Shown here in pieces: positions 1 through 64,000 of a stretch of 64,000 bases of DNA. Each line of letters begins with the position of its first letter. Position 1 is the stretch's first letter. The position numbers and the translations under genes were made by a program. This stretch comes from Promethearchaeota archaeon (GTDB taxonomy: Archaea > Asgardarchaeota > Lokiarchaeia > Sigyniarchaeales > SOKP01). Where the stretch lies: the NCBI GenBank assembly GCA_030606485.1, contig JAUWGH010000004.1, positions 62,001-126,000 of the forward strand, in the 5' to 3' direction. The notes under the pieces are model-generated. The model searched no databases. It was not told the origin of the DNA and saw nothing but the letters and a program-made list of their open reading frames with translations.

Positions 1-131
1 AAATAATGCGAAGGATTTTAAAAGCAATCGCTACAGGCTCGAGTGTTGGAAATATAACTACACTTGCAGATCCAAGTGTTGTTGATGAATTAATTAGAGA
101 AAAGTTAAGAATGGAAGCAGAAGAACAATGA
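1..131 (+). CDS. C-terminal end of an unidentified protein (partial at window edge)
   Basis: An open frame enters from the left edge and stops at TGA 129-131. About 42 residues are visible, ending in a charged helix ([17 protein letters not shown]) after a Gly/Ser/Thr-rich stretch ([15 protein letters not shown]). The first ATG inside the window is at position 6, but the frame is open upstream of it, so the true start is probably outside. I do not recognise the family. It converges with the peroxiredoxin gene. Confidence 0.45.
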
Positions 132-241
132 TTTTTTAATTTTCAGTTTATTTTCTTATTATAATTGCAAATAAGACTTTTTTTTATATCCATAAAAAAG
201 ATAGAAGGAAAATATATAAAAAAAATTTGAGAATTAAAATT

Positions 242-904
242 TTACAACTTTTTATGACAGAACCACCAGTCGTAGCAGTCATACTTTTTAGGATTTTCTT
301 CAGCAGTTTTTATATCTGAGGCAGGAGGGATAATCACTTCATCACCCAGCAATTCGTTATTAGGCCAATTTGCTGGCATTGCTACTTTTTCTCTATCTGC
401 TATTTGTATAGCTTTAACTATTCTAAGAATTTCATCCATGTTTCGGCCAAGTTCTTGCGGATAATAAAGAATAAGTCTAATAATTCCATTAGGATCTACT
501 AAGAAAACCGCTCTAACGGTATTGGAACCTTTACCGGGATGAATCATACCCAACGTCTGACTAACTTGACCATGATCTGCTATTATTGGAAAAGGGATCT
601 CAACTTTTAAATTTTCTTTAATCCATTCTGCCCATTTGATATGGGAAAAAACTTGATCGATGGAAAGTCCTATTAATCTACATTTAAGCTCCTGAAATTG
701 TTTATTTCGTTTTGCAAAAGCTACAAATTCAGTTGTACAGACAGGTGTAAAATCTCCTGGATGGCTGAACAAAATAAACCACCATTTTCCACCTTCATTA
801 GCGTCATCCGGTAATTTTATCATTCCGTGCGTAGTTTTAACTTCCATTTCTGGAAATTTATCTCCAATTAAAGGTATTCCTATTGATTTTTCAGAACTAC
901 TCAT
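242..904 (-). CDS. Peroxiredoxin, archaeal Prx6-type
   Basis: This is a thiol peroxidase that reduces hydrogen peroxide and organic peroxides in the cytoplasm. The 220 residues carry the peroxidatic motif [13 protein letters not shown] with the catalytic cysteine at about residue 56, and the extended C-terminal domain of the Prx6 group. The last residues hold two more cysteines (about 210 and 216) in a CYDWWFC context, the arrangement known from archaeal peroxiredoxins in which a C-terminal cysteine resolves the sulfenic acid. Length fits the family (215-250). It heads a run of oxidative-defence genes on the same strand. Family assignment is firm; the electron donor is not shown by the sequence. 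Confidence 0.95.
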
Positions 905-1130
905 TATAATTTTTCACCATTTTTTGAATAATAATTCATTTAAAATAATTTATTTAACATTTTTATATATTGTTCTTACAAATTATTTATGAAAATAAAA
1001 TTAATAATAGCTAAAAAGACTTTAAAATAAGGAAAAAATAGAATTATTTATTTTTTATAAATATCTTTTATCTTCTTTTAATTAGGTTCCAAGAAAGATG
1101 AAAAAAAAATTTATTTTAAATTAATATTAT

Positions 1131-1523
1131 TTATTTGAATTTCCATAAACCGTGTAAATTACAGTATTCTCTAGCCCAGAGTCCCTCAGTATCTGCTACT
1201 ACAAATGTTGCTTTAGGTTCATCGCCTGGCTTAAGAAATTTTCTTTTATAGCAATTATCCTTGCAAATTAATTCAATCCATTCAATCCAATGCTCTTCAG
1301 TCATTGGATGAGCCATATTTGCAACAATTCCAATAGAAACAGTCACTTTATTCCCATCAATTTCTATATAAGGAATATGTTTTTCTCCTTTATAATCTGC
1401 AGTTTTAGATTCTATTAATTTCATATCTTGCCCGCAACATACAAGAGTACCACCTCCAGTATGAAGCATTTCAACAATATTACCACAAACTTCACATTTA
1501 TAAATTTCTTTTAATTGAGTCAA
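1131..1523 (-). CDS. dfx: Desulfoferrodoxin / superoxide reductase (two-iron type)
   Basis: Reduces superoxide to peroxide without making oxygen, a defence typical of anaerobes. The 130 residues show both domains of the 2Fe class. The N-terminal desulforedoxin-like domain has Cys10, Cys13 and the adjacent pair Cys29-Cys30. The neelaredoxin domain has EKH (47-49), HPMTEEHW (His72, His78) and CNLHG (Cys121, His124), the 4His-1Cys iron site. All iron ligands appear to be present. Its peroxide product could be removed by the neighbouring rubrerythrin and peroxiredoxin. An AT-rich gap of more than 200 bases separates it from the peroxiredoxin gene, so it probably has its own promoter. Confidence 0.96.
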   Translation of the reverse strand: MTQLKEIYKCEVCGNIVEMLHTGGGTLVCCGQDMKLIESKTADYKGEKHIPYIEIDGNKVTVSIGIVANMAHPMTEEHWIEWIELICKDNCYKRKFLKPGDEPKATFVVADTEGLWAREYCNLHGLWKFK

Positions 1524-1604
1524 GATTCTCGCGCCTTTTCTTATATGTTTATTTATTGAATATTTTGATTTTAAAAATTATTTTCTAATAAATATTAAAA
1601 AAAT

Positions 1605-2189
1605 TTAAAATTCTTCACATTTTTTTCGGTAGTATGCTCTTGGATGATCACAAGCAGGGCACCTCCAATCTTCTGGTAATTCGTCCATCTCTACTTCATA
1701 ACCGCACTCCATACATACCCAAACAATCTTCTTCCCACGTTTGAAGAATGCATCATCACCGACTAGTTTTATAAGCTTACCATAGCGTTCTGAATGATGT
1801 TTTTCAGCACGAGCAATGGATCTCAATCTGGTAGCAATTTCTGGATATCCTTCCTTTTCTGCAATATCTGCAAATCCTGGATACATTTCCTGCCATTCAT
1901 AATCTTCTCCAGTAATTGCAGATTTTAAGTTTTCCTCGGTCGTTCCATAAGTTGTAGGTCCTGCAGCTTGAATTTCCAAATCATCAAAACTTTCTTCTTT
2001 TTTTAGATCTTGTAACATTCTATAATTCCATGTTGCGTGTTCTTTCTCTTGGTCAGCGGTTTCAATAAAAATTTTTGATATTAATACATATCCTTCTTTT
2101 TTTGCTATTTTAGAAAACATAGTATATCTCATTCTTGCTTGAGATTCACCCATAAAGGCAGCCATTAAATTTTGTACTGTTTTTTTCAT
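1605..2189 (-). CDS. rbr: Rubrerythrin
   Basis: A di-iron peroxidase of anaerobes. The 194 residues begin with a ferritin-like four-helix domain ([19 protein letters not shown], then DQEKEHATW and [11 protein letters not shown], supplying the Glu/His ligands) and end with a rubredoxin-like domain, [19 protein letters not shown] followed by PACDHP, with four cysteines for one FeS4 centre. Length and domain order match classical rubrerythrin. It lies about 80 bases upstream of dfx in reading direction on the same strand, so the two may be co-transcribed. Confidence 0.96.
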
Positions 2190-2441
2190 TAGTTTTAACC
2201 CATCAATTTTATATTTGCTTTTAAATATTTCTTAAGAAATTTTAATTTTTAAATAATGATATTTCCGTTAATGTAAATATCTGCAGATTATATTTTAAAA
2301 ATTAAATTAAAAATTAACTTAAGATATAGGAATCTCTCCATCTAAATGTTTAATAATTTATTAAAGTTAAATGTGAAATTCTCATATTTGTTTTTTACCT
2401 CAAATAAAATTCATCAAAAATAAAAAATGAGATTAAAAAAC

Positions 2442-2747
2442 ATGTCCAAAAAAGAAAAAAGAGTGGTCTCACCAAACATATGTGCATGGGCTGATGATGA
2501 ACATAATATTAATCATATCGAAATAACCTTACATGGAGTAGAAAAGGATTAAATCTATTTAAAAATGCATGGAGATAGTTTCTTCATTAAAGAAGAAACA
2601 GAAGAATTATTATATATAGGGTCTTATGCAATATGTTGTCCCGTAAAACCCACAGAAGCAAAACCCAAATACAAAAATGGATTACTGAAAATTGATGTTC
2701 CTTTTAAGGATTTAATGAAAGATGCTATTGAAGTAAAAATCGAATAA
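2442..2747 (+). pseudogene. Hsp20/alpha-crystallin-like protein, interrupted by an in-frame TAA
   Basis: Read in a single frame from ATG 2442, the DNA encodes 36 residues ending GVEKD, a TAA stop at 2550-2552, then at once IYLKMHGDSFFIKEE and a C-terminal half ending GLLKIDVPFKD. The two halves join into one archaeal small heat-shock protein: the join falls where family members read like GVxKEDIxLKM, and the GLLxIxVP motif is conserved. A single G-to-T change turning GAA into TAA would explain the interruption. The downstream part could restart at ATG 2565 (60 residues), but that would lack the first strands of the alpha-crystallin domain. It is either a recent pseudogene or a sequencing error. 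It is the only plus-strand gene among the minus-strand redox genes. Confidence 0.75.
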
Positions 2748-2846
2748 TATATTTTCTTTTTTTATTTTGATTTTTAATAATAATCATTTTCTTTCCATAT
2801 TCGAGGAAATTAACCATTTTATTTTAGCAAATATAAAGAAATAAAA

Positions 2847-3002
2847 TTATTTTTTTTTCATTTTAACCTTATCTATCTGAAGTCCCGTTTCTCTGCTAGA
2901 TGGAAGAGCAGTACCACAATGGTTTTTTTGAGCTTCTTTTAATTTAAAAGTTCTTTCTAATTCCTCTTCTACTTCTTTATCAGTTAATTCTTTATTACTC
3001 AT
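2847..3002 (-). CDS. Small hypothetical protein
   Basis: A 51-residue charged protein starting MSNKELTDKEVEEELERTF, with a predicted N-terminal amphipathic helix, a central NHCGTALPSSRETG segment with one cysteine, and a lysine-rich end. An ATG further upstream in frame (3038) would add 12 very hydrophobic residues and is less likely. It lies between the broken Hsp20 gene and ferritin. I do not recognise it; coding is plausible from composition only. Confidence 0.5.
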   Translation of the reverse strand: MSNKELTDKEVEEELERTFKLKEAQKNHCGTALPSSRETGLQIDKVKMKKK

Positions 3003-3133
3003 AATAATCAAACAGAAAATAGAAAATAAAAAGATCACGTTTAAGAATTATAAATCTAAATAAAAAAAATAATTAAAAAAAATAAGAAATCTTGAATATA
3101 AATTTTTTAATTTTAATATACATATTTTATTTT

Positions 3134-3622
3134 TTATTCTTCATCTCTGTGTAAATGATGATCCCACAGTGCATCATTTTTTCTCAAAAGAATATATGTA
3201 GCCAATAATTCATTAGATTGAGCCTCTTCTTCGATCTGTTCCTTAATAAACCATTGAAGCATTTCTATCGCTTCATATTCTTTTAATTCCATTGCCTTTT
3301 CTAATATTTTTTTTATTTCTCCTGTAATATATTCTTCATGTTCAATTGTAGCTTTAATGCAATCCTCTACGCCTTCAAAATCGGTTTTAACACCATCTAT
3401 TGTTTGATATTCCACATGACCTCCTGTTTCTATGATATAATTAACAAAACGTTCTGCATGTGTATATTCTTCTTTAGCTTGAGCATCAAACCACTTTGCC
3501 ATATTATGAAGCGATTTTTCCTCAGCCCATGTCGATATCCCTAAATAAATATACGCTGATCCTAATTCCTTCATAATCTGTGCATTCATTATTTCGTTTA
3601 TTTCTTTACTAATTAATACCAA
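3134..3622 (-). CDS. ftn: Ferritin
   Basis: Iron-storage and iron-oxidising protein that assembles into a shell. The 162 residues show the four-helix ferritin fold with ferroxidase-type ligands: EEKSLHNMAKWFDAQAKEEYTHAERF (Glu/His of the helix B pair), then IEHEEYITGEI and EQIEEEAQSNELL in helices C and D. The C-terminal ALWDHHLHRDEE tail is His-rich. Length is that of bacterial/archaeal non-haem ferritins. Placed among superoxide and peroxide detoxifying enzymes, it would limit Fenton chemistry by sequestering Fe(II). Confidence 0.95.
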   Translation of the reverse strand: MVLISKEINEIMNAQIMKELGSAYIYLGISTWAEEKSLHNMAKWFDAQAKEEYTHAERFVNYIIETGGHVEYQTIDGVKTDFEGVEDCIKATIEHEEYITGEIKKILEKAMELKEYEAIEMLQWFIKEQIEEEAQSNELLATYILLRKNDALWDHHLHRDEE

Positions 3623-3759
3623 TTTAATACACCTTAAATTGATGTTATTTTAATATGTATTAATTATTACTGGTTATTTTTTGTAATTTATTTTATATTA
3701 GTTATGTAGATAGAGAAAGATTTTTTACAAATTTATTATAATTTATAAATTTCTTAGTT

Positions 3760-4116
3760 CTAGATATTTTCTTCAGCTTTTCTTTGCAAATCAATTGGTC
3801 TCCTCTCAGGAACATTTACAAATTCCAAACCCTTTTCATAAAAATTTGAAGCTAAATATAAATTGCAATAACATGCCCCATATTCTATTATATCTGCTGG
3901 GGCATAATCACATGGACAAATTAAATCACGATCTAATTCCCTCTTTCCTGAAGCTAATCTACATGGACAAGATTGATATCCATATCTTAATTTATTATAT
4001 AATAATCCATCTATTAAATCCTTAAAAGTCTCTTTATCCTTATTAAGATTCCAATTATTGGTTTTAGCAACTTGCTTGCAATATTGAATCATCCCATCTT
4101 TAGTTGATAAATTCAT
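3760..4116 (-). CDS. Ferredoxin:thioredoxin reductase catalytic-subunit-like protein
   Basis: The 118 residues have the spacing of the FTR catalytic chain: CPC at 50-52, CPC at 67-69 and CYC at 82-84. In the family, four of these cysteines bind a [4Fe-4S] cluster and two form the redox-active disulfide; the third motif is usually CHC, here CYC. The family transfers electrons from ferredoxin to a small disulfide protein. The gene starts one base after the stop of the glutaredoxin-like gene, so the two are one operon and the glutaredoxin is the obvious partner. No variable (SH3-like) FTR subunit is seen, as in most archaea. Confidence 0.88.
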   Translation of the reverse strand: MNLSTKDGMIQYCKQVAKTNNWNLNKDKETFKDLIDGLLYNKLRYGYQSCPCRLASGKRELDRDLICPCDYAPADIIEYGACYCNLYLASNFYEKGLEFVNVPERRPIDLQRKAEENI

Positions 4117-4117
4117 T

Positions 4118-4447
4118 TCATACTCCCTCCCTTTTAATTAATTTTTTATATTTTTCTGGATCGTAACCAACGATAGGTTGATCGTCAACGATTAAAAAAG
4201 GAAAAGCAATTCTTTCTTTAAAGGCTTTTCTTAAACAATCTGAAATTTCTTTTTTTGTGTTTTTATCTATTTTATCTACATCGATAAATCTATACTTTAT
4301 ATTATTATCATTCAAATACTTTTTAGTTTTCTTACACCACATGCATGTACTTAAAGTAAATAATGAAATCTTTTGAGAAGTTTTATTTCCATCAACTATA
4401 TTAAATTCTTCTTTACAAAAATCGAACATAACATCAGCATTAGACAT
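4118..4447 (-). CDS. Glutaredoxin-like protein
   Basis: A thioredoxin-fold protein of 109 residues with redox motif CMWC (35-38), the cis-proline region AFPFLIVDDQ and the GYDPEKYKKL end typical of NrdH/glutaredoxin-like proteins. The first 25 residues form an extension with one further cysteine (Cys11). It sits directly upstream of the FTR-like gene with a one-base gap, so it is the likely substrate of that reductase. Whether it uses any low-molecular-weight thiol cannot be told from the sequence. Confidence 0.9.
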   Translation of the reverse strand: MSNADVMFDFCKEEFNIVDGNKTSQKISLFTLSTCMWCKKTKKYLNDNNIKYRFIDVDKIDKNTKKEISDCLRKAFKERIAFPFLIVDDQPIVGYDPEKYKKLIKREGV

Positions 4448-4542
4448 TTTTTATTTTCTACTCTCATTTTAAAAATTGTTAATAATGATTATTTTTATTT
4501 TATAATCAATAAAATTAAAGTTTTTAATTATTATTTTTTCTT

Positions 4543-4773
4543 GTGGAGGTTTCAAATAACTGTTCAACGAAAACTTTTCATATTATTAACGAGAATAAAT
4601 GCTTAAAGTGTCAAACATTCGAATGTGAAAATGTATGCTTTAGAGGGATCTATAAAGTAATTAATAAGGATTTGGCACCAAAATGTGTTATTGTTAAAGA
4701 GAGAGAATCTTTCTGTGTGAAATGCCACCTTTGTACGACTGCATGTAAACACAAGGCAATTGAAATATTATAA
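4543..4773 (+). CDS. Two-cluster [4Fe-4S] ferredoxin-like protein
   Basis: A 76-residue protein with eight cysteines in two groups: CLKCQTFECENVC (CX2CX4CX3C) and CVKCHLCTTAC (CX2CX2CX3C), consistent with two [4Fe-4S] clusters. The proline that normally follows the last cysteine is replaced by lysine. The start is uncertain: the frame opens with GTG at 4543, but that codon overlaps a GGAGG sequence (4545-4549). It diverges from the glutaredoxin/FTR operon and could supply electrons to the FTR-like protein; this is inference from position. Confidence 0.8.
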   Translation: MEVSNNCSTKTFHIINENKCLKCQTFECENVCFRGIYKVINKDLAPKCVIVKERESFCVKCHLCTTACKHKAIEIL

Positions 4774-4868
4774 ACTTCCATTTAAACACATTTAAAATAT
4801 ATAAAAATTTTATTATTATCATTTACACTTTAAATTAATAATAGTAAATTTTGGAGTGAAAAAAGTAA

Positions 4869-5420
4869 ATGTTAAAACAAACTTTTAACGAGAAATTGGG
4901 GATTGATAATGATGATAAAAAGATAATAGAAATGCTCGAAGAGAATCCAGATTTAACGCACAGTTTTATTGCTGAGGAAATAGGTAAAAGCCAGCCTGCC
5001 ATTGGAGCAAGAATTCTAAAATTAGAACGAAAGCATCTTATAACTAAACAAGTTGGATTTAATCTTAGAAAAGTTGATTTAGATGTTGCGATTGTTCAAG
5101 TTTCCACACGAGATGTCGAAGAAGTTATAAAAAAAGTTAAGGATTGCCCATTTATAAATTACATCTTTCGTGTTTCTGGTGAATTTAATCTTATGATCTT
5201 TTTAGCTGCCTCATCTATTTCAATCATTGAGAAAATTGTTGATCTTTGTTTTAGGGGGGATGAGAATGTATTAAACGTAAAAACGAATTTTATCATTTCC
5301 GCAGAAAGAAGTTTCGTTATGCCCATTGATTTTAGGATTGAGAAATTTGATGGAAGTTCTTGCGGACCAAATTGTTATCTAAATAAAAATAGGCCAATAA
5401 TAAAGATTAAAAGAGATTAA
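4869..5420 (+). CDS. Lrp/AsnC-like transcriptional regulator with C-terminal CGxxC
   Basis: A 183-residue regulator. Residues about 16-75 form a winged helix-turn-helix (DLTHSFIAEEIGKSQPAIG, then ARILKLERKHL), followed by an RAM-like ligand/oligomerisation domain (VDLDVAIVQVSTRDVEEV, CPFINYIFRVSGEFNLMIFL). The C-terminal tail ends SSCGPNC and a basic stretch. The tail cysteines are unusual for Lrp proteins and suggest thiol redox sensing or metal binding. It is convergent with a paralogue 11 bases away that ends in the same CGxxC motif. Position beside the redox island suggests control of those genes; not shown directly. Confidence 0.88.
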   Translation: MLKQTFNEKLGIDNDDKKIIEMLEENPDLTHSFIAEEIGKSQPAIGARILKLERKHLITKQVGFNLRKVDLDVAIVQVSTRDVEEVIKKVKDCPFINYIFRVSGEFNLMIFLAASSISIIEKIVDLCFRGDENVLNVKTNFIISAERSFVMPIDFRIEKFDGSSCGPNCYLNKNRPIIKIKRD

Positions 5421-5431
5421 ACCTTTTCAAT

Positions 5432-5965
5432 CTATGCATTAACTTTTTCAATTAGTCTTATACAATCTTCTCCACAACCTTCTTCTTTTGTGGGATTTTG
5501 ATCCTCTGATCTGAAATCCACCGGAAGGATTAAGTCCTTAGCAATGTCAACTACAATTTCCATTTTAACATTTGTTATGTTCTTATTGTTTCTGAAGTGA
5601 TAATTTACCATATTATCTAATTTATTCAAATTCGAGGCAGTGAGAAATAATAGGATATTTTCCTCGCCTGATAACTTAAAACAATTAATTATAAACGGGC
5701 AGACTTTCGCCATTTCAAAAATATCAACGGGATCTTTAGTCCTTAATGTCACCGATGCTAAAAATAGATCAACTTTCTTAAAATTGACACCTCTTTGCAT
5801 CTCCAGAAGTCCTTTTTCCTCCAATTTATGAATACGCATACCTACAGTAGGTTGGGATCTAGAAATTTTCTCTGCTATTTCCATATGTGTCAAAGTGGGG
5901 TTATTCTGCAACAAATCAATTATATTCCTGTCAACTTGGTCGATTCTAAATTTTGATTCAGTCAT
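5432..5965 (-). CDS. Lrp/AsnC-like transcriptional regulator, paralogue with C-terminal CGxxC
   Basis: 177 residues, clearly related to the gene at 4869-5420. Both share NPxLTHxxIAExIxxSQPxxGxRIxKLE in the DNA-binding domain and CPFI in the effector domain. The C-terminal tail reads EEGCGEDC, again CGxxC, with an acidic rather than basic surrounding. The two genes are tail to tail and probably arose by duplication. Roles as heteromeric partners or as two sensors with different redox potentials are possible; neither is shown by the sequence. Confidence 0.88.
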   Translation of the reverse strand: MTESKFRIDQVDRNIIDLLQNNPTLTHMEIAEKISRSQPTVGMRIHKLEEKGLLEMQRGVNFKKVDLFLASVTLRTKDPVDIFEMAKVCPFIINCFKLSGEENILLFLTASNLNKLDNMVNYHFRNNKNITNVKMEIVVDIAKDLILPVDFRSEDQNPTKEEGCGEDCIRLIEKVNA

Positions 5966-6140
5966 TTTATCTTGATCATTTTTTTTTAATTTTAAATTAA
6001 AATTCAGATACTTATAAAATATAAGTTAATGATTTCTAAAAAACTTTTAACATTTTTTTGTTGTATTCTTTAAAAAACTTTTATATTTTGATCATAATGA
6101 TTTTTTTTTTCACAGAGGATATTATCCGTAATTCCTTGAA

Positions 6141-7091
6141 TTATCTACTTGAAATAATGATTACTGCTATTAAAATTAGAATACCTCCGAATAATGGAAC
6201 CAAGATATTCTGCTCAATGCCTAAAACAAAAGAAAAAAGTAGAGTTAAGAAGGGTTCTGCATAAAGAAATGATGCGACCTTTGAGGCTTCAAGTTTTTTC
6301 ATACTTGATGCCCAAAGAATACCTCCAATTACACTTGCAATAATTGCAAGATAAGCAATATTTAAAATAACATAAGGATTCAAAAAGTTTTCAATAAATA
6401 TATCCAGTTCGCCCATAAATATAACAAATAGGAATAATTCAAGAGTTCCAATGTATATTACATAACGCATGATTTGAATGGGTGTTAATTTTTTTGTTAA
6501 TTTCTTCAGAAGGATTGAATAAACAGCCCAAATAATTGGTTGGCTGATACCAAGAATATTTCCAAAAAAGTTTTCAGAAAATAGATTTAAATTATTTAAG
6601 TCGCCACGTGACATTAGTATTAATGTGCCTATTGTTGCTAAGATAAAACCAATAATTTTAAGAGAATCTAATTTTTCATTGAAATAAATTATTGATAATA
6701 TTGTAATGAAGATTGGGGATAATAAACATACTAATAAGGCAGATGTTGAAGGACCAATCAATTCTATTGCATTGTATTGGACAACATAAAAAAGAAAGCC
6801 TCCAAGAAAGCTGCAAGCTAAAATTAAAATATAATATTTTTTACTTGAATTTGAATTTCTTATAATCTCTTCATTATTCTTATAAATCTCCTGATCATTT
6901 TTCATAAAACTATTCTTTTTTTTCCATATTTTTTCAAAAATTGTTATCAACAAGAGAGTAAAAGATGCAATTATGAACCGATAGAAAGCAATCGTAATTG
7001 GGGTTATAAATATCAATAGATTATCGACTATTATAAATGAGAAACTCCAAAATCCTATTATTATCCCTAATAGAACGTATTCTTTTTTCAT
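6141..7091 (-). CDS. EamA/DMT-family transporter
   Basis: An integral membrane protein of 316 residues with about ten hydrophobic segments in two EamA halves, for example IIIGFWSFSFIIVDNLLIFI with FYRFIIASFTLLLI in the first half and ISQPIIWAVYSILL onward in the second. The first half contains a charged cytoplasmic insertion (about residues 55-85, Lys/Asn/Glu-rich) between segments two and three. Drug/metabolite transporters of this size export amino acids, purines or other metabolites. The substrate cannot be read from the sequence. Confidence 0.88.
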   Translation of the reverse strand: MKKEYVLLGIIIGFWSFSFIIVDNLLIFITPITIAFYRFIIASFTLLLITIFEKIWKKKNSFMKNDQEIYKNNEEIIRNSNSSKKYYILILACSFLGGFLFYVVQYNAIELIGPSTSALLVCLLSPIFITILSIIYFNEKLDSLKIIGFILATIGTLILMSRGDLNNLNLFSENFFGNILGISQPIIWAVYSILLKKLTKKLTPIQIMRYVIYIGTLELFLFVIFMGELDIFIENFLNPYVILNIAYLAIIASVIGGILWASSMKKLEASKVASFLYAEPFLTLLFSFVLGIEQNILVPLFGGILILIAVIIISSR

Positions 7092-7257
7092 TGATGATAA
7101 GCAGATATATTAAAATAGTTAATTTAAACAAAGAAGAGTGGTTTAATACTTTTTATCTTGAATAGATATGTAAATGAAAATTCCATATTATGTCGATATT
7201 ACACTGTAATATTTAGATCTACTCTAAGTGTATATCTAGATAATATAACATAATTTC

Positions 7258-8469
7258 ATGATTTATATGGAATTTCAACAGCCTATTATAAGAAAGGTTG
7301 ATTCCTTTAATTTTGATTCCTATCAAGATAGAAGGTTGAAAGCTTTTTTGAATGCAGGTATTAAAAATGCTTTTCCATCCAAAGAAGGTATTAATATTCC
7401 GAAAAAGGGAGATTCCGATGAATTTTTAGCGGATTTATTAAATATTTTGAATATTAAGACATTGGTGGTAGGAGTGGGAGGAGCTGGCAATAACACGGTA
7501 TCTCGATTGCAAGAGGGAGGTATTATTGGAGCTGAAACATTAAACATAAATACAGACGCTCAAGACTTGTATTATTCACATGCTAATTCAAAATTATTAA
7601 TTGGAAAAGAAATTTCCAAAGGGTTGGGGTCAGGAAATAATCCTGAAATAGGAAAGGAATCTGCTGAATGTGATGTTAAAAGAATTAGAGAATTCATGGA
7701 TGCAGATGTAGTATTTTTAACGTGCGGCTTAGGAGGAGGAACCGGAACTGGTGCTACTCCTATTATTGCAAGAGAAGCAAAAAGAGCAGGTGCCGTCGTT
7801 GTTACTTTCTGCACATTACCGTTTGGTATGGAGGGGGAAAAAAGGAGCTTGCGTGCGAATAGTGCATTAAAAGAATTAGCACAATATTCGGATTCGTTAA
7901 TTCCCATTCCAAACGATCGTCTATTTAAGTTAGACCAAAACATTTCAATGATGACTGGATTTAAGATAATGGATGAAGTTCTTGTCAGAAGTTGCAGATC
8001 TTTGGTTGGTCTTATAAATAATTGTGGAATGGTTAATTTAGATTATGCTGATGTGAAAAATGTTCTTAGAAAAACTGGGAAATATCCATCAGGAATTATT
8101 GGAATTGCTGAATCAGTTGGAGATAAAAATGATCTTATAAATAAAACAAAATTGGCTATTAACAATCCACTTTTAGAGCCGGATACAAAAAAAATTGATC
8201 AGTGCATAGTTTCAATATCTGGAGACCATGATATTCCATTATCAAAAATAGACAGCGTAGTATCCACTGTTTCAAATGAGATTTCCAGAGATGCCGATTT
8301 AAAGTTTGGAGCAATGATTGACCCAACTTTAGGAAATAAAACACAAATTTTATTCCTTGGGAAAGGCCCGATTTCACCCTTATTACTTAAAGCGCTTAAT
8401 TCGGAGGAAGGAAGGAAGGATATTGAAGAAGATATGGGTTATAGAAATGTAATTAATCGCCTTTTTTGA
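7258..8469 (+). CDS. ftsZ: Cell-division GTPase FtsZ
   Basis: A tubulin-superfamily GTPase that forms the division ring. The 403 residues show the nucleotide-binding start VVGVGGAGNNTVSRL, the switch region NINTDAQDL, the tubulin signature GGGTGTGATP (about 159-168) and the T7-type region NLDYADVKNVL. An N-terminal extension of about 70 residues precedes the GTPase core, and the C-terminal tail is short (GYRNVINRLF). ATG 7258 and ATG 7267 are both possible starts. It stands alone with AT-rich sequence upstream. Asgard genomes often hold two FtsZ paralogues; which one this is cannot be decided here. Confidence 0.95.
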   Translation: MIYMEFQQPIIRKVDSFNFDSYQDRRLKAFLNAGIKNAFPSKEGINIPKKGDSDEFLADLLNILNIKTLVVGVGGAGNNTVSRLQEGGIIGAETLNINTDAQDLYYSHANSKLLIGKEISKGLGSGNNPEIGKESAECDVKRIREFMDADVVFLTCGLGGGTGTGATPIIAREAKRAGAVVVTFCTLPFGMEGEKRSLRANSALKELAQYSDSLIPIPNDRLFKLDQNISMMTGFKIMDEVLVRSCRSLVGLINNCGMVNLDYADVKNVLRKTGKYPSGIIGIAESVGDKNDLINKTKLAINNPLLEPDTKKIDQCIVSISGDHDIPLSKIDSVVSTVSNEISRDADLKFGAMIDPTLGNKTQILFLGKGPISPLLLKALNSEEGRKDIEEDMGYRNVINRLF

Positions 8470-8594
8470 TTAATTACATCCTTTTAATTTTAAGTTGAGG
8501 ATTATTTATTTTAATAATTCATATCATAGGACAAGATATTTTAAAATTATTCATTAAAGCAATTTTATATTAGATATAAAATTATGCTTTCTTG

Positions 8595-9224
8595 ATGATA
8601 AATCAACTCGACATCAAAACTATTGTTTTTGATTTAGGTGGTGTATTATTCACATCGGGGACAACATTAGCTATAAAAAAAATTGCAACTAATTATGGAA
8701 TAAATTATAGGAAAGTCGCAGAAATATTTCTTGATAAAACTCATAAATTGGGCTACAAATTAAGGAGCGGAACGATCTCCATGGAAGAGTTCTTAGATAA
8801 TGCAATTGAAAAACTAGAATTAGAAGATAATGATAAAGAACACATAAAAAATATTTGGTTTAATTCTTATATTCCTCATTTTGGAATGCTCGAATTAATA
8901 AAAAATTTGAAGAAAAATTATAGATTAGTAATTTTCAGTGGTAATGTTAAGGCGAGGATAGATTTTCTTAATAAAAGGTATGATTTTCTGAAATATTTTG
9001 ACGATTATGTTTTTAGTTATATTTATCATCATAATAAAAAAGAAATAGAATTTTATAATGAATTGCTAAATCATCTCGATTGTGAGCCAAATCAATCTTT
9101 ATTAATTGATGATAGTAGTAAGGCTGTTAAAACTGCCCGATCTCTTAATCTAAATGCAATAATTTTTTATTATCCTGAGAAGTTAATTAAAGATTTAAAA
9201 AATTTTAATATTAAAATAAATTAA
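8595..9224 (+). CDS. HAD-superfamily phosphatase-like protein
   Basis: 209 residues with HAD motifs: motif I VFDLGGVLF (nucleophile Asp, second Asp replaced by Gly as in YihX-type members), motif II VIFSGN, and motif III/IV KKEIEFYNELL and LLIDDSSKA. The helical cap lies between motifs I and II. The frame also offers a TTG just before ATG 8595; the ATG is preferred. The substrate is unknown. The next small gene begins about 15 bases after the stop and may be co-transcribed. Confidence 0.82.
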   Translation: MINQLDIKTIVFDLGGVLFTSGTTLAIKKIATNYGINYRKVAEIFLDKTHKLGYKLRSGTISMEEFLDNAIEKLELEDNDKEHIKNIWFNSYIPHFGMLELIKNLKKNYRLVIFSGNVKARIDFLNKRYDFLKYFDDYVFSYIYHHNKKEIEFYNELLNHLDCEPNQSLLIDDSSKAVKTARSLNLNAIIFYYPEKLIKDLKNFNIKIN

Positions 9225-9238
9225 CGAGAGGGAATGCT

Positions 9239-9439
9239 ATTCCGAAGCAATGTAAATGGTATAATTGCTGTCCATTGAAATATTTTTATGAACAGGGCAA
9301 GCTAGAAGAGAGATGGGTTAGGGATTATTGTTGGATAGGTAATAAAAATTGCATAAGATATCAAAAGGAAGAAGCTGGAATACCTCATCTGGATAATATG
9401 TTGCCTGATGGAAGCATTAGAGAGGATTTAAAATATTAA
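9239..9439 (+). CDS. Small Cys-rich protein resembling the short domain linked to archaeal uracil-DNA glycosylases
   Basis: The frame encodes 66 residues beginning IPKQCKWYNCCPLKYFYEQG and ending MLPDGSIREDLKY, with six cysteines. From memory, this layout (CKWYxxCPxK, WVxxYC, NCxRYxxEExGxPHxDxMLPDG) is the small Cys-rich domain found alone or beside family-4 uracil-DNA glycosylases in archaea; function is not established from this sequence. No ATG, GTG or TTG sits at the right place. A GAGAGGG ribosome-binding sequence (9226-9232) lies six bases before an ATT codon at 9239, so initiation at ATT is the simplest reading. An ATG at 9234 is out of frame and would require a frameshift. Its stop overlaps the convergent MBL gene by 12 bases. 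Confidence 0.65.
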   Translation: MPKQCKWYNCCPLKYFYEQGKLEERWVRDYCWIGNKNCIRYQKEEAGIPHLDNMLPDGSIREDLKY

Positions 9440-10108
9440 AGTGCTCCCAACTTTTATTTCTACAAAATTATTGGGAAAATTTCTCCTAATTTTATTAGTT
9501 TTTGATGTGCAATGGCAGGGAGCAATTAAATCGATCCCTTCCAAGGCGTATAACTTATCGAATCCGTGAAAACCACCCAATACAGCGCGGATTTTTCCTA
9601 ACTCCTTTGCATTTTCTATTATATTTTCTAATCCCGGGTGGGCACATCCCGTAATTATCACAATTCCTTTTTCCGACTTTAAAAATAAAGAGATTTCGGG
9701 TATTCCTGTTCCCAATTCTTTTGAGCAGTAAATATTGTCTTCAATCTCAGTTATATCTTTTATTCCATAAACTTTAACATCGGATGGCATTTGATTTGAC
9801 ATATAATTTTTTTTTGAATATGCAAGATAAAGTTCGATTTTAGGATTTATTGTAACAAGACTCATTAAACCCCCAGCATGGTCCATATGCGTATGAGAAA
9901 TAATTACTTTTTTAATACCTTCAACTTTGATATTAAATTTATTAAGATTATGTGCCAATTTGGGAAAACCTGCGCCTGTGTCAAATAGTAGAATATTATT
10001 TGAATAATTATTCATAATAATTGCTCCAAATCCCCATCCGGATTGGAATCCAGGGAGGGCATTATTATCGAAGACTATTTTTACTTCAAAATTATGTTTA
10101 TTTTTCAT
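9428..10108 (-). CDS. MBL-fold metallohydrolase, COG1237-like
   Basis: A metallo-beta-lactamase-fold protein of 226 residues. Metal ligands are visible: HTHMDHAGGL, then TGCAHPG and CHC near the C-terminus, plus GGFHGF. The combination of DNNA near the N-terminus, TGCAHPGLENII and GGFH is that of the group annotated as dihydropterin-ribofuranosyl-aminobenzene-5'-phosphate synthase-related, which has a role in methanopterin-type cofactor synthesis in some archaea. The specific reaction is an inference from family name only. Convergent with the Cys-rich small gene. Confidence 0.85.
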   Translation of the reverse strand: MKNKHNFEVKIVFDNNALPGFQSGWGFGAIIMNNYSNNILLFDTGAGFPKLAHNLNKFNIKVEGIKKVIISHTHMDHAGGLMSLVTINPKIELYLAYSKKNYMSNQMPSDVKVYGIKDITEIEDNIYCSKELGTGIPEISLFLKSEKGIVIITGCAHPGLENIIENAKELGKIRAVLGGFHGFDKLYALEGIDLIAPCHCTSKTNKIRRNFPNNFVEIKVGSTLIF

Positions 10109-10198
10109 GAGATTATACCAATATCTTAAAAGAGATATGATTTAAAAAAATTATGGAGCTTTATGATAAGAAAGAGAAGTGAAATGATTACATATAGA

Positions 10199-13117
10199 TT
10201 AAGATTTTTTGATTAAATCAATACAATATTCTAAAATAGCAGTTTCTTTTATTGTTTTATCGGGAATTAATCCTTGTCCGTAATTTATTTTTCCTCCGCC
10301 TTTCCCTCCAAAATTTTGGACACAAGTCTTTATTATTTTGCCCATATTGACATTGGATTTTTGAGAAGCTTCTGATCCTAATAACCCTAATAAAATTATT
10401 CCTTGCTTTTCTTTACTGGTAAAAACTGTAATTGACTCGGAGGCTTTCCTAAAAATTTTAATTGACAAATTCTTCATATCATTCTGGTTAATACCATCGA
10501 ATGAGTAAGTAATGATCTTTAATTCTCCAAATTGTTTTGCTTCCCCAATATATTTATCTATTGCGTTATCCGCAAAAATATTATTTATTTTTTCTAATTT
10601 TTGTTTACTTTCTTCCCATTCGCTGTAGAATTTTTTAACTCTTTCTACGATAAGTTCAATTTGTGAATTTAGAATTTTGGCAACCTCTTCCAAGATATCT
10701 CCTTTTTTTTCTTCAGTGGAAGTTAATACTAGATCCTCTGGATTAATTTGACCTGAAGTAAGAGATTTTCTGGTTGATTTCCATTTTTTTATTAATTCTT
10801 GTACTCTGGCGGGTATTTGCGATGTGGATACATGTAATACATCTTCTAATTCTTGAATTATATTTTTATATGTCAGTTTTAATTGTTTTGTTGCCTCGCC
10901 AGCCGTGAATGTTATTCTGACAATACCATCTTGTATTTTTTGAGATTTTAAAATTTTTATTTCACCTGCTTCTCCTGTTCTATTTAAATGAGTTCCACCA
11001 CACGCTTCGACTTCTAAATCAGGTATTTCAACAATTCTAATCAGTTTACCGGGAACTGCACCACCTTGATAGATGCTCATTCCATATTTTTTTTCTGCTT
11101 CAGAGCGGGGCATAAAGGATAGATTTGTTTTTAAATTCTTTTTAACAATTTCATTTGATAATGCTTCAATTTTTTTAAGATCTTCATCAGAAATTGCATT
11201 AAAATGAGTTACATCGAGATGGGCTTTTTCTTGAGATTTTTTTGCGCCTGCTTGGTTGATATGAGCCCCCAAGACTTCTCTTGTTGCGGCATTTATAATG
11301 TGGGTTGTAGTGTGATGTTGTGCTATTTGTTTTCGCCAATTTTTATCAACGATAATATCAACTATATCACCTTCTTTAAATTTAGGAGGTTTATCCATTA
11401 CGTGAATAACATATTTTCCTTCTTTAATGACGTTAGAGAATTTTTCTCCACTAATTGTCCCAATATCATGTAATTGACCACCAGAAGTTGGGTATGCCAC
11501 AGATTTATCAAGAATCACGTATTTATCTATTATTTTTAATACTTTTGCTTTATTAGAATAATCTTCATAATTATCAAAATAAAGTGATTGGGTTTCAGGT
11601 ATATTACTTAAATCAATATCGAGCTCTTTCTGAGTAGCGTAAACTTGTTCCTTTTTCTCGTGTAATGCAACGACTCTACTATAGAAATCATCGGGAATCC
11701 TAACTTCTACGCCTAATTTTTTTGCCTCTTCCACGACTATATCAGGGTTGATACCATTAGAATCATATAACGTAAGTAGGGTTTTTTCTGAAATTTTTCC
11801 TTTTTTAATTTCATTTTTAACGATTTTACCCGCATTCTTTTTAGTTTGATAATATTTCTCTTTTTCTACATTCAGTATTTGCCTTAACTCATCCAAATGT
11901 TCGCTTACCTCTGGGAATAATTCTCTTAATTCATCAGCATGCCAATCACATACATCTGCAATTTCAATATCCCAATTAAATTGGTCTATAAAAGAAATCG
12001 CTCTTCTAAAAATTACCCTTAAATTATAACCTCCACCTACATTTGAAGGTAATTTTCCATCATTAATTGCAAATAATAAAGTTCTTGCATGTTCTGCGAT
12101 AGAATATAAGCCTGCCATTGGCATAATTTTTTTTTCTAATTCCACAATATCCATATTTAATTCTTGAGCGACTCGTCCCCACGCCTTATCCATATCATCA
12201 ACTTCATCTATATTTAAATACGCAGAATATTGAGAGAATTTATTATATAATTCTAAATCTAATTCAATATTTGTTTTTTCTCTTAATTTTGATAAAACAT
12301 ACGGAAATGTAGCTTCATACATATTTGGAGTGCCTTGTGAGAACCAAGCTACACGCTCCTGGCCAAGACCCATATCTAAAACTTTTAATGGAAGTTCGCG
12401 AGAGCCTTCCAGTGTCTGTTCGAACATAGTATATACTTGATTGAATAATTCAACCCCTCTACTAAAAAATTCAAGACTACAACCGTAGGAACCTCCTCCA
12501 GCCCAACTATCCTCATGAATAGTAAGCTCATGTTTTGAAACCCCTACTCCTTTAGTAATAAAATCATACATGTCAAGAAAATATTCACCTTGTTTCCATT
12601 CTTCTGGTTTCACAAATGTATGCTGTCCAATCATTATGAAGCCACAACAGTGCGAGCCCGTCAAGCCTACATTCTCGATGTCGTTGAATCTCAAGCAAAA
12701 CTGAGGGATAATTAATTTTTTAGCTGGTGGCTCTATTTCACCCGTTATTACATACGGTTGAAATGCAGAAATTGAAGCAATAGTAAATTCAGTAGTCGGA
12801 TTCCATCTTGCAACGCAGGGATACCGATTTATTGGTTTATATCCTCGAGGTTCTAAAATTTCTACAATTTTTTTCCAAACACCGATAAAGGATAGTTTGA
12901 CTTTAGAGGGATTATCTTCAACAACTTGAAAACCTCCTGAACAAGTAGGGCTTCCGCATACTTCTCTATCTTCATGAGTAGTCCAAAAATAAGTTCCACA
13001 TTTGCACAGTTTCCTAATAAAACCCTTATTTCTTAATTCATTAGTAGGAAAATATTTATCTGGATCAGCAGATGCAATTTTTCTGAAGACTTCCTTCTGT
13101 TCCTTGTCAGAGAGCAT
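10199..13117 (-). CDS. alaS: Alanyl-tRNA synthetase, archaeal type
   Basis: Charges tRNA-Ala with alanine. The 972 residues are a full-length archaeal-type enzyme. An N-terminal domain with a cysteine cluster (CKCGTYFWTT and CGSPTC) characteristic of archaeal AlaRS comes first. The class II catalytic core follows (motif 2 region with the LRFNDIENVGLTGSH stretch, glycine-rich HEDSWAGGGSYG), then the tRNA-binding helical region and the editing domain with HHTTTH and CGGTHLNRTGE. The DHHA1 C-terminal domain contains GGKGGGKINYGQG. No break is seen. A degraded copy of part of this gene lies at 14085-14311. Confidence 0.97.
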   Translation of the reverse strand: MLSDKEQKEVFRKIASADPDKYFPTNELRNKGFIRKLCKCGTYFWTTHEDREVCGSPTCSGGFQVVEDNPSKVKLSFIGVWKKIVEILEPRGYKPINRYPCVARWNPTTEFTIASISAFQPYVITGEIEPPAKKLIIPQFCLRFNDIENVGLTGSHCCGFIMIGQHTFVKPEEWKQGEYFLDMYDFITKGVGVSKHELTIHEDSWAGGGSYGCSLEFFSRGVELFNQVYTMFEQTLEGSRELPLKVLDMGLGQERVAWFSQGTPNMYEATFPYVLSKLREKTNIELDLELYNKFSQYSAYLNIDEVDDMDKAWGRVAQELNMDIVELEKKIMPMAGLYSIAEHARTLLFAINDGKLPSNVGGGYNLRVIFRRAISFIDQFNWDIEIADVCDWHADELRELFPEVSEHLDELRQILNVEKEKYYQTKKNAGKIVKNEIKKGKISEKTLLTLYDSNGINPDIVVEEAKKLGVEVRIPDDFYSRVVALHEKKEQVYATQKELDIDLSNIPETQSLYFDNYEDYSNKAKVLKIIDKYVILDKSVAYPTSGGQLHDIGTISGEKFSNVIKEGKYVIHVMDKPPKFKEGDIVDIIVDKNWRKQIAQHHTTTHIINAATREVLGAHINQAGAKKSQEKAHLDVTHFNAISDEDLKKIEALSNEIVKKNLKTNLSFMPRSEAEKKYGMSIYQGGAVPGKLIRIVEIPDLEVEACGGTHLNRTGEAGEIKILKSQKIQDGIVRITFTAGEATKQLKLTYKNIIQELEDVLHVSTSQIPARVQELIKKWKSTRKSLTSGQINPEDLVLTSTEEKKGDILEEVAKILNSQIELIVERVKKFYSEWEESKQKLEKINNIFADNAIDKYIGEAKQFGELKIITYSFDGINQNDMKNLSIKIFRKASESITVFTSKEKQGIILLGLLGSEASQKSNVNMGKIIKTCVQNFGGKGGGKINYGQGLIPDKTIKETAILEYCIDLIKKS

Positions 13118-13431
13118 ATTATAATATATTTAAATTTCTAACAATGATATAAACTAGCCTATTTTTATATTATTAAGGAATCCTTAATTATTTTTTTATT
13201 ATCGAGAAAAAAATAAAAAATATTAAATTGTAAAGGATGTTGTAAAGGTTTGTTATTCTTAAAATAAATATTTACTTTCATATCTTTATTTAAAATAATA
13301 AATACTTATTAAAAAGATTTTGAACAATTTATAGAACTAAAGAATAATCTTTTTTAACATAAATGATTTAATTAAGTTTACTTTTAATCTAAAAACAACC
13401 TAATTTAATAAAATAATAAAAGGTATTAAAA
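13118..13431. other. Intergenic region with source of a duplicated segment
   Basis: A 314-base AT-rich divergent region between alaS and the gene at 13432. The stretch 13202-13242 is repeated in degraded form at 14312-14353, directly beside the alaS-derived fragment. Promoters for both divergent genes should lie here, but no single TATA box stands out in such AT-rich DNA. Confidence 0.5.
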
Positions 13432-13965
13432 ATGGGAAAATCATCAGGTGTGGCATTAGCCATTATTAGTTTACTTATTGGAGCAGGAGGATTAGGTATT
13501 GGCGTGTATTGTTACTTAACATTTGGCGAGAGGATTGCCGAGTTAGAGGGTGAGTTAGAAGATAGGTCTATTAAAGGAACATGGTACGCAGAACTTTTGG
13601 AAGATTTTAAGCCAACCGTCACAAATACAAACGAAACGATACCTGGTCTTACCATTAGTTTTCAAGTAAAAGAAGGCGAATCTGTTTATTTTTTATTTAT
13701 ATCTAGAGCAATTATTTATAAATATTCTGTTGAATCTTATTTACGTTTTACTTTCAGCATCGATGGCATAATTTTACATGCGCCCTATACCATAGCGGGG
13801 GGTCGCAATATAGACGAGACTTGGTTATATTTTCCTGTTGCTCTTCAATACTCAACAGATACTTTAGCAGCAGGTAACCATACAGTCTCTGTTATCGCAT
13901 TGCAAAGTTATAGTTTTAATTTTATTCGCCAAAGTACATTTTTAGTTCAAACGTACATTCCATAG
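13432..13965 (+). CDS. Membrane-anchored extracytoplasmic protein of unknown function
   Basis: 177 residues. Residues about 7-30 form one membrane segment (VALAIISLLIGAGGLGIGVY), followed by a short coiled coil (GERIAELEGELEDRS) and a domain of alternating hydrophobic strands (LTISFQVKEGESVYFLFI, LRFTFSIDGIIL, HTVSVIALQSY) that looks like a beta sandwich. The topology suggests a signal anchor with the domain outside the cell. I do not recognise the family; C1q/TNF-like or other jelly-roll folds are possible. A GGT-type ribosome site precedes ATG 13432. Confidence 0.75.
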   Translation: MGKSSGVALAIISLLIGAGGLGIGVYCYLTFGERIAELEGELEDRSIKGTWYAELLEDFKPTVTNTNETIPGLTISFQVKEGESVYFLFISRAIIYKYSVESYLRFTFSIDGIILHAPYTIAGGRNIDETWLYFPVALQYSTDTLAAGNHTVSVIALQSYSFNFIRQSTFLVQTYIP

Positions 13966-14084
13966 AATTGAAGAAATCTTAATTAACCTTTTTTTTTATT
14001 TTATATAAATCCGTTCATTTTTAACTTGCAATCAAAACCAACGTATTTATTATTTTCTTTTAAAAAAATCAATGAATTAGGTTA

Positions 14085-14311
14085 TCCCTACATTTTCAAT
14101 ATCATTAAATCTTAAGAAATATTAAAGGAGAAGTAACTTTTTTTTCGGGATATTCTACTCTCCAGAAAAAATATAAGGTTGAAAAGCGGAGATTGAAGCA
14201 ATTTTAAATTCAATCGTTGGATTCCATCTTGCAACACATAGATAACGGTTTATTGGTTTATATCCTCGAGGTTCTAAAATTTCTACGTTTTTTTTCTAAA
14301 TACGGATAAAT
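14085..14311 (-). pseudogene. Degraded duplicate fragment of alaS
   Basis: This stretch is a diverged copy of alaS positions about 12664-12893. Shared blocks include the 20 bases beginning attggtttatatcctcgagg and the block around ggattccatcttgcaac. The copy has indels and stop codons and cannot be translated as a whole. It is followed at 14312-14353 by a copy of the intergenic stretch 13202-13242, so the copy skips about 310 bases of the original (the 5' end of alaS and its upstream DNA). It is a decayed partial duplication, not a gene. Confidence 0.85.
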
Positions 14312-14386
14312 GAGAGAAAAAAATAAAAATTATTAAATTTTAAGGATGTTGAGATACATTAAAGAAATAATTTGGGAGGAATAAAA

Positions 14387-15304
14387 ATGGGAAAAAAAAA
14401 AAAGAAAATTGTTGAGTCAATACCTAATTTTAGTGAAGGGACTGAAAGTGATAAAGTTGAGGCGATAGTTTCTGAAATCAGAAATACTCATGAGACTCGT
14501 ATTGTTGATGTTCAATATGATTCTGATTATAATCGAGCAGTAATAACATTTGTTGGAACTCCAGAAGCAGTGCTTAACGCGAATATTGCTGCTGCTAAAA
14601 AAGCTATTGAATTGATTGATATGAATAAACATAAGGGACAACACCCTCGAATAGGTGCAGTTGATGTTTGTCCGTTTGTACCTGCTCAAAATGTTACTAT
14701 TGAAGAATGTAAAGACTTAGCAATAAAGTTTGCTGAAGCAATGACAAAAGAAGGAGTCCCAGTTTATCTTTATGAAGAATCCGCTACTAAACCAGAGAGG
14801 AGAAATATTGATAATATCCGCATAGGTGAATTTGAGGGTTTGAAAGATACAATAAAAACGAACCCCGAACATAAACCAGATTATGGACCTTCTAAATTCC
14901 ATCCTACTGCTGGAGCAACAATTACAGGTGCCAGATATCCTTTAATTAGTTTTAATATTAATCTTGGAACAACAGATGTTAAAATAGCAAAGAAGGTTGC
15001 AAAACGGATTCATCAACGCTCAGGAGGACTCGTAAATGTTAAAGCAATGGGAACGGAATTAAAAGGAAGAGATTGCGTTCAAGTTGGGATTAGTAACATT
15101 AATTTTAAAAAAACACCAATCTATCGACAGATGGAACTCGTTAAAATCGAAGCAGCGCGATACGGAGTTCCAGTGATCGGTTCAGAATTAGTTGGTGTTC
15201 TCCCCATAGATGCAGTGCTTAACTCGTTGGAGTACTATTTACAACTCGAATCTCCCAAGAAGCTTGAGCAGAAGCATTTATTAGAGTATTATTTTGATTT
15301 TTAA
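14387..15304 (+). CDS. ftcD: Glutamate formiminotransferase
   Basis: Transfers the formimino group of N-formimino-glutamate to a tetrahydropterin, the last step from histidine to glutamate. The 305 residues carry the formiminotransferase N- and C-subdomains (ESIPNFSEGTESDKVEAIV; HPRIGAVDVCPFVPAQN; GPSKFHPTAGATITGARYPLI) and no cyclodeaminase domain, so the C1 unit must be processed by another protein. The frame is open to a TTG at 14372, but GGAGG at 14375-14379 lies 7 bases before ATG 14387, which is the clear start. It is convergent with the hutI-hutH-hutU genes. Confidence 0.94.
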   Translation: MGKKKKKIVESIPNFSEGTESDKVEAIVSEIRNTHETRIVDVQYDSDYNRAVITFVGTPEAVLNANIAAAKKAIELIDMNKHKGQHPRIGAVDVCPFVPAQNVTIEECKDLAIKFAEAMTKEGVPVYLYEESATKPERRNIDNIRIGEFEGLKDTIKTNPEHKPDYGPSKFHPTAGATITGARYPLISFNINLGTTDVKIAKKVAKRIHQRSGGLVNVKAMGTELKGRDCVQVGISNINFKKTPIYRQMELVKIEAARYGVPVIGSELVGVLPIDAVLNSLEYYLQLESPKKLEQKHLLEYYFDF

Positions 15305-15319
15305 CATTAATAAATACAA

Positions 15320-16588
15320 CTAATTCTGTGCAACGATTTTTCCATTTTTAATGACTGTTGAAACGAGATTGATCCCAAATTGGTAACCCAAGAATTGATA
15401 ATTGGGTACATTAAACATTACTAAATCTGCTTTCTTTCCAACCTCAATGCTGCCAATCTTATCTTGCCGCTGTAGGGCGCATGCAGCATTAATTGTTGCA
15501 GCAGTCAGAGCTTCTGCAGGTGAAAGTTTCATATTATAACAAGCTAACACAATTATCATTTGCATTGACTCTGTCCAGCAATTAGGGTTTAGATCAGTTG
15601 CAAGTGCCACAGGAACACCAAATTCAATCATCTTTCTAGCAGGAGCATAATCTTTTAACATTAAACAGAATGGTGTGCCTGGTAATAGAGTAGCAATAAC
15701 TCCCGCTTTTGCCATTGCTTTTAAACCCTCATCATTTGATTTTAGTAAATGTCCTGCTTGAACTGCGTTTATTTTTGCTGCCAATATAGCTCCATTCGTA
15801 TCCACAATTTCATCTATATGAATTTGAGGTTTTATTCCATATCTTTTTGCAGCATTTATTATTTTCTGAGTTTGTTCGGTTGAAAATATCCCCTCTTCAC
15901 AGAATACATCACAGAACTCTGCTAAACCCTCACTAGCAATTTTGGGGATCATTTCTGAAATTATTAAATTAACATAATCATCCGTTCTCCCTTTGTATTC
16001 TGGTGGTATTGCGTGTGCACCTAAAAAGGTTGAAACAACATCTAATGGGTGGTCTTTGTTAAGGATGTTCGCCGCTTTTAATGACTTAATTTCACTATCA
16101 AGTGATAGACCATAGCCAGATTTCGTTTCAACCGTTGTTGTACCATAATTCATCATCCTATCTAAGATTTTTTTGCCGTTTTCAACTAATTTTTCAAGAG
16201 AGGCTCTTCTGGTCTCTCGAACAGTTTTTAGTATTCCACCTCCTGCTTCGAGAATCTCGAGATACGTTTTTCCAGCAAGTTTCATTGATAATTCATTTTC
16301 TCTTGAACCATCAAATATGATATGGGTATGTGGGTCTATAAATCCAGGAGTAACTAACTTGTTAGTGGCGTCGATCTTATTTTTTATTTGATCGTAAGCG
16401 ACTTTAGACATTAGATCTTCGGTAGTTCCAACAAATATGATTTTGTCATCTTTTACTGCTACCGCACCATCAAGAATAATTGCCAACTCTCCCATTTTTT
16501 CACCGATTCTAGGTACACCAAATTTTGAGTCAATAGTAACAAGTTGATTTGCATGGACAATCGCGAGATCTGGTTCATCATTCTTCAT
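15320..16588 (-). CDS. hutI: Imidazolonepropionase
   Basis: Hydrolyses imidazolone-5-propionate to N-formimino-glutamate, step three of histidine degradation. The 422 residues are a complete amidohydrolase-fold enzyme: metal site TPGFIDPHTHIIFDG, substrate region ETKSGYGLSLDSEIK, HIDEI and ATDLNPNCWTESMQ near the C-terminal metal ligand. Length matches bacterial HutI (about 405-420). It lies 11 bases after the stop of hutH and is probably in one operon with it. Confidence 0.96.
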   Translation of the reverse strand: MKNDEPDLAIVHANQLVTIDSKFGVPRIGEKMGELAIILDGAVAVKDDKIIFVGTTEDLMSKVAYDQIKNKIDATNKLVTPGFIDPHTHIIFDGSRENELSMKLAGKTYLEILEAGGGILKTVRETRRASLEKLVENGKKILDRMMNYGTTTVETKSGYGLSLDSEIKSLKAANILNKDHPLDVVSTFLGAHAIPPEYKGRTDDYVNLIISEMIPKIASEGLAEFCDVFCEEGIFSTEQTQKIINAAKRYGIKPQIHIDEIVDTNGAILAAKINAVQAGHLLKSNDEGLKAMAKAGVIATLLPGTPFCLMLKDYAPARKMIEFGVPVALATDLNPNCWTESMQMIIVLACYNMKLSPAEALTAATINAACALQRQDKIGSIEVGKKADLVMFNVPNYQFLGYQFGINLVSTVIKNGKIVAQN

Positions 16589-16599
16589 AATTGGCAGCC

Positions 16600-18126
16600 C
16601 TATTGATTGTTTATTTTTAATAATTCATTGCTTTTAATAATTTCTATTGCTGCTTCTATAAAATCAGAAAGGATTGTATCTTCTGTTAAATGGGGTATTT
16701 TCTTACGTATATATTCATGGCAAGCTTCTAGTATCTTGCTTGATTTTAGAGGTCTTCTAAAATCAAAAGCTTGCGCTGCGCATAAGAGTTCTATTGCAAG
16801 AATCTTTTCAACATTTTCAATTATTTGAAGCGTTTTTCTAGCACTAATAGCCCCCATACTTACATGATCTTCTTGACCCATAGATGTAGGGATACTATCA
16901 GCACTAGCAGGAAAGCAAAGCGATTTATTTTCACTTGCAAGAGCCGCTGAAGAATATTGAACCATCATAAATCCAGAGTTTAAACCAGATTCCTTAATCA
17001 AATAAGGGGGTAATCCCCATTTTCCTCCCAAAAGAAGATACGTTCGCCGGTCAGAGATGTTTCCAAGTTCAGAAGCTGCTAAACCTGCATAATCTAAAGG
17101 TAATGCAAGTGGTTGTCCATGAAAATTTCCACCGCTAATAGTATCCTCTTCATTAAAAATAATAGGGTTATCGGTAATGGAATTTAATTCACATTCCAAT
17201 TTTTCATTCAAATGCGATAAAGCATCCCTAGATGCACCATGAACTTGTGGCATACACCGAAGAGAATATGGATCTTGAACACGTTCACATTTTTTATGAG
17301 ATTCTACAAATTCGGAATTCTCAAGAAATTTCCTTATTCTCTTAGCCACTATTTTAGCACCTTGATGTGGTCTTAATTCAATTAATCTCTCATCAAAAGG
17401 TTGGGGTGAACCTAAATAGCTTTCAAGACTGAGAGCACCAATTATATCCGCGTGATCTAAGCAATTTTTTAATTTTTCTGATACCTTTATAGCATGAGCT
17501 GCTATAAATTGCGTACCATTAATTAATGCTAAACTTTCTTTTGGGCTAAGTTTTAATGGGGGAATTTGATGTTGATTTAATATTTTCTCAGTTGGAATAA
17601 ATGATTTCCCATCGGTTGATAGATATCCTAAACCAATTAATGGTAAAAATAAATGAGCTAAAGGTGCGAGATCTCCCGACGCCCCAACCGAACCTTGTTC
17701 AGGAACTAATGGTATATAATTTTTCTCAATATGCCAGAGTATTCTCTCAAGTATTTGTAATGATATTCCAGAATAGCCTTTACTTAATACATGCACCTTG
17801 AGAATAAGCATTAATTTTGAGATTTCTTGCTCTATTGGTGAGCCAACACCAACACTATGACTCTTAAGAATATTCTCTTGTAATTTAAAAGTATCTTCTT
17901 TGGAAATTCTAGTTCTACATAAAGAGCCAATTCCAGTGTTAATACTATATACAAGTTTATCACCCTGAGCAATAGATTGAACAATCTCATAACTTTTTAA
18001 TATTTTAGTTTTAACCTCATCTGTTAATATCCCTTTTATCTGGTCCCTTGCCAGTTTCAGCGCTTTTTCAATGGTAAGCTGATCTAAACCATATTTAAAA
18101 TTGTCTTTCATATTCTCCTGTTTCAA
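16600..18126 (-). CDS. hutH: Histidine ammonia-lyase
   Basis: Removes ammonia from histidine to give urocanate. The 508 residues match the family length. The motif GSVGASGDLAPLAH contains the Ala-Ser-Gly triad that cyclises to the MIO cofactor. Other conserved blocks are INTGIGSL (active-site Tyr region), NGTQF, QDPYSLRCMPQVHGA, GGNFHGQPLAL and QEDHVSMG. It stands between hutI and hutU on the same strand, so the catabolic cassette is compact. Confidence 0.97.
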   Translation of the reverse strand: MKQENMKDNFKYGLDQLTIEKALKLARDQIKGILTDEVKTKILKSYEIVQSIAQGDKLVYSINTGIGSLCRTRISKEDTFKLQENILKSHSVGVGSPIEQEISKLMLILKVHVLSKGYSGISLQILERILWHIEKNYIPLVPEQGSVGASGDLAPLAHLFLPLIGLGYLSTDGKSFIPTEKILNQHQIPPLKLSPKESLALINGTQFIAAHAIKVSEKLKNCLDHADIIGALSLESYLGSPQPFDERLIELRPHQGAKIVAKRIRKFLENSEFVESHKKCERVQDPYSLRCMPQVHGASRDALSHLNEKLECELNSITDNPIIFNEEDTISGGNFHGQPLALPLDYAGLAASELGNISDRRTYLLLGGKWGLPPYLIKESGLNSGFMMVQYSSAALASENKSLCFPASADSIPTSMGQEDHVSMGAISARKTLQIIENVEKILAIELLCAAQAFDFRRPLKSSKILEACHEYIRKKIPHLTEDTILSDFIEAAIEIIKSNELLKINNQ

Positions 18127-18168
18127 AATATTGATATATTTTTTATTGTGTTAATCGAGTAATTTAAT

Positions 18169-20190
18169 TCATTTAACATTTTTTAAATAATTAGTTACAA
18201 CTTCATCAACAAGATCATCTTGGGCTATGAATGGTAAGGTTATATGACCCCGCCCTTCATTTTCAGTGTTCCAATTATAAGCCGTTTCCATGGCATGCGG
18301 ATTTCTAGCCCAACTTCTTCTACCTATTCCACCCATCACGTCCCATTCTAATGCATTCTTTATAGTATTATCCACCTTTTCAGATCCATCTAATACCAGT
18401 CCAAAACCACCATTAAAGCATTTCCCAACACCTACACCCCCTCCATTTGAGAGTACAGCCATAGTCATGCCCCTTAATGCATTTCCAGTAAAACAATGAA
18501 CAGCCATTTCTGCCATAACATTACTTCCATCTTTAATGTTGGATGTTTCTCTGAATGGGGAATCAGTACCGGAAACATCATGATGGTCTCTTCCGAGCAT
18601 TATTGGCCCGATTTCTCCATTTCTTACCAATTCATTAAACTTGAGGGCAATATTAATTCTTTCTTTTGCATCAGCATACAAAATTCTGGCTTTTGTCCCA
18701 ACAACAAGTTTATTTTTTTTCGCATCCTTTATCCAAATATAATTATCCCTATCTTGAGATCGCCTTTCTGGGTCAATGTAGCTCATTGCTGCATGGTCGG
18801 TTTTATCAAGATCCTCATTTTTTCCAGAAAGACATACCCATCTAAAAGGACCATACCCATAATCAAAACATATAGGTCCCATAATATCTTCAACATATGA
18901 TGGAAAAATAAATCCTTCTGAAGTATCAACGCCGTTTTTCACTATATCTCTGACACCAGCATCAAAAACTGCTTTCATAAATGAATTTCCATAATCCCAA
19001 AAGAAAGTTCCCTTATCTCGCATAATTTTTATTAATCTGAATTGTTCTTTTAAAGATTCATCTATTAGTTGTTTTAATTTTGTTGGGTCGGATTTTATTA
19101 ATCTCCTTCCTTCTTCAAAGTTGACTTGATAAGGTGTATAACCACCATTATATACAGCATGACAGGAAGTCTGGTCAGAAGCAAGTTCAACTTTAATCTT
19201 ATTTTCAACCACATATTTCCAAAGATTAACAACATTTCCACAATACCCTATAGATATTGATGTACCTGATTTTTTTGCATCATTAACCCAATTGAAGATC
19301 TCTTCTAGATCATCGGAATATTTTGAAAGCCACCCCTGCTCATGCCTTGTTTCGATTCTTGATTTATCAACTTCTGCTATAACACCTATACCCCCAGCAA
19401 TCTCTACTGCTTTACCTTGAGCTCCTGACATACCTCCAAGACCTGAACTAAGGTATATGACTCCCTTGAGGTCTTTATCGGCAGAGATTCCAAGATAAAG
19501 ACGCCCAGCATTAAGCAAAGTGATATAAGTTCCATGAACTATGCCTTGTGGTCCGATATACATCCAACCTCCGGCGGTCATTTGCCCATAGTTCGCTACT
19601 CCCAATGCTGCAGCCGTTGCAAAATCTTCTGGGTTATCGAACATTCCAACCATTAAACCATTTGTCGAGATCACCCTAGGTGCACTGGGGAAGGTAGGAA
19701 ATAATCCAACCGGATGTCCAGATGCCACGACAAGAGTTTGATTGGAAGTTAATTCTTCAAGATACATTTTCACAAGCCGGTACTGCATCCAATTTTGGTG
19801 AACTTGACCAGATTCTCCATATGTGACAAGTTCATAAGGATAGAGAGCTACATCAAAATCAAGATTGTTATCTATCATTATTTGTAAAGCTTTCCCTTCA
19901 AGTGTTTTGCCTTTATACTCATCAACAGGCTTCGCTTTTATGCTTCCTTCTGGTCTAAATCTATAACCGTAGATTCTACCTCTTGTAACCAGTTCATCCA
20001 TAAATTCAGGGGCAATTTTTTCATGTAGAGAGAATGGTATATATCGTAAAGCATTTTTTAAGGCTAATTTTGTCTGATTTTTATTGAGTCTATAACCACG
20101 AGAGGGTGCTCTTCTAATACCATCAACGAATTCGGGATATTTAGGGAGTGTCTCTGGCAATTTAATTTTCATAGCTTTTGAAAGATCCAT
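18169..20190 (-). CDS. hutU: Urocanate hydratase, long form
   Basis: Converts urocanate to imidazolonepropionate using tightly bound NAD+ as an electrophile. At 673 residues it is near the length of animal urocanase (about 676) rather than the usual bacterial enzyme (about 555). Conserved blocks include TNGLMVGMFDNPEDFATAAA, YGQMTAGGWMYIGPQGIVHG, LSSGLGGMSGAQGKAVEIAG, the catalytic-cysteine region GPICFDYGYGPFRWVCLSG, GRDHHDVSGTDSPFRET and NGGGVGVG. It is the first gene of the minus-strand hut group. Confidence 0.96.
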   Translation of the reverse strand: MDLSKAMKIKLPETLPKYPEFVDGIRRAPSRGYRLNKNQTKLALKNALRYIPFSLHEKIAPEFMDELVTRGRIYGYRFRPEGSIKAKPVDEYKGKTLEGKALQIMIDNNLDFDVALYPYELVTYGESGQVHQNWMQYRLVKMYLEELTSNQTLVVASGHPVGLFPTFPSAPRVISTNGLMVGMFDNPEDFATAAALGVANYGQMTAGGWMYIGPQGIVHGTYITLLNAGRLYLGISADKDLKGVIYLSSGLGGMSGAQGKAVEIAGGIGVIAEVDKSRIETRHEQGWLSKYSDDLEEIFNWVNDAKKSGTSISIGYCGNVVNLWKYVVENKIKVELASDQTSCHAVYNGGYTPYQVNFEEGRRLIKSDPTKLKQLIDESLKEQFRLIKIMRDKGTFFWDYGNSFMKAVFDAGVRDIVKNGVDTSEGFIFPSYVEDIMGPICFDYGYGPFRWVCLSGKNEDLDKTDHAAMSYIDPERRSQDRDNYIWIKDAKKNKLVVGTKARILYADAKERINIALKFNELVRNGEIGPIMLGRDHHDVSGTDSPFRETSNIKDGSNVMAEMAVHCFTGNALRGMTMAVLSNGGGVGVGKCFNGGFGLVLDGSEKVDNTIKNALEWDVMGGIGRRSWARNPHAMETAYNWNTENEGRGHITLPFIAQDDLVDEVVTNYLKNVK

Positions 20191-20320
20191 ATTTTTTAAT
20201 TACCCCATCCAATATTTGAATTTTATTATTTCTTTTTTTTAAAACACTAAAGTGCTAACCAAACGGGAAAAAAGGCGATGAAAAAATTAATAATATATTT
20301 AACATTTAAAAGCAGAAAAA

Positions 20321-21118
20321 ATGTTATATACAGTTGTGAAAGAATTAAATCAGCAAATTATCGAAATCGAGCTGATTGCTAGTCACGCTTGGCCAGCTCA
20401 TGAAGTTCAGTATTTGGGTGGATGGATGCTTCGAGCCAGTTATGGGATTACTCATAGGGCAAATAGTACATTAATTCTTGACGAGCTACCCGAGGGAGAT
20501 ATCGATTCAGCTATTCAAATTATTCGTGAATTCTATATAAGCCGAGGTTTACCACCAAGATTTCAATTAACGAATGCAAGTGTGCCTGCTAATATTGACC
20601 GTAAAATTGCTGATTTGGGTTTTATCTTAGAAATGAAAGTTAATGTGCAAATTTTTTCCCTGGATTCTCTGATCCAAGGTGTGTCTCCATTCCGTGTAGA
20701 AATCCATCTTACTCCTCAACAAAACTGGCTTTCTACATATGCAGCTGTTGGAGATTATGATTCTTTCTCTTTAGGAATTAGGAAATCTATTATGACACGT
20801 GTTGTGCAGAAAAAAGCGTATGTAGTAGCCATCTTTAAAAACAAGGTTGTCGGAGTGGGATTTGGTGTGGCTGAGCGTGGTTGGCTTGGATTATTTGCGA
20901 TAAGCACTCTAACTCAGTTTCGACGTAAAGGAATAGCAACTGCTATAACACGCGCTCTCGCCCAATGGGGGTTATCTAAGGGAGCCACCCGTGCCTATCT
21001 CCTAGTTGAGCAGAAGAATGAACCTGCAAATGACCTTTATAACCACTTAGGTTTTAAGAACCTCTATTGCTATTGGTACAGATTGGAACAAGGCAGCAAT
21101 GAAATTAATTCTAAATAA
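20321..21118 (+). CDS. GNAT-family N-acetyltransferase
   Basis: 265 residues. The C-terminal half is a GNAT domain: LGLFAISTLTQFRRKGIATAI carries the acetyl-CoA pyrophosphate loop (RRKGIA), followed by VEQKNEPANDLYNHLGFKNL, the standard last strand and helix. The N-terminal half (LGGWMLRASYGITHRANST) resembles a degenerate GNAT half or the TDPG-like N-terminal domain of two-domain acetyltransferases. The substrate is unknown. It diverges from hutU. Confidence 0.88.
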   Translation: MLYTVVKELNQQIIEIELIASHAWPAHEVQYLGGWMLRASYGITHRANSTLILDELPEGDIDSAIQIIREFYISRGLPPRFQLTNASVPANIDRKIADLGFILEMKVNVQIFSLDSLIQGVSPFRVEIHLTPQQNWLSTYAAVGDYDSFSLGIRKSIMTRVVQKKAYVVAIFKNKVVGVGFGVAERGWLGLFAISTLTQFRRKGIATAITRALAQWGLSKGATRAYLLVEQKNEPANDLYNHLGFKNLYCYWYRLEQGSNEINSK

Positions 21119-21154
21119 GATACTCTACTTAAGATTAAGAAAATTAATTTATTT

Positions 21155-21577
21155 TTATTTTCCAAGAGAATCTAAAATTATTTTTTTATGATCAAATGCT
21201 AGTTCCATTGACTCAATATTTTTGATGGGAACTAATTCCAAATCCATAGCATCAGTTTTAGCCATGAGTTTTTCGTTCATTGTTAATGGTTCACATAAAT
21301 ATGAAATGGTCACGGTATGACCTCTTGGATCTCGCTTGGGATCAGAATAAACTCCAGTTAATTTTATAATTTTAACATGGATATTTGTCTCTTCAAATGC
21401 TTCCCTTATGCAAGCTTCTTCTGTAGTTTCTCCAACGTCTACAAAGCCACCAGGTAATGCATACTGACCTTGAAAGGGTGGATTTTTTCTTTTAATTAGT
21501 ATAATTTTTTTTTCCGGTATTCTTATGATAGCATCAACCGTTAAAAGGGGTGTAATGGGTTTGGGCAAATTTTTCAC
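21155..21577 (-). CDS. Nudix hydrolase, ADP-ribose pyrophosphatase-like
   Basis: 140 residues with a complete Nudix box GGFVDVGETTEEACIREAFEET, matching GX5EX7REUXEEXGU. The strand before it (KKIILIKRKNPPFQGQYALPG) and the following TGVYSDPKRDPRGHTVTISYL, with its RDPRGH block, are typical of archaeal and bacterial ADP-ribose pyrophosphatases. Specificity remains an inference. Confidence 0.92.
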   Translation of the reverse strand: MKNLPKPITPLLTVDAIIRIPEKKIILIKRKNPPFQGQYALPGGFVDVGETTEEACIREAFEETNIHVKIIKLTGVYSDPKRDPRGHTVTISYLCEPLTMNEKLMAKTDAMDLELVPIKNIESMELAFDHKKIILDSLGK

Positions 21578-21725
21578 ATTATATAAGGGTGTATTTACTA
21601 AGATTGTTATAATTTTCAGTATTCGTTTTCCCTAAAAACAATTAATATAATAATAATTGTTGATATCTTAAGGAATTAATAGCATATTAAATATATTTAT
21701 TATCTTTAAAATAATACGATATTTA

Positions 21726-22628
21726 ATGAGTAAAAAAGAAGATGTATCCCCCACAGATCTTGAAGGCGCTGATATATTCTTAAAAAAATTATATGAAGTA
21801 ATCTATAAATTATCATCAATTTCAAAAACTCAGTTTCCGAGATTTAAAAAATTATGGAATAACTATTTCGCTCAAGACGTCATAAAACCTCATATTCCAA
21901 GGCAAATACCATTTGATAAGCAGAAATTTTTAAAAGATGATGATAATAAAGCTAAGACCCTTAGAATCACGGAAAAAGCAGCAGTTGATATTTTTTATTC
22001 AATTCGGTCTATTGTTGAAGTGTTATACAATGAATATTTTCCTAATTCTGAATTATTCATAAAAGATTTTTCGGACGAAGATCAAATTATTTTACCTTAT
22101 ATTTGCGCTAAAGATTTATATGGGAATCTTCTTGAATTTCTAAAGTTAGAGCATGCAATTACACCTTTAAAATATCTGATTATTGGAAAAAATTACTTAC
22201 TTTTAAAATTAAAAGGAATGAGTACTACTGGAATTATCAATAGCTTAAAGAAATCAGATATAAAAATAAAATATCCTGAATTAACCAAAATCTTAAGGGA
22301 AATCGAAAAAGATGGAATTATTGAAATAAAAACAAAGGGTCGAGGTAAATTTTCTACTCTAAATAAAGAACTTAAATTAACTAAAGACGGAGAAAAGAAA
22401 TATAAAAGTTTAATAAAGCCACTTTTAGAGTGGTCTACGCAAATATGGCGAAGTTTTTTCAATATTCGAGAACTTAATATCAAAATACTGCCTGAATATA
22501 AATGGTGTTCATATTTAGAGAAAGTTTTACCACGCTCAGCGACACAAGGGTTTAGTGCAGCCCATTATGTTATAAAGAATTTGGCCAAATATTATGAAAT
22601 GCTTATAAAAGAAGAGAATGAAGATTAA
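21726..22628 (+). CDS. Protein of unknown function with a winged-helix-like C-terminal region
   Basis: 300 residues, mostly helical. Residues about 155-225 read like a winged helix: LKGMSTTGIINSLKKSDIKIKYPELTKILREIEKDGIIEIKTKG then KLTKDGEKKY. The N-terminal 130 residues are helical and basic with an aromatic-rich centre. No catalytic motif is visible. A DNA-binding regulator is the most likely role. Not assigned to a named family. Confidence 0.7.
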   Translation: MSKKEDVSPTDLEGADIFLKKLYEVIYKLSSISKTQFPRFKKLWNNYFAQDVIKPHIPRQIPFDKQKFLKDDDNKAKTLRITEKAAVDIFYSIRSIVEVLYNEYFPNSELFIKDFSDEDQIILPYICAKDLYGNLLEFLKLEHAITPLKYLIIGKNYLLLKLKGMSTTGIINSLKKSDIKIKYPELTKILREIEKDGIIEIKTKGRGKFSTLNKELKLTKDGEKKYKSLIKPLLEWSTQIWRSFFNIRELNIKILPEYKWCSYLEKVLPRSATQGFSAAHYVIKNLAKYYEMLIKEENED

Positions 22629-22731
22629 TTTCATTTTCAGAAAAAAGATTGTTCAGAGTATGTTAAATTTACCTTAAAAAAACTTTCTATATCATTTTAT
22701 GGGGAGCTGCATTAGAAAAAAAGAGATTTTT

Positions 22732-23721
22732 TTAATATTTTTTTGCAGGTTCTAGCTTTAATACCTGAAATATTTGATTTTCAGAAGGATTTGCATCAAA
22801 TTGTTTCATTTTTTTTTGTAATTTTTCACTTAGTATGAAATCCAATAAGAAATTTGGTTTTTCCTCACTTAGAATGATAAGTGAACCACTAGAGCCTCCT
22901 AATTTTGCTCCGATGACATTATTTATATTACAAAAGTTTAATATTTCTTGATCAATTTCTCTTTGTAATATCACATTTTCAGTTGGATTTCCATAACGAC
23001 CGTAAGTTTGTGTTAATTTCTGATTTTCATTCATTAATTTTCCAACTAATTTAAGGTCTTCATTAATAATTGCTTCTTTACCCCTAATAGCGCAATTTCG
23101 AATTTTATTCACTATTTTAATTAGACTAGAATTAGTTGGATAAGCGAGAAAAGGGAATCTATGAATATCTCCACTACTAATATTCTTACTCCTTACACCA
23201 ATATAGAATGGTATATCTTTAATATCAAGGTCTTCAATAATATAATTTCTCCAGTCATCACTTGAAAAATCCATATATTTTGCCCCTCCAAACGTATCTA
23301 CAAAACAATCTTGCGGTCCAGCGGTATTTCCTATAATTTCATGCTCAACAAGTCGAGTATAATGTGCGATGGTTCTTAAATTCAAGTTTAAAGAAAATTT
23401 ATTATTGAGACCCTTAAATAGATTAACAATTATAGCAGTAGAACCTGAAAGACCCCCCTGTACTGGAATATTTGTCTCGATTTTAAAACTGAAATTTTCT
23501 ATGCTAAAGCCTTTTTGGTTTAATAAAATTAAAGAACTACCCAATAGATTATTAAAATTCTCATTTTGCTCATTATTAATTAAAAATAAATTTTTTTCCG
23601 CTTTACTTACCTCTCCTTTTACGAAAAAATCTTTAATGGTTGAGGAAATCACAGCACCATTATAAATATCTGATGGATTTCCCAAAATTCCTATTCGTGC
23701 GTTAGTTTTAATTCTTACCAT
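22732..23721 (-). CDS. GHMP-family small-molecule kinase
   Basis: 329 residues with the GHMP features: N-terminal ARIGILGNPSDIYNG, ATP-binding loop IPVQGGLSGSTAIIVNLF (the PxxxGLGSSA-type motif) and C-terminal motif 3 GAKLGGSSGSLIIL. The group includes glucuronokinase, heptose kinase and mevalonate-pathway kinases; the GNPSDxYxG start is like glucuronokinase/sugar-1-kinases. The exact sugar or alcohol is not determined. The gene begins one base after the stop of dtdA, so they form an operon. Confidence 0.82.
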   Translation of the reverse strand: MVRIKTNARIGILGNPSDIYNGAVISSTIKDFFVKGEVSKAEKNLFLINNEQNENFNNLLGSSLILLNQKGFSIENFSFKIETNIPVQGGLSGSTAIIVNLFKGLNNKFSLNLNLRTIAHYTRLVEHEIIGNTAGPQDCFVDTFGGAKYMDFSSDDWRNYIIEDLDIKDIPFYIGVRSKNISSGDIHRFPFLAYPTNSSLIKIVNKIRNCAIRGKEAIINEDLKLVGKLMNENQKLTQTYGRYGNPTENVILQREIDQEILNFCNINNVIGAKLGGSSGSLIILSEEKPNFLLDFILSEKLQKKMKQFDANPSENQIFQVLKLEPAKKY

Positions 23722-23722
23722 T

Positions 23723-24634
23723 TTAATTCTGGAATTCCTTTGTTCTTTTTATTTCAATATTGAATCCTTTTAGAATTTGAGATAAATGCGATTTATCTGC
23801 AGAATTTAATCCCTTCCAATCGTAAATAAAATAATCAATTTTTGATTCTATTGTTTTGTCAATCATCTGTTTAATCATTTCCTCCTTAAGTTCTTGAACA
23901 AAATATTTAGGACAAATATGAGCAATTGCTATGTTTGTATTAATTATTAGTTTTTTAAATTTAGGTGAATAGTGGGTTCCACCAAATCCCAGACCGATCA
24001 TTGGGTTTTTTCTTTTCACTATCCAATATTTTTCAATTGTTTTAATAATCGCATTAGCCACTACTTTTCCCGCTTCTTGATCGTTCCATTCAGCCTTTAT
24101 ACTGCCTAATTCCATAAAAACTAATGGAATGGAATGGTTTGTGGGTCCATGATGATTCACTTCCATATCAATGGAAAATTTTCCCTCTTCTAATTCTCTA
24201 CTGGATTCTAGTAGTGAGAGAAATCCAGCTTTTAAAAAAATAGCGCTTGAATATGCAATTTCTTTTGAATTGCCACCAAATAGTGCTTCTTCGCCCCAAT
24301 TTCCAGTTGTATGAATTAATAAAGCCGGTCGAGCTGATTTTGAAGCATGTCTGCTAGCAAAAATTAAGAAATCAGGCTTAAAATCTAACTCTTCCAATTT
24401 AAGATCGTCGAGAAAAATCAAACTCTTATCAGTAAGTCCTAAATAAACTCGATTATTTAAAGAAATTTCCTCTTTGATGAAATCTTTACCAACTTTATTC
24501 AATAGAAAGAGATTATGCCCATACCATTTATTATTTAACTCTTTAAATGTATAATTTTTAGAATTTATTAACTTATTACGGATGTTTATTGATGCGATAT
24601 CCTCCGAACTCGATATAATCAAAAAATTTGGCAT
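23723..24634 (-). CDS. dtdA: D-aminoacyl-tRNA deacylase, archaeal/plant type
   Basis: Hydrolyses D-amino acids wrongly attached to tRNA. Conserved blocks of the DtdA/GEK1 family are clear: FASRHASKSARPALLIHTTGNW, EVNHHGPT, PLVFMELGSI and GLGFGGTHYSPKF, which hold the zinc-binding histidines. The frame can be extended upstream to 24679, but the extra 15 residues are not family-like and MPNFLIISSSED at 24634 is the expected start, giving 303 residues. Operon partner of the GHMP kinase. Confidence 0.93.
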   Translation of the reverse strand: MPNFLIISSSEDIASINIRNKLINSKNYTFKELNNKWYGHNLFLLNKVGKDFIKEEISLNNRVYLGLTDKSLIFLDDLKLEELDFKPDFLIFASRHASKSARPALLIHTTGNWGEEALFGGNSKEIAYSSAIFLKAGFLSLLESSRELEEGKFSIDMEVNHHGPTNHSIPLVFMELGSIKAEWNDQEAGKVVANAIIKTIEKYWIVKRKNPMIGLGFGGTHYSPKFKKLIINTNIAIAHICPKYFVQELKEEMIKQMIDKTIESKIDYFIYDWKGLNSADKSHLSQILKGFNIEIKRTKEFQN

Positions 24635-24696
24635 TATATTATATAATAATATACACGTTTTAATTAACCTATAACTCAATTAAAGATAGAAAAAAA

Positions 24697-26052
24697 TTAG
24701 ATTTCATTCCTCTTTTTCTTTCTTTTTCGTCTATATACTATAAAAACAGATATACACATAACTATTCCTACAATTGAAAGAACAAGTAATATATATCGTA
24801 TTGGAACATAAACTCCTGAAATATTGTTATTTATTAATAACACATCTGTATCACTCTGAACATCAAAGATAATGAAATTGTTAATAAAATCATTTTTTCT
24901 TATTGTAATGTTTTTAGTGGAATTCGGAATATATTCCGTCTCAAAAAAACAATGCCAATTATCGGCTAAAATACCTGTTTCATGACCAATTAGGGTATTA
25001 TTTTCTATTAATACATTCGAAGTAGAATGTATGGCAACTCCAATTATATTATTTGCAATATAATTATTATAAATATGAATTTGGTTGTTAAAATTATAAT
25101 CCAGCCAAAAAGCACACCCAGTACCAAAATATTTACCGTCATAATTATAGGTATCATAGATAATATTATCATATGCAACTAAACTAGAATTGTCTCTAAT
25201 ATTAATTGCATTATCTTCATTTCTAAAAAATGTGTTGTTAGAAATAGTAACATTAGAGTGATCTGCTTCAATTCCGTTAAATTCGTTATCGTGAATAGTG
25301 TTATTATAGATTTTTACCTCTGTATAAAAGAGATCTATACCATTTGAATCATCACTTCCAAAAATATCATTATTATAAATTTGAGCACTTGTGGAATAAA
25401 TTAAATTTCCTTCCATATCAAGATCGCTTTCGACATTTATTTGTTCGAAGAAGTTATTTCTGATAATGTTATTATGCACACTTACATTATTCGCCTTTAT
25501 ATTCAAGCCATTTCTGTTTGAATTTTGTATTATACTATCTCTCACAATAAAATTATCCGCTCCGATAAATACGCCCTCACTACCTTCGCAATCTTCTCCT
25601 TCAGGGCACCCTGTTTCTTGCATCTCACGATGATGAATTCTAGGACCACTCAATTCCTCGATGGTTGAATTTTGAATAAGACCTCTGCTCCCTTTAAGAT
25701 ACCAAAAATTATATTCGTAATTGTTATTCCAAGCTGTTATTTTACTGTTATAGATATATAATCCGCAATTATCTTCCACGCGAATTAAAAACTCACCATC
25801 ATAACTTGAGTTTATATATAAAATAACGTTAATGAGTGTTAAATTACCTCCCTCTCTGACCGTTAAATTCCCATTTAAGACAATTACTTGATTTGAAGTG
25901 AAATTATTTTGAGTAATTTCCCAATTTTCATAAATCACAGATTGATTTCCTAATACGCGTTTAGTAGAAAAATCTAAAATTGGGTTAAAAAACATTGAAA
26001 ATAAAAATAAAATAATAATTGAAATTACAATTTTTCGAATGGATTTTGTCAT
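24697..26052 (-). CDS. Surface parallel beta-helix protein (NosD-like repeats), membrane anchored
   Basis: 451 residues. An N-terminal signal peptide or anchor (KIVISIIILFLFSMFF) is followed by many repeated short turns of the type NNxIxxNxxNGI, SNVTISNNTFFRNEDNAI and NVLIENNTLIGHETGI, typical of PbH1 right-handed parallel beta-helices. A C-terminal membrane segment (YILLVLSIVGIVMCISVFIVY) ends in a strongly basic tail RRKRKKKRNE facing the cytoplasm. The protein would be exposed outside the cell and may bind or cleave polysaccharide; no catalytic site is evident. Confidence 0.85.
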   Translation of the reverse strand: MTKSIRKIVISIIILFLFSMFFNPILDFSTKRVLGNQSVIYENWEITQNNFTSNQVIVLNGNLTVREGGNLTLINVILYINSSYDGEFLIRVEDNCGLYIYNSKITAWNNNYEYNFWYLKGSRGLIQNSTIEELSGPRIHHREMQETGCPEGEDCEGSEGVFIGADNFIVRDSIIQNSNRNGLNIKANNVSVHNNIIRNNFFEQINVESDLDMEGNLIYSTSAQIYNNDIFGSDDSNGIDLFYTEVKIYNNTIHDNEFNGIEADHSNVTISNNTFFRNEDNAINIRDNSSLVAYDNIIYDTYNYDGKYFGTGCAFWLDYNFNNQIHIYNNYIANNIIGVAIHSTSNVLIENNTLIGHETGILADNWHCFFETEYIPNSTKNITIRKNDFINNFIIFDVQSDTDVLLINNNISGVYVPIRYILLVLSIVGIVMCISVFIVYRRKRKKKRNEI

Positions 26053-26110
26053 ACTAAAAAAAATTTGTTATTATGTTAAAATAATGGATCTCTATAAATT
26101 TAAAATTATT

Positions 26111-27052
26111 TTAAATTCTTCTTGACATTGGCCAGAAAATTTGAAAAATTCTCGCTTTCGCGGATTTTAAATAAAAATATTTAGTTCTACATGCTACCCA
26201 CTTTATTATACATTTATCTATACCCATCTGCTTTATATCCCATAAGCACCATTTTAACAACAACCCTCCAATACCTTTTCCCCGTAAATTTCTTAATACA
26301 CCTGTAGGACCAAAACTCCCTGGATGTTGAGCACTATGGGTTGCAAATCCAACAAGTTTGTAATTATTGATATCTCGCACAATAAATGTCGTTGAAGGAT
26401 CATTCTCAAACGAAATAAGAGTCTCTTCTGGCCATGTGCCTTTACCAAAATGTTTTTTAATAAAAGCTACAGTCTCTTCTTTATCTTTTTGTAATGCTCG
26501 TGATATTTTATATCCATTTATTTCTTTCAAGGGTTCTTCTTTTGGAAAATCACGTTTATCAACTTCTAAATCGGTTCGAAATCGTTCAAAGAAATTTTTT
26601 TTAAAACCCAATTTTCTCAAAAAAAAGTATGCTTCAGTATGTCTTGGGTCGAGACCAGGCAACCAATAACGAGGATTTGAGTCCATAATAGAAACTTTCA
26701 TTCTCCAAACTGAATTTTTTTGTTGTTTTGCCCTCTTAAGAAGCTCGTTCATCATTTTAGTTCCTATTCCTTGATATCTACAATTCTTTTCTACAATGAA
26801 CATCTTAATAATTAATTTATTTCGAGATTTTAGGAGAATACTTCTTCTAAACACGGCAAAAAAAAAAGCTATTGGATTATCTTCTTCATCAACTGCAACT
26901 ATACTTAATTCGGGATTATAATCTTCGTCCATTAGCGTTGCACGCTTAAAAGTATCAAATGAAAAGGAATAAAATAATACATTTTCCTCACACATTTCAA
27001 AAACAGATCTTAAATTGCTTTCAGTGAGAGGAACGATGTTTAATTCTTCCAA
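26111..27052 (-). CDS. Two-domain GNAT acetyltransferase
   Basis: 313 residues containing two GNAT halves. The first has VEKNCRYQGIGTKMMNELLKRA (acetyl-CoA loop QGIGT) and the second GVLRNLRGKGIGGLLLKWCLWDIKQMG (loop GKGIGG). An insertion with RYWLPGLDPRHTEAYFFLRKLGF links the halves and resembles mycothiol-synthase-like tandem GNATs. The substrate is unknown. Confidence 0.87.
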   Translation of the reverse strand: MEELNIVPLTESNLRSVFEMCEENVLFYSFSFDTFKRATLMDEDYNPELSIVAVDEEDNPIAFFFAVFRRSILLKSRNKLIIKMFIVEKNCRYQGIGTKMMNELLKRAKQQKNSVWRMKVSIMDSNPRYWLPGLDPRHTEAYFFLRKLGFKKNFFERFRTDLEVDKRDFPKEEPLKEINGYKISRALQKDKEETVAFIKKHFGKGTWPEETLISFENDPSTTFIVRDINNYKLVGFATHSAQHPGSFGPTGVLRNLRGKGIGGLLLKWCLWDIKQMGIDKCIIKWVACRTKYFYLKSAKARIFQIFWPMSRRI

Positions 27053-27153
27053 ATGCTTCCAACAATTAGATTTATAATTCTATATAGTTAAATTTGCATT
27101 AATATTAATAAATTTAATTAAAATAAAGGCTAACTCTTATATTAAATATCTAA

Positions 27154-28047
27154 TTAATGGTTTCTGATAAAATCGCGAATTGTTCTATACCCGATTATTT
27201 TTATATCGTGCTTCTTAACACACTCCTTGATACGTGGATCGGTAAATGCTTCATAATCTTGATTTCGCCAACTTGCTGAATCTGGTGTTATAGCTCTTAA
27301 TTCTGGACTCATTTTTGCTGGATGAAATAAAAAGTGTGTCAAACCGAGTTTTATTTCTGCAAAAAGTTTACAATAATACTCAACCTTATCTGGTTGCTCC
27401 CCCCCTGTATCAATAATCATGTGATCTATTAGAAAAACACCACTTGCCTCTAGCTTTGAGAACATATTTAGAATAACATCAGCTTGATCTCCTAGTCCCC
27501 TAGCGATTAATTCTTCTCTAGTTATTCTTGGTAAAAATGCAGGAACATTGAATTCTCGAGCTACCTTTAGGTAAGACGGAATAAATTTGGGATTTAAAAC
27601 AGTTCCCATATGTGAATCTATGTGCGTAATATCTATTCCATTGTCTAAAGCTAATTGAATTTGTGAACGCATTTCAATTTCTGCTGCCTTAACAGTTACA
27701 CTAGCAATCGCCTCCTCCTCCGTACGCCAGAGACATTTTTCTGAATCCAATAATCCTGTCTTTGGATCAACACTACTCAATGCACGCCAGCGATACGGAT
27801 AATATTCACATGTGAGAGTTAAATGAACACCTAGATCATATTTAGGATTATTCCTATAAATTGATGCTACTTTAAAAAACCAAGGGGCAGGGACAAGAAT
27901 AGAGCCACAGCTAGCTATCCCAAAATCTAAACATTCAAAAGACGCTACATTTGAAGCATTAGAAAAACCAATATCATCAATATGGAATATAACAACTTTA
28001 TCAGAGGCTCTAAAACCAAGTTTTTCAATAAGTGTTAAATCCTTCAT
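27154..28047 (-). CDS. ChbG/YdjC-family carbohydrate deacetylase-like protein
   Basis: 297 residues of the YdjC/ChbG fold. The metal site is visible: HIDDIGFS (Asp pair), DLGVHLTLT and DITHIDSHMGT. The C-terminal part contains FLFHPAKMSPELRAI, another family block with histidine. Known members deacetylate chito-oligosaccharides or hopanoid-linked sugars; the substrate here is unknown. No signal peptide, so it acts in the cytoplasm. Confidence 0.87.
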   Translation of the reverse strand: MKDLTLIEKLGFRASDKVVIFHIDDIGFSNASNVASFECLDFGIASCGSILVPAPWFFKVASIYRNNPKYDLGVHLTLTCEYYPYRWRALSSVDPKTGLLDSEKCLWRTEEEAIASVTVKAAEIEMRSQIQLALDNGIDITHIDSHMGTVLNPKFIPSYLKVAREFNVPAFLPRITREELIARGLGDQADVILNMFSKLEASGVFLIDHMIIDTGGEQPDKVEYYCKLFAEIKLGLTHFLFHPAKMSPELRAITPDSASWRNQDYEAFTDPRIKECVKKHDIKIIGYRTIRDFIRNH

Positions 28048-28112
28048 ATTTTAATCTCGCATTTCCTATCAAATAATTTATTAAAAATAGTAGGTCCATC
28101 TGCAATTTGATA

Positions 28113-28775
28113 TTATAATTTAATATCTACAGTTATTTTGGCTAATTGTTTTATTCTTCTTACTCCTTCAACTGCATCATCAGCGAAATCATCAGCACCC
28201 AGTTTTTTGGCAAGTTCCATATTTAATGGCGCTCCTCCAACGATAATTTTAACTTTATCTCTTAAACCAGCTTTTTCAAGTGCTTCATGAACATTTTTAA
28301 TTTCCTCAACTGTCATCGTCAATAAAGTACTAAGACCGATAATTTTTGCCTTAGTTTTTTTTACTGCCTCAACTACTTTCTCTGCAGGAATATCCATGCC
28401 AATATCTATCACTTCGAAATCAGCACTTAAGAGTAAAGATGATAGAATATTTTTTCCTATATCATGATTGTCTCCACGAACAGTAGCCAGAATAATCTTG
28501 ACTTTTTCTTTCCCCCCACCTTCGGCTTGTAATTTTGGTTTAAGGATTTTAAACGCTTCTTTCATTGTCTCACCCGCAAGAACTAATTCAGTAAGATAAT
28601 ATTCCTTTTTTTCATATAATTCTCCAACTTTATCCATGCCTTTGGTTAATGCATCTAAAATACTCATTGCGGTTTTCCCCTCACTCAATGATTCTTTTAC
28701 AGCGTCTGCAATGTCGTCAACCTCAAGCTCAATAATTAATTCGGTTAATTTTTCAAATTCCATTTTATTCAACAC
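28113..28775 (-). CDS. Corrinoid methyltransferase protein (B12-binding, MtmC/MtbC-like)
   Basis: Carries a methyl group on a cobalamin between two methyltransferases. The 220 residues have the helical cap domain (about 1-90: LSEGKTAMSILDALTKGMDKVGELYEKKEYYLTEL) and the Rossmann B12 domain with GDNHDIGKNI (the DxHxxG cobalt ligand motif), GLSTLLTMTV and VGGAPLN. Length and layout match the methylamine/methanol corrinoid proteins. No substrate-specific methyltransferase is adjacent; a UroD-like protein at 57698 could be a functional relative. Confidence 0.93.
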   Translation of the reverse strand: MLNKMEFEKLTELIIELEVDDIADAVKESLSEGKTAMSILDALTKGMDKVGELYEKKEYYLTELVLAGETMKEAFKILKPKLQAEGGGKEKVKIILATVRGDNHDIGKNILSSLLLSADFEVIDIGMDIPAEKVVEAVKKTKAKIIGLSTLLTMTVEEIKNVHEALEKAGLRDKVKIIVGGAPLNMELAKKLGADDFADDAVEGVRRIKQLAKITVDIKL

Positions 28776-28939
28776 TTAATTCATTATTTACTACAAAAAG
28801 ATATTATTTATTTATTATTTTAAATTCTAAAAAAGCTTTTCTGAAGTAGTATTAATAAAAGTTAACTGAATGATTTCGCTTGAAAATTTTAAAAAATATT
28901 TAATAAATTTTTAATTCTGTTTTTCTTTTCTTAAGAAAT

Positions 28940-29707
28940 ATGGAAAAAAACAATAATTTCATAAATTCTGAAGTATCGATTGAAACTAAAATAAATCCAA
29001 TAATTATTTTAAAAAATGTTCTAAAGGAGTATGTAATCGGAGATTGGATTGTTAGAGCTGTAGATCATGTAAATCTATCGATTTTTGAATCAGAATTTGT
29101 CACAATTGTAGGCCCTTCAGGAGCGGGTAAAACAAGCCTATTAAATTTAATTGGGGGATTAGATTCAGTAGATGAGGGGGAAATTTATAATTCGGGGATA
29201 AAAATTACTGATATGTCTGAAGAATCCTTAGCACTTTTCAGAATTTTTAATATTGGATTTATCTTTCAGAATTATAATCTCATATCAACTCTAACTGCTG
29301 AGGAAAATGTTATTTTTCCCATGATGTTGGCTGGAATGACCTTAGAAGAAAGAAGGGACAGAGCCTCTAAATTATTGGAAGAGATGAGGCTAGAAGAGAG
29401 AAAAGAACATTTACCATTCCAGTTAAGTGCAGGGGAACAACAAAGGGTTGCAATTGCCCGGGCATTGGGTAATGATCCTCCAATAATCATTGCAGATGAA
29501 CCAACAGCTAATTTAGATATGGAGACTGCAGAATTTATTGCAAAATTATTTAAAAAACTAAAAGAAAGCAAAAAAACTTTAATAGTTGCAACTCATGACA
29601 AGGCTTTAATTAATCATGCAGATAGAATAATAACTTATAAAGACTCGAAAATAATCAAGCAAGATATTATACATGATATTTTAAAAGATAATAAAAACTT
29701 TAAATAA
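28940..29707 (+). CDS. ABC transporter ATP-binding protein (MacB/LolD-like)
   Basis: 255 residues with Walker A GPSGAGKTSL, Q-loop FIFQNYNLI, signature LSAGEQQRVAIARAL, Walker B IIIADEPTANLD and the H-loop ATHDK. This is the type paired with FtsX-like permeases in lipoprotein or peptide export. The permease starts about 20 bases downstream, so both form one exporter. Confidence 0.94.
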   Translation: MEKNNNFINSEVSIETKINPIIILKNVLKEYVIGDWIVRAVDHVNLSIFESEFVTIVGPSGAGKTSLLNLIGGLDSVDEGEIYNSGIKITDMSEESLALFRIFNIGFIFQNYNLISTLTAEENVIFPMMLAGMTLEERRDRASKLLEEMRLEERKEHLPFQLSAGEQQRVAIARALGNDPPIIIADEPTANLDMETAEFIAKLFKKLKESKKTLIVATHDKALINHADRIITYKDSKIIKQDIIHDILKDNKNFK

Positions 29708-29727
29708 GCAAAATAGAGGGATATTAA

Positions 29728-31620
29728 ATTTCATTAGATTTTGCGATAAAGGATTTAATAAGAAAAAAAGAAACTACTATCCCAAATTTAGTCATAGTTA
29801 TTTCAGTTTCAGCATTAGTAGTTTATTTCATATATTTTTGGAATTCTTTAGGAGTTAATATATTCTATGAAAATAGGTATTTATTCACAGCAAGCATCCG
29901 TGAAATTTACTATGAATTTAATGTTTTTATTTTAATTTTAGTGTTTATCATAGCCGGCACAGTTATAGTTATTATAATCTCGTCTTTATTTGTGTATAAA
30001 AAGAGAGATATTGCGATAATGAAATCTTTAGGAACTTTACGCGAGAAACTTTATAGCTTTTATATGAAAGAAGCATTAATTATTTATCTCGTTGGCTTTT
30101 TAATTGGATTCATTATAGGGATATCATCTTATGGATTAACTAGTTTAGTTTTAATTTTTCTTAATTTTTCAGTAAATATTTATATAGATTTTTTTTGGAC
30201 CCCTATTTTTTTCTTCTTAACTCTATTAGCCGTTTATATCATTAGTGGTTATGTATTAAGAAAAATCACTCAACAAAAGATTCAGTGGATATTTTCGAAA
30301 GATATACCACATGATTTTGATGCACAAAAGACATTAACATTAATCCCTAGATGGCTTTCTCGATTTGGATATAATCTTAAAATTGCTATTACCAATATAA
30401 TTAGAAGAAAAGGTGAATTTAAGAGATTTTTAATTTTATTTGGTGCGATAATGACTCTTATTTTTACACTTACGATTGGGGTTTTTGTGATGACCTCATC
30501 AGCAGAAAATTGGATTGCTAAATCACAAGGAAATAACATAATTGTAATCGGTCATAGAGATGTAGTATATAATTATTCTTTAATGTATCAAAAGTTTTCT
30601 GATTTAGATATTGATACCAACGAATCAACAATTAATTTTACCAAATCAAATTATTTATTTAATAGTAGTATTTTATCCTCATTTGAATCAATTGAAGGTA
30701 TTCAAAAAATAGATAAAAGATTAATTGCTTTTTCAACAATAAAAGAAATTAACAGTTCAATAATTATTGAAGGGCAGTATATCTATGTAGGAAAAGATAG
30801 ATACGCCACAATTCCTTTAATTGGAGTTGATCCAAATGAGATGAGCCAAGATTTTGAAATTGAAGGGAAATTTTTTACAGATGAAGATGGTTATGATAAT
30901 ATTACAATAGGCGATTCTCTTGCAAGATATACATTTTCTATTCCATTATATCAGAAATTAAGAGTAGGGAATGGCACTTCATATCACATAAAAGGAATTT
31001 TAATCGATAGTTTTAATAATGGATTCACAGCATATTTTAATTTAGAAACGTTAAATGAAGAAATGGGCTTACCCACAGATAATATTAATATCATTCTGAT
31101 TCAAGCTAATTCAACTGAAATTGATGCATTGGAAAATCAACTGGAAACAATAATTAAAAATGAATTAGGTCAAGAGTTTATTGCATTGAACATGAATGAT
31201 GTTTTTAATCAGAACTTATTCATGTTGAAGACATTGAATATAATTCCGATAATTCTTATTATCCTTTTCTCAGCAATTTCATGCCTTTCATTATATAATT
31301 ATCAAAAAGTATCTTTACATGAGAAGATTAAGGACTTTATTATTATGAAGGCAATTGGTGCAAAAAGCAAATTATTAAAGCGAATTTTATTCATAGAAAA
31401 CTTCTTTATTATAATTATATCATCTGCTTATTCTATAGGAGTGTCAATGATAATAAATATTATTTTTTTATTTGAAAGAGTTACTTTGCCACCAATTTAT
31501 GAACCATTATTAATATTTATTGGATATCTTTCTATCTTCTTAATATTAAATTTCCTCAGTTTAATACCCTTGAGTAAAAAGATAAAGCAATTTTCAATTA
31601 AGGATTTTGAAGTTTATTAA
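29728..31620 (+). CDS. ABC transporter permease, FtsX/MacB-like
   Basis: Membrane subunit for the preceding ATPase. Read from ATT 29728 it has 630 residues starting ISLDFAIKDLIRKKETTIPN, followed by the first membrane segment (LVIVISVSALVVYFIYFW), three more near residues 70-190 (for example LIYLVGFLIGFIIGISSY) and a second set (about 225-250 and the C-terminal 200 residues), with extracytoplasmic loops between them. The first usual start codon is GTG 29941, inside a membrane segment, which would lose the first helix. GAGGG at 29716-29720 is seven bases before ATT 29728, supporting ATT initiation. The large outer domain around residues 260-460 is MacB-like. Confidence 0.82.
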   Translation: MSLDFAIKDLIRKKETTIPNLVIVISVSALVVYFIYFWNSLGVNIFYENRYLFTASIREIYYEFNVFILILVFIIAGTVIVIIISSLFVYKKRDIAIMKSLGTLREKLYSFYMKEALIIYLVGFLIGFIIGISSYGLTSLVLIFLNFSVNIYIDFFWTPIFFFLTLLAVYIISGYVLRKITQQKIQWIFSKDIPHDFDAQKTLTLIPRWLSRFGYNLKIAITNIIRRKGEFKRFLILFGAIMTLIFTLTIGVFVMTSSAENWIAKSQGNNIIVIGHRDVVYNYSLMYQKFSDLDIDTNESTINFTKSNYLFNSSILSSFESIEGIQKIDKRLIAFSTIKEINSSIIIEGQYIYVGKDRYATIPLIGVDPNEMSQDFEIEGKFFTDEDGYDNITIGDSLARYTFSIPLYQKLRVGNGTSYHIKGILIDSFNNGFTAYFNLETLNEEMGLPTDNINIILIQANSTEIDALENQLETIIKNELGQEFIALNMNDVFNQNLFMLKTLNIIPIILIILFSAISCLSLYNYQKVSLHEKIKDFIIMKAIGAKSKLLKRILFIENFFIIIISSAYSIGVSMIINIIFLFERVTLPPIYEPLLIFIGYLSIFLILNFLSLIPLSKKIKQFSIKDFEVY

Positions 31621-31701
31621 GAAACTATTTTGGAAAATTTTTTATTATTGAAATTAGTTATAATTTATTAAGGTAAAAAGTGATAAAAAGAGGTTTTTTT
31701 A

Positions 31702-32892
31702 TTGGAACAACTTAAAGCTGAAGTAGAGCAATTAAAAGAAGAATTAGATTTAAAAAAAAGAGTGATTGACGAATTAAAAACTGATTTAGAAATCAGTGAA
31801 GATTCAATTTCAAGTTTTGAAGAGGAACTCAAAAATTTAAATGACCTTATTAATAGTGCAGGGATGAAACGTGCATATAGTAAAAAAATCCAATTAAAAT
31901 TAGAAGAGACAGAAAAAGAATTAAGAGAATTAAAAAATAATATGGGATTGCTTAGAAAAGAAAAAATACAACTTCAGCAACAATTACAATTGCAGAAACA
32001 GAAAGGACCTAATGCAATGGGACATATTATTGAGATTAAGGAGGAAGAAGTACCAGTTCATAATCTTGTAAAAGATTTAACAAACAAATTGAACAAACAA
32101 AGATTATTAATTACCCGTTTAAAAAACGAATTGAGCGAAAGACCAAGTAAAGAAGAGATAAAATTATTAAAACCAAGTAAAGGCGATGTTGGAAAAGAAT
32201 TTACGCAATTAAAGCTAAAATTTGAAAATAAAGAAACAGAATTAAATGATTTGAAAGAAAAATTTGAGAAAAAAGAAGAAGAAATCAAAGAATTAAAATT
32301 AACTATTAATGATACAAGAATAGAACCAAAAAAAGGAATGGAAACTGGTCCTCTAAGCATACTTGTAAAAGAACTTCAAGATAAATTAAATGAGTCTAAA
32401 ATAAAAAATAGCAAACTCCAAAAAAAGCTAGAAGAACAACTTCAATCCCCTAAAAAAGATAATAAATTTCAAAATCAAGTATCCAAATTGGAATCTGAAC
32501 TAAAACAAAAAGAAGAAGAATTAGATAAATTATTAAAACAGAATAAGAATCTAGAAGCAAAGATTAAAACCGTTGATTCTTCAAAAGTTGAAAAAGTTTT
32601 AACTGCTAAAACTAATGAAATTACCAATTTAACTAAAGAATTATATTTAAATAAAAATAAAATAGTAGAACTTCAATCTCAATTAAATGCAATAGAGCAA
32701 AAAAATTCATCTTTACAAAATGAGTACATTAAATTACAAGAACACCTTAAAGCTCCAAAAATTGATATACAAGAAGGGAATATAGATAAGGAGCAAGAGC
32801 TTAGAATCAGAGAATTACGCACTATTATAGAAACTCTTAAGAAGCAAATAAAACAGCAAAGGGTCGAGATTAACTATTTAAGAAATAAATAA
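31702..32892 (+). CDS. Long coiled-coil protein
   Basis: 396 residues, almost wholly heptad repeats rich in Glu, Lys, Leu and Gln (for example KAEVEQLKEELDLKK and FEKKEEEIKELK). There is no membrane segment and no globular domain. The start is TTG at 31702 after an AGAGG site. A structural or scaffolding role is likely. It lies 39 bases upstream of RNase Z. Coiled-coil composition blocks family assignment. Confidence 0.78.
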   Translation: MEQLKAEVEQLKEELDLKKRVIDELKTDLEISEDSISSFEEELKNLNDLINSAGMKRAYSKKIQLKLEETEKELRELKNNMGLLRKEKIQLQQQLQLQKQKGPNAMGHIIEIKEEEVPVHNLVKDLTNKLNKQRLLITRLKNELSERPSKEEIKLLKPSKGDVGKEFTQLKLKFENKETELNDLKEKFEKKEEEIKELKLTINDTRIEPKKGMETGPLSILVKELQDKLNESKIKNSKLQKKLEEQLQSPKKDNKFQNQVSKLESELKQKEEELDKLLKQNKNLEAKIKTVDSSKVEKVLTAKTNEITNLTKELYLNKNKIVELQSQLNAIEQKNSSLQNEYIKLQEHLKAPKIDIQEGNIDKEQELRIRELRTIIETLKKQIKQQRVEINYLRNK

Positions 32893-32931
32893 AATTTCTT
32901 CTTTATAATAAAAAATACTTAAGTTATTCTA

Positions 32932-33924
32932 ATGAATTTAGAACTTATTATTCTTGGCTCAAGTGGAGCTATTCCTGTAAAAGATAGGAATTTACCCGGT
33001 ATTTCAATTAGATATAATTCTGAGATTATTCTATTTGATTGTGGTGAGGATATTCAGAGAAGATTTCAGCAAGCTGGATTAAAATTTAACATCCCTTTGA
33101 CAATTTTTATTTCCCATATGCACGGAGATCATGTTATTGGCTTACCGGGTTTATTATTTAATTTTTCTCTAAAGGATAGAGATGCACCTGTCAAAATTTA
33201 TGGGCCTCCATCAATATTTTTATATCTTTTCTTACATAAAAAAATTTTGGGATTATATGCTCCATACGATTTGGAAGTTAATGAAATTGATTTAAAAAAT
33301 TCAAAAATTACAAGATATAAAGGTTTACAATCGGAAATAAAAAAAGAAGAAATTAATATTATTGATAATATTCTTTTTGAAACCAGAAGATATATGATAA
33401 AATCTACAATAGTAGAGCATTCAGTTCTAACATATGCATTTTCATTTGTAGAAAAACCAAGATTTGGTAAATTTAATCCGGAGAGAGCCAAGGAACTTAA
33501 TATACCGGAAGGATATCTTTGGAAAAAATTACATAATGGGGAAGAAATAAAATTTAAAGGAAAAATAATAAATCCTGAAAAAGAAGGAATTGTTGGACCA
33601 AAAAAATCCGGGAGAAAGATAACATATTCAGCAGATACTACACCTTGTGAATCCTTAATCGAGTTAGGCAAAAATTCAGATATCTTGATTCACGAAGCTA
33701 CATATGACAAATCGCTTAATGATGTTGCTAAGGAAAAAAAGCATTCAACAACTATTGATGCTGCCGAAATGGCTAAAAAAATGAATGTAAAACAACTAAT
33801 TTTATTCCATTTCTCTTCAAGATATAATAACGATAAATCTATTGAGCTTTTAATAAATGAAGCCAAAGAAATATTCGAAAATACAATTGCAGCCTATGAT
33901 TTATTAAGAATTGAATTAAAGTGA
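32932..33924 (+). CDS. rnz: Ribonuclease Z
   Basis: Cuts the 3' trailer from tRNA precursors. The 330 residues contain the metallo-beta-lactamase ligands SHMHGDHVIGLPG and ILIHEATY, the ITYSADTTPCESL strand (Asp ligand) and HFSSRYNN at the end, all typical of tRNase Z. The exosite arm is probably in the VGPKKSGRKI region. Length fits the short (ElaC-like) form. Confidence 0.95.
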   Translation: MNLELIILGSSGAIPVKDRNLPGISIRYNSEIILFDCGEDIQRRFQQAGLKFNIPLTIFISHMHGDHVIGLPGLLFNFSLKDRDAPVKIYGPPSIFLYLFLHKKILGLYAPYDLEVNEIDLKNSKITRYKGLQSEIKKEEINIIDNILFETRRYMIKSTIVEHSVLTYAFSFVEKPRFGKFNPERAKELNIPEGYLWKKLHNGEEIKFKGKIINPEKEGIVGPKKSGRKITYSADTTPCESLIELGKNSDILIHEATYDKSLNDVAKEKKHSTTIDAAEMAKKMNVKQLILFHFSSRYNNDKSIELLINEAKEIFENTIAAYDLLRIELK

Positions 33925-34058
33925 AAAGAGTTAAAATAAAATTTGGGCACAAAATCACCCGTTAAAATAGAAAAAATATATTTTATGCTGTGATTAAAAA
34001 TTTTGCTAATATCAACTATCTATTACCTTAAAAAGAAGAAAAATTAAAGAACTTATAT

Positions 34059-34277
34059 TTAGGCGCCACCGGCGATATTTGGGAGTATAATAACTTCGTC
34101 TGTTGCTTTTATTATAGTATCTTTGTCAGCTTTCTTGCCGTTGACTAATATACCAAAAAATTTACTTTCTAGGTTTAATTCTTTTAGTAGAGCTGCGACT
34201 GTTAATTGTTTTTCAACTTTATATGAGGTATATATACCTGTTTCTATAATTTGAGGAATTTGCTCTATTTTTATCAC
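34059..34277 (-). CDS. MoaD/ThiS-family ubiquitin-like protein with a GGA tail
   Basis: 72 residues with the beta-grasp profile of MoaD/ThiS: KQLTVAALLKELNLESKFFGILVNGKKADKDT and DEVIILPNIAGG. Proteins of this family act after exposing a C-terminal Gly-Gly; here one alanine follows (IAGGA), so the tail would need trimming before activation. Roles could be sulfur carrier for molybdopterin or thiamine, or SAMP/Urm1-like modifier. The gene stands alone; mobB at 51415 shows molybdopterin use in the organism. Confidence 0.85.
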   Translation of the reverse strand: MIKIEQIPQIIETGIYTSYKVEKQLTVAALLKELNLESKFFGILVNGKKADKDTIIKATDEVIILPNIAGGA

Positions 34278-34489
34278 TTTTTTTTTATTTACTTTTCTAT
34301 TATCTAATATAAATATTATCCTTAAAAAATCTTCGTTTCAAAATTTTAAAATTGTTAAGATAATGTAATGATAATCTTTTTTAGTCATATAAAATTTCTT
34401 TTAATTAAGATTTACAGTTTTCTTACGGGACGATTCAAATTTTTGAAAAAGATATTGAAGACACTCTAGAAGTAGAAGATCAGATTCAA

Positions 34490-36097
34490 GTGTTTATCGA
34501 TCAAATTTTAACTTCAGAAAATAAAGAAAATAAAAAATTCTTAATTTTAGAATTAATAAAATTTATCTCCACTGAAGCCAAAAAGATAGCAGAAATGGGA
34601 GACTTTTTTGAAGCTGCAGAAATTTTATCATCTACAGCAAATTTATTGGAAGAAATTGATCAAGATATTGCAAAAGAACTCTTAAAGAATGCAATGAAAT
34701 ATTGGGATAAACAAATAGAGACTTGCAAAAAACAAGCTAAATTTCTTGAAATTGCTGAATTACACATTAAACAAGCAGAAATATATCGAGACAAATTCAG
34801 GAATACAAAGAAAGAGAAAGAAAATATCCTTTATGCTATCCAATTCCTAAATCATGAAGCCGATGTTCGTCTTGAATTCAATGAGTTAGAAGCGGTTGCT
34901 CGAACATTTCAAAATATCGCGAATTTATATAACCAGATTTCAAATTTTAGAAAAGCAATTAAGTTCAACAAAATGGCAATTAAACTTGCTAAGGAGCACG
35001 GCTATTACCACATCCTTCAATACACCTATCAGCAATTATTTTCTTGTTTTTCTGAGTTAGGCGATTATAATTCGGCTAAAGAAATTGTATTAGTTGGAAT
35101 TGAATATTTCGCTTCTGAGGCATTAAAATATGAGCAAAAGGACATTCTCAACCTAAATTTGTCCGCACTTTACCAAATTATAAAAAAATTATATTTTATG
35201 TTAAACGATACGGATAACTATGTTTCTTATGCAAAAAAAGAAGCGAGTACATATATAAGCATTGCACAATCCTTAGGTAATGATCCTACTGATGCAGAAA
35301 AAAAAGGAACTCTATATCGCGGAGCAGCATTATGCTATAATGAAATTCAAAATAATCTGATTGAGTGTGCATCATGTTTTTTCCTAGCTGGAAATTTTTT
35401 TCATTCAATAGAAAAGAACAGTGATGCAGCAGAAAATTATAATAATGCAGCAATGGTATTTGGGCAAATAGGTAATTACCAAAAAGCTTTTGAATTATAC
35501 ATCAAGGCAGCATTAAATTATCAAAATATAAATAACGTTAGAAATTGTCTTGAAAATTTCTTGAATGCATATGATCTTACTCTTAAAGAGGATATTGAGT
35601 TTAATAGAACTGAACTATACAATTATCTTATTCAAGGACTAAATAAATACGCCAAAGAAAAAATAAAAACAAAAGAATTCTATTCAGCAGCAACGTCTAT
35701 TTTAGAAAGTCTTAAATTTTACTCAAGTCTCAATAGTGCGCGTTTTAGTCCAGAAATATTTGCTGAAATGGTTAGGAGGATTTCGAAAAATTACTATAAA
35801 GCAGCAAGTTTTAAAACCATTCGACCACGCAATATACGATTTAGTTATTTTTTAGCTGCGCTATCACGCCTTTTATTAAAACAAATTGATGAAGCTAAAG
35901 AAATTATGAAAGAGGTTAATACGAATGGTAGCCGAGTGGAAAAATATAAAGCAATTGTAAATCAAATCATTGAATGGATCAATGAAGATAAAGAAATTTT
36001 AATATCGGATTTTCCTCAAAACATACAAAAATTTATTTTGCGATACGACGAAGTTAAGTATATTATTTCTTTATTTGAAAATATTCATGAGTCATAA
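34490..36097 (+). CDS. TPR-repeat protein
   Basis: At least 535 residues made of helix pairs. Repeats are visible such as NQISNFRKAIKFNKMAIKLAKEHG, FSELGDYNSAKEIVLVGIEYF, NSDAAENYNNAAMVFGQIGNYQKAFELYIKAALNY: the TPR pattern A-x-x-x-G-x-Y-x-x-A. There is no HTH or catalytic domain. The first ordinary start is GTG 34490, but the frame is open from 34409 and reads IFEKDIEDTLEVEDQIQ before it, so an ATT start at about 34439 is possible. A 36-residue secreted-peptide gene follows 109 bases downstream on the same strand. The protein could bind a peptide or protein partner. Confidence 0.85.
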   Translation: MFIDQILTSENKENKKFLILELIKFISTEAKKIAEMGDFFEAAEILSSTANLLEEIDQDIAKELLKNAMKYWDKQIETCKKQAKFLEIAELHIKQAEIYRDKFRNTKKEKENILYAIQFLNHEADVRLEFNELEAVARTFQNIANLYNQISNFRKAIKFNKMAIKLAKEHGYYHILQYTYQQLFSCFSELGDYNSAKEIVLVGIEYFASEALKYEQKDILNLNLSALYQIIKKLYFMLNDTDNYVSYAKKEASTYISIAQSLGNDPTDAEKKGTLYRGAALCYNEIQNNLIECASCFFLAGNFFHSIEKNSDAAENYNNAAMVFGQIGNYQKAFELYIKAALNYQNINNVRNCLENFLNAYDLTLKEDIEFNRTELYNYLIQGLNKYAKEKIKTKEFYSAATSILESLKFYSSLNSARFSPEIFAEMVRRISKNYYKAASFKTIRPRNIRFSYFLAALSRLLLKQIDEAKEIMKEVNTNGSRVEKYKAIVNQIIEWINEDKEILISDFPQNIQKFILRYDEVKYIISLFENIHES

Positions 36098-36131
36098 TTC
36101 ATTTTACTCTTTTTTTTAAAAAATAAAGACC

Positions 36132-36139
36132 TTTAAATA
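36132..36139 (+). promoter_or_regulatory. TATA box upstream of the small peptide gene
   Basis: TTTAAATA at 36132-36139 is a good archaeal TATA element. A start of transcription about 25 bases downstream would fall near 36160, just before the inverted repeat and about 47 bases before the peptide ATG. Confidence 0.5.
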
Positions 36140-36160
36140 CTAATTTTAAGAATGGATAGC

Positions 36161-36180
36161 GTGCAAAAGTAAATTTGCAC
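36161..36180 (+). promoter_or_regulatory. Inverted repeat / hairpin GTGCAAA-N6-TTTGCAC
   Basis: A perfect 7-base inverted repeat: GTGCAAA at 36161-36167 and TTTGCAC at 36174-36180 around a six-base spacer. It starts where transcription from the TATA box at 36132 is expected to begin, so it could be an operator that blocks polymerase or a 5' mRNA hairpin. It is notable in AT-rich DNA because each arm has three G/C bases. Confidence 0.55.
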
Positions 36181-36206
36181 TAGCTAACAAAAAGGTGATT
36201 ATTTAA

Positions 36207-36317
36207 ATGAATAAGAAGAGTATTATTGCATTAGCAATCTTATTAGCGGTTGCATACGGAATTAATATGTCTATGGCAGGAGTGGCTATTCCTGGCTGTG
36301 CTGATGGAGTTCCGTAA
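36207..36317 (+). CDS. Small secreted or membrane peptide with signal sequence (36 residues)
   Basis: ATG 36207 is preceded by AAAGGTGAT (36191-36199), a good Shine-Dalgarno site at seven bases. The product has a basic start (MNKK), a hydrophobic core (SIIALAILLAVAYGI) and a small-residue end SMA that fits signal peptidase cleavage, leaving GVAIPGCADGVP (12 residues, one cysteine). It has its own TATA box, an inverted repeat at the likely transcription start and a T-rich run after the stop. Each of these is seen in the sequence. A secreted signal peptide, a pheromone-like product or a small membrane peptide are all possible. The preceding gene encodes a TPR protein. Confidence 0.7.
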   Translation: MNKKSIIALAILLAVAYGINMSMAGVAIPGCADGVP

Positions 36318-36339
36318 GTAATTCAAGCTAATAAGTTTA

Positions 36340-36355
36340 TTTTTTTCTTTTTTTT
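36340..36355 (+). terminator. T-rich terminator after the small peptide gene
   Basis: Sixteen bases with fifteen T and one C begin 23 bases after the peptide stop codon. Oligo-T runs end archaeal transcripts. The rest of 36318-36603 is AT-rich without further coding signs. Confidence 0.5.
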
Positions 36356-36603
36356 ATTTCATATCAGTTTTATTCAACATAATTACTTTTTTATATAAAA
36401 TTAAAACCTAAAATATCAAAAAAATCCTTTCAACAATTAAATATGTTTGTAGGACTCTATTATGAAACCTAATCATGAATTATATTAATTTTTAAGAAAT
36501 GGGTAGGAAATGGGAAAGCTAAGGTGGTAATATTTTTCAATTAGAAGGTTTTTATTTAATTAATCACAGAATTAATATATTAAAAAAAAAAGGTTGATGT
36601 CTT

Positions 36604-37980
36604 TTGCATGGACCAGTAGAACCGTTTAAGATTAAAGTGGTTGAGCCCGTTAAGATACCATCTGAGAAAAGAAGACAAGAAGCAATAAGAGAAGCAGGAT
36701 TTAATACTTTTCTACTTCTATCAGAAGATGTTTTTATTGATTTACTTACAGATTCGGGAACATCCGCAATGTCTGATAACCAATGGGCGGGAATGATGCT
36801 CGGAGATGAGGCTTATGCGGGAAGTAAAAATTTTTACACCCTAGAAAAAGCAGTGCAAGATGTCTTGGGTTATTATTATATGGTACCCACGCATCAAGGG
36901 AGAGGCGCCGAGCATTTGATGTCTAAAAATTTAATTAAACCAGGTCAGCTAGTTCCAAGAAATATGTATTTTACGACTTCGAAATTGCATGTAGAATTAT
37001 CTGGTGGTATTATGCCTGATGTAATCATTGATGAAGCGCATGATCCAGAAAATACAAATCCATTTAAAGGAAACATTGATCTAAAGAAATTGGAGAAATT
37101 AATTGATGAACATGGAGTTGAAAAAATCGCCTATATTAATATTGAAATGGATGTAAATATGGCTGGAGGCCAACCTGTTTCAATGCAAAATTTGAGTGAA
37201 GTATATGAATTCGCCAAAGAGCATAAATTAAAGGTTATTTTTGACGCAACGCGTTCAAGTGAAAATGCATACTTTATTAGAGAAAGAGAAAAAGGATATG
37301 AAGATACTCCTATTATTGATATTCTCAGAGAAATGATGAGTTATTCTGATGGTTGTATTTATTCTGCGAAGAAAGATTGTCTAGTGAACATTGGTGGCTT
37401 TCTTGCAACTCATGACAAGGAAATTTTTGAAAAAACCCGATCTGAAGTTGTTGTGTACGAGGGTCTTCACACATACGGTGGAATGGCGGGGCGTGATATG
37501 GAAGCTGTAGCAAGAGGTTTGCGGGAAGGGACCCAATATGAATACCTTAAATATAGAACTAACCAAACACGATATTTTGGAGAGTTACTCATAAAAGAAA
37601 ACATTCCTGTTGTGAAGCCAATAGGTGGTCATGCAGTATTTCTTAATGCTTTAAAGTTTTTACCCCATATACCACGGGATCAATGGCCTGCGCAAACTCT
37701 TTCGGCTGCAATATATGAAGACTCGGGTGTCAGATCCATGGAGCGTGGAGCAGTTTCAAAAGGAAGAGATAAAATTACAGGTGAAAATATCTTTCCCAAG
37801 TTAGAATTAGTTCGACTTACTATTCCCCGTAGAGTTTATACAAATACACATATGGAATACACCGCGGAATCAATCATAAGGCTTTATGAAAAGAAAGATA
37901 CAATTCCAGGATTAAAAATGGTTCATGAGCCAAAGTATCTTAGGTTCTTTCAGTCAAGATTTGAACAAGTTAGCCTTTAA
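36604..37980 (+). CDS. tpl: Tyrosine phenol-lyase (beta-tyrosinase)
   Basis: A PLP enzyme that splits tyrosine to phenol, pyruvate and ammonia. The 458 residues align by eye with bacterial TPL along the whole length: MSDNQWAGMMLGDEAYAGS, VPTHQGRGAEHL, NMYFTTSKLH, AGGQPVSM, the PLP-lysine region YSAKKDCLVNIGGFL, YGGMAGRDMEA, and GVRSMERGAVSKGRD. The SMERG block carries the arginine that separates TPL from tryptophanase, which has a different sequence there. Start is TTG 36604 (an in-frame TGA lies just upstream). It is rare in archaea and may be acquired from bacteria. Confidence 0.88.
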   Translation: MHGPVEPFKIKVVEPVKIPSEKRRQEAIREAGFNTFLLLSEDVFIDLLTDSGTSAMSDNQWAGMMLGDEAYAGSKNFYTLEKAVQDVLGYYYMVPTHQGRGAEHLMSKNLIKPGQLVPRNMYFTTSKLHVELSGGIMPDVIIDEAHDPENTNPFKGNIDLKKLEKLIDEHGVEKIAYINIEMDVNMAGGQPVSMQNLSEVYEFAKEHKLKVIFDATRSSENAYFIREREKGYEDTPIIDILREMMSYSDGCIYSAKKDCLVNIGGFLATHDKEIFEKTRSEVVVYEGLHTYGGMAGRDMEAVARGLREGTQYEYLKYRTNQTRYFGELLIKENIPVVKPIGGHAVFLNALKFLPHIPRDQWPAQTLSAAIYEDSGVRSMERGAVSKGRDKITGENIFPKLELVRLTIPRRVYTNTHMEYTAESIIRLYEKKDTIPGLKMVHEPKYLRFFQSRFEQVSL

Positions 37981-37993
37981 AATCTTAAAGTCC

Positions 37994-38869
37994 TTAAGAT
38001 CTTAAAGCCCCTATAGCACTAACCATATCATTATATTTCAGGAAATAAGGCTTTTTTTTATGCATTTTACACATTATTTTAATAATTCGCTTAAAAATTG
38101 AGTTATTCTTTAAAAATCCACCACTAAAGACGATATTTTTCACTTTTCTATTTTGCGAGTAAAGAATTAATTGAGAAGCTATGTTTTCTGAAATGATAGA
38201 AATGATGGAATTAATCACATCTTCCTTTTTATAGCTAATGTCATTAAAAAGAGTAACTTTTCCTAAAGAAGACGCTGTAAATTGACGAAACAATGGATCT
38301 ACCCGATCATCTTCTTCTTCATATATATCACCGACTTTTAGATCCACATTATATGGGTTTCCTTTCTTAGCAATATTTATAGCCTCATCAAAATCATCCA
38401 AATTATAAAGTAATTTTATTAACCCCATAAAGGTTCCTCCACCTAAGGCGGAACCACCAATTCTTTCAAAATTTCTTCTATCTTCTTGTGATTTTATGTG
38501 CAACATAGAGGTTCCTGTGCCCACTGAAATAAAAAGCATATCTAAGGGCATTTTCTTCTCATTTAATTCAAATAAAACTTCTACTCCACGGCATTGTGCT
38601 TCAAATTCATTGATTAATTGACAATTCTTATCCTTATTGAAATTCTTATAAATTTTAAATGCCTTTCCTCCAGTTAAATTTATTTTAAATTCTTGATTTT
38701 CGTTTAAAAATTTATAAATTTCATTATAATTTGTTAGAAAACTTTTAAATATAAGTTTATCATCCTTTACATAGCTGATTTTAGTGAGAGAAGCACCAGC
38801 ATCAATTCCCAATTTACCTTTTAATGCATTTGCTAGAGTACTAGTTAAATTAATAATTTGCTCACTCAA
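37994..38869 (-). CDS. coaW: Pantothenate kinase, type II (fumble-like)
   Basis: Phosphorylates pantothenate, the first step of CoA synthesis in bacteria and eukaryotes. The 291 residues have the ASKHA fold: phosphate-1 KLGIDAGASLTKISYV, connect region FISVGTGTSML, then RIGGSALGGGTFMGL and the adenosine motif VKNIVFSGGFLKNN. The GGSxxGGGTFxGL block is diagnostic for eukaryote-type/staphylococcal PanK II. Most archaea instead use pantoate kinase and phosphopantothenate synthetase, so this is a notable gene. Convergent with tpl. Confidence 0.87.
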   Translation of the reverse strand: MSEQIINLTSTLANALKGKLGIDAGASLTKISYVKDDKLIFKSFLTNYNEIYKFLNENQEFKINLTGGKAFKIYKNFNKDKNCQLINEFEAQCRGVEVLFELNEKKMPLDMLFISVGTGTSMLHIKSQEDRRNFERIGGSALGGGTFMGLIKLLYNLDDFDEAINIAKKGNPYNVDLKVGDIYEEEDDRVDPLFRQFTASSLGKVTLFNDISYKKEDVINSIISIISENIASQLILYSQNRKVKNIVFSGGFLKNNSIFKRIIKIMCKMHKKKPYFLKYNDMVSAIGALRS

Positions 38870-38968
38870 TTTAAAAAACCATTAAAAATACTTTATTGAT
38901 TGAACTATTACTATAATTACAATTAATATATTTTATTATAAAAAAAGATAAAAGAAAAGTAATAAAAA

Positions 38969-40417
38969 TTATCTTTCGGCAAATTCTTTCATATCTTTTG
39001 CTGGATCCCAACGTTTTTTCATGAAATCTAAAATTCCTGATGAATCTCTTGGTCCTACAATGCAAACACAATTAGCTTCATCTTCTACTGCTCCCGATAA
39101 TCTTGCTGCCATACCAGGAATAATTATAATACGATGCTTAACCTTATCAAAAGGTTTAAATTTTTCAATCGCTTCAGCAATAGCAGAACTCGAATATTGT
39201 CCACCCGCAACAGAACTTTCAACACCTATTCCTCCTGTATCAACATTTAATAAATAAGCGTCAATATTCCCACTTTTAATATCTTCTCTAACTGGATAGA
39301 CGGTCATACGATAATTTGTTGTACAAAAGATAGGTACATTATCATCAGGTTCTCCAATTGTTTCTAAACCCGGGTCTACAGCGGGATATATCCTCGGATC
39401 GCTAAAGACGTTCTGTCTGAAGGTCAATATTGCTAACAGCGCCCAAATATCTTCCTTTTTTTTACCCGTATGACAAATTATCAAAGATGTATCAATAGCT
39501 GCCATAATACATGCCCTAATCATTTCTTTATATTGAAATTTCCATAAATCTTTATCGTTTTTAACTTTTATATCTTTCCATAACGCTGCTGGGACACCCA
39601 TAATTGGCCATCCAGAATTTTCATCGCCACTATTAATACCAGCTAACCTCAGTTGAATAATATTATCAAAAGTATCCGACACATTACCTTCACCAAAAAA
39701 GGTTCCCGGATCCAAGACAATTTCTCTTACTCCCATCTTTTGTAGAGATGCGGAGATTGAAATCAATTCATTAATATCATTTGAGAAGCATACAACAGGC
39801 AAATCTTCATCAAATGCAAATGAACCAATTTTTTCCCAGCTTTCTTTTGTCACAGCATAAAGCAGTGGTTTTTTATTCTTTATTTCTGCAGCAGCAGCGA
39901 GAAGTATATCTGGATTAAAACAACATAATATGACGGGTATATCTGAATTTTCCACTACTGTTTTAGCAGCGGTTTTAAAAGATTCTGCGTCATTGGATAC
40001 GCATTTTAATGCAATTGCGTTTAGTTTTAAATCATCACCAAGTCTTGAAATCACTATTCCAGTCAAATATTTTACGGTATCTATGAGATCTTCAGCATTA
40101 TCATCAAGCGTGATTGCAATAGCCATTTCATTATAGAAAGTTAGAGAATGTCTATATATAACTTCTTCCCCACCAATTGTGCATAATCTTTCACCAACTC
40201 CGAATTCTACTGGCTTCTGTGGAGGTGTTGTTATTTCTATTAATTTTCTCAGATTTTTAGCTTGCTTTGGATGTTGAAGATGCGGACAATCACTTAATTT
40301 TTTTTTTCTTTCAAGTAGTTCAGTTGAAAATGCCATACACGTCTCCAGCCCACATTCTTTGCAATTACTCTTATCGAGAAATTTATAAATTTCGAGCGGA
40401 CTTGCTCTTTTTACCAT
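38969..40417 (-). CDS. cdhE: Corrinoid iron-sulfur protein large subunit (CO dehydrogenase/acetyl-CoA synthase gamma)
   Basis: Carries the methyl group to acetyl-CoA synthase in the Wood-Ljungdahl pathway. The 482 residues start with the [4Fe-4S] motif NCKECGLETC, with a further cysteine in SDCPHL, followed by a TIM-barrel region (DPGTFFGEGN; GINSGDENSGWPIMG) and the C-terminal B12 domain (LLNVDTGGIGVESSVAGGQYS; IIIPGMAARLSG). It is isolated from other cdh genes in this window; those must be elsewhere. The assignment rests on the N-terminal cluster and overall length (family about 450-480). Confidence 0.9.
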   Translation of the reverse strand: MVKRASPLEIYKFLDKSNCKECGLETCMAFSTELLERKKKLSDCPHLQHPKQAKNLRKLIEITTPPQKPVEFGVGERLCTIGGEEVIYRHSLTFYNEMAIAITLDDNAEDLIDTVKYLTGIVISRLGDDLKLNAIALKCVSNDAESFKTAAKTVVENSDIPVILCCFNPDILLAAAAEIKNKKPLLYAVTKESWEKIGSFAFDEDLPVVCFSNDINELISISASLQKMGVREIVLDPGTFFGEGNVSDTFDNIIQLRLAGINSGDENSGWPIMGVPAALWKDIKVKNDKDLWKFQYKEMIRACIMAAIDTSLIICHTGKKKEDIWALLAILTFRQNVFSDPRIYPAVDPGLETIGEPDDNVPIFCTTNYRMTVYPVREDIKSGNIDAYLLNVDTGGIGVESSVAGGQYSSSAIAEAIEKFKPFDKVKHRIIIIPGMAARLSGAVEDEANCVCIVGPRDSSGILDFMKKRWDPAKDMKEFAER

Positions 40418-40744
40418 TTTTTCTTACTCCAATCGTTTTTTAAAGTATTTTTTTGATATGATCTAATGTTTAAAATAAAATTAGATAAAATAAATAACTT
40501 TTTAAAAAATCCATAAAAAAATTTCTGAATTAACAAAATAAATTTTCCCTTATGTTTATTATGTTTACATTTAAAACTTAGGCTAATTATTCAATTGCTA
40601 AAATGTAAATTAAATAAATTCATATGTCTATTCATTTAATATTCTTAAAAATCAAAATTGGAATTTATAAATAAAAATATCGAATTGTTATAGCAATTAG
40701 GAAATTATTTATTCCTTTTTTTTTCAAGAAGGAAAAAAAAAATA
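40418..40744. other. AT-rich intergenic region
   Basis: More than 320 bases between cdhE and the short frame at 40745. It is strongly AT-rich with several T and A runs. I see no gene, RNA structure or repeat. The cdhE promoter should lie at its left end. Confidence 0.5.
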
Positions 40745-40855
40745 TTATACGTAATTTATTCTTGAAGAATATTTTTCTATAATTTCATTAAGTTCAGGGC
40801 TTGTTGTTTTTATTAATTCTCTTATAATATTTAAGTAGACAGTTACATTATCAAT
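40745..40855 (-). CDS. Possible 36-residue protein downstream of the MaoC-like gene
   Basis: A short frame overlaps the 3' end of the MaoC-like gene in a different phase and reads IDNVTVYLNIIRELIKTTSP, then ELNEIIEKYSSRINYV. It looks like a real amphipathic helical protein by composition. There is no ATG, GTG or TTG; the only plausible start is ATT (40853-40855), about 12 bases after GGTGA. It may equally be chance. Confidence 0.3.
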   Translation of the reverse strand: MDNVTVYLNIIRELIKTTSPELNEIIEKYSSRINYV

Positions 40856-41286
40856 ATTAAAGCTTCACCTTCGGTTACTAAGGCATCATCTTGATTATAT
40901 ACATTTGTTTCGACTTTTAGGAATTTTAGTTTTCCTTCCTTTTTCGTGAATTTTTCTTTAACTGTGGCAACAGCAGTTAAAGTATCTCCAATATACACGG
41001 GCTTTCGGAAATCTACTTTCTGTGATATATAAAGAGCCCCTGGTCCGAATAATTTTACACCTAACGCCGCTGATATTAATGCACTACTGAAACAACCATG
41101 AACTACTCTTTTTCCGAATTGTTGTGTTTTTGCGAATTCATCATTAACGTGAAGGGGGTTAAAGTCACCCGATATACCGGCAAATATAATTACATCAGCT
41201 TCAGTAACAGTTTTTGCATGAAACGCACTATCGCCTATTTCATAATCCTCATACTTTACATTTTTTAATGTAGGTTTTACACTCAT
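40843..41286 (-). CDS. MaoC-like (R)-specific enoyl-CoA hydratase
   Basis: A hot-dog-fold hydratase acting on acyl-CoA. The 147 residues have the family core FAGISGDFNPLHVNDEFAKT with the catalytic Asp and His, then KRVVHGCFSSALISAAL and the substrate-channel strands YISQKVDFRKPVYIGDTL. The frame opens three residues earlier, but MSVKPTLKN at 41286 is preferred. Substrate chain length is not evident. Small MaoC proteins are common in Asgard genomes for fatty-acid or hydroxyacyl-CoA metabolism. Confidence 0.92.
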   Translation of the reverse strand: MSVKPTLKNVKYEDYEIGDSAFHAKTVTEADVIIFAGISGDFNPLHVNDEFAKTQQFGKRVVHGCFSSALISAALGVKLFGPGALYISQKVDFRKPVYIGDTLTAVATVKEKFTKKEGKLKFLKVETNVYNQDDALVTEGEALILIM

Positions 41287-41373
41287 AAAAATCAATTAAG
41301 CAACACATTATTTAAAAATTATTTATTGAAAAAAAGGAAATAAAAATTAAGATTTTAAAATTTTAAATATTTA

Positions 41374-41886
41374 TTAATCTTCCCGACTCATAAACCCACT
41401 AATGAGACCTATCAGACCTCCTAAAAGCAACAAATATGTTCCAATAGATTCAAGTCGTCCGGCAATTGCATAGTCAAATGGAATTATTCCATCAATTAGG
41501 GGTACAGAATCTCCAACTAGATTCACAACCCATTCTGTCGGAATTGCAGTAAAGCTATAAAATAGGATTACTCCACCTATAAGAAGTGGCATAATCGAGC
41601 CAATAATTGCTGAGATGCGACTCTTAACTCCAGCTAGTTGTGTGAATCCTGCAGATAAAAACCAAATTAAAAGACCCGCAATAATATAAATCGCAAAAGT
41701 TGGAACGCCTAAAGTAACTCCCAGTGCATCTGCATTTGTAAACATATTTACAATGTTTTTTATTATCCCTATACCATAGGCATAATAAATTGTACCGCCA
41801 TCATCAACTGCTACCCATGATAAAATGAAGGTAGATATTAGAGTTATAATTCCTGCAAGAATACTTAAAAACTTTCCAGCACCCAT
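41374..41886 (-). CDS. Four-helix membrane protein of unknown function
   Basis: 170 residues with four membrane segments: FLSILAGIITLISTFILSWVA, GVPTFAIYIIAGLLIWFL, SAIIGSIMPLLIGGVILFY and IGTYLLLLGGLIGLISGFM. The loop between the first and second holds DDGGTIYYAYGIG. No known catalytic or transport motif is seen. Confidence 0.78.
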   Translation of the reverse strand: MGAGKFLSILAGIITLISTFILSWVAVDDGGTIYYAYGIGIIKNIVNMFTNADALGVTLGVPTFAIYIIAGLLIWFLSAGFTQLAGVKSRISAIIGSIMPLLIGGVILFYSFTAIPTEWVVNLVGDSVPLIDGIIPFDYAIAGRLESIGTYLLLLGGLIGLISGFMSRED

Positions 41887-42056
41887 TATTTTTCACTATA
41901 ATTTATAATTTTTTTTATGTATTTTTTTTATTATATCCGAAAAGAGTTTTAAGTATTTAAAAAATTTCTTCATAGAAGTATAAAATATTTTTTTATGAAA
42001 TAAGGGAAAATAGAGAAAATTAGTGAAAATTTATTTTAATTTTTATATAATTATAA

Positions 42057-43121
42057 TTGAATCAATTTATGTCAAATCCATCAGAATTTTTTCCAACTGG
42101 AAAGATCAAATCAAAAATTTTATCTCAACTTCTAAATAAATATTGTTCCAGTAAAATTGATGATAGAGTGATTTTGGGCTCAGAAATAGGTGAGGATGCT
42201 GCCGTTATTGATATGGGGGATAAATATTTAGTTGCTAAAACTGATCCTATCACATTTCTTGATTATAAACCGGGTATTTATAATAATATCGGTTTTTGGG
42301 TAGTAAATGTAAATGTAAATGATGTTGCATGTTGTGGTGCAATTCCGAAATGGTTTCAAACTACGATTTTATTACCTGAGAAAGGCACAACGGAAGAGTT
42401 AATCGAGAAAACTTTTAAGGAAATTCATGAGACTTGTAAAAATCTTGGTATTTCTGTTGTAGGGGGTCATACGGAAATCACCGTTGGATTAGATAAACCA
42501 ATGGCTATTGGTTGTTTGATGGGTGAAGTGGAGAAAGATAAATTGGTAAAAACTTCAGGAGCAAAAGTAGGTGATGCAATTATTCTTACAAAAGGGATTG
42601 TAATTGAAGGCACTTCGATAATCGCAACTGAAAAGGAAAGAGAGTTACTTGAAAGGGGATTGGATAAACAATTTATAGAAAGATGCAAGCAATTTATTTA
42701 TGATCCTGGAATAAGTGTATTGAAAGAGGCAATTTTAGCAAATCAAAATTTTAAAATACACTCTATGCATGATCCAACAGAAGGAGGGATTGCGACAGCT
42801 CTGGCTGAGATTTCAATAGCGTCTGACACTGGTGTATTAATAGAGAGGGAAAAAATCAATATATTTCCCGAATCAGAAGAATTATTTAAATTATATAACT
42901 TAAATATCTTGAATACAATAACATCGGGATCATTACTGATATGCTTAGATGAAAAAGATTCAGAGGATTTAGTAAATTTACTTCAAGAAAATAATATTAA
43001 TGCAAATGTTATCGGTATAATTGTTCCAAAAGATAAGGGATTAAAAATTAAGGAGAAAAATAACGAAATCTTACTCCTAGAATACTCTGAAATCGATGAA
43101 ATTATTAAAATATTTCAATAG
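42057..43121 (+). CDS. HypE/AIR-synthase-related protein
   Basis: 354 residues of the PurM/HypE/ThiL/SelD fold. The N-terminal ATP-binding part shows GEDAAVIDMGDKYLVAKTDPI and NVNVNDVACCGAIPKWF; the C-terminal part shows VVGGHTEIT, GDAIILTKGI and HDPTEGGIATALAEIS. True HypE ends in PRIC or similar; this protein does not, so it belongs to the HypE-like paralogue group of unknown reaction. The first possible start is TTG 42057; ATG 42069 is an alternative. Confidence 0.85.
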   Translation: MNQFMSNPSEFFPTGKIKSKILSQLLNKYCSSKIDDRVILGSEIGEDAAVIDMGDKYLVAKTDPITFLDYKPGIYNNIGFWVVNVNVNDVACCGAIPKWFQTTILLPEKGTTEELIEKTFKEIHETCKNLGISVVGGHTEITVGLDKPMAIGCLMGEVEKDKLVKTSGAKVGDAIILTKGIVIEGTSIIATEKERELLERGLDKQFIERCKQFIYDPGISVLKEAILANQNFKIHSMHDPTEGGIATALAEISIASDTGVLIEREKINIFPESEELFKLYNLNILNTITSGSLLICLDEKDSEDLVNLLQENNINANVIGIIVPKDKGLKIKEKNNEILLLEYSEIDEIIKIFQ

Positions 43122-43142
43122 TTAAAAATATAACTATGAATT

Positions 43143-45077
43143 TCATTGATTGTTAAAAAACAACGATCTCCAATCAATATAATCAATATTTTTTAATTTG
43201 ATACCAGTTTGAGATTCAAATTCACCAATTATATAATGATATCTGTCTTTTCGTTTTATATTGTGAGGTACAACGATTAAATAATAACCCAATGTATTAA
43301 ATTTCTTAAACATCTTAACTTTTAATTTATCGCGTTTTATTAATTCTTGCCAGTCTTTATAAGTCCCTTTAAAACGAGAAATTTTTTGAAAAGATTCCCA
43401 TCCATCTTCAGAATCCTCGTGTTGCTCGCCATTACTCTCTCCTGCTAAAAAAAACATCTTATTTCCAATTTGTAAAACACCATAAATATCAACATGGACA
43501 TTGTGATGTTTTAAATTGTTTGGTAGTTCTCCAATTGGTAAAATTTCAGTTAGTGGTACATCCACTCTAAAGGTTTCACCAGTTTTAAGATAATTGCTAA
43601 AAATATGTGTAAAATAAAGGTGTGTAATTTTTTGTTCCTTACCCATATTGCACATCGGGCAACTTGAGCCATCGCGTATGTTATAATAACTATTTAAAAA
43701 AACATGATTGCAATCTAAGCATTTCCATTTTAAAACCCCATAATCATTTCTCCCCGTTTTTTCCAATGATTCTTTTAAAGCTTCATTAAATTCGCTTTTA
43801 TTTGATAATAACTTAAGATTTCGTGATTCTGCTAATTCCTTAGAATCATTGTATTCTAGCGGCTTGTTTAAATTTTTTTGAACATTACAATCATAGCATC
43901 CTCTCCCTTCCTGTCCTATCCGGGTTATTTGCTTATAAGTTACATGATTACACTCTTTAAACTTTACTTTAACTTTTAATTGAGATACTGCAATGTTCTT
44001 TTCATTCATTTTTATAATATTAAACCAATCAGAGGGTGTTGTTAATAATTCTATTCTTGAGTTTTCACATCTTTCTTTAAGATTATGATAAGAGGTAATT
44101 GCTTGACCAAAAATCATGTCGTACACTGCTTTTACTTTTGCAGTGGATCGTTTTATTGGTGAGATTAAATCAATTAAGAGTGATTTAACCTGTTTAGAAA
44201 ACTCTTTACGCGAACCAGCATTGTATCCCGCTTCAGTTGTTGCTTCCGTTGAATTGTATTTACGCTTACCCGTTTTAGAATATTCGTGTAGTTGTTGTAA
44301 GATAATTTTTTTTATCTTTTTCAGTCGAGGCTTCAGAATCTCCTTATGAAAAGTTTTCCACTCACTATATGTCCTGAATGGGGGGTCCCTTTGAAGCCCA
44401 AGCCATCTATTAAACGCGTGTCGTATATAATCTTCATTCTTTTTTGTTGCTTCTAAATCCTGAAATTCTCCTGTTTCTCTAATTGTTGGGAGATTTGGAT
44501 TAAAAATCCCTGTTTCTATACCATCTATATTCATATCAAATAGAGAAAAGAGTTTCTTAACCCGTGGATCACGGAATGCAATTTCCTCCAAGTTTTCATC
44601 CATTTCATCATTCTTTTCTAGAATCCCATGATAATTTTTACTTTCATTTCCATTTTCCTTTCCTATTGTCGATAGTTCTTGCTCTGGCTCGTCTTTATGG
44701 ACATCAGTAAAACCCTTTCTATTATAATCCGTTTCCAGTTGGTTTTCTGTCTGGGGTTCTCCAACATGGTCTTGACCGAAAAACTCTAACTCTTCAGCTG
44801 TATTTCTTGGATTTGGCATGCTAATTTTTTTCAATACTGGTGGTTTTGAATCCGGGCTTGAATCCCCGATATTTTTGTAAATTCTGTGCATTAGTTTGGA
44901 TTCTTTTTGCTCTCCTTTTAATTCTTGATTTCCCTCATGAACTCTTTTAAAGATTCCTTTAAATAATTTATACTCTAAATCCTTTCCCTGCAATTCTGTT
45001 GTATCGGTCTTATTATGAGGCTTAGATACATCCTTTTTTCCGTTAAGACTAATTCGGTTTTTTCTTGGACCGCTCAA
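43143..45077 (-). CDS. Zinc-ribbon protein with a nuclease-like (PD-(D/E)XK type) C-terminal domain
   Basis: 644 residues. The first 250 are low-complexity and charged; a helical middle part follows. Residues about 375-520 carry two zinc-ribbon or treble-clef units: CNHVTYKQ with CYDC, and KWKCLDCNHVF with SSCPMC. The last 120 residues contain HVDIYGVL (Asp530) and AGESNGEQH (Glu547, Glu551, His553), followed by basic strands, as in Vsr-like and homing-type PD-(D/E)XK nucleases. No signal peptide. It could be a mobile or selfish endonuclease, or a defence or repair nuclease; this is inference from motifs. Confidence 0.7.
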   Translation of the reverse strand: MSGPRKNRISLNGKKDVSKPHNKTDTTELQGKDLEYKLFKGIFKRVHEGNQELKGEQKESKLMHRIYKNIGDSSPDSKPPVLKKISMPNPRNTAEELEFFGQDHVGEPQTENQLETDYNRKGFTDVHKDEPEQELSTIGKENGNESKNYHGILEKNDEMDENLEEIAFRDPRVKKLFSLFDMNIDGIETGIFNPNLPTIRETGEFQDLEATKKNEDYIRHAFNRWLGLQRDPPFRTYSEWKTFHKEILKPRLKKIKKIILQQLHEYSKTGKRKYNSTEATTEAGYNAGSRKEFSKQVKSLLIDLISPIKRSTAKVKAVYDMIFGQAITSYHNLKERCENSRIELLTTPSDWFNIIKMNEKNIAVSQLKVKVKFKECNHVTYKQITRIGQEGRGCYDCNVQKNLNKPLEYNDSKELAESRNLKLLSNKSEFNEALKESLEKTGRNDYGVLKWKCLDCNHVFLNSYYNIRDGSSCPMCNMGKEQKITHLYFTHIFSNYLKTGETFRVDVPLTEILPIGELPNNLKHHNVHVDIYGVLQIGNKMFFLAGESNGEQHEDSEDGWESFQKISRFKGTYKDWQELIKRDKLKVKMFKKFNTLGYYLIVVPHNIKRKDRYHYIIGEFESQTGIKLKNIDYIDWRSLFFNNQ

Positions 45078-45294
45078 TTTTTATTCACTCTATTTTTTAT
45101 TTAGTTAAAAAAATATTCTATCCAACTTATTTAAAGAGAAAAAAAAAAATATGAATTCTTAAAAAGAAAGAAAATTTTAATAAAACTTAATTTGATTTTA
45201 AAAGATTCCTGTAAATTCATTTCTTGAAAATTTATTGAATTAAATTTAATTACAAGACTAAAAGAACTAAAAATTAATAAATAAGGAGGGAGTA
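45078..45294. other. AT-rich upstream region
   Basis: More than 200 bases of very AT-rich DNA between the zinc-ribbon gene and the small gene at 45295. No coding frame is convincing and no structured repeat is seen; it should hold promoters in both directions. Confidence 0.5.
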
Positions 45295-45390
45295 ATGGAT
45301 TATCGTTCCCAAAACTCAAATTTTAATTCAATTTTGATATATTTATTGATGGTTTATAGTGAAAAAGATGAAATTACTAAAATTTTTTAG
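45295..45390 (+). CDS. Possible 31-residue peptide with a strong ribosome-binding site
   Basis: ATG 45295 follows AAGGAGGG (45283-45290), one of the best Shine-Dalgarno sequences in the window, at a spacing of four bases. The peptide is MDYRSQNSNFNSILIYLLMV followed by a charged end (YSEKDEITKIF). It has a short hydrophobic middle but no clear signal peptide. It ends 23 bases before the DUF89 gene and could be a leader peptide or an independent small protein. Confidence 0.5.
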   Translation: MDYRSQNSNFNSILIYLLMVYSEKDEITKIF

Positions 45391-45413
45391 GTTTTACAAT
45401 ATTTTCACATGTA

Positions 45414-46289
45414 ATGAAATTATTTCAACCCGATTGCGTCAGCTGTCTTTTTGAACAATTTAAAAATGGATTAATTTCTTGTAAATCAGGTATTACCACC
45501 GAAGAAATCTTACATCATCAAAGAGAATTAATGAGAAGATTAATAGATTTACCATTTACACAGTTTAGGCATCCTTTTTTTGGTAAAATTGTTTATGGAT
45601 TAATCAATGAGATCTTAAATGATCCTGATCCCTTTAAGAAAGAAAAAATTAAATTCCAAAATACAGGAAAAAAATTATATCCGAAATTAAAAGAAATGGT
45701 AAAAGATTCAAATAATCCTCTGTTAAAAGCGTGTGTTTTTTCAATAATGGGTAATGCTATTGATCTGGGAGTTCCAGCTGTGATAGATATAGAAAATGAT
45801 ATACAACAAATTACTGAGGAAGATTTATTGATAAATGATTTTATTGAATTTGAGAAAGATCTAAATGAGACTGAAACAATTTTAATTGTTGGAGATAATA
45901 CAGGTGAAATTTTCTTTGATAAAGTCTTAGTAGAAGAGATTTTGAAAATATATCCAAATAAAAAAATTTTTTTCTCTGTTCGAACTGCACCAATAATTAA
46001 TGATGCAACATTGGAAGATGCAATTTTTACGGGACTTGATAAAATTTGTTGTGTTATAGAGAGTGCACCATACCCAGGGATGATTTTAGAAAAATCTACC
46101 CCAGAATTTATTGATAGATTTAACACAAGTGATTTGATTATTATGAAAGGGCAAGGAAATTTTGAAACAAGTGATAATCTTAAACCTAAAGGGTCATTAT
46201 ATTTTTTTCTTAAGGTAAAATGCCCAACAATACAAAAAGTTTTAAATATTCCCATTGGGGGTCTAGTTTTAAAAAAAAAAAGAAATTAG
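45414..46289 (+). CDS. DUF89/ARMT1-like damage-control phosphatase
   Basis: 291 residues of the archaeal DUF89 group. The N-terminal DCVSCLFEQ with two cysteines is typical of the archaeal subfamily, followed by KACVFSIMGNAIDLG, ILIVGDNTGEIFFDKVLVEE, NDATLEDAIFTGLDK and SDLIIMKGQGNFET, the metal-binding Asp/Asn motifs. DUF89 enzymes are metal-dependent phosphatases that clear damaged phosphometabolites. The substrate is unknown. Confidence 0.9.
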   Translation: MKLFQPDCVSCLFEQFKNGLISCKSGITTEEILHHQRELMRRLIDLPFTQFRHPFFGKIVYGLINEILNDPDPFKKEKIKFQNTGKKLYPKLKEMVKDSNNPLLKACVFSIMGNAIDLGVPAVIDIENDIQQITEEDLLINDFIEFEKDLNETETILIVGDNTGEIFFDKVLVEEILKIYPNKKIFFSVRTAPIINDATLEDAIFTGLDKICCVIESAPYPGMILEKSTPEFIDRFNTSDLIIMKGQGNFETSDNLKPKGSLYFFLKVKCPTIQKVLNIPIGGLVLKKKRN

Positions 46290-46356
46290 ATTTATTTCTA
46301 TAAAAATTTAATTTATATTAAATCATAAATTATGAATAGAAAGGAGATCAGTAAAG

Positions 46357-47097
46357 ATGAGTGACAATTTTAATTTAAAACAAAAAGAGGTAAAAGATAT
46401 TAAAGTAATATTATTTGATCTTGACGGTACATTGCTGAATAATGATATAAATAAATTTTTATCACATTACTTTAAGATATTTTCAGCTTCATTAGCTCAC
46501 ATCCAGCCACCCAAAAAGATCTTTAAACATTTAATGGTGGCGGGGAATGCCATAGTAGATAACGACGGAAGTGCCTTTAATGAGGAGGTTTTCTGGTCTA
46601 CCTTTTGTCCCTTATTAGGTTATCCTCGAGAAGAATTGGAGGCCATTTTAAGGGAATTCTACAAAAACAAATTTCCGATCTTGCGTCAATATACAAGCCA
46701 AAAGCATGGTGCACGTCAAGTAGTTCAGCAGTCTTTTGACTTGGGTTATGATGTAGTTATTGCTACTACTCCTGTCTTCCCTTCTACAGCCATCGAACAA
46801 AGGTTAAAGTGGGCAGATGTAGCTGACTTTCCATATATGTTAGTTACTTGTACCGAAAATACTCGCGGATGCAAACCAAATCTGATTTATTATAAACAAA
46901 TTCTTGAGAATATTGGATATGATGCTGAAGCGTGTCTTATGGTTGGTGACGAGGATAGGGACATGGTTGCCGCTCATCTTGGCTATAGTACCTTCCTTAT
47001 AACTAGTCCTAGAACACATTTAGCCCCTATTATCCCAGAACCAACTTATAGTGGGACATTAGAGGATCTGGGAAAATTACTTCAAAGTTGGAAGTGA
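46357..47097 (+). CDS. HAD-superfamily hydrolase
   Basis: 246 residues with HAD motif I VILFDLDGTLL, motif II ATTPVFP, and motif III/IV CKPNLIYYKQILENIG and CLMVGDEDRDMVAA. The C1-type helical cap separates motifs I and II. The RBS AAAGGAGAT sits 9-16 bases before ATG 46357. A small-molecule phosphatase is likely; the substrate is unknown. Confidence 0.88.
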   Translation: MSDNFNLKQKEVKDIKVILFDLDGTLLNNDINKFLSHYFKIFSASLAHIQPPKKIFKHLMVAGNAIVDNDGSAFNEEVFWSTFCPLLGYPREELEAILREFYKNKFPILRQYTSQKHGARQVVQQSFDLGYDVVIATTPVFPSTAIEQRLKWADVADFPYMLVTCTENTRGCKPNLIYYKQILENIGYDAEACLMVGDEDRDMVAAHLGYSTFLITSPRTHLAPIIPEPTYSGTLEDLGKLLQSWK

Positions 47098-47171
47098 ATT
47101 ATTTGTTAATTGTATAATATAGATTTTTTGAAATCTCAAAAAAATTAGTAGAATAAAAATTTGTAAATCTC

Positions 47172-47711
47172 TTATTTATATAAGCTATTTCCTGAGATGT
47201 CTTGTGCTACAATCAAAGGACCAAATTGCTCTACCCTTAAAAACCATACGGCTTCGCTGGAACCTAAATCAAGCCATTCAACGTGAACAACTTCTTTAAT
47301 CATCCTTGATGCAACCGCCCCACAACCGCCAGGATAACTTAAATAAATTACTTTTAGATTTTTTTCATCTAAATTTTTCATTCCGCCTTTCCCTATAAGA
47401 ATATGAATATCTAAAAATTTTATGATGTCATTTTCGACGGAATTCATACGCTCACTAGTAGTAGGACCTGCAGAGATAATTTTATACTTTTCATTGATTT
47501 TTTTTATGATTGGACCACAATGATATAATGCAGTATTTTTTATTTTATTAAATGAGTTGGGTAAAGGTTTCTTTTCATGAATATAGTTACTTATTCTTTT
47601 ATGGGCTAAATCTCTTGCCGTAATGATGGAACCATTTAAATAAACTATATCACCAATTTTTAATGACAGAAGATCCTCAACTTTAGCAGGTAAATTAATA
47701 TTATGCCTCAT
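47172..47711 (-). CDS. fumB: Class I fumarate hydratase, beta subunit
   Basis: The C-terminal half of class I fumarase encoded separately. The 179 residues contain GDIVYLNGSIITARDLAHKR, the family block AGPTTSERM, GKGGM and YPGGCGAVASRMIKEV with WLDLGSSEAVWFLRVEQFGP. It begins eleven bases inside the alpha-subunit gene, so the two are coupled. It interconverts fumarate and malate. Confidence 0.93.
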   Translation of the reverse strand: MRHNINLPAKVEDLLSLKIGDIVYLNGSIITARDLAHKRISNYIHEKKPLPNSFNKIKNTALYHCGPIIKKINEKYKIISAGPTTSERMNSVENDIIKFLDIHILIGKGGMKNLDEKNLKVIYLSYPGGCGAVASRMIKEVVHVEWLDLGSSEAVWFLRVEQFGPLIVAQDISGNSLYK

Positions 47712-48600
47712 AAATTAATTCACCCTCCTTGTTAATTTTAAAAGATGCAATTCGATGGCAATAGCACTGTACGATTACACCTACCGGAAATGATGCTGGA
47801 TGTCTCATTGAAACCTCAATATGTACATCTATACACGTGACTTTTCCACCTAATCCCATTATACCAATATTAAGCTCATTTAGAGAATTTTTAATTTTTA
47901 ATTCTAATTCTGCTACATCTTGACGCTCATGTCTTACTCCAATAGGTCGTAGTAGTGCTTTTTTTGCTAATATCATCGAATTACTAGCATCACCACCTAA
48001 TCCAACCCCTAAAATAATTGGGGGACAGGGTTTTCCTCCAGCCTTCTGAATTAACTCTTTAATCATTAAAGGAAATCTTTCTAATCCATCAATAGGATCC
48101 AACATAAATAATTTTGATACGTTTTCAGCACCTCCCCCTTTAGGTAAAATAATTATTTCTAAATCACTCGAATTATCAATGATTTCAATGGAAATCGGTG
48201 GTGAATTTAATCCAATATTTAATCCAATATTGGTCTCGGTATTTTTATTAGTTATTGGATCTACAGAATTACTCCTTAAAGGTATATCTATCGTTGCTTC
48301 TTGAACGACTTTATCAATAATATTTCTAAAACTAGAGATAATAGGAAATCTGTTTCCTAATTTAATATAAAAGTTTAAGATGCCAGTATCTTGACATAAT
48401 GGGATTTCATCTTTTTTTCCATATTGGAAATTTTCTAAAATTAATCGAAGTTGAGTTTGACTTATTTCATTATCTTCTTCTTTATATAACTTCTTAAAAA
48501 AATCAAAAATATCCTCTGGAATAGTTGTGACCGCTTTTTTTATTGATTTTTTAAGTAAATCTGTTATTTTTTTTCCCAAAATTTCAATTTTTTTATCCAT
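47701..48600 (-). CDS. fumA: Class I fumarate hydratase, alpha subunit
   Basis: 299 residues with the iron-sulfur cluster region: PLCQDTGILNFYIKLG (first cysteine), AENVSKLFMLDPIDG, GKPCPPIILGVGLGGDASNSM (second) and GGKVTCIDVHIE (third). These cysteines bind the [4Fe-4S] cluster that polarises the substrate. Split alpha/beta fumarase is the usual form in archaea. The beta gene overlaps the end. The same architecture serves L-tartrate dehydratase, but fumarase is more likely in a C4 pathway. Confidence 0.93.
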   Translation of the reverse strand: MDKKIEILGKKITDLLKKSIKKAVTTIPEDIFDFFKKLYKEEDNEISQTQLRLILENFQYGKKDEIPLCQDTGILNFYIKLGNRFPIISSFRNIIDKVVQEATIDIPLRSNSVDPITNKNTETNIGLNIGLNSPPISIEIIDNSSDLEIIILPKGGGAENVSKLFMLDPIDGLERFPLMIKELIQKAGGKPCPPIILGVGLGGDASNSMILAKKALLRPIGVRHERQDVAELELKIKNSLNELNIGIMGLGGKVTCIDVHIEVSMRHPASFPVGVIVQCYCHRIASFKINKEGELIYEA

Positions 48601-48696
48601 AGGTATACCATTAATACGAAAAAATTTAATACTAGTTAAATCAAAATTTTAATTAAGACGAACCAATATAAATTATAGAGAGATCGGGAGTTAATT

Positions 48697-50598
48697 TTGA
48701 CTGAAAACAAGGAACATATAATATTACGAGTTGGCTCACAACTTAAAGATAATCTATTTAATCAAAGAAGCATTAATAAAATTCTCCTAAATGAATTAAA
48801 AAGCGATACAACGATATATAGTGCATTTATCTCGGATATTTCAGATAAGTGGAAAGAATTTCAAAATAAAAATGAACAAAGAAAAATAAAATATCGTTAT
48901 ACAATATTTTTTCATAGAAATTTTGATTATTTTTTTAGGCAATCTATAGATAATCTCTTTGGATTTGATTCAAAAAACCTGAAATTGGTGTTAAAAGAGA
49001 ATGTAACCGATAATGATTTATATTTTGAATATAAATTTTATTTTTCGGAAGATGAGATGAATTTAATTTCCGAATTTAAAGAACGCGTTTCTCATCCATT
49101 AGATTACGACAGAATAATTCCTTTTATATTTGAGGTTCTTATTACGATTTTAGGGATGATTATTAGAAAAACGATAAATAAAAAAATTTGGATCTCTCAG
49201 AACGGTGCCCGGCTGAAAAAAAAAGGGAAAAAATCATATCTTCATCTCTTAATTACAATTAGACGTAGTCCTGATGAAATTATGGACGGATATCTTGCTT
49301 TTGTTCTATATAATTTTGCGATAAGACATTCAGAGATTCCTGATTCATATAAAAAAACACTAATGGAGAGAAAAAATCTTTTAACTAAGATTGCTCTAAA
49401 AAATTACACTATAGCCAAATATCAATTAGTAGATATAATTTTTACTTTTTTTAAGAAGTGTACATTGCTCGAAAATGTTTCACCTTTCTTAGATTTCCTA
49501 AATTTTGTTTGTTCGCGTGTTGAAGATAGCATCTTTGATACAATTGAAATAATTAAAGTGGATTTTCTTTCAAATTTAGATTATCCACCAGAGGTAAATG
49601 AATCATTAATACGGATTTTTAATTTTATTAATAAATATTCTACATTATTTAGTACTTTTCAAGCGAATAACAGACCTTCATTTCGAAATCAATATGAACT
49701 TTTCTTATTATATTTGCAATTTTATTTTGGACGAACTTTAGAATCGCTTGAGATAAGTGACCTATTATTTTTTCCAAAAAGATTTGGAGATCTTATAAAA
49801 GAGCATAATTTGTCTAAAAAAGACAAAATTTCATTTAAAACTATAAGATCTATTGGATATTTTTCCAATATTGCCTTATCTTTATCACATTTACCTGGAA
49901 TTGGAGATTTCTTTTATCAATTGTTAAATGAGAAAAAAATTCAGAATATAAATGAAATATTTTTCATGACGTTTCTTAAAAGCTTAAATGAGAAATTCCT
50001 TTCATTGATTGAGGAGGAAAATAAAAAGTTAGAAAAATCTCAAAATAAAATCAGTTTCGAGAAAGCCATTGATTTTATTTGCAGGAGTTTATATAGTTTA
50101 ATCAATAAAATTTTTTTAAGAGAAAATGTAGAGGATGCGTCTAAAAATTTTGTTGATCCAAGATCCAGATATATTCCCGAAAATGTAGCCACTAGAGTCT
50201 TAGAATTATCAATTTTCAAGGATTTAAATCTCTCAGATGATATCTGGCCCGACTATTTTTTGAGTGTAAATAAAGAAGAGGTTAAACACCTATTTAAAAA
50301 ACATTTAGAAATTCCTGAAGATGTTTTCTATTCAGACTGGAGTTTATCTATGCTTGACATGGTATACAATCAAGAATTGTTCCATAACGAAAAATATTTA
50401 GAAGAATTTCTAATAGAAGATGTAATTATTCCTTTAAATAAATTCTTCTTGCAATTCGAGAAAAAAAAAGAGAGTATTGAGAATAAAGATGATTTATTAA
50501 ACGATTTAACCAAAATTATTACTAGAGAAAAATGGAAGAAAGAAGATACAAAGAGAATTTTTTCTAATATAATTGAATTATGGGACTTATCTTTTTAA
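48697..50598 (+). CDS. Large protein of unknown function
   Basis: 633 residues with no motif I recognise. The start is TTG 48697, six bases after GGGAG. The protein is Phe/Ile/Lys/Asn-rich and mostly helical. A basic segment near residue 168 (ARLKKKGKKSYLHLLITIRR) is the only local feature. A hydrophobic helix about residues 145-160 (FIFEVLITILGMIIRKT) could be a membrane or buried segment. The 3' end overlaps the convergent kinase-like gene by four bases. Confidence 0.7.
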   Translation: MTENKEHIILRVGSQLKDNLFNQRSINKILLNELKSDTTIYSAFISDISDKWKEFQNKNEQRKIKYRYTIFFHRNFDYFFRQSIDNLFGFDSKNLKLVLKENVTDNDLYFEYKFYFSEDEMNLISEFKERVSHPLDYDRIIPFIFEVLITILGMIIRKTINKKIWISQNGARLKKKGKKSYLHLLITIRRSPDEIMDGYLAFVLYNFAIRHSEIPDSYKKTLMERKNLLTKIALKNYTIAKYQLVDIIFTFFKKCTLLENVSPFLDFLNFVCSRVEDSIFDTIEIIKVDFLSNLDYPPEVNESLIRIFNFINKYSTLFSTFQANNRPSFRNQYELFLLYLQFYFGRTLESLEISDLLFFPKRFGDLIKEHNLSKKDKISFKTIRSIGYFSNIALSLSHLPGIGDFFYQLLNEKKIQNINEIFFMTFLKSLNEKFLSLIEEENKKLEKSQNKISFEKAIDFICRSLYSLINKIFLRENVEDASKNFVDPRSRYIPENVATRVLELSIFKDLNLSDDIWPDYFLSVNKEEVKHLFKKHLEIPEDVFYSDWSLSMLDMVYNQELFHNEKYLEEFLIEDVIIPLNKFFLQFEKKKESIENKDDLLNDLTKIITREKWKKEDTKRIFSNIIELWDLSF

Positions 50599-51410
50599 AA
50601 GATATTTTGAATTTTTTCTAATAAAATTTGAAATTTTTTATTTAAAATTTCTTCATTATATTCAACATGTCTTCTTTTTGCAACAATCTTTAAATGGGAA
50701 TATAAACACTTGACTATTTCATTGTTTGAGATGATGAATTTTGTGTTTATCTTCATATATCTTAATAAGAAATCTAAAATTAAATTTATTTTAAATTCCA
50801 ATAATTCATCTCGAAATATATCTCCAGGACTTGTTGTAATGATCGAAACAATTACTTCAGCTATGTCATTTTCAGGGATTCCTTCATAAACATTCTCGAA
50901 ATCGATACCATATATATTTTTTTCGTGGTAAATAAAATTTTTTAATCTTAAATCTCCCTTATTTCTGACTAAGATCTGACTTTTTTTCTCAGTAGTAATA
51001 TTTATTTCATGGTATTGATATAACCATTCCGCTAATTTTTCAAATATTTCTTTTTTTACGATATAAATGCTATTTTCTGTAGAGTTATCTAGGTCATCAT
51101 TAAGGAGATCACATAAGTTAAGTCCATCAATTTTTTCCATAAGAATGTAAGGTTTTTTAAAGGCAAAAATTTTTGGAACCAAAATACCTTTCTGATAATT
51201 TGAGATTAAATTCTCATACTCTGTATTGAAACTCTTAGTAGAATTCTTTTTTATTATAATTTCTTCGGGTAGGGTTTGTGGATTTTTTAAATTTATTAAA
51301 AAAATTAAATTTTTTCGTGCCTTTAAAAATTTTATAGAAGTAATTTCTATTTCTGGTATAATTTCTTTTACATTTCTTTTACATTCTCCAATTTCTTTTA
51401 CATTCTCCAA
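50595..51410 (-). CDS. Protein-kinase-fold phosphotransferase (APH/RIO-like)
   Basis: 271 residues with a kinase-like core: PYILMEKIDGLNLCDLL (hinge region), GDLRLKNFIYH (catalytic-loop GDxxxxN pattern) and YGIDFENVYEG (DFG-like Asp). The N-lobe lysine is less clear (EIIIKKNSTKSF). Such proteins include aminoglycoside phosphotransferases, sugar kinases and RIO-like kinases. The start is TTG 51410. The first codons are made of a 19-base tandem repeat (51372-51409). It lies four bases after mobB in one operon. Confidence 0.75.
   Translation of the reverse strand: MENVKEIGECKRNVKEIIPEIEITSIKFLKARKNLIFLINLKNPQTLPEEIIIKKNSTKSFNTEYENLISNYQKGILVPKIFAFKKPYILMEKIDGLNLCDLLNDDLDNSTENSIYIVKKEIFEKLAEWLYQYHEINITTEKKSQILVRNKGDLRLKNFIYHEKNIYGIDFENVYEGIPENDIAEVIVSIITTSPGDIFRDELLEFKINLILDFLLRYMKINTKFIISNNEIVKCLYSHLKIVAKRRHVEYNEEILNKKFQILLEKIQNIF
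51361..51409. repeat. 19-base tandem repeat across the start of the kinase-like gene
   Basis: ATTTCTTTTACATTCTCCA occurs at 51372-51390 and again, without change, at 51391-51409, preceded by an 11-base partial copy (51361-51371). Because 19 is not a multiple of three, change in copy number would shift the frame of the first codons of the kinase-like gene. Confidence 0.85.
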
Positions 51411-51414
51411 TTTT

Positions 51415-51942
51415 TTACAACGCCTGGAAAAATTTTGGATATAAGGTTTTTAAAATAAATTCAGGTTTTTCTAACGCATTTATTATAGGAATCCCTTTAT
51501 AATCTTTTCTGGATGGCTTAGTTGCAATTAATCCTGAAATTACTTTTATTGTATCATCAATCTGTTCTTCTACTTCTTTAAAATCCTTAGCACATAAAAT
51601 CCTATCATATTCAAAATCCCTAAATCCTTCAGCAATAATTATATCAGGCTTAATTGGTGCCTTTTCTATCCAATCAAATATTTCCTCAGTTTTTAAGACA
51701 TAATTTAAGAAAAAAGTCGTTTGATTATTAGATTTTGTAATTACGCAATTCGCTCCCGCTTCAGAAAATTGAAAAGAGTCTTTTCCTTTAAGATCAAGGG
51801 AATGGATGTGGATATTTTTTAAAACAAATATTTTATAATCAGTATTTTTGGTTAAATAGTTTATAATCGATAAAATCGAGTTGGTTTTGCCTGATTTCGA
51901 ATAACCAATAACGCAAATTAATTTAAAATCTCTTTTTAACAA
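51415..51942 (-). CDS. mobB: Molybdopterin-guanine dinucleotide biosynthesis protein MobB
   Basis: A GTP-binding adaptor in molybdenum/tungsten cofactor synthesis. The 175 residues carry the P-loop GYSKSGKTNSI, KNIHIHSLDLKGKDSFQFSEAGA (the KxxHxxxxxDxxGKDSxxxxxAGA pattern of MobB) and KPDIIIAEGFRDFEYDRI. It is the first gene of the pair with the kinase-like gene. It implies use of a pterin-dinucleotide cofactor. Confidence 0.94.
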   Translation of the reverse strand: MLKRDFKLICVIGYSKSGKTNSILSIINYLTKNTDYKIFVLKNIHIHSLDLKGKDSFQFSEAGANCVITKSNNQTTFFLNYVLKTEEIFDWIEKAPIKPDIIIAEGFRDFEYDRILCAKDFKEVEEQIDDTIKVISGLIATKPSRKDYKGIPIINALEKPEFILKTLYPKFFQAL

Positions 51943-52007
51943 AAATTTTTCACGATTTTTTCAATTTTCAATAAATATAATATTTTATATATTAATATTA
52001 TATTTTA

Positions 52008-53972
52008 ATGGCAAAACTAATTTTTATTTTGGATGCTAATTTTTTCATTTGCATGAATGAAATTCGGGCACATGATATACTCAACAATTTAAAAACCTCC
52101 GGAAAACTTCTTAGTTTTAATTATTACATTAGTGAGCAAGTATTTTTTGAAATAAAAGGAGTAAGTGCAAGTTTTCGAGAGAAATTTCAGAGTTTTATTA
52201 ATGTAAAACAAATATCTGATGCAAATATAAAACTAATAAAAGACGCTTTAAAGAGACGTAAAATTAGATTTCCTGCTCAAGATCCAGATTTATCGTTAAT
52301 AGCATTAGCAGATATGTTGTTAGAAATTAATAGTAAAGCGAGGATAACGATTGTAAGTGATGACTTTAAATTAGTGCGGGAGATTAATCTACTTTATAAA
52401 AGTAAAATAAATGTTCTGTCACTATCAGGGTTCTTACTACAAATTCAAAGAACAGTCTCAAATCCATCGTTAAAAATGTATTTTAAAAATATTTGGCGGA
52501 AAAGTCTTAATTATACACTATCGTATATGATTGAACGATCAAAAATATATCCGGCAGAAGAAAAAATCACGTGGCTTATAGAGAGAGCGGTTTCAGTAAC
52601 AGAAAATTCCATTATAACAAAAGACTCAATTTCAGAAGATCAAGGGATTTCTCTAACACCTATGAATGCATCAATAAAAGAGGAGTGCGAGATTAGCGAG
52701 AGATTTATTCAGGGGCATGAGTTACCTAAAAGTGAGGAAGAGAAAGTTGATGGGATAATAAATTTTCTTGAAAATTTGAGAATATCGCGTAATTATTTAA
52801 AACGAGCAAAGGAGTCGTTAATCGAAGATAATATAAAGGATTCTGTAAAAAATTTAAAAAGAGGGAGTTCATTTTTAACTTCTCTATTGCAACTTGCTCA
52901 TGGTAAAACTTCTGGGAAAGAATATAATATTGTGGAACAACTTATATGTTCAGAATTATCTAAGATGGAATTTTTACGCGGTTTTTTATTAATTAGTATT
53001 GGAAATATTAGTTCTGCATTAGAAGCACTCGACCGAACTGCTATTTTTTCAACAATTGTTCATAATTGGCGAACCGGGTTAACGATAAATTATCTTAAAG
53101 CACTTATCAGAGTATTTCATGGATTTTACTCTGCTGCAATTAAGCAATATGACTTCACAAACCAATTAGCAGAGACTTATAATGAAAGAAAATTAATGTT
53201 AAAATGTGAAATCGGAAAAGCATTAGCGCTTTTTTTAGAAAATCCTGAAAACAAAAATCAAGCAATCTCTATAATTGAGGAACTCTCAGAATTTAAAATA
53301 GAACAAAATTTGGAGGAAGGAATGATTGTTTTTTCAGAGTTGGGAGATTATTTTTTGGCTTTAGGACATTCACAAATTGCCATATCTTTATATGATCAAT
53401 CTTTAGAGATGTCAATCGATGGAAATTTTGAATATAAAATACCAACCCTCATAGATAAACTTAAGCGTGCCTATATTGCGACCATTCTAAGTGGCTATAC
53501 TACAGAAACTATCAACGTGGATGTTTTATTCAATAAAGCTTATAAATTAAAAAATGTGGAGAAATACAATGAACAAATTAAGCAATTCCATGATTTTAAT
53601 GAATTATTTTATACAAAATTTCCTTTATTAACGGGAAAAAAAATTATTTCATACTTAAACCTTGATGCTAAATTGAAGGATTATTTTGAGGTTGTTAAAA
53701 TTCAACCTATGGCCAATGGAAAAACGTTATTTGTGGCACTTCATACTGAATTAGGATTACTAGGGTTTTTAGTCTTTGGGGATTACCAACTTTCCGGAGT
53801 CGCCGAAAATTATTCACTTAAATTAAAAGACACAGCAAAAGTTCGAATTTATACTCCAAATACAGAATTAAAGGAAAAGTATTTAATACGAGCAATTATT
53901 GAAATTAAAAATAAAGAGTTCATTGATATAATTTACAACTTGCCAATATTTTTCCAGCAGATGAATATTTGA
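52008..53972 (+). CDS. PIN-domain/TPR-like fusion protein
   Basis: 654 residues. The first 150 form a PIN nuclease-like domain: FILDANFFICMNE (Asp9), FFEIKG, QDPDLSLIALADML (Asp92, Asp94) and VSDDFKLVREIN (Asp118, Asp119), the acidic set of PIN ribonucleases (Nob1-like pattern). From about residue 240 to 560 the chain is a helical-repeat (TPR-like) array. The last 90 residues form mixed strands. A VapC-type toxin or an RNA-processing factor are possible; no antitoxin-like gene is adjacent. Confidence 0.8.
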   Translation: MAKLIFILDANFFICMNEIRAHDILNNLKTSGKLLSFNYYISEQVFFEIKGVSASFREKFQSFINVKQISDANIKLIKDALKRRKIRFPAQDPDLSLIALADMLLEINSKARITIVSDDFKLVREINLLYKSKINVLSLSGFLLQIQRTVSNPSLKMYFKNIWRKSLNYTLSYMIERSKIYPAEEKITWLIERAVSVTENSIITKDSISEDQGISLTPMNASIKEECEISERFIQGHELPKSEEEKVDGIINFLENLRISRNYLKRAKESLIEDNIKDSVKNLKRGSSFLTSLLQLAHGKTSGKEYNIVEQLICSELSKMEFLRGFLLISIGNISSALEALDRTAIFSTIVHNWRTGLTINYLKALIRVFHGFYSAAIKQYDFTNQLAETYNERKLMLKCEIGKALALFLENPENKNQAISIIEELSEFKIEQNLEEGMIVFSELGDYFLALGHSQIAISLYDQSLEMSIDGNFEYKIPTLIDKLKRAYIATILSGYTTETINVDVLFNKAYKLKNVEKYNEQIKQFHDFNELFYTKFPLLTGKKIISYLNLDAKLKDYFEVVKIQPMANGKTLFVALHTELGLLGFLVFGDYQLSGVAENYSLKLKDTAKVRIYTPNTELKEKYLIRAIIEIKNKEFIDIIYNLPIFFQQMNI

Positions 53973-54148
53973 TTCCTTTTATCACTTAAATTATATTTAT
54001 TTAAAGAATGAATTTGAAATCTTTAATAAAATAAATGGTTATTGAAATTTTTTTATTAAGTGATATAAAAAATGGTCGAAATTAAGAAAGAATTTTGGAA
54101 TCAAATGTCGGAAAAAGGCACTTAAGAGGGATATTTTAAAAGAGAGTG

Positions 54149-54421
54149 CTAAGTTTTTCTAGTTGATTTGGCACGCTGTGAGATTTTATGTTTATGAATT
54201 GCACATGAAATACAATAATAAACTCTTTGCGTTGGACGTTGGATTATCGCACCTGCATCTCTAAGCTCTTTGTATATCCTTCCATCAACTAGAGAAATTC
54301 GTTTTGTGACTTGTTTCGCTTTACTTCTAGGAATAAATCTGCCACAGTTCGCACACTGCACTGTAGTGCTCTGTCCTTTGTGGGAGGCTGATTTTCCCCC
54401 GCTTTTTCGTTTTTTTGGCAA
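54149..54421 (-). CDS. rps26e: 30S ribosomal protein S26e
   Basis: Small ribosomal subunit protein. The 90 residues contain VQCANCGRFIPRSKAK and YYCISCAIHKHKISQR, the zinc-ribbon pair CxxC...CxxC, with basic N- and C-terminal ends, as in eukaryotic S26 and its archaeal homologues. S26e is known from eukaryotes, Crenarchaeota-related archaea and Asgard, and is absent from most euryarchaea, so it supports the lineage call. Confidence 0.92.
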   Translation of the reverse strand: MPKKRKSGGKSASHKGQSTTVQCANCGRFIPRSKAKQVTKRISLVDGRIYKELRDAGAIIQRPTQRVYYCISCAIHKHKISQRAKSTRKT

Positions 54422-54534
54422 TTTTTTTTTCTCTTGTTCTCTTATTTCTCTTTAAATATCTCTTTTATTAAGATAAAAAATATGAATAAATATAATAATT
54501 TTATTAAATGGAAACGGAAATTTTTTACTTATTA

Positions 54535-55173
54535 TTAGGGATTTTCCATTTTTTTTAATTCTTTAAATGCAAATAAGAGTCTTTGGAATACCGTTATTGT
54601 TAATAATAGAATGAAAGTCCAGATAAAAATAAAAAAGAATAATGAATTCGTCGCATTAGTAAAGAAATAAACCCATGCTTCAATAATCATACCAAAAAAT
54701 AATAAAAGCATTCGCTCGGCTCGCTCTAAAAATCCAACTCCTTGCATTTCCACGCCCTCATTTTCAGCTCGGCTACGAATATAACTAATCATTAAACTCA
54801 GGAAAAAACAAATAAATCCCGTAAGGTAGTCAATATAACCACCGTAAATTAATCCTAAAAAAATTATTGCATCAGCTAATCTGTCTAAATTGGAATCCAA
54901 AAATGCACCGAATTGTGAAGCAGAATTAGTTTTTCGAGCAACTGCACCATCAAAGACATCAAAGGAGCCAGAGAGAAATAGTAATAAAGGAGGGATCCAC
55001 GCAAGCCATAAAGAAAGGTGTAAAAAATCAAATCCGAGAAAAATAGCACATGCTAAGGATAAACAAAAACCCAGATATGACAATTTATTCGGGGAAACAT
55101 TGTGTTTAATAAAAAAATTTACACGTTTTTCAATAAGGTTTTGAGCATTTTCTCTATATTTATTGAGAACCAT
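54535..55173 (-). CDS. CDP-alcohol phosphatidyltransferase family enzyme
   Basis: A membrane enzyme that joins a CDP-lipid to an alcohol such as inositol phosphate or glycerol phosphate. The signature DGxxAR-x8-G-x3-D-x3-D is complete: DVFDGAVARKTNSASQFG then AFLDSNLDRLADA. Several membrane segments follow. The frame opens at 55266, but MVLNKYRENAQN at 55173 is the expected family start, giving 212 residues. An archaeal phosphatidylinositol- or glycerol-phosphate synthase is likely. Confidence 0.9.
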   Translation of the reverse strand: MVLNKYRENAQNLIEKRVNFFIKHNVSPNKLSYLGFCLSLACAIFLGFDFLHLSLWLAWIPPLLLFLSGSFDVFDGAVARKTNSASQFGAFLDSNLDRLADAIIFLGLIYGGYIDYLTGFICFFLSLMISYIRSRAENEGVEMQGVGFLERAERMLLLFFGMIIEAWVYFFTNATNSLFFFIFIWTFILLLTITVFQRLLFAFKELKKMENP

Positions 55174-55231
55174 TATTAGATTCCAAAAATGATTTATATA
55201 TATATGGTATGGATTAGGTTTTATTTTAAGT

Positions 55232-55846
55232 TTATTTAAGATTTTTAATATTAGTAAAAGAATCAATAATTTGGAGCTTGATTAATTTTATTACCGAAGA
55301 TGCTAAATATGATTGAGGTGTCCCTAAACTCACACGTGGAATTCCAGTATCTTTTAATTCCTTTGAATCAAGGAAAGTTCCTAATTGGTTCCCGATGATA
55401 AAAAAATATTTTTTATCTTTCTCGAATTTCTCTTGGGAGAATTCTGTACCTTCTTCATGTAATATGTAACCTTGGAATTCTTTTTTTCTTATTTTTTCAA
55501 TAGCATCGAAAATATCAATACCGGAGATGATTACTTTATTTAAAGGATTTTTAATATCATTTTCATTATCTATACCTTGGATTATCTCCACAAAATAATC
55601 CATAAATCTTAATTCGCTTATTGGGAAAGTTTCTTGCTGAAATAATTCGGATTTAAAGATATAGGTATCATAATTGTCCAAAAATGCCCAAAATTCAATA
55701 TTTTGTTCAAGTTTAAAATTATTCAATAAAACAGCTAAAGCACACCGAGTAATTACATCTAACCGACCGGTAGAACCTATTGGGTCTTTAAGTGTATAAT
55801 TACTAAGATTAATAGTTTCGGATTTTATGAAAAAAACAGCTTTCAT
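55232..55846 (-). CDS. trmY: tRNA (pseudouridine-54 N1)-methyltransferase TrmY
   Basis: A SPOUT-class enzyme that makes N1-methyl-pseudouridine at tRNA position 54 in archaea. The 204 residues show the family blocks GSTGRLDVITRCALAVLL near the start, GYILHEEGTEF, FIIGNQLGTFLDS and RVSLGTPQSYLASSVIKL, the knot region binding AdoMet. It precedes the CDP-alcohol transferase on the same strand with a gap of about 58 bases. Confidence 0.9.
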   Translation of the reverse strand: MKAVFFIKSETINLSNYTLKDPIGSTGRLDVITRCALAVLLNNFKLEQNIEFWAFLDNYDTYIFKSELFQQETFPISELRFMDYFVEIIQGIDNENDIKNPLNKVIISGIDIFDAIEKIRKKEFQGYILHEEGTEFSQEKFEKDKKYFFIIGNQLGTFLDSKELKDTGIPRVSLGTPQSYLASSVIKLIKLQIIDSFTNIKNLK

Positions 55847-56210
55847 TAGATGCTTTTTTATAAGAATTTAATATTAATAGATTTTTTTTCTTACATTATA
55901 TTCTTTTTTAACATTTAATTATCATTTGAGTATTCTATTTTTAACGAATTTGTGGGAAAGAAATGGGAAAAGTTAATATACTATGATTTCTTTTTTAATT
56001 AATAAGTTGGTGTTTAAGATCATGATTTCAATTATTAAACAAATTTATTATGGAAATCCGAAATCAGTATTGATTAGAACACCGCATAATTGGAAATTTG
56101 TTACACACTATTAAAATTTTCATATTAATAATAGTGTTGAAGTGATTTTATCCTTTTTTTCTTCAGCAAGATTATTTTTTTATGATAATTAATTTAAATG
56201 GTTTATATAT
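55847..56210. other. Divergent intergenic region with a doubtful 30-residue frame
   Basis: 364 bases between trmY and argC. A short plus-strand frame from ATG 56022 to TAA 56114 gives a basic peptide (MISIIKQIYYGNPKSVLIRT, then PHNWKFVTHY) with GGTG about ten bases before its start. Nothing else supports it, so it is left unassigned. The rest is AT-rich and must carry promoters for both divergent genes. Confidence 0.4.
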
Positions 56211-57251
56211 ATGATTAGAGTAGGTATTATGGGAGCAACCGGATATGTTGGGTCAGAATTAGTCAGGATTTTATTACAACACCCAAAAGTAGAATTAAAA
56301 TTATTAGCATCACAAAATCATATTAGATGTAAATATAATTCGATATTTGAGAATTTCAAAAAGATTTGTGAAATTAAATGTGTTGGAAATACTCTTGAAT
56401 CTATGGCGAAAGAAGTAGATGTAATTTTTCTGGCGCTCCCTGATGGAATTTCATCCATACTTGTAACGGAAAGTATTTTAGAAAAAGTAAAAATAATTGA
56501 TCTTAGTTCAGATTTTGATCTTAGTTCAGAAGTCTATAAAAAATGGTATAAAACTGAACATCATAATAGAGATCTTTTGAATAAGGCAGTTTATGGCCTA
56601 TGTGAATTAAAAAGAGAAAGTATTAAAAAATCAACCCTAATTGCCAATCCAGGATGTTATTCAACATGTACTATATTATGTTTATATCCTCTATTGGCAG
56701 AGGGTATTATAAAGGAAAACAGCATTATTATTGATGCAAAATCAGGTATTACAGGGGCAGGACGTACATTAAATCTAGAATTCCTTTTTGGAGAATGTAA
56801 TGAATCAATTAAAGCATATAAAACTACCTCACATCGTCATACACCGGAAATAGAGCAACAATTGAGTGAATTGAGTGGAACTGATATTATTATTACTTTT
56901 TCACCTCATTTGATCCCTGTGAATCGTGGAATTTTGACGACATGTTATGGGAAACTTAAAAATAATTTTGACTATGAAGAGATAAAGGAGATTTATGAAA
57001 ACTATTATTTTTATGAATATTTTATTCGTCTAACGAAAAAAGGAGTATTTCCAGAGACTAAATTTGTAAAGGGTTCAAATTATTGTGATATTGGATTTAC
57101 AATTGAAAATAGAACTGGCAGAATAATAATTGTTGGAGCAATTGACAACCTAATCAAAGGAGCCGCAGGACAAGCCGTGCAAAACATGAATATTATGTTC
57201 GATCTTGATGAAAATATGGGTTTAAAAACAATTCCCATATTCCCTACTTAA
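56211..57251 (+). CDS. argC: N-acetyl-gamma-glutamyl-phosphate reductase (or LysY)
   Basis: Reduces acyl-glutamyl phosphate (arginine path) or the aminoadipyl equivalent (lysine path) with NADPH. The 346 residues start with the Rossmann motif GIMGATGYVGSEL, contain the catalytic ANPGCYST and HRHTPEIEQQL, and end with GAIDNLIKGAAGQAVQNMN. Length fits ArgC. Without the rest of the pathway nearby the choice between ArgC and LysY/ArgC-bifunctional stays open. Confidence 0.93.
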   Translation: MIRVGIMGATGYVGSELVRILLQHPKVELKLLASQNHIRCKYNSIFENFKKICEIKCVGNTLESMAKEVDVIFLALPDGISSILVTESILEKVKIIDLSSDFDLSSEVYKKWYKTEHHNRDLLNKAVYGLCELKRESIKKSTLIANPGCYSTCTILCLYPLLAEGIIKENSIIIDAKSGITGAGRTLNLEFLFGECNESIKAYKTTSHRHTPEIEQQLSELSGTDIIITFSPHLIPVNRGILTTCYGKLKNNFDYEEIKEIYENYYFYEYFIRLTKKGVFPETKFVKGSNYCDIGFTIENRTGRIIIVGAIDNLIKGAAGQAVQNMNIMFDLDENMGLKTIPIFPT

Positions 57252-57298
57252 TTATATTGAAAAAAAACATTGCTGGCATCAAAAAATACTAACAGAAA

Positions 57299-57428
57299 GT
57301 ATGCGTGTAATCACACATACCTATATGAAAAAGGGATATAGGAAGACCACCGCGTAAGTAATAAAAACTATCTTTAAATTCTGTACCTCTGGAGCGGGAA
57401 GATGAGCCCTATATCCCGCCTTTTTTTT
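57299..57428 (+). ncRNA. Structured RNA candidate ending in a T8 run
   Basis: Two hairpins stand out in AT-rich DNA. The first, 57299-57320, pairs eight bases around a TAAT loop with one C-A mismatch. The second is a ten-base perfect helix, GGGATATAGG (57333-57342) with CCTATATCCC (57408-57417), enclosing CCGC (57350-57353) with GCGG (57394-57397) and an internal loop rich in AAGA/GAAGATGAG. A T8 run (57421-57428) follows. It lies after argC and before a small frame and the UroD-like gene, so it could be an independent RNA, a 5' leader or a riboswitch with terminator. It is not a tRNA. Confidence 0.6.
57421..57428 (+). terminator. T8 run after a stable helix
   Basis: Eight T residues follow the right arm of the ten-base helix (57408-57417) after GCC. 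A helix followed at once by T8 is the pattern of intrinsic termination; in archaea a T run alone can suffice. Confidence 0.55.
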
Positions 57429-57453
57429 ATATAAGAACAAATAGGTGAAAAGT

Positions 57454-57534
57454 ATGAATGTATTTTTACAGGATATGCACAATTTAAAAGATGAGGTGAA
57501 ATACATCTTGAAAAGATATACACACCTGTATTAA
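57454..57534 (+). CDS. Possible 26-residue leader peptide
   Basis: ATG 57454 follows AGGTGA (57443-57448) at five bases. The peptide is MNVFLQDMHNLKDEVKYILK followed by RYTHLY. It begins 26 bases after the T8 run of the structured RNA and ends 163 bases before the UroD-like methyltransferase. It could be a leader peptide or a small independent protein; no homology is known to me. Confidence 0.35.
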   Translation: MNVFLQDMHNLKDEVKYILKRYTHLY

Positions 57535-57697
57535 AAAGAATTTTATTTTTTTTCTTAGGAGAATCTAAAAATAAAAGAATATTCTTATTTTTAAATTAAT
57601 CATTTAATAAAATCAAATAATGTAAATGATTTTTCAAGAAATTGGAAAAAAAATCATTTAAAATTAAAATTAACTATTAAAAAAAAGTTGAAATTAA

Positions 57698-58861
57698 ATG
57701 GAATGTAGAGAAAGAGTCCTTACTACTCTAAATTTGGAAGAACCAGATAGGGTTCCAACGCACATAATTGCATTAGACGCGAATAATGTAGATAAGATTC
57801 TAGGAAAACCACAAATGACTGATTTCGACTTGATTGAACAAATGAAGCGTGATAATCCCGATAATTGGATAGCAGAATTGAATAAGTTAGTTGAGAGTGT
57901 AGAGACATCAATTTTTTCTCGAATGGTTGAAGCAGCTGCTCAAATAGGTCTAGATGCAATGCAAGTGGGAATTCTTCCTTTTAAATTTATAAATGAGCAT
58001 GAAATGAGTGATATCTTTGGACGAATCTGGGAAGTGATGAACAATGAAGGTAATTTCTTTCCGTTCTATAAATATGGAACTCTGAATTCGCTCGAAAAAT
58101 GGGAAGTGCTCAAGAAAGATTTAGAAGAGACTTTAACAGATAAATATTGTAAGATGGCCAAAAAATTTTATAGGCGAATTAATAAAAAACATAAGGATAA
58201 GATTTTCGTTTTTGTAACTAACGATTTAGCCGGTATTTTTGAGTCAGTATGGCAAGGAATGGGAATTGAGCATTTTTCAAAGCAACTCCATAAGAATCCG
58301 AGTTTTATTAAAGAAGTATATGATGTTTATGCTGATTTTAACATTGCTTTAGCTAACACTTATATGGATGTAGGTATGGAGGTTTGGATTGAATCAGGAG
58401 ATTTGGCGTACAGATCCGGTCCAATGATGTCGCCAAAAAAATTTAATGATTTGCTTTTGCCTGCTTATAAGAAATTAGTGGATGTAATTCATGAACGAGG
58501 GCAAAAAATTGTACTTCATACCGATGGTCAAATTACTCCTTTATTAGATTTTACAGTAAGTTGTGGTTTCGATGGCCTTCATGCGCTCGAACCAACTGCG
58601 GGAGTTGATTTGGCATTAGTTAAGAGAAAGGTGGGGGACAAACTCTGTCTTTTGGGTAATGTTGATGTTTCACATGTGCTTACAGCTAATGGAACAAAAG
58701 AAGATGTAGAAGCTTGGGTTAAAAGTGCAATTAAAACAGCGGGACCTGGTGGAGGTTATATTTGTTCTGCTACTAATATACATCCAGGTGTTGAACCAGA
58801 AAATTTAAAATGGATGGTTGAGGCAGCACACAAGTTTGGAACATATCCGCTCAATTTATAA
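57698..58861 (+). CDS. Uroporphyrinogen-decarboxylase-like methyltransferase
   Basis: 387 residues of the UroD/MtaA fold. The start MECRERVLTTLNLEEPDRVP is the standard N-terminus of this group. Later blocks are GDLAYRSGPMMSPKKFNDL, VLHTDGQITPLLD, GFDGLHALEPTAGVDL, LLGNVDVSHVL and GGGYICSATNIHPGVEPENL. Where MtaA/MtbA have the zinc motif HxCG, this protein has HTDG, so it may be a member of the UroD-like demethylase group acting on other substrates. A corrinoid protein partner is encoded at 28113. The upstream 164-base leader holds the structured RNA candidate and small frame. Confidence 0.86.
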   Translation: MECRERVLTTLNLEEPDRVPTHIIALDANNVDKILGKPQMTDFDLIEQMKRDNPDNWIAELNKLVESVETSIFSRMVEAAAQIGLDAMQVGILPFKFINEHEMSDIFGRIWEVMNNEGNFFPFYKYGTLNSLEKWEVLKKDLEETLTDKYCKMAKKFYRRINKKHKDKIFVFVTNDLAGIFESVWQGMGIEHFSKQLHKNPSFIKEVYDVYADFNIALANTYMDVGMEVWIESGDLAYRSGPMMSPKKFNDLLLPAYKKLVDVIHERGQKIVLHTDGQITPLLDFTVSCGFDGLHALEPTAGVDLALVKRKVGDKLCLLGNVDVSHVLTANGTKEDVEAWVKSAIKTAGPGGGYICSATNIHPGVEPENLKWMVEAAHKFGTYPLNL

Positions 58862-58922
58862 TTGGGTTGTTTTTTTTTGATTTTAATTTTTTTATTTATA
58901 ATAACAAATTTTTATCCGTACA

Positions 58923-59339
58923 TTATTGTTCCCAATGCATGAACATTCCTGGCATATCTGGAGATCGTTCGATAAATCCATACTTTTCGTAAAGCTTAGC
59001 AACTCCCTCCGCTGCCATTAAACCAATAAAAGAATTGGTGTAAACATGTTCCTTAAAATAATCCATGATGGCATTCATAATGCGTTTGCCAATTCCTTTT
59101 CTTTGATACTCAGGCAATACTATTACATCTTGAATATAGAAATAAATAGCCCCATCTCCAATTATTCTCCCACATCCAATAACTTCATTATTGAGGATAA
59201 CACATATCGAAAAAAGGGAGTTATTTAAACCAATTTCCACTACTTTAGGCTCTTTTTTCCCCCATCCAACAGCTTTTCGGAGTTTTTGGTATTCTTCTAC
59301 AGTCGGTAAGCGTTCAACTAAAATATATTTATCGCTCAT
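58923..59339 (-). CDS. GNAT-family N-acetyltransferase
   Basis: A single GNAT domain of 138 residues: VIGCGRIIGDGAIYFYIQDVIVLPEYQRKGIGKRIM includes the acetyl-CoA loop QRKGIGKR, followed by GLMAAEGVAKLYEKYGF. The frame opens at 59351, but MSDKYILVERLP (59339) is the likely start. The family often acetylates small amines or antibiotics. Substrate unknown. Confidence 0.9.
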   Translation of the reverse strand: MSDKYILVERLPTVEEYQKLRKAVGWGKKEPKVVEIGLNNSLFSICVILNNEVIGCGRIIGDGAIYFYIQDVIVLPEYQRKGIGKRIMNAIMDYFKEHVYTNSFIGLMAAEGVAKLYEKYGFIERSPDMPGMFMHWEQ

Positions 59340-59465
59340 ATTTATTATCATTTTTAAAAGAATTTGTAACTATGATTTATTATTATAGTATATTTAAATT
59401 TTAAAAGATTCTATAGTAATTAAATTACAATGACTTAGAAATTTAACAACATACAAAAGTAAAGT

Positions 59466-60338
59466 TTGATACAACATATAAATATTCTAACAACGGGTGG
59501 AATTCCTATTCTTTTCCGAAATTATGGAGAAGCAGAAGTTAGTGAGGAGTTAATTGCAGGTTTCATAAGTTCTATCTCAACTTTTTTTTCACATATTAAC
59601 CATTCAAAAATAAAATCTAGTGAAACTGAAGATAATAAATATTTCTATAAATCTACACAAGATATAATATTTGTAGTAGGTGCAGATAAAAGTGATGATG
59701 ATTATGAAGTTATTAATAAACTGCAATTAATCTCTAAGAAATTTTTACAAACATATGGAGAATTATTTCGAGATAATAAATGGCGTGGTGATAGCACAAC
59801 CTTTAAGAACTTTTTCGGAGTGCTTGATAACATTATAATGGGTTCAATAAAAATTTCGATAATTGGATTCGATGGAGTCGGAAAAACAACTCTACTTCAT
59901 TTAATTTGTGGAAAAGAAATAAATTTAGAATATAGACCAACAATTGCCACAGATATTGCTATCTATGATGGTTTGGGTGGAGATAGGGAAGTTATTTTTT
60001 GGGATTTCGCTGGTCAGAAAAATTTTCGCAGTTTATGGAAGAATTTATTAATTAATACAAAAATTGCCTTGCTCGTTACAGATTCCACTTATGAGAACAT
60101 AAATGGTGCAAAGCAAATTATTCATGATATACTAGATAAATATTATAAAGATACTTTAATTATTGGGATTGCAAATAAACAAGATTTAGATAATAGATTA
60201 ACCCCTAATTTTTGTGAAAAATTACTATCCACAGATACAAGAAAAATAAAAACTCATGGTATGGTTGCTATTGACCCTATGTATCGTGAAAAAATTCATA
60301 AGATTTTAAGAAATGCAATTAATGAGATTGAGAAATAA
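59466..60338 (+). CDS. Arf-type small GTPase fused to an N-terminal longin/roadblock-like domain
   Basis: 290 residues. The first 125 form an alternating strand-helix domain (MIQHINILTTGGIPILFRNY, then a helix ending FFSHI, then KYFYKSTQDIIFVVGADK) that resembles longin or roadblock domains. A Ras/Arf-type GTPase follows: G1 GFDGVGKTTL (about 134-142), an Arf-like G3 WDFAGQKNF (179-187) and G4 NKQD (237-240). A GTPase of this kind fused to a longin-like domain is a eukaryotic-signature protein of Asgard archaea. The start is TTG 59466. The next gene on the same strand is a double-HTH regulator 75 bases away. Confidence 0.88.
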   Translation: MIQHINILTTGGIPILFRNYGEAEVSEELIAGFISSISTFFSHINHSKIKSSETEDNKYFYKSTQDIIFVVGADKSDDDYEVINKLQLISKKFLQTYGELFRDNKWRGDSTTFKNFFGVLDNIIMGSIKISIIGFDGVGKTTLLHLICGKEINLEYRPTIATDIAIYDGLGGDREVIFWDFAGQKNFRSLWKNLLINTKIALLVTDSTYENINGAKQIIHDILDKYYKDTLIIGIANKQDLDNRLTPNFCEKLLSTDTRKIKTHGMVAIDPMYREKIHKILRNAINEIEK

Positions 60339-60413
60339 TGAATTAGACTAAATTCTCAATAAATGTAAAAATTACATATATTTTTTTATATTTCTTTCCC
60401 TTTTTATTTTTGT

Positions 60414-61340
60414 ATGGATGAAATAGATTTTTCAATATGCATGATGTTGATGTGGAATTCTAGAATTCCGTATCGAGAATTAGCTGAAACCTTCAACATG
60501 AGCGTCAATTCCATCCATAAACGTATAAAATCCATGGTTAATATGGGTATCATCCAAAATTTTAACACAAAAATTAGTAGGGCATATTTAAAAGTTATTA
60601 ATGTAGTTATGTTTGGGATATCAAAGGCAAAAAATCGAGATGAACTATTAGAAAAACTCGGTGAGAAAGAATATATCTATAATGTTACTTATGCGAGTGG
60701 TAATTTAATTTATATCCACACTATTATTCGAAATTTAAATGAATTAAATTCCTTAGTTTCATTTGTAAGAAAGGAAGGTGAAATTAATGAACTTACCGTG
60801 GGTTTGGATAGCAATTCTCCAAGTAGTGGTTTGGAGGATTTTGGAGATATCTCATTTTCTGAGTTAGATTTTTTGATTATTAATGCCTTGAAGAATAATT
60901 CACGAAAGACCGTATCTGATATAGCATACGAGGTCGGGATTTCTACGAAAACCGTTACACGCCATTTAAACCGATTAATAGAGAGAAAACTTATAGAGTT
61001 TAGCATCGATTGGTACCCTGATAAATCTGCAATAGTAATGTCCATCATTAATTTACAATTGAATCCTAGCGCCAATGTTGATAGGTTGAAGTTGATAGAA
61101 GAGTTTCGTGCAAAATTCGGTAATAAAGTATTATTTTCATGGATTTTTAGTAATTTGCCAAATACGATGCTTGTATTGGTTTGGACTAATAAAATGCAAG
61201 AACTTCAAGAGTTAGAAACATCTTTAAGGTCTGAGACTATCGATTCGGTAAATATGACTGTATTACTCAAAGGTATGATGTTTTCTACATGGCAAGATAA
61301 ATATCTTGAAGAAAAAATTAAGAAAATTGAGGGCAAATAA
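60414..61340 (+). CDS. Lrp/AsnC-like regulator with two helix-turn-helix domains
   Basis: 308 residues. Two winged HTH units are visible: RIPYRELAETFNMSVNSIHK RIKSM near the start and NSRKTVSDIAYEVGISTKTVTRH in the middle, each followed by ligand-domain-like strands (VVMFGISKAKNRDELL; VMSIINLQLNPSANVDRL). It may be two fused Lrp half-proteins. It lies downstream of the GTPase gene and upstream of the ABC-2 exporter; it is a candidate for binding the palindrome at 61512. Confidence 0.85.
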   Translation: MDEIDFSICMMLMWNSRIPYRELAETFNMSVNSIHKRIKSMVNMGIIQNFNTKISRAYLKVINVVMFGISKAKNRDELLEKLGEKEYIYNVTYASGNLIYIHTIIRNLNELNSLVSFVRKEGEINELTVGLDSNSPSSGLEDFGDISFSELDFLIINALKNNSRKTVSDIAYEVGISTKTVTRHLNRLIERKLIEFSIDWYPDKSAIVMSIINLQLNPSANVDRLKLIEEFRAKFGNKVLFSWIFSNLPNTMLVLVWTNKMQELQELETSLRSETIDSVNMTVLLKGMMFSTWQDKYLEEKIKKIEGK

Positions 61341-61511
61341 AAATAAACGTTTTTTTATAGGATACTATTCTTCACCTACTAAGCTTTAAAATGGGAACAA
61401 ATGGTCTAAAAATTATTTAAATACGATATTTTATAATCTTAATTTAAAACGTATAGTGAATTATTAAAATGATTTCGTGTCAAAATTCATATTTTAATGT
61501 GTATAGTTTTT

Positions 61512-61536
61512 CACCCGATCGGGTGTTGAATCACCC
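61512..61536. promoter_or_regulatory. Palindromic operator CACCCGATCGGGTG with an extra CACCC half-site
   Basis: A perfect 14-base palindrome at 61512-61525 is followed by a further CACCC at 61532-61536. Both lie in the 305-base gap upstream of the small membrane protein and ABC exporter. The GC content is far above the surroundings. It is a likely binding site for a dimeric regulator of the exporter operon. Confidence 0.65.
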
Positions 61537-61669
61537 AATTTTTATGTTTTTCTTTCCCATTTTACACCCAAGCATATACCGTCAAAATAATAAACAATTC
61601 AAGAAATAATTATTTCAGAGAATAACTCTCGGTAATAGAAATAATATGAAAAAAAAGGTGATAAAAAAT

Positions 61670-61840
61670 ATGGATGTTAAAGAAAATATTTTAGCAATAA
61701 TTTGTTATGCTGTTGCTTTAGGTATGGGAATTGTAAGTATAGTACTTAGTATTATGGGTGAGCCTGTTGATGTTATACTGCTCGGCATAGGTGTGGCTGC
61801 TTTGGGATTAGCTGGACTAGATTCTATTGATAAAGAATAG
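61670..61840 (+). CDS. Small two-helix membrane protein
   Basis: 56 residues with two membrane segments, LAIICYAVALGMGIVSIVLS and VILLGIGVAALGLAGL, separated by a short MGEPVD turn. The frame is open to ATG 61646, but AAGGTGAT (61655-61662) lies seven bases before ATG 61670, so 61670 is the better start. It leads the ABC-2 exporter operon and may be an accessory subunit. Confidence 0.75.
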   Translation: MDVKENILAIICYAVALGMGIVSIVLSIMGEPVDVILLGIGVAALGLAGLDSIDKE

Positions 61841-61879
61841 TTTATGAGAATATTGATAAAATCATGGAGTAGATAAAAA

Positions 61880-62686
61880 ATGTTAGCAAAATCAAACATT
61901 AAAGATAAACCACAAAAACCTGAGGATGTATTCAATCCAGATAATAACTCAGCAATAATAATCAAAGATCTCGTAAAACAATTTGAAGACGTTACCGCCG
62001 TCAATGGATTGAACCTTGAAATAAAAAAAGGCGAACTTTTTGGCCTTTTGGGACCTAATGGTGCCGGTAAGACTACAACAATAAACGTACTTTGTGGGTT
62101 ATTAAAACCAACAAAAGGAACTGCTATTGTTGGTGGTTATGATGTAAGAAAAAATCTAAAAAAGGTTAAAGAGTTAATTGGTGTATGCCCCCAAGAACCT
62201 GCAGTTTTTAAATTTCTAAATGCTAGGGAAAATATAGAACTCTTCGGAAATCTACACGCAATGCCTAAGAAAAAAATAAAAGAACGTACTGATAAACTTT
62301 TAGAATTATTAGACTTAACTGAAGCCAGTAAAAGGAAGACAAAAGGTTATAGTGGAGGCATGCGTAGAAAATTAAATATGATAATAGCATTAATCAGCGA
62401 TCCAGAAATTGCATTTCTTGATGAACCTACGGTAGGAATGGATCCTCGTGTCCGTCGTTCAACTTGGGAATTTATTGGTTCCCTCAAAAATCAAAATAAA
62501 ACAGTTATCCTAACAACTCATTATATCGAAGAAGCGGAAGCTCTCAGTGATAGAGTAGGTATTATTGATTATGGAGAACTGATAGCACTTGGACCTCCTA
62601 AAGAATTAATGGAAAAGTATGAATCTAAAAATTTAGAGGAGGTTTTTATGAAAATAACTGGTAGAAGAATAGTGGAGGGAATATAA
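61880..62686 (+). CDS. ABC transporter ATP-binding protein (ABC-2/DrrA type)
   Basis: 268 residues with Walker A GPNGAGKTTT, Q-loop CPQEPAVF, signature YSGGMRRKLNMIIAL, Walker B IAFLDEPTVGMDP and H-loop TTHYIEEAEAL. The layout is that of the ABC-2 export family (daunorubicin resistance, NodI). It is followed one base after its stop by the permease. Confidence 0.94.
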   Translation: MLAKSNIKDKPQKPEDVFNPDNNSAIIIKDLVKQFEDVTAVNGLNLEIKKGELFGLLGPNGAGKTTTINVLCGLLKPTKGTAIVGGYDVRKNLKKVKELIGVCPQEPAVFKFLNARENIELFGNLHAMPKKKIKERTDKLLELLDLTEASKRKTKGYSGGMRRKLNMIIALISDPEIAFLDEPTVGMDPRVRRSTWEFIGSLKNQNKTVILTTHYIEEAEALSDRVGIIDYGELIALGPPKELMEKYESKNLEEVFMKITGRRIVEGI

Positions 62687-62687
62687 A

Positions 62688-63428
62688 ATGAATCTACAAA
62701 GAATAATGGCTCTTGTAAAAATGGAGCTGAAAAAGTTGATTAGAGAACCAGCTTATTTGTTTTTAATGCTATTGTTCCCTGCAGTCCTTACATTAGCATT
62801 TGGAATAGCTTTTGGAGATCCTGCACTTGGAATGGATTTTAGTGTAATGACACCTGGTTTAATCTCTTATGCTTGTATTTTTATAATAATGACCGTAGCT
62901 ATGTCTTTTACTGAACAACGGGAACAAGGATTGCTAAAAAGAATTAATGTAACACCTATGACGTCTGGTGAATTCATGGGAAGTCATATGATATCAAATA
63001 TGTTTATAGCCATTTTACAAGTGGTAATAGTTTTGGTAATGGCTCTTTTTTTTGGTTTTAGACCACTCAGTGATATTGTCGGATTTATTTTAGCATTTCT
63101 TATAATTGTATTATTTTCACTATGTTCAGTTGGATTAGGACTTATTACAGCAACAATTGCGAAAAGCGCTGGAGCCGCTACTGGAATTTCATTCATTTTC
63201 ATTCTTCCTCAGATGTTTTTTGGAACTTTTATACCAATAACCGACACCACTAGAATAATAGCAATGTTCCTCCCAAGTTATTACGTAGTAGATGCTTTAG
63301 CATCGATTTTCGGGGGCGCCCCATTAACAAGTGAAAATCTTTTGATAGACTTTGCTGTTATATCAATAGTTAGCGTTGCAATTATAATTATTGGAATACA
63401 GTTATTTAAAAAATATGGAAATAAATAG
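62688..63428 (+). CDS. ABC-2 type permease
   Basis: 246 residues with six membrane segments: LFLMLLFPAVLTLAFGIAF, ISYACIFIIMTVAMSF, IAILQVVIVLVMALFFG, IVGFILAFLIIVLFSL, SFIFILPQMFFGTF and the C-terminal VISIVSVAIIIIGIQLF. The EQREQGLLKRINVTPM loop is the ABC-2 signature. With the ATPase it forms an exporter, for lipids, drugs or polysaccharide. Confidence 0.93.
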   Translation: MNLQRIMALVKMELKKLIREPAYLFLMLLFPAVLTLAFGIAFGDPALGMDFSVMTPGLISYACIFIIMTVAMSFTEQREQGLLKRINVTPMTSGEFMGSHMISNMFIAILQVVIVLVMALFFGFRPLSDIVGFILAFLIIVLFSLCSVGLGLITATIAKSAGAATGISFIFILPQMFFGTFIPITDTTRIIAMFLPSYYVVDALASIFGGAPLTSENLLIDFAVISIVSVAIIIIGIQLFKKYGNK

Positions 63429-63524
63429 AATAAAACTTGATTAAGACATTTAATGGAATAAAATTTTAAATTAATTTATTTTTTTTATTTATTTAACAAA
63501 ATATCCTTATATTTTTTCAGTAAA

Positions 63525-63532
63525 TTTATATT
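63525..63532 (+). promoter_or_regulatory. TATA box for the structured RNA at 63550
   Basis: TTTATATT at 63525-63532 is a good archaeal TATA box. Transcription would start near 63553, exactly where the closing helix of the RNA candidate begins. Confidence 0.5.
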
Positions 63533-63549
63533 ATTACAAGATAATAAAG

Positions 63550-63800
63550 TAATAGGGACTCGATGACGGAGCTATTATACATTTATCGAGGACACGTACG
63601 ACAAACTTATGACTATGTGTGCATAATAATGTAGACATCCTGAGTGTATAATCAGAAATTACTGCAATAGAAAATGGGCTCTTGATTGAATGATGGAGTG
63701 TATCCAATATAATGATATGGAGCCAGTACCCAGCGTTGCAACATGGTTATTTTCCCTAATATAGCATAGAGTTTAAAGCCCTGCACGAGAGAACTTTTTT
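63550..63800 (+). ncRNA. Candidate independent structured RNA of about 245 bases
   Basis: The region has no coding frame, is richer in G and C than the flanks and shows several helices that nest. A closing helix pairs AGGGA (63554-63558) with TCCCT (63753-63757), extended by flanking A/T pairs. Inside are CTCGAT/ATCGAG (63559-63564 with 63585-63590), ACACGTA/TATGTGT (63592-63598 with 63614-63620, one G-U) and GGCTC/GAGCC (63677-63681 with 63720-63724). A TATA box lies about 25 bases upstream of the 5' helix and a T6 run (63795-63800) at the end. No known RNA family (tRNA, RNase P, SRP, 5S, riboswitch) matched by eye. Confidence 0.6.
63795..63800 (+). terminator. T6 run at the end of the structured RNA
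   Basis: Six T residues end the GC-richer structured stretch; a probable transcription stop for the RNA candidate. Confidence 0.45.
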
Positions 63801-63883
63801 GATTTATGGAAAATCCTAAAAATGAGAAAATGTGTTAGTGTTTTGGGCTAAATCTATGCTCCCTTTTTCTTAAAAAAGAGTAT

Positions 63884-64000
63884 TTATATAAATTTAAAAT
63901 CTTCAGAACCAAATAACGATTTGAGCTCGCTGCTAATAACTTTGTGGTCAGTATATAAATATCTTTTTAATACTTCTTTTATTTTAGGAGCCCATTTTTG
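63884..64000 (-). CDS. C-terminal end of an unidentified protein (partial at window edge)
   Basis: A minus-strand frame enters from the right edge and stops at 63884-63886, showing 38 residues: QKWAPKIKEVLKRYLYTDHK then VISSELKSLFGSEDFKFI. The visible part is helical and basic, with no motif I can name. The frame is uninterrupted within the window. Confidence 0.5.
   Translation of the reverse strand, partial: QKWAPKIKEVLKRYLYTDHKVISSELKSLFGSEDFKFI

Follow-up and report, generated by a model that had tools for sequence, protein, structure and literature searches.

A small gene with its own expression signals

In the 64,000-nucleotide stretch of Lokiarchaeal DNA analyzed here (the window), a reading frame for a TPR protein (34439–36097) is followed, after a gap of 109 bases, by a frame of 36 residues (36207–36317), as the initial annotation had reported. 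Both lie on the plus strand, as do all window features described below. The small frame is predicted to encode the precursor of an exported peptide, consisting of a signal or transmembrane part, MNKKSIIALAILLAVAYGINMSMA (36207–36278), and a putative mature 12-mer, GVAIPGCADGVP (36279–36314), which is near-constant among the copies within a genome and varies by genus. The cut is predicted between A24 and G25, from the sequence and from an AxA pattern in most relatives. The TATA box, Shine–Dalgarno site and T-rich end that had been attributed to the small gene are all present: an archaeal TATA box, TTTAAATA, at 36132–36139, the motif GGTGAT at 36194–36199, with GGTGA/GTGAT-like motifs before most family members, and a poly-T, terminator-like tract at 36340–36355. 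The hairpin proposed near the expected transcription start (36157–36186) does fold, at −10.8 kcal/mol, but is weak on its own (z = −1.8) because 9 of 200 shuffled sequences fold equally well.

The promoter association extends across the family. Exact TTTAAATA boxes lie 51–87 bases upstream of the peptide gene at 20 of 27 loci, where 0.03 would be expected per 110 nt and fewer than one in total; the same box is found at roughly 10% of 361 other genes. A run of five or more T residues occurs within 60 nt past the stop codon at 26 of the 27 loci, a raw count that has no AT-matched baseline. Hairpins are frequent in the 5′ untranslated regions, which at 20 loci fold slightly better than shuffled sequences (mean z of −1.2); together with the Shine–Dalgarno sites that lie within stems, this is no more than suggestive because several of these loci are related; among other genes, none with a comparable layout was found to serve as a control. 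At the second copy of the gene in the window's genome (C1), a hairpin of quite different sequence occupies the same place (z = −2.8). Short hairpins at L124 and L139–L143 hold the Shine–Dalgarno site within the stem, a possible translational switch; in the window copy the site lies outside it.

The TPR frame has its first canonical start codon, GTG, at 34490. Its product may possibly start at an in-frame ATT (34454) or be a shorter protein. Two sister genomes (L136 and L149) have ATG at the position of this ATT.

A constrained peptide family in Lokiarchaeia

The peptide frame that the initial annotation had singled out is conserved. Protein and profile searches of 228 genomes of the phylum recovered 42 copies in 24 Lokiarchaeal genomes (E ≤ 4e-13), with up to four copies per genome and all of them confined to one order of class Lokiarchaeia. 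The precursors are 35–40 residues long and run from a basic N-terminus through a hydrophobic segment with YGLS to a tail of the form (A)GVSxPGCxxxxP, the Y-G-L/I-S motif inside the helix being conserved. Most members combine a signal-like segment with the AxA pattern, from which cleavage is predicted; in four f4 genomes, position −3 is occupied by W, a residue unfavorable for signal peptidase I. Named matches in the genome collection all belong to Candidatus Lokiarchaeota or Lokiarchaeia bar one, a weak match (46%) in a Burkholderiales metagenome-assembled genome, which was regarded as chance. Searches of Pfam, NCBIfam, PHROGs and PDB sequences returned no significant match to the peptide, and the family, which had no name before, comprises very short, probably exported peptides confined to the Lokiarchaeal branch of the Asgard archaea. 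Core family members occur in genera g1 and g3–g7 and were not found in the well-sampled genera g2 and g8. Genus g2 contains a divergent subfamily (L157, L160, L161, L165 and L167) with a matching gene, promoter and terminator layout, whose tails are Gly/Pro-rich (NWFPPGGGMP, VGYFPGGGTP, VGFIPGGGVP and similar).

Comparison of paralogs shows how strongly the frame is constrained. The second copy in the window's genome (C1:159575) encodes an identical protein and differs at 10 nucleotides, at synonymous sites only. Because the same protein recurs at E of about 1e-18 at this second locus and in sister genomes, with only synonymous changes except at the start codon, the observation is far above chance. 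Paralogs within G000–G003, G008, G036 and G039 carry 0 non-synonymous against 4–13 synonymous codons in the 20-residue signal part, and 0 against 2–9 in the tail. Across within-genome pairs with identical proteins, dS is about 0.5–2, near saturation, with zero amino-acid changes. Recent gene conversion would erase synonymous differences; protein identity is therefore kept by selection. The small non-zero dN values are explained by serine codons that switch class (TCN/AGY) and by pairs whose signal parts have diverged.

The small frame is a genuine, strongly constrained protein-coding gene. Family membership, coding constraint and its own promoter support that part of the initial proposal in which a conserved gene, transcribed on its own, encodes a short peptide for export. 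Genes of 36 residues are easily missed by annotation, and among the archaea most closely related to eukaryotes they can be extremely constrained.

Tails match within genomes and differ between lineages

The 12-residue tails, of the form GVSxPGC....P, vary between genera: they are identical in 12 of 14 within-genome pairs and in 0 of 348 between-genera pairs, although the pairs are not independent. In three genomes (G016, G007 and G031), the signal parts of paralogs have accumulated 6, 8 and 5 non-synonymous changes, respectively, while the tails show 0 non-synonymous changes against 9, 3 and 7 synonymous ones (pooled Fisher p = 0.00026). This pattern of selection suggests that the functional part of the precursor is its tail.

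A syntenic locus with the order signal peptidase I–Alba–peptide, common to genera g5, g3 and g4, carries three different tails. The tail at this locus equals that of the genome's other copies in G008 (g5) and G007 (g4), and in G043 (g3) it matches only in part (SESSP versus SEAHPKL). Two of three tails agree in G021, and a third copy in G016 has a deviating tail, GVSIPGLKP. Matched tails within genomes and differences between lineages are the pattern that would be expected of a processed, lineage-specific peptide signal.

Two further candidate exceptions were set aside. The odd fourth copy in G036 (L122) was not accepted as a true tail mismatch: its contig was probably misbinned into this genome of family f2 from genus g3, because its neighbor is 86–91% identical to g3 loci. 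The L122 contig and the g3 loci are about as alike as the g3 loci are among themselves. An A-to-V change in two G021 loci was not taken as a parallel change, as a short conversion tract is possible instead.

Peptide genes stand alone

The peptide genes are solo genes whose flanking genes vary by locus, with no constant partner. The window copy lies between the TPR gene and a tyrosine phenol-lyase gene and the C1 copy beside genes for a TPP enzyme and adenylosuccinate synthetase; flanks elsewhere include Alba and signal peptidase I, an Rce1-type protease, a ThiF protein, a metallo-hydrolase and others. Across the family loci, we found no receptor, exporter or protease gene that travels with the peptide. 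A multi-helix membrane protein, F9, was considered as a receptor and rejected; it lies near the peptide in two genera and occurs also in genera without it. A family of multi-helix membrane proteins of ~272 residues (L116:9312–10127 and L107:10200–11021) occurs near peptide genes in two genera, is common in Lokiarchaeales and has no match in Pfam or NCBIfam. In two g5 genomes a 1,208-residue protein, also with no Pfam or NCBIfam match, is encoded directly upstream of the peptide (L107:5232–8855), and a relative directly downstream in L138 (g6). A radical-SAM locus in L120 and L144 was not taken as orthologous, and hence not as shared between families, because the proteins are only 27% identical.

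A candidate lineage-specific peptide signal

The explanation that we favor, while giving it slightly less than an even chance, is that the gene's product is exported, processed and used as a signal specific to its lineage. The solo gene would be transcribed from its own promoter, and the N-terminal signal segment would insert the product into the membrane or carry it across. Cleavage, probably after A-x-A, would release a 12-residue peptide of the GVSxPGCxxxxP type outside the cell. Every copy in a cell would then yield the identical mature peptide, with lineages differing from one another. One mature peptide per cell combined with differences between lineages would fit a peptide that is read by a partner specific to the lineage; the simplest case would be a pheromone with a sensor in the membrane. 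We consider export likely, and we infer signaling from the behavior of the tails. As 57 of 58 relatives encode histidine-kinase-type ATPase domains, sensing at the membrane is possible, though not indicated. A fuller version, which we hold to be possible, is an Asgard peptide-pheromone system of solo, multi-copy genes, with one lineage-specific 12-mer per genome that selection keeps matched across old paralogs and with a putative membrane receptor, in which the g2 subfamilies (NWFPPGGGMP and VGYFPGGGTP) would be further pherotypes.

In the Gram-positive pheromones of the SHP/Rgg and enterococcal cAD1 types, a membrane segment precedes or contains the active peptide, and the product is lineage-specific. 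The Lokiarchaeal family resembles these signal-sequence- or lipoprotein-derived pheromones in its 35–40-residue precursor architecture and lineage-specific product. It differs from them in having no adjacent Rgg- or TraA-like receptor and in its Gly/Pro/Cys C-terminal tail where they have a hydrophobic peptide, and its sequence was not found to be related to theirs. In the open-access literature, an incomplete sample, we found no description of Asgard archaea signaling through a secreted peptide, and open-access full texts on RRNPP systems in archaea and on small secreted proteins of Lokiarchaeota contained nothing on the family. The family offers a concrete synthetic 12-mer, a selection pattern and loci for RNA sequencing and peptidomics.

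Possible alternatives: membrane microprotein or toxin-like peptide

The signal part is, in several genomes, no more variable than the tail, and the membrane segment may therefore have a function of its own. The main rival reading, which we rate as rather unlikely, accordingly takes the product to be an uncleaved, single-pass membrane microprotein with its GVSxPGC tail outside, which would act as a small subunit or a regulator in a membrane complex or would form homo-oligomers. It holds this rank because the membrane segment is unchanged in several genomes (in G000, G008, G036 and G039 it is no richer in amino-acid changes than the tail, at dS of about 0.5–2) and because W occupies position −3 relative to the presumed cut in f4 members; the conserved Y-G-L/I-S within the helix would also suit it. 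A microprotein of this kind is harder to reconcile with the three genomes in which the helix diverges and the tail stays constant, with solo genes that have no constant partner and with the patchy distribution of the family.

An improbable alternative is a toxin-like membrane peptide of type I under RNA-level control, through hairpins of which some sequester the Shine–Dalgarno site. Like the type I toxin peptides Ldr, Ibs, TisB and Fst, the family is small, hydrophobic and multi-copy and has a structured 5′ leader; the genes are solo, and both the mean folding of the 5′ untranslated regions and the stems at L124 and L139–L143 would be in keeping with such control. Unlike those toxins, it has a conserved, polar Gly/Pro/Cys tail that is matched within genomes, which would be unexpected for a pore toxin, and it lacks an antisense promoter signal: antisense boxes of the TTTAAATA type, the type scanned for, occur at 2 of 27 loci against about 2.4 expected, which is background level. 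Viral contigs and phages contain no family match, and a viral or phage origin was rejected.

Readings that involve the flanking genes

The initial annotation had likened the TPR gene and the small gene to an RRNPP pair, in which the adjacent TPR protein would bind the re-imported peptide. The parallel has a basis in the short exported pro-peptide that is predicted here and in the gene order and 109-base spacing, which are the same in four genomes of genus g1. This adjacency is confined to g1. Among 58 relatives, 45 carry the TPR gene as a single copy, and it is kept in genera without the core peptide family, g2 and g8 included; outside g1, TPR homologs have no peptide gene downstream, and in G043 the two genes are on a single contig, separated by 3.7 kb that contains other genes. 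The identical second peptide copy of the window's genome adjoins other genes. We therefore place the TPR protein outside the peptide system, and its proposed role as peptide receptor is not borne out.

Structure and transport also speak against the RRNPP reading. The TPR protein matches SNAP and TPR_12 in Pfam and is modeled as an all-helical solenoid of about 25 helices (pLDDT of 88). The best Foldseek matches in the PDB are LGN/Pins, OGT and Ctr9, all with a low TM-score, and none of the best 50 is an RRNPP protein. A search at E ≤ 1e-10 found no SBP_bac_5, the Opp binding protein, in 14 of the 23 genomes with the peptide, among them G008 at 99% completeness, and re-import through Opp therefore cannot be the general mechanism. 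Set beside Rap/Phr, NprR/NprX, PlcR/PapR and AimR/AimP, the present case thus differs in a pair that is not conserved, an importer binding protein that is often undetected, the lack of an RRNPP-type structure among the top matches and an archaeal host. We regard an RRNPP-type pair as very improbable.

A TnaC-like leader (attenuator) peptide of the downstream tyrosine phenol-lyase/tryptophanase-type gene (36604–37980; TIGR02618) has next to no probability: as with TnaC/SecM-type leaders, the frame is short, precedes an amino-acid lyase gene (by about 290 bases, in four genomes) and ends in Pro-stop, but its tail contains neither Trp nor Tyr, its own terminator-like T-tract follows it, the genes downstream of the family vary by locus, other copies preceding unrelated or convergent genes, and the lyase occurs in g2, g8, g9 and g15, where no core family member was detected. 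The occurrence of the lyase without the peptide and the varied downstream genes refute a general role as leader peptide, and we judge the lyase gene not to be regulated by the peptide frame. The lyase itself scores 716.4 bits, just below the NCBIfam cut-off of 720.7 for tyrosine phenol-lyase.
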